From a virus: a DNA stretch of 64,000 bases. The DNA lies in IMG/VR virus record IMGVR_UViG_3300030107_007800, positions 1-64,000 of that record; one strand, 5' to 3'. A program made the position numbers and the translations under genes. The notes under the pieces are model-generated. The model did not search any database. It was not told where the DNA came from and saw only the letters and a list, made by a program, of their open reading frames with translations. This document shows, one piece after another, positions 1 through 64,000 of this stretch; within the stretch, counting starts at the first letter, position 1, and each line of letters opens with the position of its first letter.

Positions 1-1
1 C

Positions 2-196
2 CATCTCTGGAACCATTTGTTAGGCAACCAAGGAGGTGATTTATTCACAAAGCCCGTCGCCCTATGTTTAAATAAATCTTCTAAAACTTGGTCAGAAAGA
101 CTAGGCATAGAAGAGGACAAAATTGCAACATCATTTGTCTTTTTTAGCAAGACAAATATGTTGAAACAACTTTTGAGAGATAAAAGGATTTGTTAA
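2..196 (+). CDS. C-terminal end of an unidentified protein (5' end outside window)
   Basis: Reading from base 2 there is an open frame of 64 codons ending in TAA at 194-196, directly followed by the ATG of the next gene at 197. The fragment is polar, with a Trp-rich start and a basic tail (LLRDKRIC). I do not recognise a family. The tight TAA/ATG junction argues that it is a real gene in the same operon as the downstream HExxH protein. The N-terminal part lies upstream of the window. Confidence 0.6.
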   Translation, partial: HLWNHLLGNQGGDLFTKPVALCLNKSSKTWSERLGIEEDKIATSFVFFSKTNMLKQLLRDKRIC

Positions 197-562
197 ATGA
201 AGCCAAATGATAACTGTTGGTGCCCTATAATTGTAAAGAATAGTAAGTTGGTAAGGGCTTTAAAATATTTTAGACCTAATATCGGTGGGATTACTTTATT
301 CCCCTTCATCTTTCTTAAGGATGAGGGTGATGATAGGATTATAAGGCACGAGTCTATCCACATAGCTCAATACAGAGAACTGCTCGTTGTTGGTTTTTTA
401 TTTCTTTATCTATGGGATTTTCTTCACGCATATATAAAATATAGAAATTATGATGATGCTTATAGATCAATCAGATTTGAGCGAGAGGCTTACTCATTTG
501 ATGCAGATCCTCATTATCTAGAATATAGACAACCATATTCTTGGAGACAATTTAAAGTTTAA
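197..562 (+). CDS. Small zincin-like (HExxH) protein
   Basis: 121 residues. HESIH at residues 51-55 matches the zinc-metallopeptidase HExxH motif, and a Glu in EREAY (95-99) is placed to be a third ligand. The segment just after the motif (about 61-80, LLVVGFLFLYLW) is strongly hydrophobic and may be a membrane helix or a buried core helix. The ATG abuts the stop of the upstream gene, so translation is probably coupled. No signal peptide is visible. The substrate is unknown. Two more HExxH proteins occur in this window (5375-6271 and 20527-21228). The motif is clear, but peptidase activity is inferred. Confidence 0.7.
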   Translation: MKPNDNCWCPIIVKNSKLVRALKYFRPNIGGITLFPFIFLKDEGDDRIIRHESIHIAQYRELLVVGFLFLYLWDFLHAYIKYRNYDDAYRSIRFEREAYSFDADPHYLEYRQPYSWRQFKV

Positions 563-595
563 AGGCTTAAACTAAAACGAGTTAATATTTATAAT
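554..595 (+). promoter_or_regulatory. Possible phage promoter: AGTTTAAA box plus TATTTATAAT
   Basis: AAAGTTTAAA at 554-563 is followed 32 bases later by the start of TATTTATAAT (586-595), 18 bases before the ATG at 614. The same two boxes, 29 bases apart, precede the PhoH-like gene (18652 and 18681), and TATTTATAAT also sits just before the ATG at 2107. TATAAT alone is a consensus -10. In AT-rich DNA the similarity could be chance. Confidence 0.3.
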
Positions 596-613
596 GTTAC
601 AGGAGACATTAGC

Positions 614-1048
614 ATGAAAATTACACTAGAAAAATTGAAAGAGATTATTAAAGAAGAACTCACAAAAGAAATGCTAGGCGAATTAGATCTTCCGGATAGA
701 GGATTTGATGCAGAACAATGGGATTATCAACGAATGATGCTTGATTCTAAAATCAAATCAGTTTTGAAAGCGAAAGAGTCACAAGTATTAGACATCGATG
801 ATAAAAAAATAATGCGTATCTTGAGAGGGCTACATAGCGTAATCGGACCAAACCCTAATATAAAAGAAGAGCTTGATGATGATGTTATTATGATTCCGGG
901 CTATGGTAGGCTTAAAAGAGAACAAGTCAAAAGAAAGTTAGCTGAAATGCTAAAAGAAGCAGCAGAAGATGCCCTAGAAGGCAAATATCCCCACTTAGAT
1001 GGTGGAGTTATTCAGGCATTACACGCTGCGTTAAAGGAACAAAAATGA
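614..1048 (+). CDS. Unidentified protein with MKIT-type N-terminal helix
   Basis: 144 residues, charged, mostly predicted helical by eye, no recognised domain. It begins MKITLEKLKEIIKEEL, an amphipathic helix nearly the same as the start of the next gene (MKITKQRLQQIIQEEI) and of an internal start at 5768. Such a shared N-terminus on otherwise different phage proteins recalls the cleaved capsid-targeting peptide of T4 internal proteins (inference). SD-like CAGGAG lies at 600-605. The stop overlaps the next ATG (ATGA), so the two are translationally coupled. Confidence 0.75.
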   Translation: MKITLEKLKEIIKEELTKEMLGELDLPDRGFDAEQWDYQRMMLDSKIKSVLKAKESQVLDIDDKKIMRILRGLHSVIGPNPNIKEELDDDVIMIPGYGRLKREQVKRKLAEMLKEAAEDALEGKYPHLDGGVIQALHAALKEQK

Positions 1049-1542
1049 AAATCACAAAGCAAAGATTACAGCAGATTATACAAGAAGAAATTAATTCTCA
1101 CAAAGCCTCGCAACTAAATGAAAGCATTGATGTTGATGTCGTTAAAGACCTTGAAGCCGCAATCGGGAAGGCATACAATCAGATGACTACGCCAACAGAT
1201 GTAGATCAGGTTTATGCTGATACAGGCGAACCAGTTTCCAAAGATCCTAAAGAAATGCATAAAAAAGCTGTAGAGATGATTATGCATATGGTCAACGATG
1301 CAATAGAGGGTGCAATGGAATCGGAAGTGGAATTGAATGAAGATGGGCACACAGATATTCCTTCTGCTGCTAGAAAAATGAAACTCGCCATTGAAGATGC
1401 AGGACAAATTTTGGCTGCTCTAGAAGGCGGTCAGGGGGAGCTGCCATCTTGGTGGATGTCAAAAGTAACCATCGCTGCTGACTATCTTAACAAAGCTCGC
1501 GATTATTTGCTTGTACCATCCCAAGAAATGGAAGAACAATGA
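1045..1542 (+). CDS. Unidentified acidic protein with MKIT-type N-terminal helix
   Basis: 165 residues starting MKITKQRLQQIIQEEI, followed by an acidic, Ala-rich helical body (for example EVELNEDGHTDIP) and a C-terminal helical segment. No enzymatic motif is seen. It overlaps the previous gene by ATGA and its TGA stop at 1540-1542 overlaps a further ATG at 1539. The shared N-terminal peptide suggests co-targeting with the upstream protein, for example into the prohead, which is untested. Confidence 0.75.
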   Translation: MKITKQRLQQIIQEEINSHKASQLNESIDVDVVKDLEAAIGKAYNQMTTPTDVDQVYADTGEPVSKDPKEMHKKAVEMIMHMVNDAIEGAMESEVELNEDGHTDIPSAARKMKLAIEDAGQILAALEGGQGELPSWWMSKVTIAADYLNKARDYLLVPSQEMEEQ

Positions 1543-1590
1543 CAAGACGAGAAATCCCGGTCTGGGCTAGGAGAAAAGTTAAAGCCAAGC

Positions 1591-1716
1591 ATGGGTGCAG
1601 GCGCTTATGTGGACGACTTCCAAAAATCTGATGCTCCTCAATTTAAAGGTAAGAGCAAGAAGAAAAAACAACAAATGGCAATTGCCGCATATTTAGATGA
1701 CAAAGACAAAAGCTAA
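1591..1716 (+). CDS. Small basic protein, possibly frameshifted (start uncertain)
   Basis: From ATG 1591 a 41-residue ORF contains AYVDDFQKSDAPQFKGKSK and then a Lys-rich stretch and QMAIAAYL, ending in TAA at 1714-1716, which overlaps the next ATG. The frame is open upstream back to the TGA at 1540. The coupled ATG at 1539 (ATGA overlap, as in the neighbouring gene) reads another frame and stops after 30 codons at 1631. The likely original gene therefore starts MTRRE at 1539 and changes frame by +1 before about 1570, by a real indel, an assembly error or programmed frameshifting. Function unknown. Confidence 0.5.
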   Translation: MGAGAYVDDFQKSDAPQFKGKSKKKKQQMAIAAYLDDKDKS

Positions 1717-2081
1717 TGAATATTAATTTAGATACACTCGTAGAAATGGTCGAAGATCACCTCGCATTGTCCGAGGAAAATACTCAAAGTATTTATAAAG
1801 TAGTTTCCAAGTTGAGAATAAATAAGGCAAGAGGCGGGGATATGACCCAGCTTCTAAATGAGGTTAGAGGAGTGGAAGGCGTGACTACTGTAAATCATCA
1901 AGCAGGCTACGCTCGAAACACAGAGACTTATGACTTCGTTATGTTTGAAATAAAATTTGAATTAGTTGGCAAAGATCACAATCCTATTAACTATATAAAA
2001 AGAATTCTAATCCCCGGTATAAGAAATATTGAAGGTGTTGATATTCAAGATATTCAGTCCCGTCCAGAAAAACTTTCCTAA
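1716..2081 (+). CDS. Unidentified small protein
   Basis: 121 residues. An N-terminal helical part (to about residue 45) is followed by what looks like an alpha/beta sandwich: a segment LLNEVRGVEGVTTV, then alternating strands (DFVMFEIKFELVG) and a final helix/strand (RILIPGIRNIEGVDI). The pattern resembles a ferredoxin-like fold by eye, but I cannot name a family. The start overlaps the preceding stop (TAATG). It probably belongs with the small-protein operon before it. Confidence 0.7.
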   Translation: MNINLDTLVEMVEDHLALSEENTQSIYKVVSKLRINKARGGDMTQLLNEVRGVEGVTTVNHQAGYARNTETYDFVMFEIKFELVGKDHNPINYIKRILIPGIRNIEGVDIQDIQSRPEKLS

Positions 2082-2106
2082 ATATTATTTTGCCTATATT
2101 TATAAT

Positions 2107-4290
2107 ATGGTTAGAAATATTATCACAGCAATATTCTTTATAATCTTCTGCATTTTAATGATGATTAACCTTGTTGCTTGCTCCGATATGTTTGAGAATC
2201 CTTATCCTTGGCCTGGTGAATTAGATATTCAAGAACAAAAACCAAAGCCAGATTTAGATAATCCTATTGTAACTAATCAAGAAAATTCTCCCGGTGAAAT
2301 AGAAAAAGATAATATTTTTACTATCTTCCAAATTGAACAACAATATAAAGAAGACTGTTACAAATACGAATATTATTTTTGCCCCCCTTCTTTATATCTT
2401 GAAGAAATATGGCAATTTCAAATGATAACTGATACTTGTAAAGATCCTGAAGAAATTGTATATAAAGGACCTTGTGAGCAATTATTCGAATGCGACCCAG
2501 CAGAGGTAGAGCCAGAAACAGTATTGTGCTCGGTTCCTGCCTCAACTGGTGGTAATATTTATGGATCTCAAGAAAAGTGGTGTGATAAGGGCGTGTGGAA
2601 ATACAGCGATTGCGTAGCTTGCAGTCCTGAAATTTGTGACGGAATCGATAATGACTGTAATGGAGAAATAGACGATCTTCCTGTTCAACAGTGTCAAAAT
2701 GATTGCGGTCCCGGTGATTTGGTTTGTGTTGATGGTGAGGAGATTTGTTTTGGCGATGAGCCACAAGAAGAGATATGTGATTACAAAGATAATGATTGTG
2801 ATGGTTTGGTAGATGAGGGTCAAACAAACGCATGCGATGATTGCGGAGATGTGCCGGAAGAAGTTTGTGATGGTTTTGACAACGACTGTGACGGGGAAAC
2901 GGATGAGGACTTAGAACAACTTTGTGAAACTGCTTGTGAAACTGGTCTTGAGTTTTGTGTTCTCGGATCTTGGGTTGGATGTACGGCAAAAGTGCCGTTT
3001 ATAGAGATATGCAACGGACTCGACGATGACTGCGACGGTAGCGTTGATGAGGATCTTGATTGTCTTTGCACAGTAGATATGGTCGGCGCATTGTTCCCGT
3101 GTACTGAATCTCCACTGATATGTGGTCAAGGTTATAAAACTTGTGAATGCTTTGATGAAAATTGCGAACAAATATTTATGTCAGAATGTTATGCTATGTG
3201 TAGCTATCAAGACCCTGTTCCTACAGCTTGTGACAAATATAAAGGCATTATTGTTGAAGAAATGTGTAATAATCACGACGATAACTGCAATCAATTAATA
3301 GATGAGAACTTATACAAAGGTTGCTACACAGGAGATCCAGAAACCTTATTTGTTGGGATATGTATTCCCGGTGAAATGACTTGCGAAAAAGGCTCGTGGG
3401 GAAATTACTATGAAGATGGAGAAACCTTTATAGGTGATTATTGTATGGGAGAAATTATTCCCAATGAGACAGACGAGTGTAATGGCGAAGATGATAATTG
3501 TGATGGCATAGTTGACGATGGTAAGGAATTAAAGGACACGGATATTCTATTTATTATTGATGCCTCCGGATCTATGCAAGACGAAATTGATGCTGTTCTT
3601 ATAGCAATGAATCAGTTCGCAACCTATTATCAAGATGAAGAAGTTATACAATGGGGACTTGTTATGGGTCCGTTTTCTGAGCCGCTGTTGGATGCGTGGG
3701 GTAACCAACAATTTAGTGAAATAATTTCTAATTTAGCACCTTTTAGCAATTTCATATCGGCACTTTCTGGAGTTGACGCAGATATGTTGGCTGGTGTTGA
3801 ACCAATTTATGACTTGATTTATTTATCTCTCTGGAATCTTGCGCCGACATCTTCTCTTCCGTGGCCAATATCAGATTTAAGCTTTATGAATAGTCCCCTT
3901 CCAACTGGCATCGGTAGCAATATATTAACAAAACCAGATCCGCAAAATTTTAAAATAAATTGGAGAGAAGGCTCGCAGCGTGTTGTTATTGTATTTACGG
4001 ATGAACCCGGACAAAGCTATATTTACATGGCTAACAACATTAATGACCCAACAACAATTTATAATGAAAATATCTCTCAGCTAGATCTGCAACAACTCAT
4101 ATCCAACTGTATGGACCTTAATGTATATACATTTACAAAATTAGCACAAAAAGACACGAATTGGATGGGAGAAAAAGCGGGATTTGAACCCCTAACTATT
4201 TATGGTGGTCAATGGTTTGAGTTAGTAGGCAATCCAGCACAACTCTACGAAAATCTAATGCAAATTATTGACGATAATGCCTGTGAATAG
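2107..4290 (+). CDS. Lipoprotein with six MopE-type Cys/Asp repeats and a C-terminal VWA domain
   Basis: 727 residues from ATG 2107. An upstream in-frame ATG at 2029 lies inside the previous gene and would spoil the signal peptide. Residues 1-25 form a lipoprotein signal ending in the lipobox LVAC (Cys25), so export and anchoring in the cell envelope are expected. Six repeats of the form ExCDGxDNDCDGxxDE (nt 2629-3519) match the putative metal-binding motif of MopE-like proteins, well known from Myxococcota and relatives. A von Willebrand A domain begins near residue 479, with the MIDAS motif DASGS at 485-489. The many Cys imply disulfides in the periplasm or outside. Probably acquired from a host; it could act in receptor masking, adhesion or superinfection exclusion (inference). 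Confidence 0.85.
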   Translation: MVRNIITAIFFIIFCILMMINLVACSDMFENPYPWPGELDIQEQKPKPDLDNPIVTNQENSPGEIEKDNIFTIFQIEQQYKEDCYKYEYYFCPPSLYLEEIWQFQMITDTCKDPEEIVYKGPCEQLFECDPAEVEPETVLCSVPASTGGNIYGSQEKWCDKGVWKYSDCVACSPEICDGIDNDCNGEIDDLPVQQCQNDCGPGDLVCVDGEEICFGDEPQEEICDYKDNDCDGLVDEGQTNACDDCGDVPEEVCDGFDNDCDGETDEDLEQLCETACETGLEFCVLGSWVGCTAKVPFIEICNGLDDDCDGSVDEDLDCLCTVDMVGALFPCTESPLICGQGYKTCECFDENCEQIFMSECYAMCSYQDPVPTACDKYKGIIVEEMCNNHDDNCNQLIDENLYKGCYTGDPETLFVGICIPGEMTCEKGSWGNYYEDGETFIGDYCMGEIIPNETDECNGEDDNCDGIVDDGKELKDTDILFIIDASGSMQDEIDAVLIAMNQFATYYQDEEVIQWGLVMGPFSEPLLDAWGNQQFSEIISNLAPFSNFISALSGVDADMLAGVEPIYDLIYLSLWNLAPTSSLPWPISDLSFMNSPLPTGIGSNILTKPDPQNFKINWREGSQRVVIVFTDEPGQSYIYMANNINDPTTIYNENISQLDLQQLISNCMDLNVYTFTKLAQKDTNWMGEKAGFEPLTIYGGQWFELVGNPAQLYENLMQIIDDNACE
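2629..3519 (+). repeat. Six Cys/Asp-rich coding repeats (MopE-type)
   Basis: Units of about 16 codons with the pattern E-x-C-(D/N)-G-x-D-N/D-D/N-C-D/N-G-x-x-D-E/D start near nt 2629, 2770, 2860, 3004, 3259 and 3472. Spacing is irregular and each spacer carries further Cys residues. The pattern fits the MopE-type putative metal-binding repeat. The Asp ladder suggests calcium binding, which is inferred. Confidence 0.85.
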
Positions 4291-4292
4291 TC

Positions 4293-4321
4293 TTTACTTT
4301 ATTTTAAATTCGTGGTATAGT
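4293..4321 (+). promoter_or_regulatory. Sigma-70-like promoter upstream of purA
   Basis: TTTACT (4293-4298), a 17-base spacer and TATAGT (4316-4321) lie between the stop of the lipoprotein gene and the ATG at 4353. An SD-like AGAGAGG precedes the start. Good match to a host housekeeping promoter, so early expression by the host polymerase is plausible. Confidence 0.6.
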
Positions 4322-4352
4322 TTTTCCACAAACCCTAACAAAGAGAGGCATT

Positions 4353-5348
4353 ATGATCGCAGATGTTGTCCTTGGTCTTCAGCACGGAGACGAAGCCAAG
4401 GGTAAGATTACCCACCAACTATGTTCAAAAGGAAATTATACTCACGTTATTCGATTTAACGGTGGTTGTAACGCTGGGCATACAATTTATCACGAAGGAA
4501 AAAAATTCGTAACCCACCATATTCCAGCAGGTGTTTTTTATGGCATTGAGTCTATCATTGGTCCCGGTTGCGTTATTGATCCAGAGCAGTTTTTCAAAGA
4601 AATTGAAGAATTAGAAGAAGCAGGCATTGCCGCCTCTACATTGGTTTCAATTGCTAAAAACGCACACGTTATCACTAGTTCACATAAAGATGAAGATAGT
4701 AAAGACACCAAAATAGGCACGACAAAGCGCGGAAACGGTCCAGCTTACCGCGATAAATATAACAGGAGTGGGGTTAGAGCGGAGGATACTCCCTGCCTAA
4801 AAGAGTATATTATTGATATTTATGAAGAACTTTATTCAAAAGATGGAGTTGAAATTCTTTTTGAAGGCGCTCAAGGATTTGGACTAGATATCGACCACGG
4901 TGATTACCCCTATGTAACATCATCACACTGCACATCCGCTGCTGCTCTCTTAAGCGGTGTGCCGCCACAGGCTATCCGAAAAGTTTGGGGAGTTGCTAAG
5001 ATTTATGAGACTTATGTGGGTGCAAAGACTTTTCAACCAAAAGGAGATGTCTTTAATGCTATTCAATTAATCGGAGAAGAATTTGGAGCTACAACTGGTC
5101 GAAAAAGACAATGTAATTGGACAAATCTAGACACTTTACTTAAAGCCGTTCGTATGAATGGAGTAACAGATCTTGTCTTTAATAAGATGGATGTTTTGCG
5201 AGAAGTTGGAGAATGGAAGTTCAAAAATAAAGATAAGCTCCTCAACTTTCAAGACGAAAGCCAAGTTAAAAGTTGGATCACTTCTTTTTTCTCCAACTCG
5301 CCCACCGTATCTAATGTCTACTTTTCCGGAAATAAAGATAGGATTTAG
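4353..5348 (+). CDS. purA: Adenylosuccinate synthetase, short archaeal/phage-type
   Basis: 331 residues. PurA joins IMP and aspartate with GTP to make adenylosuccinate on the way to AMP. Visible motifs are the P-loop-like GDEAKGK (12-18) with the catalytic Asp13, the catalytic His in NAGHT (40-44), GTTKRGNGPAY (122-132), EGAQG, and a C-terminal TGRKRQC followed by NKMDVL. Bacterial PurA is about 430 residues; this length fits the short archaeal and phage forms. Phage PurZ, which makes the 2-aminoadenine precursor, lacks the catalytic Asp. Here it is kept, so ordinary PurA activity is favoured. It has its own promoter. Confidence 0.85.
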   Translation: MIADVVLGLQHGDEAKGKITHQLCSKGNYTHVIRFNGGCNAGHTIYHEGKKFVTHHIPAGVFYGIESIIGPGCVIDPEQFFKEIEELEEAGIAASTLVSIAKNAHVITSSHKDEDSKDTKIGTTKRGNGPAYRDKYNRSGVRAEDTPCLKEYIIDIYEELYSKDGVEILFEGAQGFGLDIDHGDYPYVTSSHCTSAAALLSGVPPQAIRKVWGVAKIYETYVGAKTFQPKGDVFNAIQLIGEEFGATTGRKRQCNWTNLDTLLKAVRMNGVTDLVFNKMDVLREVGEWKFKNKDKLLNFQDESQVKSWITSFFSNSPTVSNVYFSGNKDRI

Positions 5349-5374
5349 TTCTTTTCGTCACTATTTAGTAAGTG

Positions 5375-6271
5375 ATGGAAAATAAACATAACATTAAAGA
5401 TCTTATCAGAAAGTTCTACCCATATGCAAGAAACAAACTAGGGTTTGAGCATCCTGTTCGTGTTATTATGCGACAAGATGCTGAAAACGCTCAACAATCT
5501 TTGGGCAAAACAGCATATTATGATCCAGAAGAAAAACTCATTGTCTTATATATAACAGACAGGCATCCCAAAGATGTTCTTCGTTCTTTTTCTCATGAGT
5601 TAGTCCATCACGCGCAAAAGTGCCGTGGTGATCTAGATGATTTAACAACACAAGGTCATTATGCGAAAGATGGTAAGGGCAGAGAAATAGAAAAAGAAGC
5701 CTATTTACAAGGTAACTTTAATGTCAGAGATTATGAAGATGAATTAAAATTCGAGGGATTAAATAAAATGAAAATTACAAAAGAAGAATTAAAAAATATT
5801 ATTTTTTCAACATTAAAAGAAATGAAAGAGGGAGACAAGCCTGACTTTCTCGATCTTGATAAAGATGGTGACAAAAAAGAGCCAATGAAAAAGGCTGCTA
5901 AGGATAAAAAAGAAAAGGTTGACGAAGTTGATCAAAAAGATGCAGAGGAAGAACTTGATGCCGCCCAGAAATTAGCTGGTAAATTCAAAAAAGACAAAAA
6001 GAAAAAAGATAAAGAAAAGTCCAAGCCCTCTCAACCATCCAGACCAGCGTATCCCGGTGATGAACATTTCTACGGCGGTTCTGATCTGGGAAGGGATATA
6101 GACGGCGCTGGCAATCCCAGAGAATATCCGAGAAGAGGTTACCAAGAATCAAAACAACAAGAAGAAAAACAAGTGGTAACAGAAACACCAAAAGAAACAA
6201 CACAAAGCGATACAGACTGGTATAATTCGAGCTTGTATAGTAAACTTAAGTCCTTGTGGACTAAAAAATAA
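5375..6271 (+). CDS. HExxH metallopeptidase-like protein fused to a charged, MKIT-containing tail
   Basis: 298 residues from ATG 5375 (a GTG at 5372 is the alternative). The N-terminal domain (1-130) carries HELVHHAQ, a zincin HExxH motif, with later Glu residues able to complete zinc binding. At residue 132 the sequence MKITKEELKNIIFSTLKEM appears, resembling the starts of the proteins at 614 and 1045. It is preceded by GAGGG at 5753-5757, so an internal start at 5768 may also yield a 167-residue protein. The tail is a Lys/Glu-rich disordered region with DLDKDGDKKEP. Role unknown; packaging with the head is one possibility. Confidence 0.75.
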   Translation: MENKHNIKDLIRKFYPYARNKLGFEHPVRVIMRQDAENAQQSLGKTAYYDPEEKLIVLYITDRHPKDVLRSFSHELVHHAQKCRGDLDDLTTQGHYAKDGKGREIEKEAYLQGNFNVRDYEDELKFEGLNKMKITKEELKNIIFSTLKEMKEGDKPDFLDLDKDGDKKEPMKKAAKDKKEKVDEVDQKDAEEELDAAQKLAGKFKKDKKKKDKEKSKPSQPSRPAYPGDEHFYGGSDLGRDIDGAGNPREYPRRGYQESKQQEEKQVVTETPKETTQSDTDWYNSSLYSKLKSLWTKK

Positions 6272-6284
6272 GGAGAATATAACA

Positions 6285-6500
6285 ATGGCTAGCCCGAGAA
6301 GAAGAAAATTGAAAAAAATTCTTAGATTAAGAAGAAAACAACAAGTTAATATTATTGAGCAACAAAAAGAAGAACTCCCCAAAATGGTTGACGAACCAGT
6401 GGTAAAAGAGGACAAAGTTGCTAAAAAGGAAGAGAAAGTTGTCGAAAAGAAAAAACCAGTAGCTAAAAAAGTAAAAAAAGCTGCTAAAAAGGATGATTAA
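6285..6500 (+). CDS. Small Lys/Arg-rich protein (histone H1-like composition)
   Basis: 71 residues, starting MASPRRRKLKKILRLRRK and ending in VAKKVKKAAKKDD, with an acidic-basic middle. A strong SD (AAGGAG) precedes the ATG. The composition, with Lys/Ala/Val repeats, resembles histone H1-like or nucleic-acid-binding tails, so DNA binding or condensation is possible. No folded domain is evident and low complexity alone is weak evidence. It sits in the operon with the MKIT-tagged proteins. Confidence 0.6.
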   Translation: MASPRRRKLKKILRLRRKQQVNIIEQQKEELPKMVDEPVVKEDKVAKKEEKVVEKKKPVAKKVKKAAKKDD

Positions 6501-6502
6501 TT

Positions 6503-6718
6503 ATGGCTTTTGCTGGCGAACCTGAACCGAAACCACAAATAGGCGGTGATCACACTATAAACCAGTTTGAAAACGCATCCGCAAACTATGAGAAGACTGA
6601 CACCGACCAAGTACCATTTTCTTTAGGTCTTAGCGGTGTCATACCTTTCAACATTGGGGCAATAGCATCCAAGTCTGCTTACACTGTAACAAAAGGCAAA
6701 ACATTCAATAACGATTAA
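6503..6718 (+). CDS. Unidentified small protein
   Basis: 71 residues, Asn/Thr/Ser-rich, with no charged helix and no signal peptide. The ATG follows the previous stop by two bases and has no clear SD, which suggests coupled translation. The C-terminal half (GLSGVIPFNIGAIASKSA) is hydrophobic and Gly-rich. I do not recognise it; a small virion component is possible from the context. Confidence 0.6.
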   Translation: MAFAGEPEPKPQIGGDHTINQFENASANYEKTDTDQVPFSLGLSGVIPFNIGAIASKSAYTVTKGKTFNND

Positions 6719-6729
6719 AAGGTTTAAAT

Positions 6730-7014
6730 ATGTCTGTAGATTATTATAAAATAACAAGAGATTTTTTGGTCAATGAGGGAAGAGTTCCTGACGCCAATAT
6801 AATGACTTATATACAAGCGTTATCTGAGGTCATAAATAATATGAGACCACGAACTCAATCAGAAAGTCACAGATTACTAATGGCTAAACAGCAACTTAAA
6901 GAAATAAAAAAAATGGCTCGAAGAATGCGAGAACAAATTAGCGTTTTAGAAGAGAGAGTAAATGTCCTTGAGGAAATTAAAGAGGATTTAGATAATGGTA
7001 AAGCTAATAGCTGA
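6730..7014 (+). CDS. Small coiled-coil protein
   Basis: 94 residues. The second half (about 50-90, QQLKEIKKMARRMREQISVLEERVNVLEEI) shows heptad spacing of Leu/Val/Ile and is almost certainly a coiled coil. The start follows an AAGG-like SD. It overlaps the next gene by 20 bases, which points to translational coupling with the ligase/nucleotidyltransferase fusion. A structural or assembly role is possible, function unknown. Confidence 0.7.
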   Translation: MSVDYYKITRDFLVNEGRVPDANIMTYIQALSEVINNMRPRTQSESHRLLMAKQQLKEIKKMARRMREQISVLEERVNVLEEIKEDLDNGKANS

Positions 7015-9685
7015 AGGTGGTGTTGCTGGTCACCTAGCGCACCTTTATGATAACCGGAGCTTAACATTTGAGAAGCTAGCAGAAATTTTAACTGCTGCAA
7101 GTAGAGGCAAACTCGTCGGAACTGAAAAGACTGACGGGTTTAATATTTATTTGGGCTTTAAAAACGGTGAAGCCAAAGCTGCTAGAAATAAAGGTGATAT
7201 GCAAAAGGGCGGCATGAATGCTGTTGACCTTGCTATGCGTGAATTTGCAGGCGGTCCAGAAATTAAAAAAGTCTACGTCGATGCATTCAATGCTTTTGAG
7301 GCTGCTGTTGCTTCCCTATCTGACGAAGAAAAAATAGCCATATTTGGTCCCGAAGGGGAAATATTCTACAATTCAGAAATTATGGGACCGGGCGCATCAA
7401 ATGTTGTTAATTACGACTCCAACATTATCACCATCCACTCCGCAGGTCACAAAAAATATGATGAAAAAATAGATAAAGTGGTCAATGCCGATACCTCTGA
7501 GGCTTCAAAAAAATTAGACAAAGTTGTAGATAAATTTGAACAAGCCACTCAAGGTAAGAACTTCAACGTACAGAGAACTGCTTTTGTTAATTTGCAAAAA
7601 CTTGAAGGAAGTTATGACTTAAAAATAGCCCTAGAAAAAATAAAAAAAGCAGGATTTCAGGGTGGTATGACTATTGAACAATACTTAGACGAAAAACTTC
7701 TTGAAGATATTCAAGAAAAATTTCCTTCATTACAAAAAGAAATTAAAAAAAATATATCTGATCGTATTCTGAAAAAAGAAGGTGCACCAACTTTAACTCA
7801 AATTTATAGGGGTCTTGGTGGCGACTCTAAAACAAAAGAGCAAGTAAGAAATTACGTTCAAACTTCCAACAAACTCATATCAAATTTAATTTGGCCCATA
7901 GAAGATGCGATTCATGACTTTGCTGTTGCGATGCTTGAAAATATGGAAAGTGCTTATATTCTTGATAATACCAAAGAACTCACTCGCCTTAAAAATGAAG
8001 TACAAACAGCGATAAAATCGATTCAGGCATACCAAGGTCCGGGTCAAGAGATGGCACACGAAATTTTAGCTAAACAGTTGCGAAAAATAAAGCATTTAGA
8101 CAATATTACATCTGTTGCAGAAGGGTTTGTTTTTGAGTACGATGGTCAGCTTTATAAATTTACTGGTAATTTTGCACCAATCAATCAAATTCTTGGCTTA
8201 TTCAGATTCGGAAGAAAGGGTGTCAAGATACCTAGAGTTGATGAAGCTAGGGGTGTCTCCGAAACAGTTGCTATTGTTCCCGGAGCTTTCAAGCCTCCAC
8301 ATAGGGGGCACTTAGATATGGTTAAGCATTACGCAGACAATGCTGATCGTGTTATTGTTATGGTTTCACCCAAAGCAAGGCAAACTCCTTCAGGACAAGA
8401 CGTGGGTCAGGAGCAATCTATTTCTATTTGGGAACTTTATTTAAATAAATCAGGACTTACAAACGTAGAAGTTATTCCTTCCCCACATCCTTCGCCAGTT
8501 AGATCTGCTTACGAATACGTAGAAAAAACAGCGGAGCCCGGAGAAATGGTTGTGCTTGGCACTAGCACAAAAGGTGGAGATCAAAGCAGGTTTGCTAAAA
8601 ATGTTCAGCAATATGCCAAAGAAGGTGTCAGGGTTTTAGATCCTATGAAATATGCGTTTAATCCGATTGGCGAAGAACTAAGCGCAACAGATTTTAGGGC
8701 AGCATTGGAGAGCGGAGAATTGGCAGCCGCCAAGTTTTTACCGAACGGGGTGAGCCCGGAGGATGTGTTAGAGATACTAGGCGTAAAGAGTGAGACTGAA
8801 GAAGTTGTTGAGCACATCACTCTCCCTATTTTCTTTCGGCTAATCGAAGAGGTTATGGACGAAAAAATGCTTACCACAAAAGCAGTCCAAAATGCCTATA
8901 AAAAACAATGGCGCAATACTATTAAAATGGTAAATAAAGGTGCCAATAAAGATACTGGGGGTGGCAAAGGTCATACTAAAGGTGATCCTAAATTAAAAAG
9001 CGCTCCTGCGGGTGGGGGTGCGATGCAGGAGGGTATCTATGGGGAAGTTTGGTACTATGCTTGCAATGAAGAGATTAGCGGAGACCTACAGCCAGTGTAT
9101 CTAACTCTCAATAAACACTTAGCAGAATCTATGGGCAAGTATGTTTATGCTTTTCAAATAAACTCTGATTCTGTCTGGCATATGGCAAGTTCTGAAAATA
9201 ACAGATTTTCTTTCGATATCGACACTATTGGACATTCAGATATAAACTTGTCTGAAGCTTCAGAAGCTTTTGATGTATTATGGGACCCTGTTCAGTTTAA
9301 AGAAGGTTTTGAAACAATATATGTTGTCAATCCCAGTGTTCTAGAAATCTCCTCTATGGCTGGAGGTTCTGTTCAGGGATATTCTTTGCCGCTTGGCGCT
9401 AAACCAAAAAAGAGAAAGAACAAAAAAGTATATATGGAACCTCACATGCATCAAGATGAGGCAAAAATTGAAGAAATTTCCACAATGAGTGGTGCAGAGC
9501 CTGCAATTGATGCTGCATTCGGACCAGATTATCCAACATATAAGGTTGATCAAAAAAAAGATAAAAATCAATATCCATACGCTGGTGTTAAAATAAACAT
9601 TAAAAAGAAAAAATATCAACACGACAAAGAAGATATTAAGTTTCCTAGATTGAGAAAAGATGCTCATAAATACAGTGAAGAGTAA
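6995..9685 (+). CDS. Ligase-like nucleotidyltransferase fused to NMN-adenylyltransferase-like domain
   Basis: 896 residues, three parts. (1) Residues 1-400 carry nucleic-acid-ligase landmarks: motif I KTDG (Lys45), EGEIFYNSEIM in motif III position, and EGFVFEYDG plus YKFTG (376-391) as motifs IV and V. (2) From about 420 a cytidylyltransferase-like Rossmann domain has GAFKPPHRGH (about 429-438) and LSATDFR near 562-568, the HxGH and SxTxxR motifs of NMN adenylyltransferases and relatives. (3) A C-terminal 270 residues of unknown, charged and Gly-rich sequence. Motifs in both enzymes look intact. An NAD+-using or NAD+-remaking nucleic acid ligase is an attractive but unproven reading. The domains could also be repurposed structurally. 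The gene overlaps the previous one. Confidence 0.75.
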   Translation: MVKLIAEGGVAGHLAHLYDNRSLTFEKLAEILTAASRGKLVGTEKTDGFNIYLGFKNGEAKAARNKGDMQKGGMNAVDLAMREFAGGPEIKKVYVDAFNAFEAAVASLSDEEKIAIFGPEGEIFYNSEIMGPGASNVVNYDSNIITIHSAGHKKYDEKIDKVVNADTSEASKKLDKVVDKFEQATQGKNFNVQRTAFVNLQKLEGSYDLKIALEKIKKAGFQGGMTIEQYLDEKLLEDIQEKFPSLQKEIKKNISDRILKKEGAPTLTQIYRGLGGDSKTKEQVRNYVQTSNKLISNLIWPIEDAIHDFAVAMLENMESAYILDNTKELTRLKNEVQTAIKSIQAYQGPGQEMAHEILAKQLRKIKHLDNITSVAEGFVFEYDGQLYKFTGNFAPINQILGLFRFGRKGVKIPRVDEARGVSETVAIVPGAFKPPHRGHLDMVKHYADNADRVIVMVSPKARQTPSGQDVGQEQSISIWELYLNKSGLTNVEVIPSPHPSPVRSAYEYVEKTAEPGEMVVLGTSTKGGDQSRFAKNVQQYAKEGVRVLDPMKYAFNPIGEELSATDFRAALESGELAAAKFLPNGVSPEDVLEILGVKSETEEVVEHITLPIFFRLIEEVMDEKMLTTKAVQNAYKKQWRNTIKMVNKGANKDTGGGKGHTKGDPKLKSAPAGGGAMQEGIYGEVWYYACNEEISGDLQPVYLTLNKHLAESMGKYVYAFQINSDSVWHMASSENNRFSFDIDTIGHSDINLSEASEAFDVLWDPVQFKEGFETIYVVNPSVLEISSMAGGSVQGYSLPLGAKPKKRKNKKVYMEPHMHQDEAKIEEISTMSGAEPAIDAAFGPDYPTYKVDQKKDKNQYPYAGVKINIKKKKYQHDKEDIKFPRLRKDAHKYSEE

Positions 9686-9696
9686 AAGCAAATAAT

Positions 9697-9716
9697 TAAT
9701 ACTATTTAGAGTATTA
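9697..9716 (+). other. Small hairpin in leader of the 248-residue acidic protein gene
   Basis: TAATACT (9697-9703) and AGTATTA (9710-9716) form a 7-bp stem with a 6-base loop, immediately before the SD AAGGAGAG. It is AT-rich and weak. It might modulate translation or protect the 5' end. It is not a terminator because no T run follows. Confidence 0.35.
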
Positions 9717-9730
9717 AGGAGAGATTTATA

Positions 9731-10477
9731 ATGTATATCGACAGACAAGAAATCGTTGAAGAACTAAGACTTCGTAAACTAATCAGAAAGGCGATACAAA
9801 TTGCAGAAATCAAAAGAGAAAAAGACCACACCAGCTCACTTGGGGACGAAGATCGCCTAAGAAGCGTTATTAAAACTATTTTAAGAGAGGATGAGGTTGG
9901 AGATACTAACAGTGCTCCATATGATAATACAGGATTAAACACTCTTAATACTCTCTTTGATAATATACTTACTACAATTGAGACTGGATATAAAGAATTA
10001 ACAACTTCAAAAGAACAACGAGATTCTTATGCTTCTCACATACTTAAGGCTGTAGAGAATGTGCTAGCCCCGCTTCGTGCGCTGGACAATGCAGATAGCA
10101 ATCTGTCAGAGGAAATAGATATTGATATTAGTAAAGACCGCCCAGAAGATATGAGAGATGTTAGGAAAGATGCTAAGGAGCAAGAAATAGAAGATTTTAG
10201 TATTGAAGGCGAAGATTTAAGTGGCAGAGACAAGGCTTATGAATATTTCAATAAAGTAGAAACTCAAATAGTTGATGCGTATAAAACATTGCATAGTCCC
10301 GAAGACATAACATCTTTCTACGATGGATTACTTATGAATTTAGATTTGTATTTTCAAAAGTTTGAAGACGAAATGCAACCCAATGTCCAACCTCCGGAAA
10401 CCGGGGTTGATGACATGTCATCTCCAGATCTAGATGATAGTGGCGAGATGGACCTAGAAGATATTGCTAGCTTATAA
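9731..10477 (+). CDS. Unidentified acidic helical protein
   Basis: 248 residues, strongly acidic, helical and Leu-rich, ending in an Asp/Ser/Gly-rich tail (DDMSSPDLDDSGEMDLED). The N-terminus (DRQEIVEELRLRKLIRKAI) is a charged amphipathic helix. Composition resembles phage scaffold or prohead core proteins, but no sequence motif fixes this. SD AAGGAGAG precedes the ATG. It is the last gene of the first plus-strand block and is followed by a strong terminator at 10510-10531. Confidence 0.7.
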   Translation: MYIDRQEIVEELRLRKLIRKAIQIAEIKREKDHTSSLGDEDRLRSVIKTILREDEVGDTNSAPYDNTGLNTLNTLFDNILTTIETGYKELTTSKEQRDSYASHILKAVENVLAPLRALDNADSNLSEEIDIDISKDRPEDMRDVRKDAKEQEIEDFSIEGEDLSGRDKAYEYFNKVETQIVDAYKTLHSPEDITSFYDGLLMNLDLYFQKFEDEMQPNVQPPETGVDDMSSPDLDDSGEMDLEDIASL

Positions 10478-10509
10478 TTATTTTTATTTTTATTTATGGT
10501 AATAAAAAA

Positions 10510-10531
10510 AGCAGCCTCAGTTGAGGCTGCT
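10510..10531. terminator. Bidirectional Rho-independent terminator
   Basis: AGCAGCCTC (10510-10518), loop AGTT, GAGGCTGCT (10523-10531), with a T run after it and an A run before it, so it can stop transcripts from both sides. It separates converging genes (9731-10477 plus and 10568-11074 minus). Confidence 0.9.
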
Positions 10532-10567
10532 TTTTTGTTTGTATAAACAAACTTAAGATATCAAATC

Positions 10568-11074
10568 TTACGAGATACGATAAAGGTGGACAGCGGATGC
10601 CCCTCTTCTTTGAATTCTAAATCCAGCGGAAGCAGATCCTGAAAGTTGTGCGCCGTGTGTCTGATGAGAGTCACCAGCATTTGCTTGAACTACCATACTA
10701 CCAACAAGTGTGACACCAGAGCCAGCACTAAGTGTTAACTTAAAGTTTGGGTTGGTTGTTTCTGTGTTAATAATATAGAAATCTGCCGAATCGTTATCGG
10801 CAGTAAGACCTAAGCCAGATACAATATTTGCTGCTGTATCGGTTGCTTTAGTTCTAGGTGCGCTTCCATCAAATGTTAGTACTCTAGCGGACATCTGAGC
10901 AGCTGTTAATACCGCATTGTCATCTACCAACGCTCCAGCGTTAGCCTGTGGTGGAACCACTCCGCCCCTAGCGTAAAGACCTCCTGTCATTGTATTAGTG
11001 CCAGAGGTTGTCAAGCTGCTATTCATAGTCACCGCAGCAACAAATGTTACTGGTCCGTTAAATTGTTTTGCCAT
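10568..11074 (-). CDS. Probable virion decoration or fibre-like protein
   Basis: 168 residues, rich in Ala, Thr, Ser and Gly with almost no Cys or Trp. The sequence alternates short beta-prone segments (FKLTLSAGSGVTLVGSMVV) and ends in a polar beta-rich tail. This is typical of small phage capsid-decoration or fibre proteins, but I cannot assign a named family. The start ATG at 11074 has an upstream SD (AGGAGAAA). The gene converges on the terminator at 10510-10531 and has its own 120-bp leader region. Function is inferred from composition. Confidence 0.6.
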   Translation of the reverse strand: MAKQFNGPVTFVAAVTMNSSLTTSGTNTMTGGLYARGGVVPPQANAGALVDDNAVLTAAQMSARVLTFDGSAPRTKATDTAANIVSGLGLTADNDSADFYIINTETTNPNFKLTLSAGSGVTLVGSMVVQANAGDSHQTHGAQLSGSASAGFRIQRRGASAVHLYRIS

Positions 11075-11197
11075 TTTATTATTTCTCCTATAGGTTAAAA
11101 TTTCATATTAATATGCATTGATGAGACATAGCTCATCATAGTAATTAGTTTCTTACAATGCAAAACGAAGGATACTTGTCTGAAGTTTAAGTTAATA

Positions 11198-11452
11198 TTA
11201 AGGAATTTTTTGATACACAATGCCTACCTTGTATCTCTGCCCGTATTTTTCTTGAATTTTATTTTCTAAATCAAATAAGTGTCTAAATTGAAGTTCTTCT
11301 CTTCCTTCCAATTGTAGATCTCTTATATAAAACGTTTGAACCTCTGGTTCATAATTATCGAAAGCCAAATCAACTTTCCAAAATTTAGAGCAATATTTGG
11401 CATGCTCTTCTGTCCATTCTTTTACTAAATCAGTGTCTTCTTGGCGAATCAT
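11198..11452 (-). CDS. Unidentified small protein
   Basis: 84 residues from ATG at 11450-11452 (MIRQEDTDLVKEW). A longer frame runs upstream through tRNA-Asn and is an artefact. The protein is charged, with a helical N-terminus and an alternating strand/helix C-terminal half (YKVGIVYQKIP). No family recognised. It lies just downstream of tRNA-Asn on the same strand and may be co-transcribed with it. Confidence 0.65.
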   Translation of the reverse strand: MIRQEDTDLVKEWTEEHAKYCSKFWKVDLAFDNYEPEVQTFYIRDLQLEGREELQFRHLFDLENKIQEKYGQRYKVGIVYQKIP

Positions 11453-11469
11453 ATATAGCCTTTGTTGTG

Positions 11470-11544
11470 TGGCTGCGGAGGTAGGACTCGAACCTACAAC
11501 CTCTCGGTTAACAGCCGAATGCACTACCATTGTGCTACTCCGCA
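11470..11544 (-). tRNA. tRNA-Asn (GTT)
   Basis: Complete cloverleaf on the minus strand: acceptor TGCGGAG/CTCCGCA, anticodon loop CTGTTAA (anticodon GTT), T arm GTAGG-TTCGAGT-CCTAC, discriminator G and an encoded CCA (11470-11472 region). 75 bases. The 5' end directly abuts the stop codon of the upstream minus-strand gene (11545-11823), so the tRNA is cut from a longer transcript. Confidence 0.95.
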
Positions 11545-11823
11545 TTAACTCCTTTCTTTTAATTTTACAAGAGTTTTTAGTGTTTTGTTAAGATCTATTA
11601 TTTGAACGTCGTCGCAGCGATAATATTCGGGGATAAAATAATCTTCATTTTCATTTCTCATTTTGGCTTTCCATTTTTGAGATGATGTATATTTTTCATC
11701 ATCAACCCAATCAACTTTAGCCCAAGACCAACCATCACCTTTAAAGTTTTCTTTTACTTTTTTTACTTTTCCGTATCTATGTAATCCACCATAGTTTTGA
11801 AAAACTATATCATTTACTTTCAT
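11545..11823 (-). CDS. Unidentified small protein, possibly SH3-like
   Basis: 92 residues, starting MKVNDIVFQNYGG and continuing with short beta-prone segments (KVKKVKENF, WSWAKVDWVDDEK), a pattern compatible with an SH3- or Tudor-like barrel. Rich in Lys and aromatic residues. The start overlaps the stop of the upstream minus-strand gene (ATGA), and the stop abuts tRNA-Asn. Function unknown. Confidence 0.65.
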   Translation of the reverse strand: MKVNDIVFQNYGGLHRYGKVKKVKENFKGDGWSWAKVDWVDDEKYTSSQKWKAKMRNENEDYFIPEYYRCDDVQIIDLNKTLKTLVKLKERS

Positions 11824-12953
11824 TCTTTCTCCACTTTATTAGCCGTAACTGGTTCAAAAAGAACCACAAGATCCATAGCGGGAGTGGAATAATAAGCACC
11901 AATATAATTTTTATGTATTTCTTTAAAAAGTTCAGTCCATTCGATATCGTTTCTAAAGCCATAAGTTGGGTGCCTAATGGATTTCATAATCCCTTCAGGA
12001 TCGCTTTTTATACTATACAGCTTACTTGCAGGAATGTCAAGAGAAAAAAGATGTTTTCCCTGTTTAACTTGGCTCTCCGCTTGATCGAGGTTTACATAAA
12101 AGAAGGAGCGAGGATATGATGACCTTTCTTTTTCTCTTCTAGAATATCTTTGTTTTCCGAACTGCGACGGATCAACTTCTATTTCCTCGGCTTTAACTGG
12201 AGCATAATGATAAAGAGTGACTTTTCCATCGCTATCATATGCGGATAAATCTGCTTCATTTAAATTATAAACCATATGCATTTCGTTGATTTCTCTATCA
12301 ACCCTTTGCGCCATCAATTTCGCCGCTTGCCTTTGTTTTCCGGGCAGATCTTCATATGTTTTTGTTTCCTCATCTTCCTTCATAACAAAGGGTCGTTTGC
12401 CAATGCGAGACATAAACTCACCAGTTTCCCCTCCAGCAAACTTACCAACGGTCTCCTTCTGATCTAATCCGGGGTAGGTCTTATTGGTCCCATAAAGGTA
12501 ACCTTCTTCTCCTTTTGGAACAAGAATAACCGAGTCTTGACAATATCTTTTGCCGAGGTTGATTATCTCCTCAAAGAAATGCGGGTCATCTTTAAGATTA
12601 GTTACAAAGAAGCTGGCTTCTTTTACTTCTCTTGGTACTTTTTCTGGATTAATAGATCCAAAGTTCTCAATATAAGAACCTTGAATGTTCTTAACGCCAT
12701 AGCCCTGACTAAGAAGAAAGGCTGAGAGTTCTTTATTATTTCTCTTGTTACTCTCACCTCTTTTACCCATCTTATCCCTTTCAGATAGCTCTTCATCAGA
12801 TGGGGGCAGATAAACGCATACAGATTTGTCATTTATATCGCCACGAAATGCTGTAATAAAGGCTGTATCATGATCAAGCATATCTTGCCTAATTCTCGCT
12901 AAACCAGCCTCATTTATAAGAAATTCTTTCCAATTTTTGTGTGGATTGTTCAT
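11820..12953 (-). CDS. Unidentified two-part protein, C-terminal part possibly ADP-ribosyltransferase-like
   Basis: 377 residues. The N-terminus (HKNWKEFLINEAGLARI) resembles a T4-like capsid-targeting helix. Residues about 25-200 contain AFITAFRGD, QGYGVKNIQGSYIE and VPKGEEGYLYGTN. The C-terminal part (about 245-375) has VTLYHYAPVKAEE, RSFFYVNLDQAE and LFSLDIPASKLY, a strand-helix order that loosely resembles ADP-ribosyltransferase-type folds. No catalytic Glu motif could be fixed, so this is only a suggestion. T4 packages the Alt ADP-ribosyltransferase with such a peptide. The gene follows tmRNA on the same strand. Confidence 0.6.
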   Translation of the reverse strand: MNNPHKNWKEFLINEAGLARIRQDMLDHDTAFITAFRGDINDKSVCVYLPPSDEELSERDKMGKRGESNKRNNKELSAFLLSQGYGVKNIQGSYIENFGSINPEKVPREVKEASFFVTNLKDDPHFFEEIINLGKRYCQDSVILVPKGEEGYLYGTNKTYPGLDQKETVGKFAGGETGEFMSRIGKRPFVMKEDEETKTYEDLPGKQRQAAKLMAQRVDREINEMHMVYNLNEADLSAYDSDGKVTLYHYAPVKAEEIEVDPSQFGKQRYSRREKERSSYPRSFFYVNLDQAESQVKQGKHLFSLDIPASKLYSIKSDPEGIMKSIRHPTYGFRNDIEWTELFKEIHKNYIGAYYSTPAMDLVVLFEPVTANKVEKE

Positions 12954-12984
12954 AATGGTAAATAGTTTATAATATTTAAAAAGA

Positions 12985-13309
12985 TGGTGGAGGTGGGGGG
13001 AATCGAACCCCCGTCCTAAATAACTCTGCTAATGAGTCGTTCACAAGGTTAGTCTGTAAAATACTAGAAAATAACACAGACAATTTATTTTCTATAAGCC
13101 TGCTTTCGCACCACTCATTTTTAGGAAATGAGAAACCATATGCCATTTTGGTTTAGAAGGTATGGCTACCCCCGATTACGCAGCTAGTGCGTATTCAGAG
13201 TAAGTGTCAGTATTAGCACTTATAAGTTTCAGCGTTTTTACAGAGACCGTCGCTGCCCTCTGCCTTGCACACATTAGTTTCACTACTCAGTCGAAACCTG
13301 TACACCCCC
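12985..13309 (-). ncRNA. ssrA: tmRNA (complete, single-piece)
   Basis: 325 bases on the minus strand. The tRNA-like ends are visible: 5' GGGGGTG pairs with CACCTCC, followed by A and an encoded CCA. A T arm with GTTCGATTC lies at the 3' end, and the 5' region has the typical TACAGGTTTCGACTGAGTAG start. The tag frame (13176-13217 on the minus strand) reads ANTDTYSEYALAA followed by TAA, ending in the ALAA signal recognised by ClpXP-type proteases. tmRNA rescues stalled ribosomes and tags the product together with SmpB, which is not seen in this window. Confidence 0.95.
13176..13217 (-). other. tmRNA tag reading frame
   Basis: GCT resume codon followed by 12 sense codons and TAA, encoding ANTDTYSEYALAA. 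The hydrophobic ALAA end matches known degradation tags. The exact resume codon is inferred from the usual Ala start. Confidence 0.85.
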
Positions 13310-13324
13310 ATATTTCAAAGAACT

Positions 13325-13360
13325 TTGCCCCCTCGCCATCCTAAGCAAACGAGGGGGCAA
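13325..13360. other. GC-rich hairpin next to ssrA 5' end
   Basis: TTGCCCCCTCG (13325-13335) and CGAGGGGGCAA (13350-13360) form a perfect 11-bp stem with a 14-base loop. It stands out sharply in AT-rich surroundings and begins 15 bases from the 5' end of tmRNA. No long T run follows on either strand, so it is more likely a processing or protective element than a classic terminator. Confidence 0.7.
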
Positions 13361-13506
13361 GTATTTATATTTAATAAAAGTTAAAAAATGAACGGTTCTC
13401 TCACATTGCCGTCGTGCTATCCCTTCGTTAATATTTTACGCCTTCGTAAAGGGTATTGAAGACGATCTATAATTTATTGTTACTTTATTAACTTAACTTC
13501 CTCTAG

Positions 13507-13547
13507 CATATCACTTATAACAAAACATTTTTTTAACTAGTGATATG
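13507..13547. promoter_or_regulatory. Inverted repeat, candidate operator or leader stem
   Basis: CATATCACT (13507-13515) and AGTGATATG (13539-13547) are perfect 9-base inverted repeats, 23 bases apart, placed around the predicted start of the minus-strand ssrA transcript and 30-70 bases from the end of the Fis-like regulator gene. They could bind a regulator or form a 5' stem. Confidence 0.45.
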
Positions 13548-13552
13548 TCATA

Positions 13553-13580
13553 ACTATACAGAATACTGAGAATATGTCAA
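13553..13580 (-). promoter_or_regulatory. Sigma-70-like promoter for the ssrA leader
   Basis: On the minus strand TTGACA (13575-13580), a 16-base spacer and TATAGT (13553-13558): a near-consensus housekeeping promoter. It overlaps the last codons of the Fis-like gene and points to ssrA. Predicted transcription start is near 13546. Confidence 0.65.
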
Positions 13581-13909
13581 TCGTTTTTTTTAAAAAACTC
13601 TCTTATTGTATATTTTTTTAACAATTGCTTGTATTGGTATACTGTTATTCCAAGCATCGATGCTGCATCTTTATTTGTTTTACAAGTAGAGTGAGCAAAT
13701 AAAAGCAAAGCTTCCCTTACTATGTGATGAAAAGATTTTAACATGGGGTATCCAAACAATTTTTTGTTTGTCCATTTCAAAGATAACTCAAGTTTTAAAG
13801 ATATTAATTCTTCGAATGTTAGTGAATTTATCATTTTTTCAAATTCTTCGCAAGATTTACCTTTAGATCTTAGAGCAATAGAGATGCTTTTGTATTTTTT
13901 ATTTGACAT
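13577..13909 (-). CDS. Fis-like helix-turn-helix protein
   Basis: 110 residues. The C-terminal 50 residues (REALLLFAHSTCKTNKDAAS then MLGITVYQYKQLLKKY) match the layout of the Fis/NtrC-type helix-turn-helix: a helix, an AA-x-x-LGI turn and a recognition helix ending in a Lys-rich tail. The N-terminal part is helical and basic with no known domain. It is flanked by two divergent promoters and a 9-bp inverted repeat, so local autoregulation is plausible. DNA binding is inferred from the motif. Confidence 0.7.
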   Translation of the reverse strand: MSNKKYKSISIALRSKGKSCEEFEKMINSLTFEELISLKLELSLKWTNKKLFGYPMLKSFHHIVREALLLFAHSTCKTNKDAASMLGITVYQYKQLLKKYTIREFFKKND

Positions 13910-13931
13910 AGCTTAAAATATATGCTACCCT
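13903..13931 (+). promoter_or_regulatory. Promoter for the RNase H-like/transglycosylase genes
   Basis: TTGACA (13903-13908), a 17-base spacer and TACCCT (13926-13931) preceded by TG as an extended -10. It overlaps the start of the divergent Fis-like gene, so the two genes may be co-regulated. Confidence 0.5.
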
Positions 13932-13961
13932 CTTAAAACAAACTACAACTAGTTATTTTAT

Positions 13962-14444
13962 ATGCTTAATTCAAACACTATTTGGAATACAGGTTCTAAA
14001 ACAAAAGTAGATTATAATACTATTATACTACAAATTAAAGAACATAGCAAACAAAATGGTACTGTTTATATTGGTACTGATTCATTTTTTACTAAAAATA
14101 AATGTATATTTTCTACTGCTATTTGCCTATATGGAGCAGATAAACAAAAAGGTGGTAGATATTTTTATACTAAAAGTAGTTTAAATAAAAAACAATTTCC
14201 CGAACTTAGTATTCGAATGATTAAAGAAGCTGAGAATACTATTAATCTTGCAAATCATATTGTAGAATTAATTCCAACTGCTAAACTAGAATTACACTTA
14301 GATATTAGCCCACAAGAAAATAACGAAGGCACTAGTCATTTAGCTAATATGCTCGTAGGGTATGTAAAAGGTTCTGGTTATGAATGTAGAATAAAACCAT
14401 ATGCTTTCGCCGCAGCTTCTATAGCTGATAAACATTCTAAATAA
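13962..14444 (+). CDS. RNase H-like fold protein of the YkuK family
   Basis: 160 residues. The segment VYIGTDSFF, with an acidic residue in the first strand, then a strand CIFSTAICLY, a helix with RMIKEAENT, and LELHLDISPQE match the YkuK/DUF458 RNase H-like family. A Lys-rich C-terminus follows. The acidic residues in strands 1 and 4 are present. The substrate is unknown for the family; nucleic acid is likely. It starts the rightward block with its own promoter and is followed after 11 bases by the transglycosylase gene. Confidence 0.75.
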   Translation: MLNSNTIWNTGSKTKVDYNTIILQIKEHSKQNGTVYIGTDSFFTKNKCIFSTAICLYGADKQKGGRYFYTKSSLNKKQFPELSIRMIKEAENTINLANHIVELIPTAKLELHLDISPQENNEGTSHLANMLVGYVKGSGYECRIKPYAFAAASIADKHSK

Positions 14445-14455
14445 AGGAAAATGTT

Positions 14456-14971
14456 ATGATTACAACATCTGTTTTAATATGTATGACTGTTTTTTCTATT
14501 GATATGAGAAATGCCGATGTCATATGTGATAATGCCCATATTATTGAAGAAATGTCAAAAACATATGATCTAGACCCATCTCTTATCATTGCTGTGGGTA
14601 GAATTGAAAGTGCTTGGACCCCAACAGCCAAAAGTCCTGCAAATGCTTGTGGGATCATGCAAGTTCTTCCAAAATACTCTAAGAAATTTGCTAACAAAGG
14701 AAGAAATTTAACTTGTAAAGAACTCAAAGATCCAGAAACTGGAATTAGAGTTGGATCTAAAATATTAAGCTATTGGCTTCATAAATATGCTAAGGGAAAC
14801 GAAACAACAGCTTTGTGCGGATATAACGCAGGATTTAGATGCAAAGGCGAGAATAAGAATAAGCAAGGTTTAAAATACGCCAAAGCTGTGTTAAAATACA
14901 GAAAATATTTTAAAAGAAAAATGAGAATACAAAAGCGAAAATACAAAAATGAAATGTTTGCTAATCACTAA
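14456..14971 (+). CDS. Lytic transglycosylase (SLT fold), possible endolysin
   Basis: 171 residues. Residues 1-20 look like a short hydrophobic export signal (ITTSVLICMTVF). The catalytic Glu is E51 in RIESAW, followed by GIMQV (66-70) and ALCGYNAG (119-126), the three hallmark blocks of soluble lytic transglycosylases (GH23). It cleaves peptidoglycan glycan strands, giving anhydro-muropeptides. The C-terminus is very basic (KRKMRIQKRKYK), which could help membrane contact. Export suggests a lysis or cell-wall remodelling role. SD AAGGAAA precedes the ATG. Confidence 0.85.
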   Translation: MITTSVLICMTVFSIDMRNADVICDNAHIIEEMSKTYDLDPSLIIAVGRIESAWTPTAKSPANACGIMQVLPKYSKKFANKGRNLTCKELKDPETGIRVGSKILSYWLHKYAKGNETTALCGYNAGFRCKGENKNKQGLKYAKAVLKYRKYFKRKMRIQKRKYKNEMFANH

Positions 14972-15011
14972 CTACTTATTATCGCTTATAAAAATTTAGG
15001 AGATTATTGAT

Positions 15012-16163
15012 ATGAATGATTTAAATTTGCCCACTTTAGATATTGAAGATCTGGATATGGAAGAGATCGAAGAATCTCAGAAAGACGAACTAATAGATGA
15101 TGCTGGCGGATCTTTGACATATGGAATTGTTGGGTCCGGTCAAGGTGGTGGACGTATGGCAAAAGCATTTTATGACCTTGGTTATACCAAAACTGTGGCA
15201 TTTAATTTAGCAGAATCTGATTTAAACTATTTGGATCTCCCAGATAGACATAAACACCATTTAAAATTTGAAGGATCTCAGGGTGCGGGTAAAAATCACG
15301 AGTTTTCTCAAAAAGCATTTGAAACTAGAAGTCAAGAAATCTTTAATAAATTTAAAGAAATTTTTGGTAACGATATTGATAGGATTATGATCTGTGTTGG
15401 TGTTGGTGGTGGAACTGGCGGTGGGAGTGTTATGCAACTCCTTAAGGTCGCAAAAAAATACTTTACATATATAGGTGTTGACAATCCGAATGAAAGAGTG
15501 GGTGTCGTAGCTTCGCTACCAACCACAGGGGAATGTGCATCACCAGTTGTTGCTAATAATTCTTATAATAGAATGAATGATCTTTGCAAAGCAGCAGAGA
15601 AAAAAGAATTTGCTCCATTGGTTATTGTTGATAATGATAAAATTAAGAAATTGTATCCTAAGCTTACTGTTAAGCAGTTTTGGCCAACATTAAACAATAC
15701 AGTTGCAGGATTATTTCACATATTCAATATTTTATCCAACAAAGATTCAAACTACACAGCGTTTGATTCCGCAGATTACAACAGTATCATGAAGACTTCG
15801 GGTTGTATGATTTTTGGAGCAACCACAGTTAAAAATGTAGAAAGCGAAACATCTTTATCCGCCGCGCTGAAAAACAACTTAGAAAAAACACTTCTTGCTG
15901 GAGGTTTTGATTTGACAACAGCCCAAGGTGCAGCGTCAGTAATTGTCGGTGGTTCAGTTTTGTATGAGACTGTTCCCGGTTTGATGGACAATATTGAATA
16001 TGGCTTCGATACCTTGGCTGCTTTAACGGGCGGAGCAATTATACACAGAGGCATCTATGAGGATCCAGAAAGAGACAAGCTTGTCGCTTATACAATCGTT
16101 GGCGGTCTCAAATCTCCGAAAAAAAGAATTGAAGAATTAAAAAAGTTCTTGAAACTTAAGTAA
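15012..16163 (+). CDS. Tubulin/FtsZ-family GTPase
   Basis: 383 residues. After an acidic N-terminal extension (1-34) come GIVGSGQGGGRMA (38-50), the first GTP-binding loop, and the tubulin signature GVGGGTGGGS (130-139), followed by VASLPTTGE and NNSYNRMNDL. The order matches FtsZ/TubZ/PhuZ proteins, which form GTP-driven filaments. Phage PhuZ positions the phage nucleus, while TubZ moves DNA. Sequence alone cannot tell which applies here. The C-terminus (KSPKKRIEELKKFLKLK) is basic, unlike the acidic tail of PhuZ. It has a strong SD TAGGAG. Filament formation is inferred. Confidence 0.88.
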   Translation: MNDLNLPTLDIEDLDMEEIEESQKDELIDDAGGSLTYGIVGSGQGGGRMAKAFYDLGYTKTVAFNLAESDLNYLDLPDRHKHHLKFEGSQGAGKNHEFSQKAFETRSQEIFNKFKEIFGNDIDRIMICVGVGGGTGGGSVMQLLKVAKKYFTYIGVDNPNERVGVVASLPTTGECASPVVANNSYNRMNDLCKAAEKKEFAPLVIVDNDKIKKLYPKLTVKQFWPTLNNTVAGLFHIFNILSNKDSNYTAFDSADYNSIMKTSGCMIFGATTVKNVESETSLSAALKNNLEKTLLAGGFDLTTAQGAASVIVGGSVLYETVPGLMDNIEYGFDTLAALTGGAIIHRGIYEDPERDKLVAYTIVGGLKSPKKRIEELKKFLKLK

Positions 16164-16177
16164 AAATATTGTATGAT
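16149..16177 (+). promoter_or_regulatory. Promoter giving a near-leaderless transcript
   Basis: TTGAAA (16149-16154), a 17-base spacer and TATGAT (16172-16177). Transcription would begin near 16184, the same base as the ATG of the CXXCH protein. No SD precedes that ATG, so a leaderless mRNA is likely. The promoter could also supply tRNA-Arg and the ClpP-like gene downstream. Confidence 0.6.
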
Positions 16178-16183
16178 GCTCAT

Positions 16184-16537
16184 ATGAAGTGTATTACAAG
16201 GACAATTTTTATTTCTATTCTATTTGCAACTTCTTTAGCGCAGGCACAAGATTATTCTCAAGTTAGGGAAAATTCTAATGTCTGGGTTAATGAATGTAAG
16301 TCTTGTCACCCATCCTACCAAGAATTAGCTGAAAAAACAGGTATTCAAACAGAGCAATACCTGTTTAATGCTGTTTTCTTTCACAAGAATAAAGATGGGA
16401 GAGAATTTGGCACTATTTTATCAAAGAAAGAAATTAATTTTGTTTCTAGGTTTATATTGATCGCTGCTTATTTGCATAAACTAGAAACTGATATGCGAAA
16501 GGCTGGAGATCATTTGATGAAAAATATTAGGCTTTAA
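16184..16537 (+). CDS. Exported protein with a single CXXCH haem-type motif
   Basis: 117 residues from ATG 16184 (an in-frame ATG at 16169 is less likely). Residues 1-21 form a Sec signal peptide ending in AQA, so export is expected. CKSCH at 38-42 matches the c-type haem attachment motif, followed by a helix (SYQELAEKTG). A distal Met ligand like that of class I cytochromes is not obvious; M109 or M114 near the end might serve. It could be a small c-type cytochrome or a protein where CXXCH has another role. No SD is seen; see the promoter. Confidence 0.6.
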   Translation: MKCITRTIFISILFATSLAQAQDYSQVRENSNVWVNECKSCHPSYQELAEKTGIQTEQYLFNAVFFHKNKDGREFGTILSKKEINFVSRFILIAAYLHKLETDMRKAGDHLMKNIRL

Positions 16538-16614
<77 letters not shown>

Positions 16615-16631
16615 TATATAAAGAGGTTTTG

Positions 16632-17264
16632 ATGGAAAAGTATTGGAATATGAAAGTAGATGATAATAGGGAAAGGACTGAGCCGGAGGGACCAATGATG
16701 ATGGCTGGAGCTTCGGATGATAGTAGGGTATCTGTTGAATATAATAAAATATACTTTTACTCCGGTGTCACTCGACAAGATAATCTCCAACTGAACAAGC
16801 ATATACATACCACCGGTCATAAGTTATCAAACGTACAGCAGGTATATGGATTAAGTTCTCCCCCTAAGTTGTATCTTCACATAAATTCATATGGTGGTTC
16901 GGTATTTGCAGGGTTTGGTTCTGTTGATTATATACGCAATTGTAAAGTTCCCGTAGTTTCAGTTATAGATGGGTGTGCCGCATCGGCAGCGACTATTATG
17001 AGTGTTGTTGCGGAGGAGAGGTTAATGCACGAGCATGCTTTTATGCTAATTCACCAGCTTTCATCTGGTATGTGGGGTAAGTTTGAGGAGATGAAAGACG
17101 ATATGAAGAATAATGAAATGTTGATGAAAAAAATCATTGGTATCTACGAGGAGCATACAAATATACCGAAAAGTAAAATCAAAGATATTCTTAAAAGAGA
17201 TCTTTGGTGGGATGCCAAGACTTGTTTGAAATATGGTCTTGTTGATGATATTATTACGCCATGA
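16632..17264 (+). CDS. ClpP-like serine peptidase
   Basis: 210 residues from ATG 16632, with SD AAGAGG five bases upstream. ClpP/SppA fold motifs: LHINSYGGSVFAGF, the nucleophile Ser118 in GCAASAA, His141 in LIHQ and Asp190 in DLWWDAKTC. The Ser-His-Asp spacing (23 and 49) is like bacterial ClpP. The N-terminal 35 residues are an unusual Met-rich extension. It may cleave phage or host proteins with a host ATPase, or act as a prohead protease, as ClpP-fold enzymes do in other phages. Neighbours do not decide. It overlaps the next gene by four bases. Confidence 0.85.
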   Translation: MEKYWNMKVDDNRERTEPEGPMMMAGASDDSRVSVEYNKIYFYSGVTRQDNLQLNKHIHTTGHKLSNVQQVYGLSSPPKLYLHINSYGGSVFAGFGSVDYIRNCKVPVVSVIDGCAASAATIMSVVAEERLMHEHAFMLIHQLSSGMWGKFEEMKDDMKNNEMLMKKIIGIYEEHTNIPKSKIKDILKRDLWWDAKTCLKYGLVDDIITP

Positions 17265-17719
17265 GTGAAAAAACAATCTTAGTAAGCGGCGCTTTCAACC
17301 CCCTCCATTTCGGTCATCTTTTATTACTCAGAGAAGCCAGTAAATATGGTAAAGTGATTGTAGCGCTAAATAGTGATGAATGGATCATTCATAATAAGGG
17401 ATATCTCTTGTTTGATTTTGAAGCCAGAAAAAGTTTACTAGAAGAGTGTGAATATGTGTCTAAAGTTGTCCCTTTTGATGACAGCGACGGCGATGCGGTT
17501 TATGCCCTGTTTGAGATTAGACCAACATACTTCGGTAATGGCGGGTCTGCCACCAGTCGCTCGTTACCAAAAGAAGAGATGCGAGTTTGTGAATATCTTG
17601 GTATTGAGCCTATTTTTAATCTAGGAGATAATATAAAGATTATCGATAATGATGTATTAGCGTCTGCTCAAAAATCTATAATTAATTACGCAAACAAAGA
17701 ATTAGATAAGATTGTTTAA
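17261..17719 (+). CDS. Cytidylyltransferase-like nucleotidyltransferase
   Basis: 152 residues. Rossmann nucleotidyltransferase with SGAFNPLHFGH (HxGH motif) at the N-terminus, ALNSDEWI and a late S-A-Q-K-S segment in the place of the C-terminal triphosphate-binding motif. It resembles glycerol-3-phosphate cytidylyltransferase and the HldE adenylyltransferase domain. It is a close relative of the protein at 24603-25061 (both have NSDEW and a KGY segment). It probably activates a sugar or polyol phosphate with CTP or ATP for the glycan island. Overlaps the ClpP-like gene. Confidence 0.8.
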   Translation: MSEKTILVSGAFNPLHFGHLLLLREASKYGKVIVALNSDEWIIHNKGYLLFDFEARKSLLEECEYVSKVVPFDDSDGDAVYALFEIRPTYFGNGGSATSRSLPKEEMRVCEYLGIEPIFNLGDNIKIIDNDVLASAQKSIINYANKELDKIV

Positions 17720-17722
17720 AAT

Positions 17723-17805
17723 GTCGGGGTGGTGGAATAGGTAGACACGACAGACTTAAAATCTGTTGCTCTTTGAGCGTGGGGGTTCAAGTCCCCCTCC
17801 CGATA
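17723..17805 (+). tRNA. tRNA-Leu (TAA)
   Basis: 83 bases: acceptor GTCGGGG/TCCCGAT with G-T ends, D arm GGAATAGGTAGACACG, anticodon loop CTTAAAA (anticodon TAA, reads UUA/UUG), a long variable arm (TGCTCTTTGAGCGT) and T arm GGGGG-TTCAAGT-CCCCC. CCA is not encoded. It lies 3 bases after the nucleotidyltransferase stop and abuts the minus-strand protease gene. Confidence 0.95.
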
Positions 17806-18633
17806 CTAAATCCTATCTAAACCTAAAAACTTCCAAAAAGGCTCAATATCTCTTTTAGAACGCATTTCCCTTTCTAGGTATGCTAGTTCTTTTTTGTGAG
17901 CTTCTATGTTTGATTCAAGGAATTTTTTTAATTCTTTTTGTGTTGGAGATACGGACACCATAGGAAATGCAACATTAACAGAATGAATCATCCCCACTAA
18001 GTGACCTCTGATGTTAAATATCGGAGAACCAGAACTTCCTCCCATGGCGGGGATTGAATAGTAAGCTCTCAGACCATCCTTTCCCATATAAAAACCTTCT
18101 AGCAACGGAACGACATCTTCATAAAATATGCCAACAGGAGCAGCAACATTGTAGACTCTTTCACCTTCAAATACAGGTGAATCAGCTATTTTTGCAGGAC
18201 CTTTCTCATTCCAGTAATTTCTAGAAAAAAGTAAACATAAATCACTATTGTTATCAATAGACACTATCTGTGCTTTATATTTTGATTGAGACAAATTTAC
18301 TATTGACATATGTACTTCAATGCCATTTACCATTTTTAGCATTTCTGGTGTTCGAACAATATTTTCAATTTCTAATTCACAAACATGCCCAGCAGTTAAA
18401 ATGTAAGATCCTTTGGTGCTTTCTGCAACTATTGCACCAGATCCGCTAGATCTTAGAGGGTTTGTAACACATCCTTCTTCCGCACATATGCTAACATAGG
18501 CTTGTTGAATTATTCTTACAAATTGATCCCTAGAGTCTTCTGGGATATGAAATCCGAAGTTAGTAGAAACACAGGATGGCAGAAAAATAGTTAATGATAT
18601 TAAAAAGGTTAATAGTGTAAGTTTCTTTCGCAT
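17806..18633 (-). CDS. Lipoprotein trypsin-like serine protease
   Basis: 275 residues. A signal peptide with lipobox LPSC (Cys21) predicts lipid anchoring in the envelope. The catalytic triad of the chymotrypsin fold is intact: His83 in LTAGHVC, Asp131 in NNSDLCLL and Ser201 in GGSSGSP. It resembles DegP/HtrA-type S1 proteases but has no PDZ domain; a charged helical C-terminus follows. An envelope protease made by a phage may cut host surface proteins or block superinfection (inference). It is divergent from phoH, across a 70-bp region with a 14-bp palindrome. Confidence 0.85.
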   Translation of the reverse strand: MRKKLTLLTFLISLTIFLPSCVSTNFGFHIPEDSRDQFVRIIQQAYVSICAEEGCVTNPLRSSGSGAIVAESTKGSYILTAGHVCELEIENIVRTPEMLKMVNGIEVHMSIVNLSQSKYKAQIVSIDNNSDLCLLFSRNYWNEKGPAKIADSPVFEGERVYNVAAPVGIFYEDVVPLLEGFYMGKDGLRAYYSIPAMGGSSGSPIFNIRGHLVGMIHSVNVAFPMVSVSPTQKELKKFLESNIEAHKKELAYLEREMRSKRDIEPFWKFLGLDRI

Positions 18634-18651
18634 ATCTTAACTAGTTTGAAA

Positions 18652-18690
18652 AAAGTTTAAACTTTAATATTTTCTGGTAGTATTTATAAT
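18652..18690. promoter_or_regulatory. Palindrome and TATTTATAAT box in the protease/phoH divergent region
   Basis: AAAGTTTAAACTTT (18652-18665) is a perfect 14-bp palindrome, a likely operator. TATTTATAAT (18681-18690) lies 13 bases before the phoH start and its reverse complement contains TATAAATA, the T4 late promoter core, facing the minus-strand protease gene. Either reading is possible. Confidence 0.4.
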
Positions 18691-18703
18691 ACGAGGTATA
18701 CCT

Positions 18704-20011
18704 GTGAAAAAAACATTTGTCCTAGACACCTGCGTTTTCCTATCCGATCCTAACTGCTTGAAACAGTTTGAAGAAAACGACATCATCATTCCACTTAAAG
18801 TTTTAGATGAAATAGATAAAAACAAAGCCAGACAAGACGGCGCAGGCTTTAATGCTCGCTATGTGATTCGTATCTTAGATGTATACAGAACAAAGGGTAG
18901 TCTTTTCAAGGGCGTTTCGCTAGGAGAAGGTAAAGGAAAACTTTTTGTACAACACTACGAAACGGATGGCTTGCCCCACGATTTTGACCTAAGTGTCCCA
19001 GATAATCAAATCATAGCCACCGCTCTCACCGAAAAAGCAAAATATAAAAGAAAAAAAGTTATTGTTGTCTCGCAGGATATTAATATGCGCGTCAAGTGTG
19101 ACTCGCTTGGGCTATTGTGCGAAGACTATGTAGCCCACGACACAGTTGAAAACAAGGACGAAGTATTTACAGGTCTGTCCAAATATCTTGTCGATGAGCA
19201 AGTTGTTGATTCATTTTATGCTGGTGAAGACATTTTTGCTGACAAAGAAGAAATAAAACTCCAGCCAAACCAATATGTGATGCTAGTGTCCAACTCAAAC
19301 GATAAGAAAACTGCTTTGGCTAGATTTTATAGTTACAGCGATCCACTTGTAAAAATGTATAAGATGGAAAATATTTGGGGCATTGATGCCAGAAACAAGG
19401 AACAATCTTTCGCCCTTGAACTTTTAATGGATCCAGATGTAGAGGTTGTATCTCTTATTGGTCAGGCTGGTTCTGGTAAAACTCTATTAGCCGTAGCAGC
19501 AGGATTAGAGCAGGTATTAGGCGACGATAATGAGTATAAAAAACTTATTGTATCCAGACCCATCCAACCACTTGGTAAGGACATCGGCTTCTTGCCCGGA
19601 ACGCTTGAGGAAAAAATGGATCCTTGGCTGATGCCCATCAAAGATAATCTAGAGTTTTTACTAGGAAATGATAGAGATACAGTTAAGATGTACTTCGAGA
19701 AGGGTGTGATCGAGATAGAAGCCATCACATACATTCGAGGGCGTTCTATCACAAATGCCTTCATTATTATTGACGAAGCACAAAACCTCACAAGACACGA
19801 ATTAAAAACAATCCTTACCCGCGTTGGCGAGGGAACAAAAATTATTCTTACTGGCGATATCGAACAAATCGACAATATCTACATTGACGAGACTTCAAAC
19901 GGATTAACCTATGCTGTTGAGAAGTTTAAAGAACATGAAATATCAGGTCATATTACCCTCCAAAAAGGCGAACGGTCGAAGGTGGCTACTCTAGCAGCAA
20001 AGATTCTATAA
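18704..20011 (+). CDS. phoH: PIN domain-PhoH ATPase (PhoH2-type)
   Basis: 435 residues starting with GTG. Residues 1-150 are a PIN-type nuclease domain (FVLDTCVFLSD, PLKVLDEID, DNQIIATAL with spaced Asp). From about 240 comes the PhoH ATPase: Walker A GQAGSGKT (253-260), PIQPLGKDIGFLPG, and Walker B FIIIDEAQN (about 352-360) with a final GERSKV. PIN-PhoH proteins have been described as RNA helicase/RNase pairs, and PhoH-like genes are very common in marine phages. Phosphate regulation is not shown here. The start is supported by ACGAGG upstream. Confidence 0.9.
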   Translation: MKKTFVLDTCVFLSDPNCLKQFEENDIIIPLKVLDEIDKNKARQDGAGFNARYVIRILDVYRTKGSLFKGVSLGEGKGKLFVQHYETDGLPHDFDLSVPDNQIIATALTEKAKYKRKKVIVVSQDINMRVKCDSLGLLCEDYVAHDTVENKDEVFTGLSKYLVDEQVVDSFYAGEDIFADKEEIKLQPNQYVMLVSNSNDKKTALARFYSYSDPLVKMYKMENIWGIDARNKEQSFALELLMDPDVEVVSLIGQAGSGKTLLAVAAGLEQVLGDDNEYKKLIVSRPIQPLGKDIGFLPGTLEEKMDPWLMPIKDNLEFLLGNDRDTVKMYFEKGVIEIEAITYIRGRSITNAFIIIDEAQNLTRHELKTILTRVGEGTKIILTGDIEQIDNIYIDETSNGLTYAVEKFKEHEISGHITLQKGERSKVATLAAKIL

Positions 20012-20018
20012 TTTTTTC

Positions 20019-20047
20019 TTGACAAAACTTTAATAATATTTTATATT
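20019..20047 (+). promoter_or_regulatory. Strong sigma-70-like promoter for tRNAs
   Basis: TTGACA (20019-20024), 17-base spacer, TATATT (20042-20047), 15 bases before the first tRNA at 20062. Near-consensus; likely drives the tRNA pair and downstream genes. Confidence 0.7.
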
Positions 20048-20061
20048 TGTGCTATAGTTAG

Positions 20062-20135
20062 TGGCGATGGCTGGCTGGTAGTCAGGGGGTGTCTTATAAG
20101 CATCCTAGAGATGGGTTCAATTCCCATATCGCCAA
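20062..20135 (+). tRNA. tRNA, anticodon TAT (Ile, reads AUA)
   Basis: About 74 bases: acceptor TGGCGAT/ATCGCCA, D arm CTGG-CTGGTAG-TCAG, anticodon stem GGTGT/GCATC with loop CTTATAA (anticodon TAT), T arm ATGGG-TTCAATT-CCCAT, discriminator A, CCA not encoded. Position 8 is G rather than U and two bases separate the D and anticodon stems, so the fold is not perfect. A TAT anticodon for Ile is uncommon in bacteria. Confidence 0.65.
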
Positions 20136-20139
20136 CTGC

Positions 20140-20216
20140 GGGCCTGTAGTTCAGTTGGTTAGAGCAGTCGCCTCATAAGCGATTAGTCCTCGGTTCGAGT
20201 CCGAGCGGGCCCACCA
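20140..20216 (+). tRNA. tRNA with CAT anticodon (Met elongator or Ile2)
   Basis: 77 bases: acceptor GGGCCTG/CGGGCCC, D arm with AGTTGGTTA, anticodon stem GTCGC/GCGAT with loop CTCATAA (anticodon CAT), T arm CTCGG-TTCGAGT-CCGAG, discriminator A and encoded CCA. It lacks the C1-A72 mismatch and GC-rich anticodon stem of initiator tRNA. It is either elongator Met or a lysidine-modified Ile2 tRNA reading AUA. Confidence 0.92.
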
Positions 20217-20231
20217 AATAAGGAGATAATA

Positions 20232-20540
20232 ATGAATGAAATAAAGTTTGATGACATTGACCTTGAAAAATATGATGAGGTTTCTCAAAAAACAGTAGAA
20301 AAAGAAAATGAATTAAAAACTTTTTTAATTGAGTATGTTGGAGAAAAAAATAATCCTGACAACGGAGAAGTGACTGTAGAAATGATAGTTAATACAATGT
20401 CTCAAGAATTCCCAGAATTTGTTTTAACAGTCGCTGAAGAGAATTGGATTAGAGGCTACCAACAAGCTATGGTTGATATGGAAGTGGGCGAAAGACTCGT
20501 CAAAGAAGAGATTGACAACAAAGACGATGAGCAACCTTAA
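20232..20540 (+). CDS. Unidentified small acidic protein
   Basis: 102 residues, highly acidic (DDIDLEKYDEV, EEIDNKDDEQP) and helical. SD AAGGAG precedes the ATG, 16 bases after the tRNA. It overlaps the next gene by 14 bases. No domain recognised. Possibly an inhibitor or partner of the downstream metallopeptidase-like protein, judged only from the overlap. Confidence 0.65.
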   Translation: MNEIKFDDIDLEKYDEVSQKTVEKENELKTFLIEYVGEKNNPDNGEVTVEMIVNTMSQEFPEFVLTVAEENWIRGYQQAMVDMEVGERLVKEEIDNKDDEQP

Positions 20541-21228
20541 AAAATATATTAATGAATCTGCGACAAGGAGCAGGGCTAAATCAAAAGAGCAGTTTTTATA
20601 TGGCTCTATACCGATATATATAAAGAATGATCTATTTTTTTTAGATAATAGTAGCGACATTGGTCAAGTCATAAATATCGTTGAAAAGAGTGTTCCATCG
20701 CATTTGGTGACTAGTATTGATGTTGTTTATGTTGGGGACTTCCAAGAATTTGAAAACAAAAGATTTAATGCCGCATATGAAGATGGTGCAATTTATGTTA
20801 TAAATGTTCAAGACAATGCAAAAGACATGGCGGACGATATTGTTCACGAAATAGCCCACTCTCTAGAAGAAAAATATACAGATCACATATATGGTGACGG
20901 ACAATTACAAAATGAGTTTTTAGGGAAAAGAGAGAGGCTGTATCAAATTTTAAAAGCCAATAATGAGAATTCTCAAGAACACAAGAATCTGTTTTACGAC
21001 TTAGATTATGACGCTAAATTTGATGACTATCTTGTCAATCAAGTTGGATATAAAAAATTAAGAAACTATATCAACGGTCTGTTTTATTCCCCATATGCAG
21101 CAACATCAGTTAGGGAATACTTTGCAAGAGGGTTTGAAGCCTACTTTCTATTTAAAGATCAAAAATATCTTGCAAATATTAGCCCCATACTGTATAATAA
21201 GATTGAAACCTTAGCGGATATGGAGTAA
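20527..21228 (+). CDS. Zincin-like metallopeptidase with T4-CTS-like N-terminus
   Basis: 233 residues from ATG 20527 (the longer in-frame start at 20473 lies deep in the previous gene). The N-terminus MSNLKKYINESATRSRAK resembles the T4 capsid-targeting peptide pattern. VHEIAHSLEE in the middle (about residues 117-126) is a full HExxH zinc motif with a following Glu, typical of gluzincin or SprT-like enzymes. The rest alternates helix and strand. The substrate is unknown; incorporation into the head with later host targeting is one possibility. Confidence 0.75.
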   Translation: MSNLKKYINESATRSRAKSKEQFLYGSIPIYIKNDLFFLDNSSDIGQVINIVEKSVPSHLVTSIDVVYVGDFQEFENKRFNAAYEDGAIYVINVQDNAKDMADDIVHEIAHSLEEKYTDHIYGDGQLQNEFLGKRERLYQILKANNENSQEHKNLFYDLDYDAKFDDYLVNQVGYKKLRNYINGLFYSPYAATSVREYFARGFEAYFLFKDQKYLANISPILYNKIETLADME

Positions 21229-21230
21229 AA

Positions 21231-22004
21231 ATGGCTCACATTAGCTTTTCTGAGGCAAAAAACTGGAATTTTTGCCCTTTTTATCATAAATTAATGAACA
21301 TTGACAAAGTAAAGGGCTTCGAAGGCAATGCTTTTACTGCCTTTGGTAACGCTATTCACGACACTTGCGAGAAGATGATGACCGAGGATTTAGACGACAA
21401 AAGGTCGTTTTTTAGCCTAAAATTCAAGGAAATCCTCGAAAATCTACCCGAAAGCGCCAATAAAGATCCTAAATTGGTTAATTCTATGAAAAATCAGGGT
21501 CCTTTGATACTAGATGAGGTTCTTCCCTCTATGAGAGAGCACTTTGGAGAGTATGAAGTCCTCGCCGCCGAGGAGGACTTGATGGAAATGATTGAAGACT
21601 TCCCTTGCAAGGAGAAAAATAAGTTCAAAGGCTTTATTGATTTAGTTATTAAGACCCCTGACGGCAAAACACACATCATCGATTGGAAAACTTGTTCTTG
21701 GGGATGGGATGCTCGTAAGAAATCGGATCCAATGATGACATATCAGCTTACTTTCTACAAGCATTACTGGGCAAAAAAGCACAACGTTGATCCAAAAATG
21801 ATAGAAACTCACTTTGCACTACTTAAAAGAACTGCGAAAAGTGATAGAGTGGAAATCTTCCGCGTAACGAGTGGCAAAATAAAAACTCAAAATGCACTTA
21901 AATTTCTTGAAAAAGCGATTTATAATATTGAAAAGAAGAATTACATTAAAAACAGACTTGCTTGCAGTAAGTGTGAATTTCACAAAACGGAACATTGTCC
22001 ATGA
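21231..22004 (+). CDS. PD-(D/E)XK nuclease of the Cas4/AddB type
   Basis: 257 residues. Core motifs are FGNAIHDTCE (motif I His), FKGFIDLVI (Asp) and HIIDWKTCSW (the D-W-K of PD-(D/E)XK), then MTYQLTFYKHYW (motif with Gln and Tyr). Cys16 near the N-terminus and the C-terminal cluster ACSKCEFHKTEHC supply four Cys for an iron-sulphur cluster, as in Cas4 and AddB. This is a single-strand exonuclease fold used in recombination and DNA processing. No cas genes are nearby. It is the last gene before the glycan island and overlaps it by ATGA. Confidence 0.85.
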   Translation: MAHISFSEAKNWNFCPFYHKLMNIDKVKGFEGNAFTAFGNAIHDTCEKMMTEDLDDKRSFFSLKFKEILENLPESANKDPKLVNSMKNQGPLILDEVLPSMREHFGEYEVLAAEEDLMEMIEDFPCKEKNKFKGFIDLVIKTPDGKTHIIDWKTCSWGWDARKKSDPMMTYQLTFYKHYWAKKHNVDPKMIETHFALLKRTAKSDRVEIFRVTSGKIKTQNALKFLEKAIYNIEKKNYIKNRLACSKCEFHKTEHCP

Positions 22005-23269
22005 TAGATAGAAAAATAAAAGTATTAACGATCAGCGATCACCCGCTCTCTCCATCTGGAGTTGGAACACAAACCAAAAACGTTATTGAAGCACTTCTTC
22101 AAAGCGGAATGTTTGAGGTTTTTTCACTAGCAGGGGCGATCAAGCATAATGATTATCAAGCGCAAACAGTAGAGCCATATGGGCAAAGCTGGATAATACA
22201 GCCTGTTGATGGTTATGGTGATCAAGATGCAATTAGATCTTTGGTGAGAACTGTAAAGCCAGATATTGTTTGGTTTATGACAGATCCGCGTTTTTGGGAA
22301 TGGCTATGGGCGATGGATAATGAAATTAGACCACTAGCTCCTATGGTTTATTATCATGTTTGGGACAATTATCCCTATCCAAAATATAATAAGAAATTTT
22401 ATGACTCTAATGACCATATAGCTTGTATTTCAAAGGTCACGCACGATATAGTTAAAAACGTATCACCAGAGGTTGATAGTACTTACATACCTCACGCCGT
22501 GGACCCTGATATTTTCAAGCCACTGGATCCGGAAAATAGAGAAAAACTAAGAGAAGAATATTTTGGTTCAGATACGAAATTTGTAGTTATGTGGAATAAT
22601 AGAAATGCTAAGAGAAAACAGACAGGATCTCTAATTCATTGGTATTCAAAATTTTTAGAAACTCTAGATGAAGAAAAAGCTAAGGAATGTAAACTAGTTT
22701 TACATACGGATCCAAAAGACCCATATGGTCAAGACGTAGATATGATTTTAAACCACTTTGGCTTAAACAAGGGACAAATTTTAATATCCAAACAAAAAGT
22801 AGCATCAGAAAATCTAGCATCAATGTATGGAATGGCAGATGTTACTGTAAACATATCAGATGCAGAAGGTTTTGGCTTGGCAACGCTGGAGTCTTTGTCA
22901 TGTGGCACTCCAATCATCGCCACTATGACAGGGGGACTTCAGGAGCAGGTGACCGATGGCGAGAATTGGTTTGGGGTTGGCATTGAGCCAAGTTCTAAGT
23001 CTCTTATAGGATCTCAACAAGTACCATACATATATGAGGATAGGATATCTGAAAAAGACTTTGTTGATGCAATTTCAAAAATTTATAATATGTCCGAAGA
23101 AGATCGAAAAGAATTGGGAAGCTTAGGAAGAGAGCATACAATAAAGAATTATAATTTTGCTAATTTTCGTAAATCTTGGATAGAATTATTGGCAAGAGTC
23201 TACGAAGAAAACGGATCTTGGGAACAAAGAAAAAATTATAAAGCTTGGAGCGTAACGGAGATTATATGA
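22001..23269 (+). CDS. Glycosyltransferase (GT-B, GT4-like)
   Basis: 422 residues from ATG 22001, overlapping the nuclease stop (ATGA). GT-B fold: N-terminal SPSGVGTQTKNV loop for the acceptor domain, and C-terminal donor site ISDAEGFGLATLESLSCG (E-x7-E) with the GTPII motif. Retaining GT4-type enzymes transfer sugars from nucleotide donors. There is no transmembrane segment. It is the first gene of the glycan island and overlaps the next glycosyltransferase by four bases. Acceptor unknown. Confidence 0.85.
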   Translation: MIDRKIKVLTISDHPLSPSGVGTQTKNVIEALLQSGMFEVFSLAGAIKHNDYQAQTVEPYGQSWIIQPVDGYGDQDAIRSLVRTVKPDIVWFMTDPRFWEWLWAMDNEIRPLAPMVYYHVWDNYPYPKYNKKFYDSNDHIACISKVTHDIVKNVSPEVDSTYIPHAVDPDIFKPLDPENREKLREEYFGSDTKFVVMWNNRNAKRKQTGSLIHWYSKFLETLDEEKAKECKLVLHTDPKDPYGQDVDMILNHFGLNKGQILISKQKVASENLASMYGMADVTVNISDAEGFGLATLESLSCGTPIIATMTGGLQEQVTDGENWFGVGIEPSSKSLIGSQQVPYIYEDRISEKDFVDAISKIYNMSEEDRKELGSLGREHTIKNYNFANFRKSWIELLARVYEENGSWEQRKNYKAWSVTEII

Positions 23270-24603
23270 GAAAGAAAGTAATTGTAAGAGGACCAGTTTT
23301 AAGTAGATCCGGATATGGAGAGCAAGCCAGATTTGCGGTCAGGTCTCTTAGGGCGCACGAGGATAAATACGATATATATCTGAATCCAACCAGATGGGGT
23401 TCTTTAAGTTGGACTTGGGAGGACACCGAAGAAAGAAGGTGGATGGACGAGATGATAGCAAAAACAATGTCGTATGAAGAGCAGTGCGCTCAGGCAGGCA
23501 TAACATCTGGTGCACATAAATATGACATATCTTTGCAAGTAACAATACCAAATGAGTGGGATAATGTTACAGCGGCATATAATGTGGGATACACAGCGGG
23601 GATAGAGGTGGATCGAGTTTCTGCTGTGTGGATCCAACAAGCACTAAAGATGGACAAAATTGTTGTTGTGTCTGATCATTCAAAAGATATTTTTTACGAT
23701 ACAAAATATACAGAACGTGATACTGAAGGTAACTATGTTAGAGACCTTGCAATTAATGCAGAGGATCCGAGACATCCGGAGGTTGTGACTGTTAATTACC
23801 CTGTAAAAGAAACTGGTTTTGATAAATTTGAACACAAATTTGATACTAAATTTAATTTCTTAACAGTGGCACAATGGGGTCCAAGAAAAAATCTGGAATC
23901 AACAATAGGTTGGTTTGTAGAGCAATTCAAAGACGATGAAGATGTTGGTTTAATTGTGAAGACAGCCATTGGAAACACATCCACAATAGACAAGTTGTAT
24001 ACAACTGAAAGACTACAGAATTTGATGAATTCTCCTCGTTTAAAAGACAGGAAGTGTAAGATTTATTTAATTCACGGCGATATGACTGAAGAAGAAATGA
24101 ACGGCTTGTATCGACATAATAGTGTGAAAGCTTTTATAAATTTGGCTCACGGAGAAGGATTTGGTTTGCCAATGTTTGAAGCTGCATACCATAAATTGCC
24201 TGTAATTGCAATGGGTTGGAGCGGTCAGGTGGATTTTCTTTATGGTCCAGATAAATCTAGGAGCAAATCAAAGAAATCCAAAAAAACCACCGTCCCTTAT
24301 TTTGCAAAGGTTAGCCACAAACTTGGAGAAGTTAGGGAAGATTCTTTGTGGGAGGGAGTTATTGATAAGGGTTCTTTATGGGCATATCCCGTGGAGAAAA
24401 GCTATAAATCTGTTCTTAAAGATATGAAAGATAATTACAAGGATCACAAAAAGGTTGCTGTTGATTTGGACAAATATATACGCTCAAAATTTACAAAGGA
24501 AAGACAATATAAACTCTTTGCAGACGCAGTTTACGGTGACCAGCCTGAAGAATTTGACGTTGAAGATTGGCTTGGATCTTTAGGCGAGGAGGTATTTGAG
24601 TAG
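23266..24603 (+). CDS. Glycosyltransferase (GT-B, GT4-like)
   Basis: 445 residues from ATG 23266 (MRKKVIVRGP), overlapping the previous stop. It has an N-terminal SRSGYGEQARFAV loop, a middle AQWGPRKNLESTI segment and the donor-site motif HGEGFGLPMFEAAY with a nearby LPVIA. A Lys-rich insert (SKSKKSKKT, about residue 340) is unusual. It is a soluble GT4-type transferase. Its neighbour downstream starts in the same four-base overlap, using GTG. Specificity cannot be inferred. Confidence 0.85.
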   Translation: MRKKVIVRGPVLSRSGYGEQARFAVRSLRAHEDKYDIYLNPTRWGSLSWTWEDTEERRWMDEMIAKTMSYEEQCAQAGITSGAHKYDISLQVTIPNEWDNVTAAYNVGYTAGIEVDRVSAVWIQQALKMDKIVVVSDHSKDIFYDTKYTERDTEGNYVRDLAINAEDPRHPEVVTVNYPVKETGFDKFEHKFDTKFNFLTVAQWGPRKNLESTIGWFVEQFKDDEDVGLIVKTAIGNTSTIDKLYTTERLQNLMNSPRLKDRKCKIYLIHGDMTEEEMNGLYRHNSVKAFINLAHGEGFGLPMFEAAYHKLPVIAMGWSGQVDFLYGPDKSRSKSKKSKKTTVPYFAKVSHKLGEVREDSLWEGVIDKGSLWAYPVEKSYKSVLKDMKDNYKDHKKVAVDLDKYIRSKFTKERQYKLFADAVYGDQPEEFDVEDWLGSLGEEVFE

Positions 24604-25061
24604 TGTATTATGATGTTGTTGTTTTGAGTGGTGGCTTCGATCCTATGCACGTCGGTCATTTACGTATGATACAGGAATCAGCAAAGATGGCTCAAATTGT
24701 AATAGTTGGGGTTAATTCTGATGAGTGGCTAATGAGAAAAAAAGGGTATGTTTTCATGCCTTTGGAAGAAAGGCTAGAAATGGTTCAAGGCATCCGTGGA
24801 GTTGCAAAAGCTATGGAATTTGACGACAACGACAATAGTGCCTGCGATCTTTTGCATAGAGTTCGATCTTTATGGCCTGAATTCAAAGTAGCGTTTGCTA
24901 ATGGAGGCGACAGAACATCTGATAATATCCCAGAGATACCGGTTGCAGAAAAGCTTGGCGTTCATTTAATTTGGGGCGTTGGCGGAGGAAAAATCCAAAG
25001 CTCAAGCGACTTAGTTAATTCACACCCTCGATTTGCTTCACTTAAAGAAAAGGAAGAATAA
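24603..25061 (+). CDS. Cytidylyltransferase-like nucleotidyltransferase (paralogue of 17261)
   Basis: 152 residues starting with GTG, coupled to the previous gene. SGGFDPMHVGH (HxGH motif), VGVNSDEWLMRKKGY, PLEERLEMV and a C-terminal VGGGKIQSSS (SxSS) match glycerol-3-phosphate cytidylyltransferase/HldE-C family enzymes. It is clearly related to the protein at 17261-17719. The product would be a CDP- or ADP-activated polyol or heptose used by the glycosyltransferases around it. The substrate is inferred only from the family. Confidence 0.85.
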   Translation: MYYDVVVLSGGFDPMHVGHLRMIQESAKMAQIVIVGVNSDEWLMRKKGYVFMPLEERLEMVQGIRGVAKAMEFDDNDNSACDLLHRVRSLWPEFKVAFANGGDRTSDNIPEIPVAEKLGVHLIWGVGGGKIQSSSDLVNSHPRFASLKEKEE

Positions 25062-25066
25062 TCGTA

Positions 25067-25912
25067 ATGAAAATAGCTTTTTTAGCTGACTTCTTTGTTG
25101 AGGATGGGATTAATGGCGGCGGAGAGCTTAACAATGAAGAGCTTATTAAGTTATTAAAAAATAAGGGAAATGATGTAACAAAATATCATACTCGTGGATT
25201 AACTATTGAGAAACTCCCAAATAAAGAAACAAAGTTAATTATCAGCAATTTTATTGGGTTGTCACAAGAAATAAAAGATTATATAACGGAAAATTATTCT
25301 TATATAATTTATGAACACGACCACAAATATCTTAAAACAAGAGACCCCTCAACGTTTAAGAACTACAAAGCTCCAGAAGACCAAATAATAAATAAACAAT
25401 TTTATAAGAGTTCCAATGCTGTCATATGCCAATCCAAGCTTCATATGAGAGTTGTTGAAAGAAATTTAAATTTAGATAATATTATTAGTGTTTCTGGTAA
25501 CTTGTGGTCCAAAGAGATGTTGGATTATTTGGAGAAAATATCAACATCTCAAGAAGAAAAATATGAAATTTGCTCCATTATGTATTCCAGTATTCCCAAT
25601 AAAAATGTAGAAGAATCTATACTCTATTGTAAGGTAAACGGCTTGAAGTCTGAAAAAATAATGCCGTGCTCTCATAGGGAATTCTTAACAAAATTAAATA
25701 AAAACAAAACTTTAGTGTTTTTTCCCAAGACACTAGAAACTCTATCTCGAATTGTTGTTGAGGCTAGGATGCTTAATTGTAGAGTGATAACGAATAGAAA
25801 AATAGGAGCCACCAGCGAAGATTGGTTTAAATTAAAGGGTCAACCACTTATTGACAAAATGAGAGAAAAAAGACAGTCAATCCCAGACATTGTTTTGGAG
25901 CATTTAAAATGA
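25067..25912 (+). CDS. Putative glycosyltransferase (short GT-B)
   Basis: 281 residues. The N-terminus has NGGGELNNEELIKLL, a typical GT-B acceptor-domain loop, followed by ISNFIGLS and AVICQSKLHMRV. The C-terminal donor half is short: FFPKTLETLSRIVVEA with an E-x7-E-like pair and NCRVITN. Size is below the usual 350 residues, so the donor domain may be trimmed. It follows the cytidylyltransferase by five bases and overlaps the next gene by ATGA. Confidence 0.75.
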   Translation: MKIAFLADFFVEDGINGGGELNNEELIKLLKNKGNDVTKYHTRGLTIEKLPNKETKLIISNFIGLSQEIKDYITENYSYIIYEHDHKYLKTRDPSTFKNYKAPEDQIINKQFYKSSNAVICQSKLHMRVVERNLNLDNIISVSGNLWSKEMLDYLEKISTSQEEKYEICSIMYSSIPNKNVEESILYCKVNGLKSEKIMPCSHREFLTKLNKNKTLVFFPKTLETLSRIVVEARMLNCRVITNRKIGATSEDWFKLKGQPLIDKMREKRQSIPDIVLEHLK

Positions 25913-26847
25913 AGATATTGTTGACCACAAATAAAACATTAGTTAATATTGTAACTGGAAAATCTTGGGTTGATGGGGGTTATTACAACACATATCTTCC
26001 TTTAAAAGATATGGGTCACGATGTATATTTTTGGGACACTTGTAACCCGGATGAACCTGATTACTTAAAAGTAGTCAACGAATTTCAACCTGATTTAATT
26101 TTTTGTTGTGTAACTGGAGATCCAAGGATTACTCCATACGAAATTAATGCTATTGAGGTAATGTCCGATATAACAGAGAAGAGCGATATAAAAACATTTA
26201 ATTGGTTCTGCGATGACACTTGGAGATTTGATAATTTTTCCAGCCAAGCTTGTTGGTTTTTTAATGCATGCTCGACTCCTGAGCCCGATTATGTAGAGCG
26301 ATATAAACAAATAGGGTATGAAAACATAATTGTAGGAGGGTGGCATACTAATCAAAATTTTTATCCCAAACAAGAGGTTGAAAAAAAATACGATATTACA
26401 TTTATAGGTCAAATAAACAACTTGGATAGAAAAAATTATATGAATCATTTAAAAAGCAATGGTTTAAAGGTCGAAGCTTTTCACGGCTTGTCACACGAAG
26501 AGATGATGACAGTCTTGTGCCAGTCAAAGATAGGAATTAATTTTAGTAAAAATTATAATGGTAGACCAATAAGGACGCAAATGAAATTAAGACCATTTGA
26601 AATAGCTGCTGCTACGGGTACTATGGTTTTGAGCGAATACCATCACGGATTGGAGTACTTTTTTGATATTAATAAAGAAATAATATGCTTTACTAATGCT
26701 GAAGAAATGTTGCAAAAAGCCACGGCGTTATTGAATAACGATGCCTTAAGGGAAAAAATAGCCTTGAATGGCAATAAAAGATTTATCAAAGAACATAGCT
26801 CTCATAAAAGAATGGAGCATATCTTGAAGGAAATAGAAAAAATATGA
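25909..26847 (+). CDS. Putative glycosyltransferase (CgeB-like)
   Basis: 312 residues. LPLKDMGHDVYFWDT and FQPDLIFCCVTGD in the first half and RPFEIAAATGTMVLSEY with a following GLEYFF in the second half match the GT1-like CgeB/DUF3880 type family. An ERIKEHSSHKRM-like C-terminal helix closes the fold. It overlaps both neighbours by four bases. The next gene has the same general plan and may be a distant paralogue. Confidence 0.8.
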   Translation: MKILLTTNKTLVNIVTGKSWVDGGYYNTYLPLKDMGHDVYFWDTCNPDEPDYLKVVNEFQPDLIFCCVTGDPRITPYEINAIEVMSDITEKSDIKTFNWFCDDTWRFDNFSSQACWFFNACSTPEPDYVERYKQIGYENIIVGGWHTNQNFYPKQEVEKKYDITFIGQINNLDRKNYMNHLKSNGLKVEAFHGLSHEEMMTVLCQSKIGINFSKNYNGRPIRTQMKLRPFEIAAATGTMVLSEYHHGLEYFFDINKEIICFTNAEEMLQKATALLNNDALREKIALNGNKRFIKEHSSHKRMEHILKEIEKI

Positions 26848-27827
26848 AAACAGTCTTTGTACAAGATCATAGTCACATAACAGGTGCAGGTCTTTGGATT
26901 TATCAAGGATATAAGAGGGCTTGGGAAAGCTTGGGCTATAAAGTAGTGTATATTAAAGGTGACGCATCCGAAGTTCAAGGTATGAGCCAGCTAGCATCTA
27001 ATGGTGAAGAATACCAAATTATGCTTACGGATGGATTTTGGGCGGCGGTTAATAGAGTTTGTGATCAATTTGGACAAAAAGACAAGTTTGATCATGCAAT
27101 GAATAATGCAAAAAATATATTTTTATTCGCACAGCCAACTAAATTTCCACCTCCTTGGGGATCTCATCCAAACTTTATTTCTTTATGCGATCCGGAACAT
27201 ATGGACGAGATAAATGGAAAAAATAATTACAAACTTTGGACATTTGCAGATGTACATAGCGGTAATGTTAAGGACACATTTTATCCAACTTGGAAAGATA
27301 TAGCCACTATTCCTTTGGCTTTTGATAATTTTTCTTATAAAAATCTTAAAGATGAGAAGTATAAATTTGATGTATGTTTTGTTGGGGGGAGAGCCAATAA
27401 TGGCTTTGATGAAAAATATCACATAATGATGAAGCATTTTTCCGCTTTTAAGGATTGTGGTTTGAAATGTGGGATATTTGTTAATAGAGGCTTAAGTCAC
27501 GAACAAGAGAATAAAATTCTTTATAATTCAAAAGTTGCTATAAACATACATGACGCCTACCAAAGAGAGCTTGGTTTGGATACAAACGAGAGAACGTTTA
27601 AAGCCTTGGGGCTAACAGGGGTGTTGGTTAGTGATGATATCGAGCAGGTAAAGAGATTATTTCCTAATGTAAAAACAAGCAATGATCCTGAACAAATGGT
27701 AAAATTTGTAAAAGAATATGTTAATATGCCTGAAGGCGAACTAGAAAAAATCAAAGAACAAAATAGAAAAATAATATTAGAAAAGCACACCTATACCAAT
27801 AGGGTAAAACAGATGATGGGGTTGTAA
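26844..27827 (+). CDS. Putative glycosyltransferase (CgeB-like)
   Basis: 327 residues. It opens with VQDHSHITGAGLWIYQGYK, has FDVCFVGGRANNGF at the domain boundary, and a donor region with INIHDAYQRELGLDTNERTF and GLTGVLVSDD. The plan matches the previous gene and CgeB-type transferases: TFKALGLTG replaces the usual FEIAACG motif. Retaining nucleotide-sugar transfer is inferred from fold only. It overlaps the upstream stop and abuts the downstream ATG. Confidence 0.75.
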   Translation: MKTVFVQDHSHITGAGLWIYQGYKRAWESLGYKVVYIKGDASEVQGMSQLASNGEEYQIMLTDGFWAAVNRVCDQFGQKDKFDHAMNNAKNIFLFAQPTKFPPPWGSHPNFISLCDPEHMDEINGKNNYKLWTFADVHSGNVKDTFYPTWKDIATIPLAFDNFSYKNLKDEKYKFDVCFVGGRANNGFDEKYHIMMKHFSAFKDCGLKCGIFVNRGLSHEQENKILYNSKVAINIHDAYQRELGLDTNERTFKALGLTGVLVSDDIEQVKRLFPNVKTSNDPEQMVKFVKEYVNMPEGELEKIKEQNRKIILEKHTYTNRVKQMMGL

Positions 27828-28562
27828 ATGGTAATTGAGGCACCAAAAAATATACCAAAAGAAATGTTGCAAGGGTATTCTATGGACGACACGGTTCCAA
27901 TAAAGTACGCTTATAGGAATGATTGCGGTCAAGAATCTCAAGGAGAATATAACAATAACTATACGGCGGAAAAACTAGATCTTTTTATGAACATTATAAA
28001 GTCTGGCGGTGTCGGCGGATATAATATGACAGATATATGGATGTATCAGGCGTTAAAAAAATATCCAATAGATGGCAAGTCAGTTTGTATTGTTGGGTCA
28101 ACTGCCCCTTGGTATGAGGCTATGTCTTTAGTGTATGGTGCAAAAGAATGTACTGTTTTTGAGTATTCTGATAGAGAAAATTTCGATGATAAAATAAAAT
28201 ATATAAAGCCCCAAGAAATTGGTAATTCTCAATATGACATATGCATTTCGGTGTCATCGATAGAACATGATGGATTGGGAAGATATGGAGATCCACTTGA
28301 TCCAGACGGTGATCTTAGAGCTATGAAAGAGGCGAAACAATTCTTAAAAAAAGATGGTATAATGTTCTTGTCAATTCCAGCAGGGTATGATACAGTGTTC
28401 TTTAATGTTCATCGTGTTTATGGAGAGAAAAGACTTCCAATGCTGTTGAAAGGGTGGGATAAATTAGATGTTTTTGGAGAAAATCCGTTTACACTGAAAA
28501 ACAATATCAACAATGAAACATCATCAGATTACCAGCCCGTCTTTGTTTTAAAAAATGTGTGA
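27828..28562 (+). CDS. DUF268-type (methyltransferase-like) protein
   Basis: 244 residues. YNMTDIWMYQALKKY, KSVCIVGSTAPWYEAM (a Rossmann first strand and loop), CTVFEYSD and CISVSSIEHDGLGRYGDP match the DUF268 family, which resembles SAM-dependent methyltransferases. The IEHDGLGRYGD motif is characteristic. DUF268 proteins occur in bacterial and viral glycan clusters, and a sugar methylation role is plausible though not shown. It starts directly after the previous stop. Confidence 0.8.
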   Translation: MVIEAPKNIPKEMLQGYSMDDTVPIKYAYRNDCGQESQGEYNNNYTAEKLDLFMNIIKSGGVGGYNMTDIWMYQALKKYPIDGKSVCIVGSTAPWYEAMSLVYGAKECTVFEYSDRENFDDKIKYIKPQEIGNSQYDICISVSSIEHDGLGRYGDPLDPDGDLRAMKEAKQFLKKDGIMFLSIPAGYDTVFFNVHRVYGEKRLPMLLKGWDKLDVFGENPFTLKNNINNETSSDYQPVFVLKNV

Positions 28563-28568
28563 AGTAAT

Positions 28569-29312
28569 ATGTCAAGCCCAAGTAATCCAAAAATATCGAT
28601 AATTATACCCTGCTATAATTCTGAAAAGTGGATCACCCGCTCTGTAAATTCAGCGTTAAATCAAGATTATAAATTTACGGAGGTTATAGTCGTTGACAAT
28701 GAAAGCACTGATGATAGTTTACAGATAATAAAAAACATACAAAAACAAAACAAGAGATTAATTGTTAGCACGGCTCCTAATTTATATAAATATTCTTGGA
28801 CAGAACCTGTAGAAGAAGCCTTATCATTATGTAGTGGGGAGTATTTTACTATTTTGGGTTCTGATGATTACATATCCAACGAATATGTAGAAAATATTTC
28901 TAACATAATAAAAAAAAGTAATGGCAAAATTGAGGTTTTTCAAAGTCCAATAAGGGGTGTTGACTCTCAAGAAAGCGCACTGAATGATATTGGGCACCAT
29001 TATAAGAATTTAACAGAATTTAAGAACAAGTTATTTACAGGGTGCCCAGTTAACACACCAGCCGTTGTATATAAAAAATGCTTACACGAAGAAGGTAATA
29101 TTTTTTGGGATTCTGAACAATATCTTGGATCTGCTGATTATAATTTGTATTTCCACCTTGCAGATAAGAAAAAATTTGTATATCCTTTCCCTAAATGGAT
29201 TGGTTATTATTATAGGTGGCACTCCGAACAGTCAACGTGGGGAATGCAAAAAGAAGTAACAAGATATGATGAAATAATCAAAGATAAATGGAGAAAAAAG
29301 TGGAATCTTTGA
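28569..29312 (+). CDS. Family 2 glycosyltransferase
   Basis: 247 residues. GT-A fold with SIIIPCYNSEKWI, a VVDNESTDDS nucleotide-binding strand and GSDDYIS as the metal-binding D-x-D equivalent. Further conserved parts are GCPVNTPAVVYKK and YRWHSEQSTW. Inverting GT2 enzymes transfer one sugar. No membrane segment is present, so it is not a processive synthase. The stop lies 25 bases inside the next gene, which starts in another frame, so the two are coupled. Confidence 0.88.
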   Translation: MSSPSNPKISIIIPCYNSEKWITRSVNSALNQDYKFTEVIVVDNESTDDSLQIIKNIQKQNKRLIVSTAPNLYKYSWTEPVEEALSLCSGEYFTILGSDDYISNEYVENISNIIKKSNGKIEVFQSPIRGVDSQESALNDIGHHYKNLTEFKNKLFTGCPVNTPAVVYKKCLHEEGNIFWDSEQYLGSADYNLYFHLADKKKFVYPFPKWIGYYYRWHSEQSTWGMQKEVTRYDEIIKDKWRKKWNL

Positions 29313-31096
29313 CAGTATCGGATTACATATTTAAAAAATTGTCTCAAGTTGGCATCAAGCATACGTTTACTATAACGGGCGGCGGAGCGATGTTTTTAAA
29401 TGACTCTGCACATAGAAATAGTAACATAGAGGTTATTTGTAATCACCACGAGCAAGCATCCGCAATGGCTGCGGTTGCATGTTCAAAGTATACAAATAAT
29501 TATTCTTGCGTAATGGTAACTACTGGGTGCGGTTCAACAAATGCTATCACCGGCTTGTTAGAAGCTTGGCAAGACAATTTACCAGTTGTTTTTTTGTCTG
29601 GGCAAGTCAATTCTCATCAAACTAGTAAAGATTTTAATCTTGGATTAAGGCAAGTTGGCGTTCAAGAGGCTGATATAATATCGGTTGTCAAACCAATGAC
29701 AAAATATGCAAAGATGATAAAGAACCCTGCCGACATAAGATATGAGCTTGAAAAGGCTTTGTATATTGCCAAAGATGGCAGACCCGGACCTGTGTGGCTT
29801 GATATACCGCTTGATATTCAAGGGGCGCACATTAGGGAAAGAGATCTTAAATCATACGAAGTCGTAAAAAATAATTGTCACAATAGCGATGATGAAATAG
29901 AGGAATTTTTAAATAATTTAAAATTGTTCAAAAGACCAGTTGTTCTGGCTGGAAATGGTGTGAGGCTGTCGGGGGCAACCAAAGAGATAAATGATTTTGT
30001 AATAAATAAAAATATTCCAATGGTTAACACGTTTTTAAGCGCAGATCTTATGCACAGTGAGCATTATCTAAATGTGGGTAGAGTTGGAATTAAGGGCAAT
30101 AGAGCGGCAAATTTTGCAATGCAAAATGCTGATCTTTTGATTGTAATAGGGTGCAGATTAAGTGTTGCAACAACTGGTTATAAATATCATTATTTTGCTA
30201 GAGGCGCTAAAGTTGTTGTTATAGATATTGATGAACAGGAACACAAAAAAGAAACTGTAAAAATTGATAAATTTATAAAATCTGATGCAAAAAAGTTTTT
30301 AAATAAGTGTAATAAATACGACTTCATAGCGCCAACGAAGTGGTCAGAGGAATGCTATAAGTGGAAAAATAATTGGGATAAACTGCCACAGGGAGCGGAT
30401 GATGATAGTGAGGGGATTAGTATGTATTATTTCATGAATCATCTGTCAAAAAATAATAAACAAAATTCTGTTGTTGTTTCGGATGCTGGATCAGCATATT
30501 ACGTTACAAGTCAATCACTGAGAATATCTGGCGAACAAAGATATATAACTTCGGGAGCACAAGCGGATATGGGCTTTACGATACCAGCCTGCATTGGGAT
30601 ATCTAGTGCTTCAAACAAAAGATTGGATGTTATAGGCATAACTGGGGATGGATCATTTCAAACAAACTTGCAAGAACTACAGACAATAAAACACCATAAT
30701 TACCCGATAAAAATATTTGTTTTAAATAATGAAGGTTATCTCTCCATTAGAACAACTCAAAGAAAATTTTTCAATGATAGATTTGTTGGAACTGATAAAG
30801 AGTCGGGGATATCTTTCCCAAAAACCTCTGACATTGCCAGAGCATATGGAATAAAATATTTTTCTTTTAAAACAAATAAAGAAGTGGAAAACAACATTAA
30901 AGATGTGTTAGAATTTGATGGACCATTGATATGTGAGGTAAGTTGTAGAAAATGGGATCAGGTTTTACCCACCATCAGTTCCAAGAAAACACCTGATGGC
31001 AAGATGGTGTCAAAACCTTTAGAAGATATGTTTCCTTTCTTAACTAGAGAGGAATTTAATGATAATATGATCGTCGAGCCATTACCGGAGGATTAA
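29288..31096 (+). CDS. Thiamine-diphosphate-dependent enzyme (acetolactate-synthase-like)
   Basis: 602 residues, full-length three-domain ThDP enzyme. The catalytic Glu55 lies in NHHEQASAM, the middle domain has PVVLAGNGVRLSG, and the ThDP motif GDGS (453-456) ends at NNEGYLS. FAD-binding residues typical of acetolactate synthase are not obvious. ThDP proteins of this kind are common in O-antigen loci; in yersiniose synthesis (YerE) a ThDP enzyme adds a two-carbon unit to a CDP-4-keto-3,6-dideoxy sugar. The next genes, panB and an rfbH-like gene, fit a branched-sugar or related pathway (inference). Spacing to panB is one base. Confidence 0.82.
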   Translation: MEKKVESLTVSDYIFKKLSQVGIKHTFTITGGGAMFLNDSAHRNSNIEVICNHHEQASAMAAVACSKYTNNYSCVMVTTGCGSTNAITGLLEAWQDNLPVVFLSGQVNSHQTSKDFNLGLRQVGVQEADIISVVKPMTKYAKMIKNPADIRYELEKALYIAKDGRPGPVWLDIPLDIQGAHIRERDLKSYEVVKNNCHNSDDEIEEFLNNLKLFKRPVVLAGNGVRLSGATKEINDFVINKNIPMVNTFLSADLMHSEHYLNVGRVGIKGNRAANFAMQNADLLIVIGCRLSVATTGYKYHYFARGAKVVVIDIDEQEHKKETVKIDKFIKSDAKKFLNKCNKYDFIAPTKWSEECYKWKNNWDKLPQGADDDSEGISMYYFMNHLSKNNKQNSVVVSDAGSAYYVTSQSLRISGEQRYITSGAQADMGFTIPACIGISSASNKRLDVIGITGDGSFQTNLQELQTIKHHNYPIKIFVLNNEGYLSIRTTQRKFFNDRFVGTDKESGISFPKTSDIARAYGIKYFSFKTNKEVENNIKDVLEFDGPLICEVSCRKWDQVLPTISSKKTPDGKMVSKPLEDMFPFLTREEFNDNMIVEPLPED

Positions 31097-31097
31097 A

Positions 31098-32066
31098 ATG
31101 CCAGCAGATGATAAAAATAAAGTTACTATTTTAAAATTAAGAAGACAAAAAGAACAAAATCAAAAGACTGTTCTCACAACAGCATATGATTATCCACAGG
31201 CAACCATTGCAGATGGTGCGGGGGTTGATTGCATATTAGTTGGAGATTCAGCAGGGATGACAACTTTCGGATATAAAACAACAATTCCAGTGACTATGGA
31301 TCAAATGATTACTTGCTGCGAGTCTGTATCTAGGGGTGCAAAAAATTCTTTTTTGATTGGGGATATGCCATATATGTCCTATCAGGTATCGAATGAAGAG
31401 GCTGTAATTAACGCTGGTAGATTCATTCGCGCTGGTATGGATTGTGTAAAGGTTGAGGGAGCTATGGTCGATAGGATTAAGGCGATCTCAGATGCTGGCA
31501 TTATGGTTATGAGCCACTTGGGATTAACGCCTCACACTAGGGCTATGTTGGGCGGCTATAGAGTTCAAGGAAAGACAGCGGAAGGTGCAGAGTACATTCT
31601 TAAACAAGCACTAGAGCTTCAGGAAGCTGGGTGTACATTTCTTCTTTTGGAGGGCATGCCAAGGGAATCTGCAAAAATGATCAGAGATGAGTTATCAATC
31701 CCTGTTTATGGAATTGGGGCAGGGGATATGGTTGATGGTCAATTAGTTATTTTTCACGATCTGATGGGCTTGTTCTGGGAGTTTAAATCTAAGTTTGTAA
31801 AGAGGTATTGTGAGGCAGGATTAATGATGCAGGAGTCACTTAAACAATATGCTCATGAAGTCAGGACAGGCGCGTTCCCAGCAGAAGAAAACTTTTACGC
31901 TATTAAAGAAGAAGAGCTTGAAAAATTGTTATCCGGGGGCAATTGGAAAACTGAAAAGATAATTTATGAAACAGACCAAGGCTTTCCGACTAACCATTCA
32001 GCAACCCCTAATACGACACAGATTAATTGGCAAGCCTATATGAAACACGGCGATGCCTCTGATTAG
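31098..32066 (+). CDS. panB: 3-methyl-2-oxobutanoate hydroxymethyltransferase
   Basis: 322 residues. PanB adds a hydroxymethyl from 5,10-methylene-tetrahydrofolate to alpha-ketoisovalerate, making ketopantoate. The family signatures are all there: LTTAYDYPQA, VGDSAGM, GDMPYMSY, VKVEGA, HLGLTPHTRAMLGGYRVQG, LLLEGMP with the catalytic Glu, and IGAG. The C-terminal 50 residues are an extra tail absent from E. coli PanB (264 residues). It is unusual inside a phage sugar cluster. Either it supplies pantothenate/CoA precursors or it acts on a keto-sugar or keto-acid made by the ThDP enzyme (inference). Confidence 0.88.
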   Translation: MPADDKNKVTILKLRRQKEQNQKTVLTTAYDYPQATIADGAGVDCILVGDSAGMTTFGYKTTIPVTMDQMITCCESVSRGAKNSFLIGDMPYMSYQVSNEEAVINAGRFIRAGMDCVKVEGAMVDRIKAISDAGIMVMSHLGLTPHTRAMLGGYRVQGKTAEGAEYILKQALELQEAGCTFLLLEGMPRESAKMIRDELSIPVYGIGAGDMVDGQLVIFHDLMGLFWEFKSKFVKRYCEAGLMMQESLKQYAHEVRTGAFPAEENFYAIKEEELEKLLSGGNWKTEKIIYETDQGFPTNHSATPNTTQINWQAYMKHGDASD

Positions 32067-32074
32067 CGGTGTCG

Positions 32075-32917
32075 ATGAACATATTAATCACAGGTGGTAA
32101 TGGGTTTATTGCCAAAAACATTTACCAAACAATCAAAGACGATCATAATGTCCATCTGACAAACAGGAAAACGTTAGACATCCTAGACAAAGAACAGGTA
32201 AGTGTTTATTTCGATAACCACCAGATAGATGTTGTGATCCACACAGCAGTATCTGGGGGCAGCAGGATCAAGGAAGATGGTCCGGGCGCACTAATAAACA
32301 ATTTAGTAATGTTTGATAATCTTGTTAAAAACAATCACAAGTTTGGTTCGTTAATTCATTTTGGCTCTGGTGCTGAATTTGATAGGAGAACCGATATTAA
32401 ATCAGCAAAAGAAGATGATGAATCTAGTCCTGTTGATTATTATGGACTATCAAAAAAAATTATTAAAAGACAAATAGATAAAATAGATAACTTTTATAAC
32501 TTGAGAATATTTGGTTGCTTTGGCGTTGGTGAGGCAGACACAAGATTTGTAAAATCAGCAATCAAAAATGTGAGAAATGGAAATCCAATAGTAATACATC
32601 AGAACAGATATATGGATTTTGTCTATGTCGGCGATCTCTGCAAAGTAGTGCGATATTACATTAAAAATATTGCAAAAAAAAACTTACCAAAAGATGTCAA
32701 TTTGTGCTATAATAACAGCAAATCGTTACTAGATGTGGCAAATAAAATTAATGAATTTATGGGAAAGCCAAGTAATAACGTAAACATTGAGAAGTCCGAG
32801 TTTTACACAGAATATACTGGAAACGGCGATAGATTAGAGTCGCTAGGAATAGATTTAGTTGGTCTAGATGAGGGGTTGAAAAGAACAATAGAATGGCAAA
32901 AGACATTAATCAATTAA
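32075..32917 (+). CDS. NAD-dependent epimerase/dehydratase (SDR)
   Basis: 280 residues from ATG 32075 (MNILITGGNGFIAKN); a GTG two codons earlier is possible. Extended SDR: glycine-rich TGGNGFIAKN, HTAVSGGS, FGSGAEFDR in place of the catalytic Ser region, and DYYGLSKK (Tyr-x-x-x-Lys). The C-terminal part is for the sugar. It could be a sugar 4-ketoreductase or epimerase, the expected last step after the RfbH-type dehydrase. Overlaps the next gene by 25 bases. Confidence 0.8.
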   Translation: MNILITGGNGFIAKNIYQTIKDDHNVHLTNRKTLDILDKEQVSVYFDNHQIDVVIHTAVSGGSRIKEDGPGALINNLVMFDNLVKNNHKFGSLIHFGSGAEFDRRTDIKSAKEDDESSPVDYYGLSKKIIKRQIDKIDNFYNLRIFGCFGVGEADTRFVKSAIKNVRNGNPIVIHQNRYMDFVYVGDLCKVVRYYIKNIAKKNLPKDVNLCYNNSKSLLDVANKINEFMGKPSNNVNIEKSEFYTEYTGNGDRLESLGIDLVGLDEGLKRTIEWQKTLIN

Positions 32918-34224
32918 TTAAAGATTGTTTAGAATATATTAGCGAGAATAGACCCCAAAATGATTGGGTTTCATACTCAGGTCCTATTCTGGATGACGAT
33001 GAATATGCAGCTGCTTTGAGGGTAATTCTTCAAGACTGGTCTAAAAATTGGCTTATTTTTGGCAAGAAGGCTAGGGAGTTTGAACTTGAGTTTCCAAAAT
33101 ATTTGGGTACTAAATTTGGATCTTACACAAACTCTGGTAGTTCTGCGAACCTTCTTGCGATATCTTCGTTGACATCAAAGTCGGGATTTAATTTACCAAA
33201 AGGATCAAAAGTATTAACGCCAGTTGTATGCTTTCCCACTACTTTAAATCCAATCATTCAGAGTGGATTAAAGCCAGTGTTTGTTGACGTCACACTGCCG
33301 GATTTAAACCTAGATTTAGATCAAACAGAGGAATTATTAAAAAAGGACCCTGATATTAGGGCGATTGTTTTTGCACATGTCCTTGGCAATCCCCCCGATA
33401 TGGAAAGGGTTATGATGTTGGTTGATCAATATGATCTGGTTTTTATTGAAGACGCTTGTGATGCCCTCGGATCTTTTTACGACGGTCAAAAACTGGGATC
33501 TTTTGGACACATTTCAACCTGCTCTTTCTTCCCAGCGCATCATATGACAACTGGAGAAGGCGGGTTTGTTGCAACAAATCGTTCAAAATTGAGAAAGTCT
33601 ATTGCAAGTCTGAGAGATTGGGGTAGAGCTTGCTATTGTAACACATCTAAGCCCGGATCTGTAATTGACGGAACTGCTTGTGGAAATAGGTTCAAAAACT
33701 GGTTAGTTGGAATGCCAGATACAACCTATGATCATCGCTATGTTTTTGATGAGATAGGATATAATTTAAAGCCCCTCGACATTCAAGCAGCAATAGGGCT
33801 TGAACAGCTTAAGAAACTTCCATATTTGGAGGCAAGTCGTAGAAAAAACTTTGATAAGTTACAAGAAATATTTAGCAAATATGAAGATTATTTTCACTTG
33901 CCACAAGCAACTGAAAAATCTGACCCTTGCTGGTTTGCTTATCTTTTAACTGTAAAAAAAGGTAGTCCATTTACAAGGCAACAATTTGTTGATTTCTTGG
34001 AAGAAAATAAAATTCAAACAAGATCTTATTTTTCTGGCAATATCTTGGCTCATCCGGGATACAATCACTTGGCTGATGAATATGAAGATATTCAAAAAGA
34101 ATTCCCAATTGCTACATATTCTACCATTAATTCGTTCTTTTTGGGCACATATGCTGGTATAAATGACGAAAAAATGGCTTATATTGGTGAAATTGTTGAT
34201 AAATTCTTTGAGGAAAGAGTATGA
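32893..34224 (+). CDS. rfbH: CDP-4-keto-6-deoxyglucose-3-dehydrase (RfbH/DdhC-type, PLP and Fe-S)
   Basis: 443 residues, the usual length of RfbH. Aminotransferase fold with the PLP Lys replaced by His: FFPAHHMTTGEGG (His216-His217), the hallmark of E1-type 3-dehydrases. SLRDWGRACYCN and the later ACGNRF supply Cys247, Cys249 and Cys263 for the 2Fe-2S cluster, and YNLKPLDIQAAIGLEQL follows as in RfbH. It removes the C3 hydroxyl, giving 3,6-dideoxy sugars, with an E3 reductase that is not seen here. Adjacent SDRs and the ThDP enzyme fit CDP-dideoxyhexose or yersiniose-like synthesis. Confidence 0.9.
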   Translation: MAKDINQLIKDCLEYISENRPQNDWVSYSGPILDDDEYAAALRVILQDWSKNWLIFGKKAREFELEFPKYLGTKFGSYTNSGSSANLLAISSLTSKSGFNLPKGSKVLTPVVCFPTTLNPIIQSGLKPVFVDVTLPDLNLDLDQTEELLKKDPDIRAIVFAHVLGNPPDMERVMMLVDQYDLVFIEDACDALGSFYDGQKLGSFGHISTCSFFPAHHMTTGEGGFVATNRSKLRKSIASLRDWGRACYCNTSKPGSVIDGTACGNRFKNWLVGMPDTTYDHRYVFDEIGYNLKPLDIQAAIGLEQLKKLPYLEASRRKNFDKLQEIFSKYEDYFHLPQATEKSDPCWFAYLLTVKKGSPFTRQQFVDFLEENKIQTRSYFSGNILAHPGYNHLADEYEDIQKEFPIATYSTINSFFLGTYAGINDEKMAYIGEIVDKFFEERV

Positions 34225-35171
34225 AAATTGTATATGTTACGGGCTGTTTGGGGTTTATTGGATCCTACGTTACCAGAAAATGCCTTGAAAAAGGCTGGAT
34301 GGTCTATGGAGTTGACAAGTGTACTTACGCAGCTAACACAGATTTAATCGAAGAGTTCACAAAACATTCAAATTTTAGGTTTGAAAGGGCGGATATTAAA
34401 GATTTAGACCACTTATATGACTGTGATTATGTAATAAACACAGCAGCAGAGTCACATGTTGCCAATAGCATTGTTAGTAGTGATAAATTCCTTGAAACCA
34501 ACGTTTTGGGCACTAAAAACCTGCTAGAATTAATCAGAAGTAAGCAAAAAAACGTAGGAAAGAGACCGATTTTGTTACATTTTAGCACCGATGAAGTCTA
34601 TGGAGACATTGTAAGTGGCAATCATAGTGAAAATGATCTTCTGAAGCCTAGCAATCCGTATTCTGCATCAAAAGCAGCGGCGGATATGCTTGTTTTGGCG
34701 TGGGCTAGGACCTATGACCTTCAATATAACATAGTTAGACCAGCAAATAATTATGGTATAGGGCAATATCCCGAGAAATTAATACCATTAACAATAAAAA
34801 ACCTTAATCGTGGAAGAAAAACTTGTCTGCACAACAATGGTGAACCTTACAGGTGCTGGCTTCACGCAGATGATACAGCCGAAGCAGTAATAAGGATCAT
34901 TGAAAGTGGAAAGTTAAATGAAATTTACAATATTTCTGGTCATGAAGAGCACAAAAATATCCATACAGTACAGAAAATAATTGAATCCTACGGATACAAC
35001 ATTGGTGATATAAACAAGTATGTAGATTTCACATATTCTAGACAGGGGCAGGATGTAAGATATTCGGTTGATGACGAAAAGTTGCAATCTTTGGGGTGGT
35101 ATCCTAAAAAGAAATTTGATGAAGAAATAGAAAGTATAGTAGAGTTTTATAAAAATAAATTTATTTGGTGA
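34221..35171 (+). CDS. Nucleotide-sugar 4,6-dehydratase (RmlB-like SDR)
   Basis: 316 residues. Extended SDR with TGCLGFIGSYV, NTAAESHVANSI, the catalytic LHFSTDEVYGD (Thr-Asp-Glu) and NPYSASKAAADML (Tyr-x-x-x-Lys), then RPANNYGIGQYPEKLIP. These are the marks of dTDP-glucose 4,6-dehydratase. The CDP-glucose enzyme is related, so the nucleotide is not decided. It would supply the 4-keto-6-deoxy substrate for the RfbH-type enzyme just upstream or for the DegT aminotransferase. Overlaps the upstream stop (ATGA). Confidence 0.85.
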   Translation: MKIVYVTGCLGFIGSYVTRKCLEKGWMVYGVDKCTYAANTDLIEEFTKHSNFRFERADIKDLDHLYDCDYVINTAAESHVANSIVSSDKFLETNVLGTKNLLELIRSKQKNVGKRPILLHFSTDEVYGDIVSGNHSENDLLKPSNPYSASKAAADMLVLAWARTYDLQYNIVRPANNYGIGQYPEKLIPLTIKNLNRGRKTCLHNNGEPYRCWLHADDTAEAVIRIIESGKLNEIYNISGHEEHKNIHTVQKIIESYGYNIGDINKYVDFTYSRQGQDVRYSVDDEKLQSLGWYPKKKFDEEIESIVEFYKNKFIW

Positions 35172-35175
35172 GAAT

Positions 35176-35913
35176 ATGAGAAATCTTGGAATTAGCATTG
35201 TAACGGGGACCTTAAACAGGAGACATTTATTGTGGGACTTGATTGAGAACACAATAGACTCAAACCCGAGATTGGAACTTGTGTTAGTTGATGGTGGTTC
35301 AACCGATGGTACTGTAGAAGCCATAAAAGCGCTAAATCATCCACAAGTTAAATTGATCGAAGTCGGAGAAAGAAGTAGTTATCCCCACTATATGGGCTTG
35401 GGCATAAAAAGCGCTTCTTATGAATATGTCTGTCAGTGGAATGATGATGTGCTGTTGGTTAATGATTGGCGTCAAGTTATAAATAACCTAGATGATAGTG
35501 GAATGTATATTTTTAATTGGAAATATGGAACAAAGGAAGATTTAAAAAATCCAGACTGGCTAGCAGGTGATCAACATTCACAGGGGTGGTTTCTGTCCAA
35601 CTCCAAACAGGAGGATGGATCTGGGGATATATGCGTTAATTATGGCATATACCACAAAAAGGTTTATCGAGAGTTGGGTATGTATGATAGTCAATTTAAA
35701 TATTATTATGCAGACGGAGATTTAGCGGAAAGAGTTTGGCACTCAAAGAAATTTAAAATTAAAACACTAAGGAACATAAAGGTTTTAGCTCTTTCTGACA
35801 CACCAAAGACAGCAATCCACTATCAGAATGATCCTGAGATATACCACAGTAATATAGCAGCGTATAAAAAAGGGATATTTAACTTCCCTACAGTGGAGAA
35901 ATTAAGTGAATAA
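35176..35913 (+). CDS. Family 2 glycosyltransferase
   Basis: 245 residues. SIVTGTLNRRHLLWDLI, LVLVDGGSTDGTVEAI and CQWNDDVLLV (the D-x-D region) identify a GT-A GT2 enzyme, and YADGDLAERVWH marks the acceptor/catalytic end. Soluble, no membrane segment. Located after the 4,6-dehydratase and overlapping the next gene (GTG start) by eight bases. Specificity unknown. Confidence 0.85.
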   Translation: MRNLGISIVTGTLNRRHLLWDLIENTIDSNPRLELVLVDGGSTDGTVEAIKALNHPQVKLIEVGERSSYPHYMGLGIKSASYEYVCQWNDDVLLVNDWRQVINNLDDSGMYIFNWKYGTKEDLKNPDWLAGDQHSQGWFLSNSKQEDGSGDICVNYGIYHKKVYRELGMYDSQFKYYYADGDLAERVWHSKKFKIKTLRNIKVLALSDTPKTAIHYQNDPEIYHSNIAAYKKGIFNFPTVEKLSE

Positions 35914-36604
35914 AATACTGTCTTTTAGCCTTTATGGTGATGATCCAAAATATACTATAGGTATGAAAAGAAACATTGAGCTTTTGAATGAAGTATATGG
36001 AGATGATTGGAAAATAAGAATATATTTGGATGATACTGTGCCTAGAGAGATGGCAAAAGAGTATAGTCAAATGGGCGCACAAGTCTATGATGTAACTGGT
36101 TCTCCTATAATAGGGGGTATGTTCTGGAGATTTTTGCCATTTGACGACAAGGATGTGGACGTGTTTTGTGTTAGAGATGCAGATTCAAGACTTATGAGAA
36201 GAGAAAAAGAAGCAGTTGATGAATGGTTACAGGAGGGAACTTCTTTGCACATAATGAGGGATCACCCTCACCACAATTACATTGTTATGGGAGGGATGTT
36301 TGGTTTTAACAAAAAGCCGAATGGACCTTATTCTTTTATTGAGGATTACAAAAATTTCATATATTCTGGATATAAATTTAATAAAATGGATGATATGAGA
36401 TTTTTAAATAGATTATATAACAAGTTTCACACTAGCTCAACATCCCATGATAGTTACGGTCGTGGCTCCGTAGATAATAATGGAAATACATATTTAACAC
36501 CTTCAAAAAACTACCCTACAATTAGGAAGAATAAGGAAGAGGGATTTATTGGAGAGATATGGAACGAAGATGAAACTTACGAAATACACAGGAGTTTGTT
36601 ATGA
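35906..36604 (+). CDS. Putative GT-A glycosyltransferase
   Basis: 232 residues starting with GTG. The core has SFSLYGDDPKYTIGM, a helix-rich middle and VFCVRDADSRLMRRE, in which DAD is a good D-x-D metal-binding motif. HHNYIVMGGMFG lies near the acceptor site. I do not recognise the named family, but the motif order fits GT-A transferases. It overlaps its downstream neighbour by four bases. Confidence 0.75.
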   Translation: MNKILSFSLYGDDPKYTIGMKRNIELLNEVYGDDWKIRIYLDDTVPREMAKEYSQMGAQVYDVTGSPIIGGMFWRFLPFDDKDVDVFCVRDADSRLMRREKEAVDEWLQEGTSLHIMRDHPHHNYIVMGGMFGFNKKPNGPYSFIEDYKNFIYSGYKFNKMDDMRFLNRLYNKFHTSSTSHDSYGRGSVDNNGNTYLTPSKNYPTIRKNKEEGFIGEIWNEDETYEIHRSLL

Positions 36605-37386
36605 TGAAAATTAGCTTAGTAATACCTTGTACGCCATATCACTTTTGCAACTCTTTAACGGAAGTTTTAAAGTCATACGAAAACGGAACCGTTGTTCCTG
36701 ATGAAGTTGTTGTGTCTTTGAGTGAGGCACGAAAAGTTAAAAAAAATTCTTTAAACAAAGAAGCCTCGCAGTATTTGAATAGGTGTGCCTCTAATGGCGT
36801 TTTCAAAGAATTTAAAATTTTAAGTCACAGTACAAAACAAACTCACGGTCCAAATAGACAAGCGGGTTCAATGGCAGCCACAGGCGATATTATTATATAT
36901 GGCGATGCAGACGACATTCCTCATCCCCAACGAGTGGAGGCTATTAAATATTGTTTTGAAAAAACTGATGCAATGCAGGTCAGCCATTGGTGGTGTCACG
37001 AAAAATGTCAATTTACTAGTTTTGATTTGCGAGACATCGATGAGCATATGATACCATATTCAGAAGTGAACGAAAAGATGATCGACCCATTTGATCACCC
37101 AAATTATCCTAGAGTTGGCTACGGCGATGTATTTGGCAGAACGCATGGTGGCAATACGGCGGTTCGAAGAGACGCTATCAAAGATATTCGTTGGAAAGAT
37201 TGGCACGAACTTCGAGGTGCGCCAGCAGAAGATTGGCTGTTCTGTTATGAAGTAGCTCACAAATACAAAAAATCAATTATTCTACCTATAGATTTAATTA
37301 AATATTCAGGAGGAGCCGCAGATTTATTGTGGGAAAATCTTCAATGGCGCGGGAATGGCTCTAATAAATCTATAGGAGCAAAATAA
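36601..37386 (+). CDS. Family 2-like glycosyltransferase
   Basis: 261 residues. SLVIPCTPYHFCNS opens a GT-A fold, VPDEVVVSLSEARK follows, and IIYGDADDIPHPQR gives the D-x-D. PNRQAGSMAATGD matches the GT2 segment in which a donor-site loop precedes D-x-D. WHELRGAPAEDWLFCYEV supplies the expected late acidic pair (ED). Overlaps the upstream stop. Acceptor unknown. Confidence 0.8.
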   Translation: MMKISLVIPCTPYHFCNSLTEVLKSYENGTVVPDEVVVSLSEARKVKKNSLNKEASQYLNRCASNGVFKEFKILSHSTKQTHGPNRQAGSMAATGDIIIYGDADDIPHPQRVEAIKYCFEKTDAMQVSHWWCHEKCQFTSFDLRDIDEHMIPYSEVNEKMIDPFDHPNYPRVGYGDVFGRTHGGNTAVRRDAIKDIRWKDWHELRGAPAEDWLFCYEVAHKYKKSIILPIDLIKYSGGAADLLWENLQWRGNGSNKSIGAK

Positions 37387-37387
37387 A

Positions 37388-38185
37388 ATGAAAATAAAAA
37401 GAGCAGTAGTTTGCTTAAATTCATCACCATTGTATTCCGGCATGTGGGATATTCTTGCAGAAGTTTACGAAAAAACAACAGACATTATTCCAACATTGAT
37501 ATTTTGTGGCACAAAAGATGAATTAGAAAAAGAGGTAAAAACAGATTTTGGAGAAGTGTATATTTTTCCTCAATATAAAGAATTTGTTGAAAGACCAGAT
37601 CTAGACTGGACAGTTACGTGGACTCTGTTTTGGGCTATAGCAAATAAATTTCCAGACGATGTGTGTTGCTTTACTGGCATCGATGAATTGCCCATATCTG
37701 CTGTTTTGTGGGAGAAGATATCTAAAATACCTGACAACAAATATATTGTCGGACTAGGCTCAAAACCATATGGAGATTTTGAGCACATAGCCTCTGGGCA
37801 TAATATTGGAAAAGGATCTACTTTTAAAAAAATTCTTGACATACATAGCGACTTAAAGGTAGAATTAAATAGAGTTTGGGAATTGAGATATGATTTGTCA
37901 AGGTGCAATTTTGGATGGAATCTGGAAGACAATGGCTGGTGGGGGATGGACGAAGCATACATATCTAGCAAGTTGTACGACCATCCAGACGTTGTTTTTA
38001 TCGATAACGATTGGGTTTCTGAAAATCTTCAGAGCAAGAAAATAGACAGAATGTTCAATTGTAGTTATGATATACACAGGCTAAATACAAAAGATTATTG
38101 GACTGCACACCTGATTAGACCGATCACTGATCCAAATAAAAAAGAAATAGTCTTAAGATTATTAAAAGATATGGGAATTAGATGA
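37388..38185 (+). CDS. Unidentified protein, probably sugar-modifying
   Basis: 265 residues. Rossmann-like start (KRAVVCLNSSPLYSGMW), CCFTGIDELPIS with an acidic pair, VGLGSKPYGDFEHIASGHN and a conserved-looking NLEDNGWWGMDEAYIS. The order of strands and acidic motifs suggests a GT-A-like enzyme, but I cannot assign a family. It follows the GT2 gene by one base and overlaps the ATP-grasp gene by four bases, so it belongs to the same operon. Confidence 0.65.
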   Translation: MKIKRAVVCLNSSPLYSGMWDILAEVYEKTTDIIPTLIFCGTKDELEKEVKTDFGEVYIFPQYKEFVERPDLDWTVTWTLFWAIANKFPDDVCCFTGIDELPISAVLWEKISKIPDNKYIVGLGSKPYGDFEHIASGHNIGKGSTFKKILDIHSDLKVELNRVWELRYDLSRCNFGWNLEDNGWWGMDEAYISSKLYDHPDVVFIDNDWVSENLQSKKIDRMFNCSYDIHRLNTKDYWTAHLIRPITDPNKKEIVLRLLKDMGIR

Positions 38186-39258
38186 TGAATATTTTAGTTA
38201 CCGCTGCCGGTAGTCCCGGATTCATAAATGTCAATAAGGCTATAAAATCATCTCGTGAATTGTTGGGCAAAGTTGTGGTCCATGGTTGCGACATAAATAA
38301 AGACTCCATAGGTCTTAAAATGATCAGTAATACTTTTGTTGCCCCTCGTGGAGATTCTGAAGAATATGTTTCGTGCATTTATAATTATTGCAAAAAAAAC
38401 AATATTGACTTATTGATACCTTGTGCTGATGAAGAGCTTTTACCGCTTTCAAGATCAAAAAGTATCTTCGACAGTATTGGCTGTAATGTATTGGTTTCGG
38501 ACCCCCCTTCTTTGCAGAAATGCTTAGATAAAGGCAGTTTATATAAGTTTTGCTCCGACAATGATTTGCAGCAGTACATTGTTAAACATCGCGTTTGTAA
38601 TGATATAGATTCTTTATTGGATTCGTATAAACACTTAAATTCTTTGGGACATAAAGTGTGTGTTAAGCCTTCTAAAACGCACGGCAGCCGAGGGTTTAGG
38701 TTGATAGAAGATGGCATTTCAAAAAAAGATTTTTTTGATAAAAAACCATCTCCACACGCTATAACACTGGATTCGTTGTGTGACATTTTAACTAGCGATG
38801 GCTCTGACACCTTTCCAGAATTACTAGTAATGGAGTATTTACCGGGGCAAGAATATAGCGTTGATTGTTATAAAAGAACGCAAGATTTTCTATGCGTCAC
38901 CAGAACTAGAGACGCAATAAAAGAAGGCATATGTGTTTCGGGTCAAACAATTGAAAACAAAGAATTGATAAGAGCGGCAAAAAAAATATATGAAAAAATA
39001 GGCTTGCTATACAATGCTAATATCCAATTTAGGTATGACCAGAAGGGAGATGCAAAGTTACTGGAAATAAATCCAAGATTTTCGGGCACAATGGAGCACT
39101 GTAGAGCATCAGGAATTAATTTTGTAGAGGTAGCAGTGCATAATATTATGCAACTGAAGGAATACGACTATACAGTAAGATGGGGTGTAAAAATGAATCG
39201 TGTCTGGAGTGAGATATTTCAAAGCGGAAATGGCTTTTTTACTCTGGGGGGACTATAA
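38182..39258 (+). CDS. ATP-grasp ligase (carbamoyl-phosphate-synthase-like)
   Basis: 358 residues. A Rossmann N-terminal part (NILVTAAGSPGFINV), a central CADEELLPLS, then the ATP-grasp: KVCVKPSKTHGSRGFRLI, LLVMEYLPGQEYSVDCY, and KLLEINPRFSGTMEH with the Glu and Asn metal ligands. ATP-grasp enzymes make acyl-phosphate intermediates and form amide or similar bonds. In this cluster an amino-sugar acylation by an amino or keto acid is plausible (inference). Coupled to the previous and next genes. Confidence 0.82.
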   Translation: MMNILVTAAGSPGFINVNKAIKSSRELLGKVVVHGCDINKDSIGLKMISNTFVAPRGDSEEYVSCIYNYCKKNNIDLLIPCADEELLPLSRSKSIFDSIGCNVLVSDPPSLQKCLDKGSLYKFCSDNDLQQYIVKHRVCNDIDSLLDSYKHLNSLGHKVCVKPSKTHGSRGFRLIEDGISKKDFFDKKPSPHAITLDSLCDILTSDGSDTFPELLVMEYLPGQEYSVDCYKRTQDFLCVTRTRDAIKEGICVSGQTIENKELIRAAKKIYEKIGLLYNANIQFRYDQKGDAKLLEINPRFSGTMEHCRASGINFVEVAVHNIMQLKEYDYTVRWGVKMNRVWSEIFQSGNGFFTLGGL

Positions 39259-39891
39259 ATGACCTCTAATTTTACAATAAGTCATTATGAAAAAACGATA
39301 AAATCATATATTGATTATGGTTATCTTTTTTGTGAAATGGGAAAGGAAAATAAAAATAGTGACTCACACAAGATTATAATGTTTCACGATGTGGATCACG
39401 ATATATCTTTGTGTAAAAATTTTTTAAACGTTGAAAAGTCTTTAAACATTGGAGCAACATATTTTTTGAGATTGCATGCAAGATCTTACAATATGTTGTC
39501 TAGACAGTCAAAAGCGATTGCAGAGCATATTTTAGATTCCGGTGGAGACATTGGCTTACATTATGAACCTAGTTTTTGTCCGCTGGATAAACTTGACTAC
39601 GCGCAACACATCCAAGAAGAAATGGAAATTCTGTCTACAGCTATAGGCAGGGAGGTGCACCTTTTCAACTTACATGAGCCAGCCAGAACAGGTGTCGATC
39701 TCTCCTCTCTTAACGCAAAACAAAATAGGTGCTACAACTCCAGCTTTTTCAAGGATTATAAGTATTTGTCGGACAGCAGTTGCAGGTGGAGAGAGGGATG
39801 TTTTTCTGAACACTTGGGGAAATGGTCAAAAATTCTTGTTTTAACTCACCCAATTTGGTGGTATAATAATTGCCCTGCGGAGAACTATTAA
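39259..39891 (+). CDS. Polysaccharide-deacetylase-like (NodB-fold) protein
   Basis: 210 residues. KIIMFHDVDHDISL has the Asp-x-Asp/His pattern of the NodB first motif and GGDIGLHYEPSF has the second His, as in carbohydrate esterase 4-like proteins. LVLTHPIWWY gives the later His. Metal-dependent N-deacetylation of a sugar is likely, but the spacing differs from standard CE4. It begins exactly after the ATP-grasp stop. It may produce free amines for acylation by that ligase (inference). Confidence 0.7.
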   Translation: MTSNFTISHYEKTIKSYIDYGYLFCEMGKENKNSDSHKIIMFHDVDHDISLCKNFLNVEKSLNIGATYFLRLHARSYNMLSRQSKAIAEHILDSGGDIGLHYEPSFCPLDKLDYAQHIQEEMEILSTAIGREVHLFNLHEPARTGVDLSSLNAKQNRCYNSSFFKDYKYLSDSSCRWREGCFSEHLGKWSKILVLTHPIWWYNNCPAENY

Positions 39892-39899
39892 TAAATAAA

Positions 39900-40244
39900 A
39901 TGAATTTTAACGAAACGAAAAAGAATACACCTCACGGAAAAATTGCATTGGTAGATATAGATGATACAATTTGTTTTTATCAAGATAATAGAAAATATGA
40001 TTTAGCAGAACCAAACTACAAAAATATATCTAAAATTAATAAATTATATGATCAAGGGTGGAAAATAATTTATTGGACTTCACGCGGCAGTATTTCTGGA
40101 ATTGATTACTCGGAGTATACAACTTCGCAATTAGATAAGTGGGGTTGTAAGTATCATGAGCTTATTACTGGGACAAGCAAAAAGCCAAAACCAGCATTTG
40201 ACCTAGTGATTGATGATAAGGCAAAAAGAATAGAGGAGTTATAA
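39900..40244 (+). CDS. HAD-superfamily phosphatase
   Basis: 114 residues from ATG 39900. Motif I is ALVDIDDTICF (nucleophile Asp19, Asp21), motif II Thr/Ser in IYWTSRG and the final acidic pair in LVIDDKAKR. The size, without a cap domain, resembles short sugar- or polyol-phosphate phosphatases and polynucleotide kinase phosphatase-like HADs. It may dephosphorylate a sugar phosphate intermediate for one of the two HxGH nucleotidyltransferases (inference). Confidence 0.82.
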   Translation: MNFNETKKNTPHGKIALVDIDDTICFYQDNRKYDLAEPNYKNISKINKLYDQGWKIIYWTSRGSISGIDYSEYTTSQLDKWGCKYHELITGTSKKPKPAFDLVIDDKAKRIEEL

Positions 40245-40247
40245 GCT

Positions 40248-41255
40248 ATGACTAAAGTCGCCATAATAGGCTGTGGAGCGATCCTTCGCAGACATATTGA
40301 AGCAATAGAAAAAAATAAAAATTTTACCCTATCTTGTTTGTGCGACACTGATTCAAACATCATAAAAGATGTTCAAAAAAAATATCAAGTTAAAGGATAT
40401 ACAGACTATAAAGAAATGATCGCTAACGAGGATATAGATTTAGTCGCCATAGCAACACCAAATTCGCTGCACGTTGAACAAGCAATTTATTGCTTAAAAA
40501 ACAACAAAGACGTGTTAATAGAAAAACCAGTTTCTTTAGATCCCCAAGGTGTACTGGAGATTGAAAAAGTTGCAAAGCAAAACAAAAGAAATGCTTATTG
40601 CGTCCTTCAGGTACGACTAAATCCCTCTGTGCAAGTTTTTAGAAATGCAATTGACAAAGGTTTACTTGGCACCATACGTGGAGTTAGCCTAATTCAAAGG
40701 TGGCAACGCCCTGTAGAATACTTTACTGGCTGGAGAGCGATACCTAGCATCGGAGGGGGAACTTTATATGAATGTGGTATCCACTATATTGATATTATGG
40801 GATATATTTTAGGCACCCCAAAGGTAGTAAAATCATCTGTATATAAAACAAAGCACAGACACTGTGAAATAGAAGATACGATTTACTCTTTGTTAGATTA
40901 TGGAGATTTTGGTGGCACTCTAGAGGTTACTATTTCTGCTGAACCATTTAATTTAGAGTGTTCTTTGTCTGTTCTCGGGTCTAATGGGTATGTTAAGTTG
41001 GGCGGAAAAGCTATGAATGTAATCGAGACATACAATTTTTTAAGCAATGGGTGTAGAATTGAATTTGAAAATATGTTACAATCTTCGAAGATAGACAATA
41101 AACCAAATTCATATGGATCATACGCCGGGTCGTGTCCTAACCATACTGAATTATATGAAAATTTGTCTAAATTTACGATAGAAAAATCTTATCCATCTTT
41201 AAAGTTAATTGATGATATATATAAAAAATCAAATTTAGATGTAAGGTATTACTAA
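40248..41255 (+). CDS. Gfo/Idh/MocA-family oxidoreductase
   Basis: 335 residues. N-terminal Rossmann VAIIGCGAILRRHIEAI, IATPNSLHVEQA and the signature VLIEKPVSLD (EKP), then YECGIHYIDIMGY with the catalytic Asp/His pair. These NAD(P)-dependent enzymes oxidise or reduce sugar hydroxyls/ketones. The second Gfo/Idh protein is at 43480. It could act on the nucleotide sugar or on a UDP-sugar in this island. The stop overlaps the next ATG (TAATG). Confidence 0.9.
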   Translation: MTKVAIIGCGAILRRHIEAIEKNKNFTLSCLCDTDSNIIKDVQKKYQVKGYTDYKEMIANEDIDLVAIATPNSLHVEQAIYCLKNNKDVLIEKPVSLDPQGVLEIEKVAKQNKRNAYCVLQVRLNPSVQVFRNAIDKGLLGTIRGVSLIQRWQRPVEYFTGWRAIPSIGGGTLYECGIHYIDIMGYILGTPKVVKSSVYKTKHRHCEIEDTIYSLLDYGDFGGTLEVTISAEPFNLECSLSVLGSNGYVKLGGKAMNVIETYNFLSNGCRIEFENMLQSSKIDNKPNSYGSYAGSCPNHTELYENLSKFTIEKSYPSLKLIDDIYKKSNLDVRYY

Positions 41256-41956
41256 TGAAAATCGGGATTTTTGCATATAATTTTTCTCACTGGAAAACAC
41301 AACAAGGGATTACTAATTTGGCAATTTCAGGGGTAAAGCCTGAAGTTATATTTGCAGCGGATCGCGTAAATCTCAATTTTTATAAATCTAAAATTAGAAC
41401 CAGCCCAAAAGATTTACATCTTGTTCACCCTAAAGATATAGCTAGCCACTATAAAATAGATTATAAAATTGTCACTCATAATTCTGAAGAAGTTTATAAC
41501 ATTACGAAAGAAAGGGGTTTGGATTTGGGGATAATTCTGGGAGCAAGAATACTAAAGCCAATAGCTTTTAGGGGCTTTAAAAAGGGCGTCTTAAACATGC
41601 ATCCCGGAATATTGCCTGAAAATAGAGGTCTCGACACAATTAAGTGGGCTATTATTAAGAATATGCCTCAAGGCGTTACGACTCATTTAATTAATGAAAA
41701 AATAGATAGGGGCTTGTTGGTTGAAAAAGAATTAATTAAAGTTTATAAAGACGACACACTTTTAGACCTTCAAATTAGAATACAAAATTTGGAACAAAAA
41801 TTAATGTTAAGTTCTATAAAAATTTTGAATGAAAAGAGTAGCACAAATGGTCTTAAAAATATTCTTGAGGGATCATATAATAAATCAATGTCTCCTGATA
41901 TTGAAAGGGAGTTGTTTCATAAATTTGGCAAATATAAGGAAAAGTTTGGTATATGA
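41255..41956 (+). CDS. Formyltransferase-like protein
   Basis: 233 residues. GIFAYNFSHWKT start, a middle section GLDLGIILGARILKP and the formyltransferase core LNMHPGILPENRGLDTIKWAI containing Asn and His of the N-H-D triad, then GVTTHLINEKIDRGLLV with the Asp. It belongs to the Fmt-like fold, which uses 10-formyl-tetrahydrofolate. A sugar-amine N-formyl transfer is suggested. A second one lies at 42846. It overlaps both neighbours. Confidence 0.8.
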   Translation: MKIGIFAYNFSHWKTQQGITNLAISGVKPEVIFAADRVNLNFYKSKIRTSPKDLHLVHPKDIASHYKIDYKIVTHNSEEVYNITKERGLDLGIILGARILKPIAFRGFKKGVLNMHPGILPENRGLDTIKWAIIKNMPQGVTTHLINEKIDRGLLVEKELIKVYKDDTLLDLQIRIQNLEQKLMLSSIKILNEKSSTNGLKNILEGSYNKSMSPDIERELFHKFGKYKEKFGI

Positions 41957-42849
41957 AACTGATACAAATTAACGAATATTTAAAACTCCACGATGGTGAG
42001 AAGATCATCTACTGCAAACACTCTCCAGAGTACCCCGGCAACTATGAATATGTTTGCAAAGAAGTTATTCCATATAAAAAACACGATGTTGTGTTGATTG
42101 TTGCCGGAAGTGATTGTTGTATGTACAATCAGCATCTTGATATATTACCAAAAAACGTTAAAAAGGCATTCTTTTCAAATTGCCATATTGATAAAGATTT
42201 GTGGGGTGATATTATTGTGCCAATTCCTTTGGGCATTGAAATATCGGAGACAATAAACAAGGGAGCATACTCATATTGTCAAGGTTTTCCAGAAGGAGCC
42301 GAGAAAAAATCCACCCTATCAACCTTTCCAACCGGGGAACCATCTAAGTTTATTTACGCCAATTTTAGATTATGGACTAACTTTTTTCACAGAAATCAGG
42401 TCAAACAAATGGCTTTAATTCAGCCACATATAACTTGGTGTGCCCCCCACGGTAGCAGTGAAGAGACTTCAGACAATCCACGCCCTGTGGACTCTGAACG
42501 ATTTGCTGCTGGTATTCCGTATAGCAAATACGTCGAAGAAATCCTAGATCATGAAGCTGTTTTGTGCCCCCAAGGCAATGACAGTGGTGACAATCTTAGG
42601 ATATATGAATCTCTTTATCTTTCCAGAGTTCCATTAACTTTTAATGCAAAAATGCACGAAAACTTACATCATATGTTCCCAACCGTGCTCATAGAAAATT
42701 TATCTGAATTGTTTTGTGAAAATAAAAATGATTTGCAAAAGAGAATTAATGATGCTAAGAAAAAGATGAAACATAGCCATGGCAACGGAAAATATCTTGA
42801 TTTTAATTATTGGCAAGATATGATATTGAGAGAGGCAAATAAAATATGA
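41953..42849 (+). CDS. Exostosin-like glycosyltransferase
   Basis: 298 residues. The C-terminal block AVLCPQGNDSGDNLRIYESL with RVPLTFN matches the CP-x-GN-x-D-x-x-R-x-(W/Y)E pattern of exostosin-type transferases. SDNPRPVDSERFAAG and YSKYVEEILDHEAVLCP precede it. It is soluble with no signal. It overlaps the two flanking formyltransferase-like genes by four bases, so a joint step on a sugar chain is possible. Confidence 0.75.
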   Translation: MKLIQINEYLKLHDGEKIIYCKHSPEYPGNYEYVCKEVIPYKKHDVVLIVAGSDCCMYNQHLDILPKNVKKAFFSNCHIDKDLWGDIIVPIPLGIEISETINKGAYSYCQGFPEGAEKKSTLSTFPTGEPSKFIYANFRLWTNFFHRNQVKQMALIQPHITWCAPHGSSEETSDNPRPVDSERFAAGIPYSKYVEEILDHEAVLCPQGNDSGDNLRIYESLYLSRVPLTFNAKMHENLHHMFPTVLIENLSELFCENKNDLQKRINDAKKKMKHSHGNGKYLDFNYWQDMILREANKI

Positions 42850-43478
42850 AAAAAGTAGTTGTTTTAGGCAAGGGATCCCTGTGCGTAAAGATATGTGAAT
42901 GGTTTTTGAAATCAAAGGAATATGAATTGTCCTGTGTAGTTCCGGTATTGCCAGAGCCATCTTGGACAGATTCTTTGAGTGAGTGGGCAAAATTAAAAAA
43001 TATAAAAATTATAACATCAGGCAATTACAGAGATTTGGACTTTGCTCCAGACCTAGCTATGTCTGTGTTTTATGATAAGATATTTAAAAAAGACTTTATA
43101 GACTCTTGTGGAAAAATTATAAATTTACACAACTCGCCTTTGCCAAGATATAGGGGCGTCTCTCCAATTAACTGGGCTTTGAAAAATAACGAAAAAGAAC
43201 ACGGTGTTACAATACACGAGATAACGCCCGGAATAGATGATGGTCCGATTATTGGACAAATAAAATATAGCATATATCCCGATATTGATGAGGTAAAAGA
43301 TGTGTATCTAAGGGCTTTAAATTATGGGTATGTTTTATTCGAGCAAACCGCGCCACTGTTTGGCAAAATAGTCCCCAGACTACAAGATGATAGCGAATCT
43401 CTTTATTATGATTCAACAAAAAATGTTTTTTTGGGCGACAGAAGGTACTTTACTAAATCAGAAAATGGAGCTAGATAA
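42846..43478 (+). CDS. Sugar N-formyltransferase-like protein
   Basis: 210 residues. FMT-type fold: KKVVVLGKGSLCVKI, IINLHNSPLPRYRGVSP with Asn and His of the catalytic triad, and HGVTIHEITPGIDDGPIIG with the Asp. This is the best conserved of the two formyltransferases. Such enzymes N-formylate 4-amino-4,6-dideoxy sugars with 10-formyl-tetrahydrofolate. The DegT aminotransferase two genes downstream (44324) could make the amine acceptor. Overlaps the previous stop. Confidence 0.85.
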   Translation: MKKVVVLGKGSLCVKICEWFLKSKEYELSCVVPVLPEPSWTDSLSEWAKLKNIKIITSGNYRDLDFAPDLAMSVFYDKIFKKDFIDSCGKIINLHNSPLPRYRGVSPINWALKNNEKEHGVTIHEITPGIDDGPIIGQIKYSIYPDIDEVKDVYLRALNYGYVLFEQTAPLFGKIVPRLQDDSESLYYDSTKNVFLGDRRYFTKSENGAR

Positions 43479-43479
43479 T

Positions 43480-44340
43480 ATGAAAATAGGTATAGTTGGT
43501 CTTGGGTATTGGGGAAAAATATTACTAAAAAATTTAGTTGATCTTGGATACAAGGACATAACAATATGTGAAAAGCAAAAAATTGATTGGAGCCAAATAG
43601 GGGGAACTAAATATAGAATAGTGCAGTCTTACAAAGATTTAAAATGTGATTTTGTGTTTATCGTAACTCCTCCAAAAACTCATTATGAAATATGTAAACA
43701 TTTTTTATCAAAAGGGGTGAATGTTTTTTGTGAAAAGCCATTGACGCTCTGTGAGAAATCATCATCCGAGTTATATTTAGAGGCAGAAAAATCTGGGGCA
43801 AAGCTGTTTGTTGATTGGATATTTATTTATAATCCTTGTGTTGAGGCGTTAAAAGAAATTATTAAAAAAAGAGGAAAGCCAAAAAACATAATAGCCAATC
43901 GACTGAATTATGGTCCTGAGAGGACTGATGTATCTGCTCGATGGGATTTATCTAGCCATGATATATCTATAGCGTCTTATCTGCTGGAGGAATATCCTGC
44001 CGATATTAAGTGGGTTGATTTTAAAAGAAATATTAATTCTTTACAAAATGACAGTGTTGTTGGTATAATATCCTTTGAAAAAACAAACCTACAGGTAAAT
44101 GCGAGTTGGGAATTTGGCAAAAAAGATAGGATGTATACCTTAGAATTTGATGATGGTTTTGTTTATTGGGATGATAATGAAAAGACCGTGATTGATGGCT
44201 TTGACAATGTTCAGGTACCCGAACACTCACCATTACACACCAGTATAAGCCAGTTTATCAGCGGCAAGTTTAATAAGCGACAGCAAAAAAAGATAACTTT
44301 AGACACAATAAGGATTTTAGAGAATGAAAGTAAAATTTAA
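43480..44340 (+). CDS. Gfo/Idh/MocA-family oxidoreductase
   Basis: 286 residues from ATG 43480 (MKIGIVGLGYWGKIL). A longer in-frame start would sit inside the previous gene. Rossmann VGLGYWGKILLKNL, FIVTPPKTHYEI, and FCEKPLTLC (EKP signature). WDLSSHDISIASYL carries the likely catalytic Asp/His. Short for the family (usually about 330), with a trimmed C-terminal domain. It probably reduces or oxidises a sugar in the amino-sugar branch. Overlaps the aminotransferase gene by 17 bases. Confidence 0.88.
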   Translation: MKIGIVGLGYWGKILLKNLVDLGYKDITICEKQKIDWSQIGGTKYRIVQSYKDLKCDFVFIVTPPKTHYEICKHFLSKGVNVFCEKPLTLCEKSSSELYLEAEKSGAKLFVDWIFIYNPCVEALKEIIKKRGKPKNIIANRLNYGPERTDVSARWDLSSHDISIASYLLEEYPADIKWVDFKRNINSLQNDSVVGIISFEKTNLQVNASWEFGKKDRMYTLEFDDGFVYWDDNEKTVIDGFDNVQVPEHSPLHTSISQFISGKFNKRQQKKITLDTIRILENESKI

Positions 44341-45460
44341 TGATTTAAACGCACAATGGCAAGTTATTAAAGAAGAGAGCACAAAAGGTATCGATAGGCT
44401 TTTTGAGCGTTCGAATTTTATTTTAGGAGAGGAAGTAAGCCAGTTTGAAGATAGCTTTGCTAAATACGTGGGGTGCAAATACGCTGTTGGTGTATCGAAT
44501 GGAACAGACGCCCTAAAATTGTCAGCCCAAGCATTAAATCTTAACAAGCAAGGTATAACTGATGGATCAAAAAGCTGTTTTGTGATACCAGCGCTAACTT
44601 TTGTTGCCACACTGGGGGGCATAGAGCAGGCTTACCCAAACGCTTGGTGCGAACTCATTGATTGTGATGAAAACTTTCAAATGGACGTAGGCATTCTGGA
44701 AACCTTCGTAGCTAACAATAGGGCACTCTATGATGATATGGTTATTGTCCCTGTGCATTTGTATGGTTACTCCTGTGATATGACTGCTATATGCAAAATC
44801 GCTAAAGATTGGGGGTGCAAAATATTAGAAGACTCCTCTCAGGCTCACGGCACAAAACACGCTGGACAAGTTGTTGGATCTTTTGGAGATATTTCAGCTT
44901 TTTCTTTGTACCCCGGAAAGAACCTTGGTGCGGCAGGAGATGCGGGAATTATAACCACTAATGACGAAGAGCTATACAAAAGGCTTTTAAAGTTAAGGAA
45001 TTTAGGATCTGTAGAGAAGCACGTCCATGATATCAGGGGCGGTAATCATAGGTTAGACACTATTCAGGCAATTATACTTAATGAAAAAATTAAACACATT
45101 GAAGAGTGGAACCAAAACAGAAGAGATGTGGTGGGCAAATATGAAAAATTAATTAACAATCCTTTGATAAAACTGCCATCAACGCCGGATAATTGCCTGC
45201 CAACGCATCACGTATATCCGGTTATAGTAGAAGATAGAGAGCATTTTATTTCATTTTTGCAATCAAAAAATATTGATTGGGGAATACACTACAAAATATG
45301 CATAGAAGAGATGGAGCCGTATATTCACATAGTTGACGAGCCAAATGAGAAGGCTATAAAAAATGCACAACATATGGTTAGTTTGCCCATCCATCCTTTT
45401 ATGACTGAAAGTGAGGTGCAATATCTATGCGATTCGCTAAATGAATATGATGGGAAATAA
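44324..45460 (+). CDS. DegT/DnrJ/EryC1/StrS sugar aminotransferase
   Basis: 378 residues. PLP enzyme with VGVSNGTDALKLSAQ (phosphate-binding), EDSSQAHGTKHAGQVVG, and YPGKNLGAAGDAG with the catalytic Lys199 present, in contrast to the His in the RfbH-type protein. HDIRGGNHRLDTIQA follows. It converts a keto nucleotide sugar to the amino sugar with glutamate. With Gmd-type 4-keto products it could make perosamine-like, and with RmlB-type products 3- or 4-amino sugars, then N-formylated. Confidence 0.9.
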   Translation: MKVKFNDLNAQWQVIKEESTKGIDRLFERSNFILGEEVSQFEDSFAKYVGCKYAVGVSNGTDALKLSAQALNLNKQGITDGSKSCFVIPALTFVATLGGIEQAYPNAWCELIDCDENFQMDVGILETFVANNRALYDDMVIVPVHLYGYSCDMTAICKIAKDWGCKILEDSSQAHGTKHAGQVVGSFGDISAFSLYPGKNLGAAGDAGIITTNDEELYKRLLKLRNLGSVEKHVHDIRGGNHRLDTIQAIILNEKIKHIEEWNQNRRDVVGKYEKLINNPLIKLPSTPDNCLPTHHVYPVIVEDREHFISFLQSKNIDWGIHYKICIEEMEPYIHIVDEPNEKAIKNAQHMVSLPIHPFMTESEVQYLCDSLNEYDGK

Positions 45461-45465
45461 TATTG

Positions 45466-46383
45466 ATGAATGAAGAAGTGTTTATAATTACGGGCGGAAC
45501 CGGTATGGTGGGCTCTGCTTTTAAAAATATATTACCACACGCAGAGTATATAACAAGGGAAAAGTTTCATAACTTAAACTACAGCATAGCAGAAAAATCT
45601 GTAATACATCTTGCGGCTAGAGTGGGTGGCGTGAAGGCGAATATGGATTATATGTCCGATTTTTTTCAAGAAAATTCTACTATAAATAAAACGATATTAG
45701 ACTATGCACACAAAGGCGGGGCGAAAAAAGTTGTTTCACTTTTATCAACTTGTGTTTATCCGGACTTCCCATATGTAAATTATCCACTGACAGAAGAACA
45801 ACTACATTTGGGACCGCCACACGATTCAAATTATGGGTATGCATATGCAAAAAGAATGGTCGATGTTATGTCTAGGGCATATCGCCAGCAATATGGTTGC
45901 AATTTTATAACAGCTATACCCAACAATCTTTATGGAGAAAATGATAATTTTGATTTAGAAAACAGTCATGTAATACCAGCTTTGATAAGAAAAGTTTGGG
46001 AGGCAAAAATAAATAATCAAAAATACATTCAATGTTGGGGAGATGGAAAGCCGCTAAGGGAATTCACGTATTCAGAAGATGTGGCAAAAATATTGATTTT
46101 TCTCCTAAACCATTACGAAGATCCAGACCCCATAAACATCGGCAACACTGAAGAATATTCAATAAAGCAAGTGGTTGAGATTATATGTGATTTATTAGAA
46201 TACAAAGGAGACGTTGTGTGGCAATTGGATAAACCATCGGGTCAATTTAGAAAGCCAAGCAGCAACCAAAAACTTCTTGATTTGGGTTGGAAAAAGAAAG
46301 ATTACACATCTTTAGAAGAAGGCTTAAAAAAAACTTGTGAATGGTTTAAAATAAATTATCCTAACGTTAGAGGTGTTAAGTGA
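45466..46383 (+). CDS. fcl: GDP-L-fucose synthase
   Basis: 305 residues from ATG 45466 (an upstream TTG is unlikely). Extended SDR with [45 protein letters not shown] with the catalytic Cys, [10 protein letters not shown] (Tyr-x-x-x-Lys), and [20 protein letters not shown] matching Fcl/WcaG. It epimerises and reduces GDP-4-keto-6-deoxymannose, made by Gmd encoded by the next gene. Overlaps gmd by four bases. Confidence 0.93.
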
Positions 46384-47363
46384 AAACAGCAATAATAACC
46401 GGTATTACAGGACAGGACGGGTCGTATCTGGCAGAATTATTATTGGAAAAAGGCTACAATGTCATTGGTCTAAAAAGAAGAACGTCAATTATATGTACGG
46501 ATAGGGTCGATCAAATTATAGAAAATAAAAACTTTAAAATGAAGTACTATGATTTGAATGATTCCGGCAGCATATGGTCACTTATTAATAAATACAAGCC
46601 AGACGAAATATATAATTTAGCAGCACAATCACATGTTCGCGTTTCGTTTGATATTCCCGAACATACAGTTGATGGTATTGCACTTGGTACTCTTCGCTTG
46701 CTAAATGCTGCTAAGGAATTAGTACCGGAATGCAAAGTATATCAAGCGTCTTCATCAGAGATGTATGGGGATAATCCGAATTATCCCTTTAACGAAGAGT
46801 CTAGGCTAATGCCAGCAAGCCCCTATGCTTGCGCTAAAGTTTTCGCCCATAACCTTGTAAGAAATTACAGAATGTCATATGGTCAATATGCGTGTAGCGG
46901 TATTCTATTTAATCACGAATCACCCCGCAGGGGCGAAACTTTTGTTACTAGAAAGATTACTATGGCAGCCGCTAGGATTAAGTTGGGTTTGCAAGATAAA
47001 TTATTTTTAGGCAACTTGGACGCAAAAAGAGATTGGGGCTTTGCCGGAGACTATGTTAGGTTAATGTGGCTAATGCTACAACAAGAAGAGGCTGACGATT
47101 ATGTAATTGCTACTGGAGAGACTCACTCTGTAAAAGAATTCTTGGATGCTGTTTTTGATCAAGCGGGTCTGGGAGACGCTAGTAAATATGTAGAAATTGA
47201 TCCAAGGTTCTTCAGACCGCAGGAGGTGCCATATCTCCTTGGGGATGCATCAAAAGCAAAAGAAAAGTTGGGATGGGAACCAGAGGTAACCTTTGAGGGC
47301 TTGGCTAAGATGATGTTTGAATCGGACTTAGAATATTTTAAAAAACAAATAGGAGAAAAATAA
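46380..47363 (+). CDS. gmd: GDP-mannose 4,6-dehydratase
   Basis: 327 residues starting with GTG, coupled to fcl. [34 protein letters not shown] and [15 protein letters not shown] (Tyr-x-x-x-Lys) and the family marker [17 protein letters not shown] are exactly Gmd. It makes GDP-4-keto-6-deoxymannose from GDP-mannose. It is somewhat shorter than the E. coli enzyme (373). Last gene of the glycan island. Confidence 0.95.
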
Positions 47364-47364
47364 A

Positions 47365-47568
47365 ATGAATTTATCAGATCAGGCTGTTGGAGCCGTTATG
47401 ATGGCTCTGCAAAAGAGTCTTTTAGAACAAAGCGACATAGTACCAGTCCTTAAAGGGTTTGACTTTGTTGCTGCTTCCGAGGAAGAAGGGGAAGAAGCCG
47501 AGCTTTTTGTAAAAAATCCTCCCTTGGTTAAGATGGGAGTTGAAGAAGTTGGGGATACAGAGGAATAG
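47365..47568 (+). CDS. Unidentified small acidic protein
   Basis: 67 residues, beginning MNLSDQAVGAVMMALQKSLL, with an acidic SEEEGEEAELF stretch and a NPPLVKM segment. SD AGGAGAAA precedes the ATG. It stands at the change from the glycan island to the late-expression block. No recognised domain. Confidence 0.65.
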   Translation: MNLSDQAVGAVMMALQKSLLEQSDIVPVLKGFDFVAASEEEGEEAELFVKNPPLVKMGVEEVGDTEE

Positions 47569-47569
47569 T

Positions 47570-47809
47570 ATGCCAACCTATTGTTATCATTGCGAAGAAT
47601 GCGATGAGCATTTTGAAGCATTTCATTCGATGAAAAGCATTGAAACAGTGTGTGCATTGTGCGGAAAAGAAGATTGTTTAACGAGGGTGCCTTCAATGCC
47701 CACTTACGTTAAGTCAAGAAATGCGGGTTCTGTTGTTAAGCAGCATATCGAAGAGGCAAGAATGCAACTTGAAAGTGATAAAAAAGAGTCCAAGAGGGAA
47801 ATAAAATGA
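47570..47809 (+). CDS. FmdB-like zinc-ribbon protein
   Basis: 79 residues from ATG 47570, one base after the previous stop. CYHCEECDEHFEAF and CALCGKEDCL supply the two CxxC pairs of a zinc ribbon, as in the FmdB-type regulatory protein family (usual start MPxYxYxC). The C-terminal part is helical and charged. Such zinc ribbons bind nucleic acid or transcription machinery. It lies three genes before the gp55-like sigma factor, so a transcription role is plausible. Confidence 0.8.
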   Translation: MPTYCYHCEECDEHFEAFHSMKSIETVCALCGKEDCLTRVPSMPTYVKSRNAGSVVKQHIEEARMQLESDKKESKREIK

Positions 47810-48114
47810 GCTTGCTTATATTTTTTCTAATTTTTTCTGTTGCATTAAATATTCTTTTGTTATGGTACATAAGAAAAATGCTAGCCAAATTGTTATCGGT
47901 ATCGGGCAATATGGGTAGTTTGGTCGAGGATTTAGCTTCGTATCAAAACCATTTACAGCAATTATATGAAATGGAAATGTATTATGGGGAGCCAAGTATT
48001 AAGAATTTAATTGTTCACTCTAGACAGATAATAGATCATGTAAAAGAGTTTAGCGATGTATATAATCTTGTAGAAGATAGGCTCGACGAAGTTGAAGAAA
48101 CAGAAGTAGAATAA
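47806..48114 (+). CDS. Small membrane-anchored protein
   Basis: 102 residues. Residues 2-22 (LLIFFLIFSVALNILLLWYI) form a clear transmembrane helix, then a helical cytoplasmic or periplasmic tail, acidic at the end. No signal-peptidase site is obvious, so it probably stays anchored. It overlaps the zinc-ribbon gene by ATGA and is followed by the sigma factor after one base. Function unknown. Confidence 0.7.
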   Translation: MSLLIFFLIFSVALNILLLWYIRKMLAKLLSVSGNMGSLVEDLASYQNHLQQLYEMEMYYGEPSIKNLIVHSRQIIDHVKEFSDVYNLVEDRLDEVEETEVE

Positions 48115-48115
48115 T

Positions 48116-48796
48116 ATGAGCAAGAAAAAGAATTTATACTTTACTAAAGATCACGAGAATGCAATTGTGCAGTATTCGAGAACTGATGATATAAAAGTTA
48201 GAACAGAGCTTTATATTCAGTGGATCGAGCCAGCATTCAGCGAAATGGTCAATAAGATAATTTATACTTATAGATTCACAAACCTGCCAAACATAGAAGT
48301 ACTTAGAGACGAATGTAAAATATGGTTAACAACAATATTGGACAAATATGATCCAAATAAAGGGTCTAAAGCTTTTTCTTATTTTTCCGTCATAACTAAA
48401 AACTGGTTTATTCATAAAGTTAGGAAAACAAACCAAAGTAACAAAAGGGAAGTACAATTAGATCAAATATCTAAAACTTCTGATATCTCCAATATAACTG
48501 TAGAAAACGAATACCACCAAAAAAGAGAAGAGATGGAATTTTGGAGAAGTTTGTGGGAAGAGATTAACTTGTGGGAAAAAAACATCAATATGAAGCCTAA
48601 TGAGCAGAAGGTGTATGAGGCAATTAAAATATTGTTGGACTCCCCCGATACCATAGAGATATACAACAAAAAAGCAATATATCTTTATATTAGAGAAATA
48701 ACAGGTCTTAACACAAAGCAGGTTGTCAATAATCTAAATAAGATGAGAGTCAGGTACAGGGTTTTTAAAAAGAAGTGGAATAGAGGAGAAATATGA
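48116..48796 (+). CDS. gp55: Late-transcription sigma factor (T4 gp55-like)
   Basis: 226 residues. The segment LTTILDKYDPNKGSKAFSYF with SVITKNWFIHKV matches sigma-70 region 2 (and T4 gp55), including the aromatic-rich helix that opens the promoter. The C-terminus has ITGLNTKQVVNNLNKMRVRY, a likely helix-turn-helix. In T4, gp55 directs RNA polymerase to TATAAATA late promoters together with gp33 and the sliding clamp gp45. gp33 was not identified here. The gene stands just before the virion genes it should activate. Confidence 0.8.
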   Translation: MSKKKNLYFTKDHENAIVQYSRTDDIKVRTELYIQWIEPAFSEMVNKIIYTYRFTNLPNIEVLRDECKIWLTTILDKYDPNKGSKAFSYFSVITKNWFIHKVRKTNQSNKREVQLDQISKTSDISNITVENEYHQKREEMEFWRSLWEEINLWEKNINMKPNEQKVYEAIKILLDSPDTIEIYNKKAIYLYIREITGLNTKQVVNNLNKMRVRYRVFKKKWNRGEI

Positions 48797-48818
48797 TTTT
48801 AAACTATTTACAAATGTT

Positions 48819-49109
48819 ATGAAAGACTTAGAATCATATATCGAAGAAGCAATAAAAAACATCAGGAGTGATCGCGCTATCACCACGACTCTGTTAATGG
48901 AGTTGCTGGAGTATATGAAAAAGGATGAGGACAGGAAAGAGTCTGTCGGAACCATCGCCGCGAAATACGTAGAAACACTTCAACGCTCTAATGAGCAATT
49001 GGTAAAAGTAAGCAACCTCATACAAAAAAATAGCTCAGGGTCCGAAGAGCTTTCAAGTCAAGATAAAGAAGATTTATTTGATTTGATTAATCGCAAGGAG
49101 GCTGGGTAA
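48819..49109 (+). CDS. Small helical protein
   Basis: 96 residues. MKDLESYIEEAIKNIRSDR recalls the T4 capsid-targeting-like pattern, followed by a helical, Leu- and Glu-rich body. It overlaps the next gene (TAATG). No known domain. It could be a baseplate chaperone or packaged protein, judged only from the place. Confidence 0.6.
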   Translation: MKDLESYIEEAIKNIRSDRAITTTLLMELLEYMKKDEDRKESVGTIAAKYVETLQRSNEQLVKVSNLIQKNSSGSEELSSQDKEDLFDLINRKEAG

Positions 49110-51766
49110 TGAGGAATTCCAGAGGCTCCGGTGGGGAAAATAATGCCGACAATACGGTGAATGAAGGCTCTGTGCCCAACACAGCAGAGGGAAGCGAATA
49201 CATATATTTAAACGCAAAGTTTGGTGATTTAAATCCAATATTTGATTCCGGTATTAAAGATGCTCCCCCATCAGACAATAGGACTCCCAATGGATTCCAG
49301 CAGATTAATAAACTTGTTAATGCACATATCGAAGCTGATCTTTTGGAAAAAACAGGTCCTTATTTGGGAATAGTTTTAAGAATTGAATCTAATGAAACTC
49401 AGCCAGTCCCAACAGAAAAAAACTGGGTTGAAAGGGCGCAGACTGTCGCATCCAGTGGGGAAGCGGAAATTATTCCCCTGTTGACCTTAAGGGTAAGAAT
49501 TCCAGAGCTACATGCTCATCTTCCAGTTCCCAAAAAGCTCCCCGACGAAGGAGTTTTCCAAACTGCTTGGGATATCCTTAATCGTGGATTGGGAGCTATG
49601 ACAGATCACTCCATAATAAAAATGTATCCTGTATTCTCTTGTAGGGATACCGATGTTAGCACCTTTACTCCACAAAAGGGATCCTTGGTGTGGGTTGATT
49701 TTGTTGACAGAAAAACCCAAACAGGTGGAATATATTTAAAGCCACTTGATTATACTAAGGCGTCTATAAACACAGTCCGTATGGGCACCGGAGCTGGCGC
49801 TTCATTTACAAACGTTGGGTTAATGCCCCCCGGAGGTGCCCCCGGCGCGGGAAATTTTAATGGAAATCCTCCATTTAATTACAGTGGACCGGGAACTTTA
49901 CCTGATGGAACACCACCTACAGTAGCGGCAGTGAGGGAAAAGCTTTCAAGCTTTAGAGCACAAACCGGTCATAAGATGTCGGAACATCCCGATAGATTAA
50001 CAAGTGCGTATTATATTTTTGATAGATTCACACAAGCATTTGGGTGGACCGCTGCTTGGACTGCGGCAGCGTTGGTACAATCGGGTGGGGAAAGTGGTAT
50101 AAACACAAAAGCTACAGAAAATAAAGATGAGCCATATCCTAATTATGGTCCGGGGTTTGGGCTTTTTGCAATTACGAATACTGGTGGTATGGGCGAGCCT
50201 AAAAATATGGCTTATATAAAGGGTGCTTGCGCTAAATTACCAAGCGAAATAAAAGATATGATAGGGTGGACCGAAGGTGCAACAATATTGCCAGACATTG
50301 ATGCCAATGGGCAGATCATTGCTAGGGATGTATCATACTTGGCAGGTCTTCACGGAGGAGACACAGCCTTAGCCAATGCCGATCCACCGCCCCCTACTAG
50401 AGTTGGCGCTAAAGTAAAAGGGTATTATGACTGTCACGATCCTAGAGTTACTGCTGATAGGTGGGCATTGGTTGTTTTGAAATATTATAAGGACAGGGCG
50501 TACAATCAAAATCTAACCGCAGCACAGTGTCTAGAGAAGCTTCACTGGTCTTTCCTTGCTGCTGGATACAAGAGTGTTTATATAAAAAGAGCAAACGAAG
50601 GAAGTGAAAAGGCTTTAGAAATTTTAACTAGATTTTCTCAGGGTCATGCAAAAAGGCAAAGAAACGGTCACAAGTGGCTTGGGGACGAACTGTGGGGACC
50701 GCTTGGTCCCTTTGCGGACGACGGAGATGGTGTGGATCCAATCATACTGGAGCCCGGACAAGATTGGAATCAGGGAAACACGGTGTATCATCCAAGATAT
50801 GGACAAGTTCCAGTTGTACGTAGAGGAAACAACCCTGCGCTGACAAAACAGGGAGCTAACTTTTATAGCTCTAAGGGCGGCTTTCTTTTGCCACCAAGAA
50901 CAACTTTGGGAGGCATAACAAAAAGAATTATAAACATAGAAGGGGATGTGGTCGATACAAACTCTAGAATACTCAATAGGGGTATATACAAAGTGGCTAC
51001 CAATGTTGAAATGGTCCCCGATGTTAAAATTAAACCGGATAATTGGAGTTTTCAAGGTGATCCAAAAATGTTAAGAACCAATAGGGTTAGACCCTATTCA
51101 TACGGAATGATGCATAGGCGCTCTGAAAATTTAGTCAATGTTCCAACTGTATATCGCAAGAAAATTCAGAATCAAAAATTGCATATTTTAGCAGCTAAAA
51201 GATTCGAAGCTATGAACTATTATTGGCTCAGGTATATAAATAATTTAACAGAAAACGAACTAAGAGATAACGATATCCGTGGTATATTTAGGATATCAAA
51301 AGGGTGGTCAAGGCACAAATACAAAGACGATTACGAGTATTATACTGATAAGATGGTCGATAAATATGGATCCTTAAAAGAGGGAAAAAAATACAACCCA
51401 TTTCACTCTGCATACGAAACGGGTCTTGTATTTACTATGGGAAATAATGGCTTTTCCGCCCCAGAATCCGCAGAGTCCGATGAAGAATATCCGCCCTTTG
51501 AATATTATAAAAACCTTCTATCTTGGCAATGGTTGGTGAATCATGCTTATTTATTTGGCATATATCCGAATGAGTTCTATCCTTGGAGGTGGGAAGTGCA
51601 GGTACCTAGAGTCAATTGGTTTTCGGGTAATGATTTTGCAAATTCTAAAACTGGCGCAATAGTTCAGGGAGTGAGATTTAAGTATTGTATGTATATTGTA
51701 GAAGAGAGCATCGAGACAGGCAGAAGAACATCTGACGAAGAATTCAACGAATACATATTTACTTAA
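49109..51766 (+). CDS. Baseplate spike/hub protein with tail lysozyme domain (gp5-like)
   Basis: 885 residues. Residues about 60-225 (LGIVLRIESNETQ, LLTLRVRIPELHAH, VWVDFVD) look like the OB-fold of T4 gp5. From about 290 a lysozyme-like domain follows: DRFTQAFGWTAAWTAAALVQ with SGGESGINTKA (Glu near 327) and GPGFGLFAITNTGG, as in phage tail lysozymes. After a Gly/Pro linker the last 350 residues are new to me and Tyr/Trp-rich. It should pierce the cell wall during injection. It opens the baseplate operon. Confidence 0.8.
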   Translation: MRNSRGSGGENNADNTVNEGSVPNTAEGSEYIYLNAKFGDLNPIFDSGIKDAPPSDNRTPNGFQQINKLVNAHIEADLLEKTGPYLGIVLRIESNETQPVPTEKNWVERAQTVASSGEAEIIPLLTLRVRIPELHAHLPVPKKLPDEGVFQTAWDILNRGLGAMTDHSIIKMYPVFSCRDTDVSTFTPQKGSLVWVDFVDRKTQTGGIYLKPLDYTKASINTVRMGTGAGASFTNVGLMPPGGAPGAGNFNGNPPFNYSGPGTLPDGTPPTVAAVREKLSSFRAQTGHKMSEHPDRLTSAYYIFDRFTQAFGWTAAWTAAALVQSGGESGINTKATENKDEPYPNYGPGFGLFAITNTGGMGEPKNMAYIKGACAKLPSEIKDMIGWTEGATILPDIDANGQIIARDVSYLAGLHGGDTALANADPPPPTRVGAKVKGYYDCHDPRVTADRWALVVLKYYKDRAYNQNLTAAQCLEKLHWSFLAAGYKSVYIKRANEGSEKALEILTRFSQGHAKRQRNGHKWLGDELWGPLGPFADDGDGVDPIILEPGQDWNQGNTVYHPRYGQVPVVRRGNNPALTKQGANFYSSKGGFLLPPRTTLGGITKRIINIEGDVVDTNSRILNRGIYKVATNVEMVPDVKIKPDNWSFQGDPKMLRTNRVRPYSYGMMHRRSENLVNVPTVYRKKIQNQKLHILAAKRFEAMNYYWLRYINNLTENELRDNDIRGIFRISKGWSRHKYKDDYEYYTDKMVDKYGSLKEGKKYNPFHSAYETGLVFTMGNNGFSAPESAESDEEYPPFEYYKNLLSWQWLVNHAYLFGIYPNEFYPWRWEVQVPRVNWFSGNDFANSKTGAIVQGVRFKYCMYIVEESIETGRRTSDEEFNEYIFT

Positions 51767-51786
51767 GCGGGGGTATAGGATTTAAA

Positions 51787-52734
51787 ATGTCAAATTGTAT
51801 TAAAAAACCTAATGATTTATCAAATTTGGATCCAAAAGTCAAGCAGAGTATGGATGCGGCGACCAAGGAAGAAAAGTTATCTTTGGAGGGAATTGGATGT
51901 GATAAAAAGCTAGAGCCCATACCAAACTTTCGTAAAGCTCCTTGTGAAGATGTTGTCGCTAATGGTCAAAACAATGTTCAAATTGTTGCGGGAAGAGATA
52001 GACCATCAACACTTTTATCTGGATATGGAGGCAGAGGTGACACACAGGCTGGGTCTATTGATATAGTTGTTGGGAGAATGTCTGCTAATCCTGCGGTGGT
52101 CACTAAAGAAAACAAGAAGATCTTTGTAGATCCAGATTTTGAAAAAGATGCTGCAAGAATTCACATAAGTCAAAAAACAGATGTTGATAAGAATTTTAAT
52201 ATTGCTGATGGAGTCGTTGGTAATTCAATCACCAGATCTGGTATAGGAATTAAAGCAGATAGTGTTAGAATAGTCGGTAGAGAGGGAGTAAAGATTGTTA
52301 CTCAAACTGATAATAAAAATTCTTTAGGCGGCGATATATTATCAACAAAAGGTATAGATTTGATAGCAGGAAACGATGACTCGGATTTGCAGCCATTAGT
52401 AAAGGGCAATAATCTTTTAGAAATTTTGAGGATTATAGTAGAGGACATCCGGAGGATAAATGGAATGGTCAATTCTTTAGCCACAAAGCAGGTTGCTTTA
52501 GATGCGGCTTTGGTTGCACACACACATCTAGTGATGCCTCTACCACCTGCTGCTCTTATTGCAATTCCATCAGTAGAATTGGGTATAGCTGCAACTGCGG
52601 ATGCGGCACAAATTGCTGCTCTTGATTTTCCCTCTCACGCCTCGCATACTGCAAATAGTATTACTAGCGAAATTGATTATTTAAAGCCGGGAGGATCAAA
52701 GTATATAATTAGTAAATTCAACAATACCAATTAA
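51787..52734 (+). CDS. Probable spike-associated baseplate protein
   Basis: 315 residues. After a short N-terminus come repeated beta segments (SIDIVVGRMSANP, GIGIKADSVRIVGREGVKIV, GIDLIAGNDD), the pattern of a trimeric beta-helical phage spike, and a helical C-terminus with LVAHTHLVMPLPPA, a His-containing tip-like segment. It lies directly after the gp5-like gene, where T4-type phages put spike tip or hub parts. The exact family is not certain. Confidence 0.65.
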   Translation: MSNCIKKPNDLSNLDPKVKQSMDAATKEEKLSLEGIGCDKKLEPIPNFRKAPCEDVVANGQNNVQIVAGRDRPSTLLSGYGGRGDTQAGSIDIVVGRMSANPAVVTKENKKIFVDPDFEKDAARIHISQKTDVDKNFNIADGVVGNSITRSGIGIKADSVRIVGREGVKIVTQTDNKNSLGGDILSTKGIDLIAGNDDSDLQPLVKGNNLLEILRIIVEDIRRINGMVNSLATKQVALDAALVAHTHLVMPLPPAALIAIPSVELGIAATADAAQIAALDFPSHASHTANSITSEIDYLKPGGSKYIISKFNNTN

Positions 52735-52767
52735 TACAAAAATACAAATTTAACTTGGAATACAAAT

Positions 52768-55700
52768 ATGGCAAGCACTCATAAGCACAAATTAAAATTC
52801 ACCAATAAATATAAGGATAAAATACCCCTCAGATTATATCCGTCTGTAAATTCTCCAATTGTTGGATATACAAGTGCAGAATTAAAACAGGAAAATTCCG
52901 GAGGCGCACTCCCTTTAATAGTGCCGAACGAAGTAGATCTTGTTAGAGAGTGGGTCCTTGGAACCGGAAAAGAAGATGATTACAGCTTAATAAAAATGCC
53001 AGCACTTTCGGATCCTTTAGACGAAAATTCCATTGAAGCCAAAGGGGGAATTTTTTATGTTCCAATCGCAACAGTTGTTGCAAAGTCAGCCCATCAAAGC
53101 AAAGTTTTAGAAAAACTACCAATAACTTTAGAAAAATTATCTCCAATGGCTCAAGTTCTCAAGCCAGAATGGACGAAAATGGAATCACCGTATTATGATA
53201 GGGAATACGGTGATTATTGGATCAACGCAAGGATTCCGCACACATGCGTGGCAGAGGGGCTAACAGATGAGATGAAGTCTGAAGCCACAGAAAATGCGAT
53301 TAAGCAAATTTATAGACACTTTAATATTGATTTGGATAGTGAAGACTATGGTATGAGTTATTTTAAAAATGGCTTATTGGCAACAAAAATAGTCGATTGG
53401 TATATTTCTACAAGACCACACTCCAGATTGCAGGTTTTTGTAAAAATACCAGCCATATATATAGAATTTTTAAAAACAGTGCAAAAATCCACTTCCTCTT
53501 ATGATGATGATTATCCAATGACTGAGGAGGTATTAAATTGGTCTGAACTTGAAATAAGTATCCCAATAAATTCTTTTGACGCATCTATCGACAGGGCAGT
53601 TGAATGTTTAAAAAAATATTATAAACAATATATGACTGCTGATTTTGTAGTTAAAAAATTTAATTTTGAAAAAGAAATTAAAGCACTCAAAGATACAAAA
53701 TCAAAGGTAAAGTTTTTATTAAATGAAAATAATATAAATTATCCAAGCACAGACTCCCTGAGTAATAGCAAAAAAAATCGTTCTGTTGGCGGTATCATAA
53801 AATTTAGATTTAATCCTGATTTTTCTATTAACAGCGTAGAATATTCATCTAAATCTCTTTCGAACTCTCTTCATACTTTAAAAACCACCTATCCATTTAA
53901 CAGCCCCAGAACTAGTTTGTTGTTTCTAAGACATAGAGAATTGTGCAACCCTAGTCTGTCTTTAGTGGGTTTTTTAAAAACTTATATAATAAGTCCGGTC
54001 GTCAATATTGAGTGGAACGAGAAAAATTCGCCATCTAGCAGAGTAAAAAACAAGCAAGTATCACAATATGGTCAGTTTGATTTAAATATATCGCCATTAG
54101 ATTTGCAAGCTTCTTTGAAAAATATTTCTTTAAATTTGAATTCCAGATTAAATGTAAATCCAGACCTAGATATTGGTTCTTTTGGCTTCAACAATTCGGC
54201 GTTTAATTTAGGTGATGGCACGAACCCAAAATTCGACTTTAAGCTTGAAGCTGTAAATTTTAGAGACTCACTTAGCATATTCAGTGGAGATATGTTTTCA
54301 TCCCCCGACCTTCTTGATTCTCTGAGTTGGAGATTGAGAAATGGCGGATTAGACGATTTGTACAATTATGTATTAAAATTTATAAATTTTGAAAAACTCT
54401 TCGCTGCGATTGGCAACTATTACGCTTCGTCAACTGCCCTATCTCCGAGTTGGCAAAATCGAAAACTGGGCGATCTATCAGCGCCAGATTTCGGAGGTCT
54501 TGGTGGTTCACTGGGATCAGCAGACCTCGCACCGTCTATGGGTTCTTTTGGCATTCCCCCCGGAGGAGAGTGGTTTGCTTCAAATCCACTGTTAAATGCA
54601 CAAGGATTAGATTTGCAAGGCGAAGATTGGGAGGCAGCCTTTGGCGACCTGACGGGAGTTGATTTTGGAGGATTTGGAGATTTGTTGTATGGAGGTGGCG
54701 TGGGGATGGACTCTTCTTGGCCCAATGTTGGTGGTGTCGCCCTTAGCGCCCCAGATTCATCTTTTGATTTCAATTTCGAAATACCATCTTTCACACTCAG
54801 GATACCGACGTTCAACCTTTTAGACACATTGTTGGCATCGTTAATGGAGATTTTTGAGCGGGTTTTGACCCAGCTAATACTTCAATTTATATTATACTTG
54901 CTCGAAACATTGTTGGAGAAGAACACAAGTTCAGCCGCCCAAGGCTGTGATTCACCATCAGATTTGCTCGATTCCCCACGACTGTCGGAGCCTAATGTTT
55001 CAGCGGACATAGCAGTTTTAAAAAATTATGGAGGTGAGAATCTTAATAATCTTATGAAAGATTCGATAGGTGTTTTTGACGATGAGGTGTATAGAGAAAG
55101 ATTGGCTGAAATATTTACAATTTGCGGAATTCCAGTACAAGGATTTACAAGCTTGATGCCAAATGACGCAGAATATGACGAAAACAACGACCCTTCGCTC
55201 ATTAACCCCCTTACAGCAGTTTCTTTTATGGATTCAATATCAGAAATGATCAGTCCATTCGAGCTGTTGAGCTTGTTTAGGGGAAATGCTGCGTATTCTC
55301 TTCTAAAAGAAATTCATGAAATGTCAGAATCTGATGAGCAATATCAGACCATAACATACACCTTGGACACGACCTCGAAAATAGAGAGCTTTTTTGTATG
55401 CTTGGGGGAGAACTTATCTGAAGACGTAATTGAGCAAGTGCGAAGTGACATAATTGAGACTTATGAAAATCCCGAAATGTGCATCGATGTTGTACAAGAA
55501 TTAAAAAGCCAAATGGAAGAAAAATGTCCCGGTCCAAAAACTATAGCTAGAAGCGTCTATAAGGAAGTGTATGATTCGGCTATTAAATATAAAAGAATAG
55601 TCAATCTTCTGCGGGAATCCAAGGGGGAAGATGACAAACATGTTCCTTCGTTGTTTAACGATGGACCAGTTAAGGGCATTCTTTCTTCAGAAGATGTCAA

Positions 55701-58110
55701 GCCAAAATCACAAGATTTTGTAATATCAAAAGTTTCTCAAACTATAATGATGCCAGCTTTAATTTCTGCAAGGATGGATATGGCTGAATATTTTACTGAA
55801 AAATACGGTACAAAGGGGGTCGAGTTAATGATGGGAATAAAAGAAAGCCCTGAAACTGCCACCAACTCCGCGCCGAATTATTTTTCCTCGCATCAATTTG
55901 ATGACGCGGCTGCATTGAGTTTTTCTACTAATTTATATGCGAATCAATATCTGTTTGCAAATTCTCCGGAGTTGTATTTGTTTACGGATGGAAGAATGCA
56001 AATAATTAACACGTTTGTTAATGACAAGTACGTCCCCTCGCTAAAAGTATCAAATACTGCTATTCCAATCGGAAACACAATACAGAATGCTATTGATTCA
56101 AGCCAAAAATTAAATGATATTATAGCTGAGTCTGAATTTTCTTTTTCAAAGCAACAGTCTGTGTTTTATGAATTAATAAGAAAATATTATACAGATAAGT
56201 ACCCATCCTCTTCGGGGAATCTTGACGGAACCGCTCTGGCATATTTTTTACATAGAAATTCATATGCAAATTTTGAAAACTCGACCTCATATGAAAACTT
56301 GTATCACAATATGTTTTCAGAAATGTTAGAATCTATTATGAACTTAGTGGCTACTCGCTGGACTGGAACAGACGGAACCAAGTCGTTGAAGGAATATTCG
56401 AAAGCAATTTCAAATAATATGACTATAAATAAAATTCTACAATACGACCAAGCCAAGCAAATGATAATGGACCAATATGATTTGGCTGACTATGATAACC
56501 CCAACGATACGGCTATTGGAAAAAAACAATATGCATTATTAGCGGGGGTTTTTCACATATACCATAGAGCTTATATAATGGAGTATCTTGCAAGGGCTAT
56601 GCCTTTTTATGAAGTATTTGGGTTTAGTTCTTTAGAGTCTGGAGGCAATTTTAAATTAGCTGCAAAATATATTAAAGAATTGATAAAGGTTGATTTGGGC
56701 ACCGCAGAGGATTCAAGCTACATTCAAAGCCTCGACTTTCTGACCGACTCTCTCGGTTTAGAACCTACAACCGCTTATATCCTCTCTCAGGAGACTTTAA
56801 GGTATGAAAGGTTTGCACAATTGTGCAAAGAAGTGGTTGAATTCCTAAGAGAAAAGGGTGAAATCACTCAAAGCGAATATGCATCAATTGATAAATCAAA
56901 TACTGACTGGAGTGTTGAATATTATATAGATAAAAATTTTATGAGTGTTTATGAGGTTTTTGCAAGTGATGTGTTCGGAGAAGATCAGTCAGCCGCATTT
57001 GCGGCAAACCTTGATGCCCTGTTCGGGTCCTTCGATTATTCACGCCCAGTACATGACATTGCGGGTGTATCGTGGAGTGCCGTAGAGGGCGGTTTGGAAT
57101 ATACACAATATACGGGCAAAAGCTACGTAACAAATGGGGACACGATTACAGGTGCTCTTTACAATCAATCCACCAATTCAGGAAACCCACTAGACGATGA
57201 ATCTTTCTCTTTGTTAGCTAACTCATCTATGTTTACTAGGGGTAAATTTTTTATACAAAATTACTTTTACTTAGAAGAGGGTGGCACCAATTCTAATTCT
57301 AATTTTAAAAACAGAAGTCCTCACGAAAAAAGGGTAGTTAGCGAAAAAACTTTTCACAAATTAATTGCATCATTGATCTATGGTCAAGACCAAAATCAAG
57401 CCTATGGAGACATCCCAGACATAGGCAACGATTTCAGCATATCCTCTGTTTTTTCGAGCGTCAAAGTGGGGTCTAGATTATGCTATGGGGTGGCGGTGGA
57501 CTATAAAGGATCAGAAAATTCTCCGGGGTTTTCAGCCACCAACCGAGTAGGAAAATGCGCCCAAAAAATTTTTGATGCTTACACAAGCACAACAAGTAAT
57601 CTCACAAGCACTGAGATGTCATCGGGCAAAACTATTGCCAAATATGACAATTCTTTAATTTGTCCCGATGGAGCTAGTCCCATTTATGACGCCACAAATG
57701 GTGCTTTGAATTTAAGGCTGACTGACCAAGCCCCCGACGTGGAAGACCCGTTTTCCTATTCAATAGTAATTCCATTCTGTTCCGTAGAAACAGAAATGCC
57801 CCCGTCTACATTGATGTCTTATTTGTTGACTGAAGAGGGGCAAACACTCTATGAAGACGGATTTGACTACAAATCAGAGTGGAACAAATTAAACTCAGAC
57901 ATATTTAAAACTGAGGAGTACAAAGCTTTAAGAGAGTTTTGTTTCCCAGTGGAGGATATGTTGATGTATGCTTCAATATTTGGTGTACAAGTGGTGTCTT
58001 ACAATAATCCAACTTTACAATCAGCATTGGCTAGCACAAAGATTAATTTAATATCCTCTATAAAGTCTATAGAAAACGCCAAAAAATGGGATTATCTAAA
58101 GGATAAATAA
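52768..58110 (+). CDS. Very large baseplate-region protein with Gly-rich linker and hydrophobic helix
   Basis: 1780 residues, unknown family. Several charged N-terminal domains (1-560), then a Gly/Ser/Phe-rich linker (about 570-660, with GGLGGSLGSADLAPSMGSFG) followed by FNLLDTLLASLMEIFERVL and LILQFILYLLETLLEK (about 684-717), a very hydrophobic helix. The rest has many helical segments and Tyr/Ser-rich loops. No signal peptide. A tail-tube or baseplate component that inserts into a host membrane is possible. The gene is located between spike and gp25 genes. Confidence 0.7.
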   Translation: MASTHKHKLKFTNKYKDKIPLRLYPSVNSPIVGYTSAELKQENSGGALPLIVPNEVDLVREWVLGTGKEDDYSLIKMPALSDPLDENSIEAKGGIFYVPIATVVAKSAHQSKVLEKLPITLEKLSPMAQVLKPEWTKMESPYYDREYGDYWINARIPHTCVAEGLTDEMKSEATENAIKQIYRHFNIDLDSEDYGMSYFKNGLLATKIVDWYISTRPHSRLQVFVKIPAIYIEFLKTVQKSTSSYDDDYPMTEEVLNWSELEISIPINSFDASIDRAVECLKKYYKQYMTADFVVKKFNFEKEIKALKDTKSKVKFLLNENNINYPSTDSLSNSKKNRSVGGIIKFRFNPDFSINSVEYSSKSLSNSLHTLKTTYPFNSPRTSLLFLRHRELCNPSLSLVGFLKTYIISPVVNIEWNEKNSPSSRVKNKQVSQYGQFDLNISPLDLQASLKNISLNLNSRLNVNPDLDIGSFGFNNSAFNLGDGTNPKFDFKLEAVNFRDSLSIFSGDMFSSPDLLDSLSWRLRNGGLDDLYNYVLKFINFEKLFAAIGNYYASSTALSPSWQNRKLGDLSAPDFGGLGGSLGSADLAPSMGSFGIPPGGEWFASNPLLNAQGLDLQGEDWEAAFGDLTGVDFGGFGDLLYGGGVGMDSSWPNVGGVALSAPDSSFDFNFEIPSFTLRIPTFNLLDTLLASLMEIFERVLTQLILQFILYLLETLLEKNTSSAAQGCDSPSDLLDSPRLSEPNVSADIAVLKNYGGENLNNLMKDSIGVFDDEVYRERLAEIFTICGIPVQGFTSLMPNDAEYDENNDPSLINPLTAVSFMDSISEMISPFELLSLFRGNAAYSLLKEIHEMSESDEQYQTITYTLDTTSKIESFFVCLGENLSEDVIEQVRSDIIETYENPEMCIDVVQELKSQMEEKCPGPKTIARSVYKEVYDSAIKYKRIVNLLRESKGEDDKHVPSLFNDGPVKGILSSEDVKPKSQDFVISKVSQTIMMPALISARMDMAEYFTEKYGTKGVELMMGIKESPETATNSAPNYFSSHQFDDAAALSFSTNLYANQYLFANSPELYLFTDGRMQIINTFVNDKYVPSLKVSNTAIPIGNTIQNAIDSSQKLNDIIAESEFSFSKQQSVFYELIRKYYTDKYPSSSGNLDGTALAYFLHRNSYANFENSTSYENLYHNMFSEMLESIMNLVATRWTGTDGTKSLKEYSKAISNNMTINKILQYDQAKQMIMDQYDLADYDNPNDTAIGKKQYALLAGVFHIYHRAYIMEYLARAMPFYEVFGFSSLESGGNFKLAAKYIKELIKVDLGTAEDSSYIQSLDFLTDSLGLEPTTAYILSQETLRYERFAQLCKEVVEFLREKGEITQSEYASIDKSNTDWSVEYYIDKNFMSVYEVFASDVFGEDQSAAFAANLDALFGSFDYSRPVHDIAGVSWSAVEGGLEYTQYTGKSYVTNGDTITGALYNQSTNSGNPLDDESFSLLANSSMFTRGKFFIQNYFYLEEGGTNSNSNFKNRSPHEKRVVSEKTFHKLIASLIYGQDQNQAYGDIPDIGNDFSISSVFSSVKVGSRLCYGVAVDYKGSENSPGFSATNRVGKCAQKIFDAYTSTTSNLTSTEMSSGKTIAKYDNSLICPDGASPIYDATNGALNLRLTDQAPDVEDPFSYSIVIPFCSVETEMPPSTLMSYLLTEEGQTLYEDGFDYKSEWNKLNSDIFKTEEYKALREFCFPVEDMLMYASIFGVQVVSYNNPTLQSALASTKINLISSIKSIENAKKWDYLKDK

Positions 58111-58122
58111 GGAGTAAAATAA

Positions 58123-58524
58123 ATGTCAAGAGTATCTACGCTCGCACCTAGATTGCCGTTATCATTTTCGCCAAACGGCGGCTATAATATGCTTGTTACT
58201 ATCAAGCAGGCAACAAAGCAAAATTTTAAATGCCTTTTATTAACCGCCCCCGGTGAAAGAATGATGGATCCGCAATTCGGTGTTGGTTTGAAAAAGTATT
58301 TATTTGAAAACTACACCCCGCAGCTAAGAACCAAAATATCTTTTGATATACAACAGCAAGTATCAACTTATATGCCGTTTTTGACACTTAGGAATATAAG
58401 AATAGAATCAGGAGAAGATTTCAGTCCCCCTGATTTCAACAGGGTTTATATTTCTGTTGAATATGCAATAAATTCAGTTTCCGTTGTTGATATTCTTAAT
58501 ATAAATGTAACGAATAATCAATAA
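58123..58524 (+). CDS. gp25: Baseplate wedge protein gp25-like
   Basis: 133 residues, typical gp25/GPW length. RLPLSFSPNGGYNMLVTI, KCLLLTAPGERMMDPQFGVG and LKKYLFENYTPQLRTKI match the conserved gp25/W family, whose EPR-like core (here GERMMDP) contacts the wedge and sheath. It starts the contractile sheath assembly in T4-type tails. SD AAGGAG precedes it. Followed by gp6, as in T4. Confidence 0.92.
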   Translation: MSRVSTLAPRLPLSFSPNGGYNMLVTIKQATKQNFKCLLLTAPGERMMDPQFGVGLKKYLFENYTPQLRTKISFDIQQQVSTYMPFLTLRNIRIESGEDFSPPDFNRVYISVEYAINSVSVVDILNINVTNNQ

Positions 58525-58554
58525 TAAACTATTTAATTTTGAGGAGATAAGCAA

Positions 58555-60363
58555 TTGCCGTTCGAAAAAAAAGACATAGTACCAGTTAATTACACCAGTA
58601 GGGATTTTGAATCGATTAAAAAAGATTTAATAACCCATGTTAAAAGATATTACCCCAATGTCTATCAGGATTTCAATGAGGCATCATTTGGCTCAATTAT
58701 GTTAGATACTGTCTCTTATGTTGGTGATGTATTATCTTTTTATATGGATTACAATGTAAATGAGTCTTTTTTAGAGTCCGCTATAGAGACGAATAATGTA
58801 ATAAAGCTGGCTAGACAAATGGGGTACAGATATAAAGGGTATCCGGTCGCTAGCGGCATCTTAACCCTTTATATCGTTGTTCCTGCCTCATCTAATGGAA
58901 TACAGCCAGACTTAGATTATGCTCCGATATTGAAGGCTGGAACTATATTTGGAACAAAAGTTGGAAACATTACCTATACTTTAAACGAAGATGTTGACTT
59001 TTCTTTACCTAGTAATGAAGTGGTGGTTGCAACAGTAGATTCTGCAACGGGTGTTCCGACCGGATATGCTATTAAAGCAAAAGGTCAGATAATTTCTGGA
59101 GAGGTAAAAAGAAAACAAATGAAAATCGGACCCTACCAGAGATTCAGAAAAGTATTAATACCAGATACGAATATATCTGAAATAATTTCGGTCAGAGACT
59201 TGAATGGTAACGAATATTTTGAAGTGGATTATTTAACACAAGATACAATATATGTACCAGTTGTCAACAAGGACAGCGACAGCGACAGTGTACCATCAAT
59301 ATTGAAGCCTAAGAAAATTCCTAGAAGATTTGTTTTTGAGCAATTGTCAAATCAGTTTTATCTACAATTTGGATATGGATCGGAGAAGAACTTAACAAAT
59401 GAGATCATAAGTGACCCTAGCAAAGTAATTATGCAAGTAAATGGGAAGGATTATATTGTAGATGAAAGCTTTGACCCAACAAATTTGGTGGAAACAGACA
59501 AGATGGGTATAGCACCAGCGAACACAAGTTTGACTGTAGAATATAGGACCAACAGTACGAACAGAACTAACGCCGGAAGCAGGCAGATAAATAATGTAAC
59601 GGATCCAAAATTTAGCTTTGCAAATGTTGGCAGCTTATCGCAAAATAAAGTTCGATCTGTCATAACCTCATTAGAGTTTGAGAATGAGAAACCAATTATC
59701 GGCAGTGTTTCTACGCCAACATTGGAAGAAATAAAATACAGAGCCTACGGAGCGTTCTCATCTCAAAATCGCGCAGTAACTGCAACCGATTACAAATCTT
59801 TAATATACAATATGCCTCCTAAATTTGGCGCAGTAAAGAGATGCAATATTGTTCAAGATGATGATTCTTTTAAAAGAAATTTAAATTTATATGTAATTTC
59901 TGAAAACAGTAGCGGGCATTTTGCAAGATCTACAGAAAATTTAAAAAGAAACTTAAAAAATCACTTATCAAGTTATAAAATGATAAATGATACAATAGAC
60001 ATATTAGATGCAAAAATTGTAAATATTAGCATAAAAATAGACATAATAGCAGAAGAAGAGAAGAATAAATTTGAAGTTTTGCAAACAGCAATTGATAAAA
60101 TAAAATTTGAAATTCTTAATCATAAATACGATATTGGAGAACCTGTGAGGGTTAGTGACATATTCAAAACATTGAAGAATTGTGACGGGGTATTAGATGT
60201 CGTGTCAGTTGATATCAACAGAAAGAGGGGTTCGCTATATTCTACTTTCTCTTATGATGTTAAAGGAAATACTTCTCCTGATGGCAGACTGATACTTGGT
60301 AGGGAAGATGTAGTATTTGAGGTAAAATACCCAAATTCGGATATTGTGGGGACAGTTAGATAA
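58555..60363 (+). CDS. gp6: Baseplate wedge protein gp6-like
   Basis: 602 residues, starting at TTG (SD GAGGAG eight bases upstream). YTSRDFESIKKDLITHVKRY and FGSIMLDTVSYVGDVLSFYM are the N-terminal hallmark of T4 gp6/baseplate J-like wedge proteins. RQMGYRYKGYPVASGIL and TATDYKSLIYNMPPKFG (middle) also fit. The gp6 dimer ring holds the baseplate wedges together. TTG start and order gp25-gp6 are as expected. Confidence 0.9.
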   Translation: MPFEKKDIVPVNYTSRDFESIKKDLITHVKRYYPNVYQDFNEASFGSIMLDTVSYVGDVLSFYMDYNVNESFLESAIETNNVIKLARQMGYRYKGYPVASGILTLYIVVPASSNGIQPDLDYAPILKAGTIFGTKVGNITYTLNEDVDFSLPSNEVVVATVDSATGVPTGYAIKAKGQIISGEVKRKQMKIGPYQRFRKVLIPDTNISEIISVRDLNGNEYFEVDYLTQDTIYVPVVNKDSDSDSVPSILKPKKIPRRFVFEQLSNQFYLQFGYGSEKNLTNEIISDPSKVIMQVNGKDYIVDESFDPTNLVETDKMGIAPANTSLTVEYRTNSTNRTNAGSRQINNVTDPKFSFANVGSLSQNKVRSVITSLEFENEKPIIGSVSTPTLEEIKYRAYGAFSSQNRAVTATDYKSLIYNMPPKFGAVKRCNIVQDDDSFKRNLNLYVISENSSGHFARSTENLKRNLKNHLSSYKMINDTIDILDAKIVNISIKIDIIAEEEKNKFEVLQTAIDKIKFEILNHKYDIGEPVRVSDIFKTLKNCDGVLDVVSVDINRKRGSLYSTFSYDVKGNTSPDGRLILGREDVVFEVKYPNSDIVGTVR

Positions 60364-61913
60364 TGGGACTATACAGATATACGGCTAGCGCGGACAACAC
60401 AATTGCAGATGCATTTCGTTCTAATTTAATAGGCAGATCGACCGGCTCTAATATGGGTGCAGCAGACGTCCTTGAGGCATTTTATATTGTTGGGCAAACA
60501 TCCGCTTCATCTGGCTTATCAACCGAAAAATCAAGAATTTTAATCAATTTTCCTTTTGATTCAATTGAAAGCGACCGAAGCGCTAGTGTTATACCTGAAA
60601 ACGGAAAAGTGTCGTGGTTTTTGAGACTATATAATGCACGACACGCATCTACAGTCCCAAAGAAGTTTTATTTGACCATTGAGCCAATATCGGGTTCTTG
60701 GCAAGAGGGAACCGGTTTGGATATGGAAGAATATTCAGACCAAACATACAATTTGTTAACTGGATCAAATTGGCTATCATCATCCAATACCACAAAGTGG
60801 AATTCTCCCGGAGGAGATTACGCAGCTGATGACCCGAGATATTTAGCAAGCCAACTCTTTGAAGACGGGACAGAAGATCTGAATGTTGATGTCACATATG
60901 CGGTAGAGAAGTTTTTACATGGCTCTGGTTCTGGTTTAGCTAGAAATGGTTTTGGCATAAGGCTATCGGGGGGCTATGAAGCAGGCTCTCAGACATATTA
61001 TACAAAAAAATTCTTTGCAAGATCAACTGAATACTTCTTCAAGAGACCAGTACTTGAAGCAAGATGGGATTCCACTGAAAAAGACAATGCAGGCAATTTT
61101 TATATGAGCAGTGCATTAGCGCCAGCAGAGGACAATCTTAATAAATTATATTTATACAATTATATTAGAGGTCAACTAAAAGATATACCAACTTTGGGTC
61201 ACGGTGATTTAATACATGTCAGCCTGCATTCTGGATCTGATCAAAATGTAACGCCTTCTGGGGATCCTTTAGCATTGGCAATTGGTGGAGGAGTTACCGT
61301 TGACGGGTTTCAGACAAGCTCGTTAGGTGGCAAAATATCTACAGGAATATATACGGCTAGCGTTGTATTTCCAGCAGTTAGTTCTTCAATAACAACGGTA
61401 TTTCCAGTTTGGAATTCTGGCAGTGCAGTTGAATATGGTAGAACAGAATATCATACTGGTTCAGCGATAGATATTCTTTCATTTAATGCATCAAATTTCA
61501 ATCCCAATCCGAAATATACATCTCGAATTACAAATTTAAAATCTTCATATTCTAGAAGTGAGAAGGCAAGATTTAGATTATTTGTGAGATCAAGAGATTG
61601 GAATCCAACAGTTTACACTGTGGCTAGCACAGAAATAGAAAACACCATAATTGAGGATGCTTACTATAGAATAGACAGAATCGTTGACGGCACAGAGGTC
61701 GTATCATACGGAACTGGATCTTTAATCCAACCAGAAGCAATCGAAACAGCATCATCGTTTACTAGATTATCATATGATTCGTCCGGCAATTATTTTGATT
61801 TGCATATGAAGATGCTAGAGAGCGGATATGCATATACAATAAAGTTTGTTTTCTATTCGAACGGGTCGTATGTTGAACAGCCAGAGGTTTTTAAATTTAG
61901 GGTAGAAGATTAA
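60363..61913 (+). CDS. Virion protein after gp6, beta-rich (possibly DNRLRE-like)
   Basis: 516 residues starting in the TAATG overlap. YRYTASADNTIADAFRSN, ILINFPFD, FFLRLYNA-like strands and VTYAVEKFLHGSGSG look like the disaggregatase-related/DNRLRE beta-sandwich found in adhesive proteins. The C-terminal part is Ser/Thr/Tyr-rich (RTEYHTGSAIDILSFNA). It could be wedge gp7/gp53-like or a receptor-binding part. The next gene overlaps by one base. Confidence 0.7.
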   Translation: MGLYRYTASADNTIADAFRSNLIGRSTGSNMGAADVLEAFYIVGQTSASSGLSTEKSRILINFPFDSIESDRSASVIPENGKVSWFLRLYNARHASTVPKKFYLTIEPISGSWQEGTGLDMEEYSDQTYNLLTGSNWLSSSNTTKWNSPGGDYAADDPRYLASQLFEDGTEDLNVDVTYAVEKFLHGSGSGLARNGFGIRLSGGYEAGSQTYYTKKFFARSTEYFFKRPVLEARWDSTEKDNAGNFYMSSALAPAEDNLNKLYLYNYIRGQLKDIPTLGHGDLIHVSLHSGSDQNVTPSGDPLALAIGGGVTVDGFQTSSLGGKISTGIYTASVVFPAVSSSITTVFPVWNSGSAVEYGRTEYHTGSAIDILSFNASNFNPNPKYTSRITNLKSSYSRSEKARFRLFVRSRDWNPTVYTVASTEIENTIIEDAYYRIDRIVDGTEVVSYGTGSLIQPEAIETASSFTRLSYDSSGNYFDLHMKMLESGYAYTIKFVFYSNGSYVEQPEVFKFRVED

Positions 61914-64000
61914 TGAGCAAATATGGTGATAAAAATAGCAAATTAAGTTCCCTTTTTGGAAAACAAAATCCCCAAGGAACTTCAATGTCCAAATTTGTGG
62001 CTTCGGCGAGCTTGGATTCCCTTGGTGATAGAATAGAGTCCGCGCAATATATTCAATACGAAGTAGAAAATAAAAATAGAGTAGTTCCAACCGTTAATTT
62101 TTCAAGACCTGCTGAGTTTGCAAAATATGGGTCTGCCGAACAATATTATAAAACATCCGTTGAGAGAATATACAAGACTTATCCATATGACGGATCTAAA
62201 AAAGAAAAACTTCAATGGTCTTTGTCATCTTCTTATTTAGACAATTATATTCTTGAGAATGAATATCCACGAACAAACGGGTTTATAAATCTCGCTGGTA
62301 TCAATGTCTCCTCCAAAAATGCATTTGGCAACAATGCGGGATCTGGGACCGAAACGTATATATTATCCAGCCACCCCAACTACATTAGCGTGAAGGGGGG
62401 TCCAAATCAAGCCTCCCTTCCGATATATGATCAGGAACTCGACAAGGGTGTAGATTTTAAAAAGCCCGAACATAAGGCTAATTTTTTTGACTCCTCAAAT
62501 ACAAGAGAAAAAAACATCACGATAGATGGCGCATCCGGAAATACAATAGAGTTTTGGATAAAAGATGCCCACAACCCGATTGTGGGGGGTTACAATAATG
62601 TTGTTTTCGACGCTTGGAATGGAGATAATTCAACCTTACACCCCACCGGCACCAACGGTGTTCAGCCCGGAAGCGCAAGTTACGGACGTATGCTTCTTGA
62701 AAGACGAGTCATATACGGGCATCCGGGATCATTTATTGATAATCACCTATTTCACCTTACATATCATTCTGGGACGACAGGCGCTGAGAGAGTCCCTCTC
62801 TTGCCAGTGGCTACAGTTGGCTACCCAGCTGCTGGGTCTTGGAATCATGTTGCTGTTACTGTTAAAAATAGTGGTAATTCATCTGCTGACAAAGGCTTAA
62901 TTGTAAAGACATTTCTTAATGGCGATCTTATAGATAACTTAATTACCGGTAGTTCTGTTGCCGAAGTCAATACAACAGGCAGCATTAATGCAAATATTGG
63001 CGCATACCGGACTTTTCCGACAGAATATGTTAAAGCGACGTCGTTGTCATTAGGTACACCACAAACTACTTTTGAAGGCTTCGGTACTATTAGCGCGTCT
63101 TTTGACGAATTTAGATTTTGGAAAACAGCAAGAACTGAAAACGAAATAGGCAGAAATTGGTTTACGCAAGTTGGGGCGGGAACAAACACAGATACTGCTA
63201 ATACAGATCTTGGATTTTACTTTAAATTTAATGAGGGAATCACCGGAGATCCGAACGCAGATCAGACTATATTGGATTATTCAGGCAGGGTATCAAACGG
63301 CACGTATCTTAATTATGCCACTTCCTCTGCTGTTTTCAGCCATTTCCCACGCAGAAACACGGGATCAGCTATAGTTTTGGCAGAAGCCGCCGAAAGAGAA
63401 TTTAAAGATCCGATTTTATATCCCCACAGCCCAGAAGTCTCTTCTTACAAGACAAGCGCTATGAAAAAAGGACAAGAATGGGACTATAGAAACCCTTCTA
63501 TGCTGTATAGGACGCTTCCATCTTGGATTCAAGAAGAAGATTCTGTAAAAAATCGAAATACAACTTTGGGTCTTGTGCAGGTGATGGCAAGTTACTTCGA
63601 CACCTTACATCTTCAGATTGATGAAATGAAAAGGGTCAAAACGAACAGATACATCAGTAGTAGTGTAGATACTCACACCAAGCCGTTTCCCTATGCTTCT
63701 AAGCTATTAAAAAACGTAGGCTTTGTAGCACCAGAAATATTTGCTGACACTGATGTGGTATCAGCCTTATCACACAGGGATGATAATAGAGAATATGAAA
63801 AGAAACTTTATGACGTTAAAAACTATATTTATCAAAATGTTTATAACAATCTAAGTTTTATTAACAAATCAAAGGGTACGCAAAAGGCAATAAGAAACTT
63901 AATTAGGTGCTTTGGTGTCGATGATGAAGTGTATAAAATCAATTTTTATGCTGATAACGCAGAATACACCCTAACTAATAATTTCGTCGATAAAACAGTA
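61913..64000 (+). CDS. LamG-domain virion protein, 3' end outside window
   Basis: The frame from ATG 61913 is open to the last base (696 codons) and continues beyond the window. Residues 1-150 are a polar N-terminus with KSKLSSLFGKQNP-like basic/Ser segments. Residues about 195-470 look like a concanavalin/LamG sandwich (IEFWIKDAHNP, WNHVAVTVKNSG, SFDEFRFWKTARTENEIG, YFKFNEG). Such domains bind glycans. The last 170 residues are helical (LVQVMASYFDTLHLQIDEMK). A large wedge or tail-fibre-linked protein is suggested. Confidence 0.75.
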   Translation, partial: MSKYGDKNSKLSSLFGKQNPQGTSMSKFVASASLDSLGDRIESAQYIQYEVENKNRVVPTVNFSRPAEFAKYGSAEQYYKTSVERIYKTYPYDGSKKEKLQWSLSSSYLDNYILENEYPRTNGFINLAGINVSSKNAFGNNAGSGTETYILSSHPNYISVKGGPNQASLPIYDQELDKGVDFKKPEHKANFFDSSNTREKNITIDGASGNTIEFWIKDAHNPIVGGYNNVVFDAWNGDNSTLHPTGTNGVQPGSASYGRMLLERRVIYGHPGSFIDNHLFHLTYHSGTTGAERVPLLPVATVGYPAAGSWNHVAVTVKNSGNSSADKGLIVKTFLNGDLIDNLITGSSVAEVNTTGSINANIGAYRTFPTEYVKATSLSLGTPQTTFEGFGTISASFDEFRFWKTARTENEIGRNWFTQVGAGTNTDTANTDLGFYFKFNEGITGDPNADQTILDYSGRVSNGTYLNYATSSAVFSHFPRRNTGSAIVLAEAAEREFKDPILYPHSPEVSSYKTSAMKKGQEWDYRNPSMLYRTLPSWIQEEDSVKNRNTTLGLVQVMASYFDTLHLQIDEMKRVKTNRYISSSVDTHTKPFPYASKLLKNVGFVAPEIFADTDVVSALSHRDDNREYEKKLYDVKNYIYQNVYNNLSFINKSKGTQKAIRNLIRCFGVDDEVYKINFYADNAEYTLTNNFVDKTV

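What the first reader, a model, noticed from the sequence alone, without database searches (positions are those of the whole stretch)
6995..9685. Nucleic-acid-ligase-like domain fused to an NMN-adenylyltransferase-like domain
The N-terminal part keeps ligase motif I (KTDG), III, IV (EGFVF) and V (YKFTG). The next domain keeps HxGH and SxTxxR of NMN adenylyltransferases. NAD+-dependent ligases release NMN, which NMNAT turns back into NAD+, so the fusion could be a self-recycling ligase. Another option is NAD+ repair against host NAD+-depleting defences. The third, C-terminal domain is unassigned.
Basis: partly seen in the sequence, partly recalled or inferred. Interest (0 to 1): 0.8.

Follow-up and report, generated by a model that had tools for sequence, protein, structure and literature searches.

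The report
Phage ligase–nucleotidyltransferase repair enzyme
This phage gene makes one protein that joins an RNA-ligase-like (strand-sealing) enzyme to a second enzyme that attaches a nucleotide to some unknown partner molecule; hundreds of uncultured phages keep the two together in either order, so they probably form a nucleic-acid repair machine rather than the NAD+-recycling ligase first proposed.

Summary
ORF 6995-9685 (896 aa) encodes a ligase-like domain (aa 8-409), a HIGH-superfamily nucleotidyltransferase (aa ~422-610) and a lineage-specific tail. K45, D47, G48, R64, E128, E376, G377 and K388 are invariant in 97 diverse relatives. The AlphaFold model (pLDDT 93.8) finds RNA ligases (T4 Rnl1, Naegleria, archaeal) as its 18 best PDB matches, with weak E-values. 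The pairing is far more than chance: 103 of 106 non-redundant complete relatives, fetched by the ligase domain alone, carry the HIGH domain in the same protein (68 Lig-NT, 35 NT-Lig). Cyanophages, pelagiphages and Stenotrophomonas phages keep separate neighbouring genes (DUF6267 or a ligase-like gene beside 'cytidyltransferase'). P-loop kinase, Pol-beta nucleotidyltransferase and KOW-like domains are fused or adjacent in other phages.

There is no NMN-binding Ia domain; the HIGH domain scores better as CoaD than as any NMNAT; NadV is absent from all 23 records of this clade. Most likely it is a modular end-healing-and-sealing enzyme, possibly virion-borne: relatives of the HIGH partner were found in cyanophage virions by mass spectrometry. 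The HIGH substrate is unknown. New variant of a known kind.

The parts
6995..9685 (+). Whole ORF, 896 aa: ligase-like domain, HIGH nucleotidyltransferase, lineage-specific tail
7016..8221 (+). Ligase-like covalent nucleotidyltransferase domain, aa 8-409 (motif I 7124-7138, Ia-like ARNK 7181-7192, III 7367-7381, IV 8120-8134, V 8153-8167)
   Evidence: (pLDDT 93.8)
7496..8089 (+). Helical insertion of about 200 aa between motif IIIa and motif IV (aa 168-365)
   Evidence: secondary structure of the model
8258..8824 (+). HIGH-superfamily nucleotidyltransferase domain, aa 422-610 (HxGH 8300-8311; LSATDFR 8678-8698)
9047..9349 (+). Small alpha/beta domain, aa 685-785, modelled with moderate confidence, unassigned; only in close relatives
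9344..9454 (+). Conserved linear motifs EISSMAGGSVxGYSLPLGAKPKK and YMEPHMHQ in a disordered tail
6730..7014 (+). 94-aa coiled-coil-like ORF overlapping the start of the ligase ORF by 20 bases; conserved neighbour in 53 of 86 loci
9731..10477 (+). Downstream 248-aa ORF, conserved in 60 of 86 loci; the C-termini of some relatives (e.g. L036, L040, L060) resemble it by eye
5372..6271 (+). Putative zinc-metallopeptidase ORF (HELVH), conserved in 62 of 86 loci; L086 has a similar domain fused N-terminal to the ligase domain
10505..10536 (+). Terminator-like hairpin at the end of the gene set
   Evidence: consensus scan only

Best explanation
It is a phage-specific, modular nucleic-acid end-repair enzyme. 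The N-terminal domain is a divergent RNA-ligase-type covalent nucleotidyltransferase: K45 takes AMP from a donor (most simply ATP), passes it to a 5'-phosphate end and seals that end to a 3'-OH. It differs from T4 Rnl1 in having a helical insertion of about 200 aa before motif IV. The HIGH domain transfers a nucleotide (by its best matches, AMP) onto a phosphate-bearing partner needed in the same process; what that partner is remains unknown. Other phages add, or place next to it, a P-loop kinase (5'-end phosphorylation) and a Pol-beta nucleotidyltransferase (3'-end addition), which makes a healing-and-sealing set. It may ride in the virion and act early, for example on RNA cut by host defences or on broken phage DNA. 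Shown by sequence and model: domain identities, invariant catalytic residues, near-obligate pairing, partner genes. Inferred: ligase activity, RNA versus DNA, HIGH substrate, virion location.
For: Motifs I, III, IV and V are invariant in 97 of 97 relatives. The 18 best PDB fold matches are all RNA ligases or RNA-ligase-like entries, and several viral RNA ligases match with E from 6e-4. The best local profile alignment to T4 Rnl1 puts K45 on K99 and E128 on E159 unprompted. 103 of 106 complete ORFs carry both domains, in both orders. DUF6267 is followed by the HIGH gene in 72 of 81 loci (73 if a 61-base overlap counts); in the other 8 the sequence ends within 374 bases. L080 joins a window-type ligase to a HIGH domain of the cyanophage/pelagiphage type. 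AAA_33 kinase and KOW-like domains fused in the NT-Lig clade are the families found as separate genes between DUF6267 and the HIGH gene in pelagiphage HTVC008M. Pol-beta-type motifs are in the same ORF in L008, L134, L143 and L163. No canonical RNA or DNA ligase was detected in 23 of 23 window-clade records. HIGH relatives were detected in cyanophage virions (PMC10665884, PMC9602691).
Against: PDB fold E-values are weak (0.015 best) with low global TM-scores. Profile-profile scores against Rnl1 are not above shuffled controls (19 of 100 shuffles as high). Motif V has one lysine (YKFTG), not KxK. No biochemical data exist. Virion detection concerns the separate HIGH protein of cyanophages, and its authors note possible carry-over. 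There is no explanation yet for why an end-repair ligase needs a HIGH enzyme.
Confidence: 0.5

Rival explanations
1. The phage's own DNA nick-sealing ligase, standing in for T4 gp30, with the HIGH domain in an accessory role.
For: No PF01068 or PF01653 DNA ligase in 23 of 23 window-clade records or in cyanophage S-PRM1. In S-PRM1 and HTVC008M the genes lie shortly after the primase-helicase gene, with a nuclease-like ORF beside them (nuclease-like read by eye).
Against: Stenotrophomonas phage Moby has a canonical DNA ligase and Rnl1 as well as the ligase-like/HIGH gene set. Fold matches favour RNA ligases over DNA ligases. Records are fragments.
Confidence: 0.18
2. NAD+ salvage or repair: the HIGH domain is a true NMNAT that rebuilds NAD+ against host NADase defences, and the ligase domain uses or protects that pool.
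For: HxGH and SxTxxR motifs; archaeal NMNAT 1f9a is the best PDB sequence-profile hit (6.6e-11). Authors of the virion proteomes suggested an NAD role (PMC9602691).
Against: NadV absent in 23 of 23 window-clade records. Curated NMNAT models score below coaD and far below cut-offs. A ligase partner is not part of the phage NAD pathways described in PMC9503650.
Confidence: 0.1
3. Self-recycling NAD+-dependent ligase: the ligase releases NMN and the HIGH domain turns it back into NAD+.
For: Near-obligate pairing in both orders; some relatives also carry a P-loop kinase, as NadR does.
Against: No Ia (NMN-binding) domain before K45, no PF01653 match, no evidence of NMN specificity. No NAD+-dependent RNA ligase is named in the paper library searched.
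Confidence: 0.06
4. Virion morphogenesis protein: the ligase-like fold helps tail or head assembly, as T4 gp63 both ligates RNA and catalyses tail-fibre attachment.
For: T4 rnlA is annotated with both roles. Related sets lie near structural genes in Mel-JY01 and close to gp26 in Moby.
Against: Full conservation of catalytic motifs in two enzyme domains argues for catalysis. Gene position differs between phages.
Confidence: 0.08
5. A protein- or small-molecule-modifying enzyme: lysyl-AMP or HIGH chemistry used to AMPylate a protein or build a modified nucleotide, not to seal polynucleotides.
For: HIGH and Pol-beta enzymes often act on small molecules or proteins; long variable tails; some relatives carry extra domains (ParB-like, peptidase-like) typical of polyvalent proteins.
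Against: Nearest folds are polynucleotide ligases; the kinase and Pol-beta partners fit end repair.
Confidence: 0.08

Closest known systems
T4 RNA ligase 1 (gp63, Rnl1) and other ATP-dependent RNA ligases
   Same: Order of motifs I, III, IV, V; strand layout around KxDG; a P..N.I..Y segment after motif III; best fold matches.
   Different: Helical insertion of about 200 aa before motif IV; no Rnl1-type C-terminal domain; single Lys in motif V; below Pfam PF09511 detection; nearly always paired with a HIGH domain.
Cyanophage DUF6267 (PF19782) plus 'cytidyltransferase' (PHROG 395) gene pair
   Same: Neighbouring genes, similar length and motif order (KWDG, QGDL, PEGFV, KLV), HIGH partner immediately downstream; L080 carries a HIGH domain of that type.
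   Different: Separate genes; motif III has D instead of E; profile match weak (6 of 100 shuffles as high); no Pfam hit of the window protein to PF19782.
Phosphopantetheine adenylyltransferase (CoaD) and NMN adenylyltransferases (NadM, NadR, NadD)
   Same: Fold, GxFxPxHxGH and SxTxxR motifs.
   Different: Far below equivalog cut-offs; one subset of relatives has GxHH instead of HxGH.
RNA ligase with RlaP Pol-beta, kinase and other healing enzymes (jumbo-phage RNA repair sets, PMC7824862)
   Same: Kinase and Pol-beta nucleotidyltransferase found with the ligase.
   Different: The HIGH nucleotidyltransferase is the constant partner here and is not mentioned in the RNA-repair section of that review.
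Polyvalent proteins (PMC5512222)
   Same: Variable multi-domain make-up, e.g. peptidase-like, ParB-like, kinase, exonuclease domains.
   Different: A fixed ligase plus HIGH core; virion packaging not shown for this clade.

Membership tests
Rnl1-type RNA ligase (PF09511) | Motifs I, III, IV, V with catalytic K/E/E/K in order | tested here: met
   Invariant in 97 of 97; T4 Rnl1 motifs compared
Rnl1-type RNA ligase (PF09511) | Significant sequence-profile match to the family | tested here: not met
   No hit or in G000; hhalign not above shuffles
Rnl1-type RNA ligase (PF09511) | RNA-ligase nucleotidyltransferase fold | tested here: inconclusive
   RNA ligases are the top 18 PDB hits but best E is 0.015; viral RNA ligases from E 6e-4
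Rnl1-type RNA ligase (PF09511) | Strand-joining activity | not testable with these tools
   needs biochemistry
NAD+-dependent DNA ligase (LigA, PF01653) | N-terminal Ia NMN-binding domain | tested here: not met
   Only about 44 aa before K45; no PF01653 match in G000
HIGH nucleotidyltransferase superfamily | Curated match plus HxGH | tested here: met
   PF01467 21.5 vs 21; TIGR00125 29.7 vs 27.7; fold
NMN adenylyltransferase | Passes an NMNAT equivalog cut-off | tested here: not met
   All NMNAT models 13-19 bits against cut-offs of 112 or more
NMN adenylyltransferase | NAD+ synthesis from NMN | not testable with these tools
   needs assay
Phage NAD+ salvage (NadV with NadM or NadR) | NadV co-occurrence | tested here: not met
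   0 of 23 window-clade records, controls positive; records are fragments
DUF6267 (PF19782) | Pfam match | tested here: not met
   No match for the window protein; related by motif order and partner only
Polyvalent protein | Packaged in the virion and injected | not tested
   Only literature for cyanophage HIGH relatives (PMC10665884, PMC9602691)

The most novel reading that the evidence does not exclude
The HIGH domain works on the nucleic acid itself. NMNAT-type chemistry joins AMP to a 5'-phosphate through a 5'-5' pyrophosphate, the same bond that ligases make on RNA or DNA ends. The HIGH domain could therefore install, remove or remodel a 5' cap (AppRNA or an NAD-like cap) while the ligase domain seals, making a virion-borne two-centre enzyme for 5'-end editing of a kind not described before.
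Probability: 0.1. Interest if true: 0.88.

Novelty: new variant of a known kind. Interest (0 to 1): 0.62.

Why it matters
It links a Pfam family of unknown function (DUF6267) and the widely annotated cyanophage 'cytidyltransferase' to one functional unit found in hundreds of marine and freshwater phages, and predicts what they do. The HIGH proteins found in cyanophage virions have been read as NAD+ metabolism genes; their constant partner is a ligase-like enzyme, which points to nucleic-acid repair instead. The prediction can be tested with one expression construct and point mutants of K45 and H439. It also offers a candidate ligase for phages in which no canonical DNA or RNA ligase was found.

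Tried and rejected
Sequence search of the ligase profile against PDB chains: no credible hit. Profile-profile comparison with T4 Rnl1 and DUF6267: right motif register in the best local alignment, but scores not clearly above column-shuffled controls; global hhalign gave nothing. T4-type late promoter TATAAATA: not clearly enriched (13 vs 8.4 expected) and none on the + strand upstream of the operon. Capsid-targeting tag idea: an N-terminal helix tag in the NT-Lig clade (MNKLTxWL...) is not shared by neighbouring genes (3 found, 4.65 expected). A conserved L-[LI]-x-E before the invariant GG at the start of the ligase domain (P1 E in 85 of 101, P3 L/I in 98 of 101) resembles a T4 gp21 cleavage site (recalled from memory), but P1 is M in 11 cases, so it is left as an open idea. 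Kinase segment against PDB: only a weak Pnkp1 hit (E 0.1). A genome scan found only five metagenome-assembled-genome contigs, probably phage. PADLOC: nothing relevant.

Full report
What is there. The ORF at 6995-9685 (+) encodes 896 aa. The window is part of an 84.6-kb virus record of IMG/VR. The N-terminal domain has no Pfam match; the middle domain just passes PF01467. Genes from 4353 to 10477 run in one direction, with a terminator-like hairpin at 10505-10536 (consensus only). The start of the ligase ORF overlaps the preceding 94-aa ORF by 20 bases.

The N-terminal domain. Two scans of viral contigs returned 80 relatives each, with more available (574 and 590 confirmed). In 97 diverse sequences K45, D47, G48, R64, E128, E376, G377 and K388 are invariant, together with H16, N50, Y140, H148, T390 and G391. 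AlphaFold gave pLDDT 93.8 and pTM 0.91. The strand order is that of covalent nucleotidyltransferases: a strand before KxDG, two strands after it, motif III in a strand, motifs IV and V in two strands at the end. A helical insertion of about 200 aa lies before motif IV. Against PDB the first 18 hits are RNA ligases (one titled putative ATP-dependent DNA ligase from Aquifex), with E from 0.015 and low TM-scores. Against predicted viral structures, phage homologues come first, then viral RNA ligases from E 6e-4. T4 Rnl1 shows the same motif spacing by eye (KEDG, FEFVAPTNRIVLAY, IEGYVAV, FKIK). The best local profile alignment puts K45 on K99 and E128 on E159, but the score is not above shuffles. 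I conclude an RNA-ligase-type fold and active site, not proven membership of Rnl1.

The HIGH domain. Sequence profiles find archaeal NMNAT (6.6e-11) and PPAT (2.8e-9). Structure finds PPAT and NMNAT at E about 1e-6. Curated models favour coaD, but all are far below cut-off. So it is a HIGH nucleotidyltransferase, probably an adenylyltransferase, of unknown substrate. A second class has GRFQPMGxHH in place of HxGH, mostly in the NT-Lig clade but also in six window-order proteins.

The pairing. Loci were fetched by the ligase domain only. Of 106 non-redundant complete ORFs, 68 have Lig-NT order and 35 NT-Lig; L080 has an HxGH domain missed by the profile, L002 has it in the next gene (9256-11217), and L020 is unresolved. 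The Microcystis phage Mel-JY01 has NT-Lig. In cyanophage S-PRM1 the gene before the 'cytidyltransferase' is DUF6267 (E 5e-140). It carries TKWDG, QGDLL, PEGFV and KLV in the same order, and in 81 related loci the HIGH gene follows in 72, overlaps in one, and cannot be judged in 8 because the contig ends. L080 and L043 join a window-type ligase domain to a HIGH domain related to that of pelagiphage HTVC008M (E 4e-26 and 2e-5). In Stenotrophomonas phage Moby a Pol-beta-like ORF, an unassigned ORF, a ligase-like ORF and a HIGH gene are consecutive (assignments of the first and third by eye, no Pfam hit).

Other partners. In HTVC008M the genes between DUF6267 and the HIGH gene encode a KOW-like protein and a P-loop kinase. 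Both are found fused in front of NT-Lig in other phages: the kinase in 10 ORFs (E 1e-36 to 1e-52) and immediately upstream in others, the KOW-like domain in 11 (Pfam AAA_33 and Zeta_toxin). Pol-beta motifs are in the same ORF in L008, L134, L143 and L163 and nearby in L037, L052, L064 and L089. An exonuclease domain and a putative protease domain also occur. Kinase, Pol-beta enzyme and ligase are the usual parts of RNA end repair (PMC7824862).

Tests of the NAD ideas. NadV (PF04095) is absent in 23 of 23 window-clade records, with positive controls, and present in L002's phage and Moby. Canonical Rnl1, Rnl2, ATP-dependent and NAD+-dependent DNA ligases are also absent in those 23. The records are fragments of 84-205 kb, so absence is suggestive only.

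Virion link. HIGH ('cytidylyltransferase' or 'NMNAT') proteins were detected by mass spectrometry in virions of S-CREM2 and S-SCSM1, and are reported for S-CBWM1 and S-SZBM1 (PMC10665884, PMC9602691). The S-CREM2 virion also held a SAM hydrolase; this window has a SAM-lyase-like gene at 11820-12953. The authors caution that carry-over is possible. Nothing here shows packaging for the window's phage.

Mechanism. I commit to an end-healing-and-sealing enzyme with an auxiliary nucleotidyl transfer by the HIGH domain (0.5). RNA is favoured over DNA because of the fold matches and partner enzymes; DNA nick sealing is the main rival (0.18). The weakest point is the purpose of the HIGH domain, and that is where a surprise could lie.

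Novelty. The parts are known kinds; the ligase family and its near-obligate HIGH partner do not appear in the papers found (library limited). I rate it a new variant of a known kind.

Noticed in passing
window 614-1048, 1045-1542; L016 2658-2939; L023 5551-5994; L044 9368-9757 and others: A short N-terminal helix tag MK[IL]TKxxLxxIIxEE[IL] recurs on otherwise unrelated proteins near the ligase locus: 28 of 1286 ORFs, 0.3 expected from shuffles. It may be a targeting or packaging signal.
   Followed up: partly
aa 4-9 of the window ORF (7004-7021) and the same point in relatives: Hydrophobic L-[LI]-x-E directly before the invariant GG that starts the ligase domain, also at internal positions of fusions; modelled as disordered. 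Possible processing site, but P1 is Met in 11 of 101.
   Followed up: partly
window 11820-12953 (-): SAM-lyase-like protein (PF23780, 2.4e-7) with an extra C-terminal region of about 200 aa; the N-terminus NWKEFLINEA looks like a T4 capsid-targeting sequence (by eye).
   Followed up: no
window 4353-5348: Adenylosuccinate synthetase gene (PF00709, 1.8e-84) in the same gene string; such phages may make a modified purine. Found near the ligase ORF in 18 of 86 loci.
   Followed up: no
window 12985-13309 (-): Phage-encoded tmRNA with tag ANTDTYSEYALAA, plus five tRNA genes.
   Followed up: no
window 15012-16163: Tubulin/FtsZ-like (TubZ-type) gene in a virus record.
   Followed up: no
window 17261-17719 and 24603-25061: Two further small HIGH-type cytidylyltransferase-like genes, distinct from the fused one; the second lies in a long block of sugar and glycosyltransferase-like genes (about 21995-47363, by eye).
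   Followed up: no
L002 9256-11217 and L170 5926-7287: Huge-phage proteins with a degenerate ligase-like region (NLDG instead of KxDG in L002, by eye), in L002 fused to the HIGH domain; possibly an inactive paralogue.
   Followed up: partly
L134, L143, L163: Pol-beta nucleotidyltransferase motif GSISNYNWSKFSDVDL in the same ORF as the ligase domain.
   Followed up: partly
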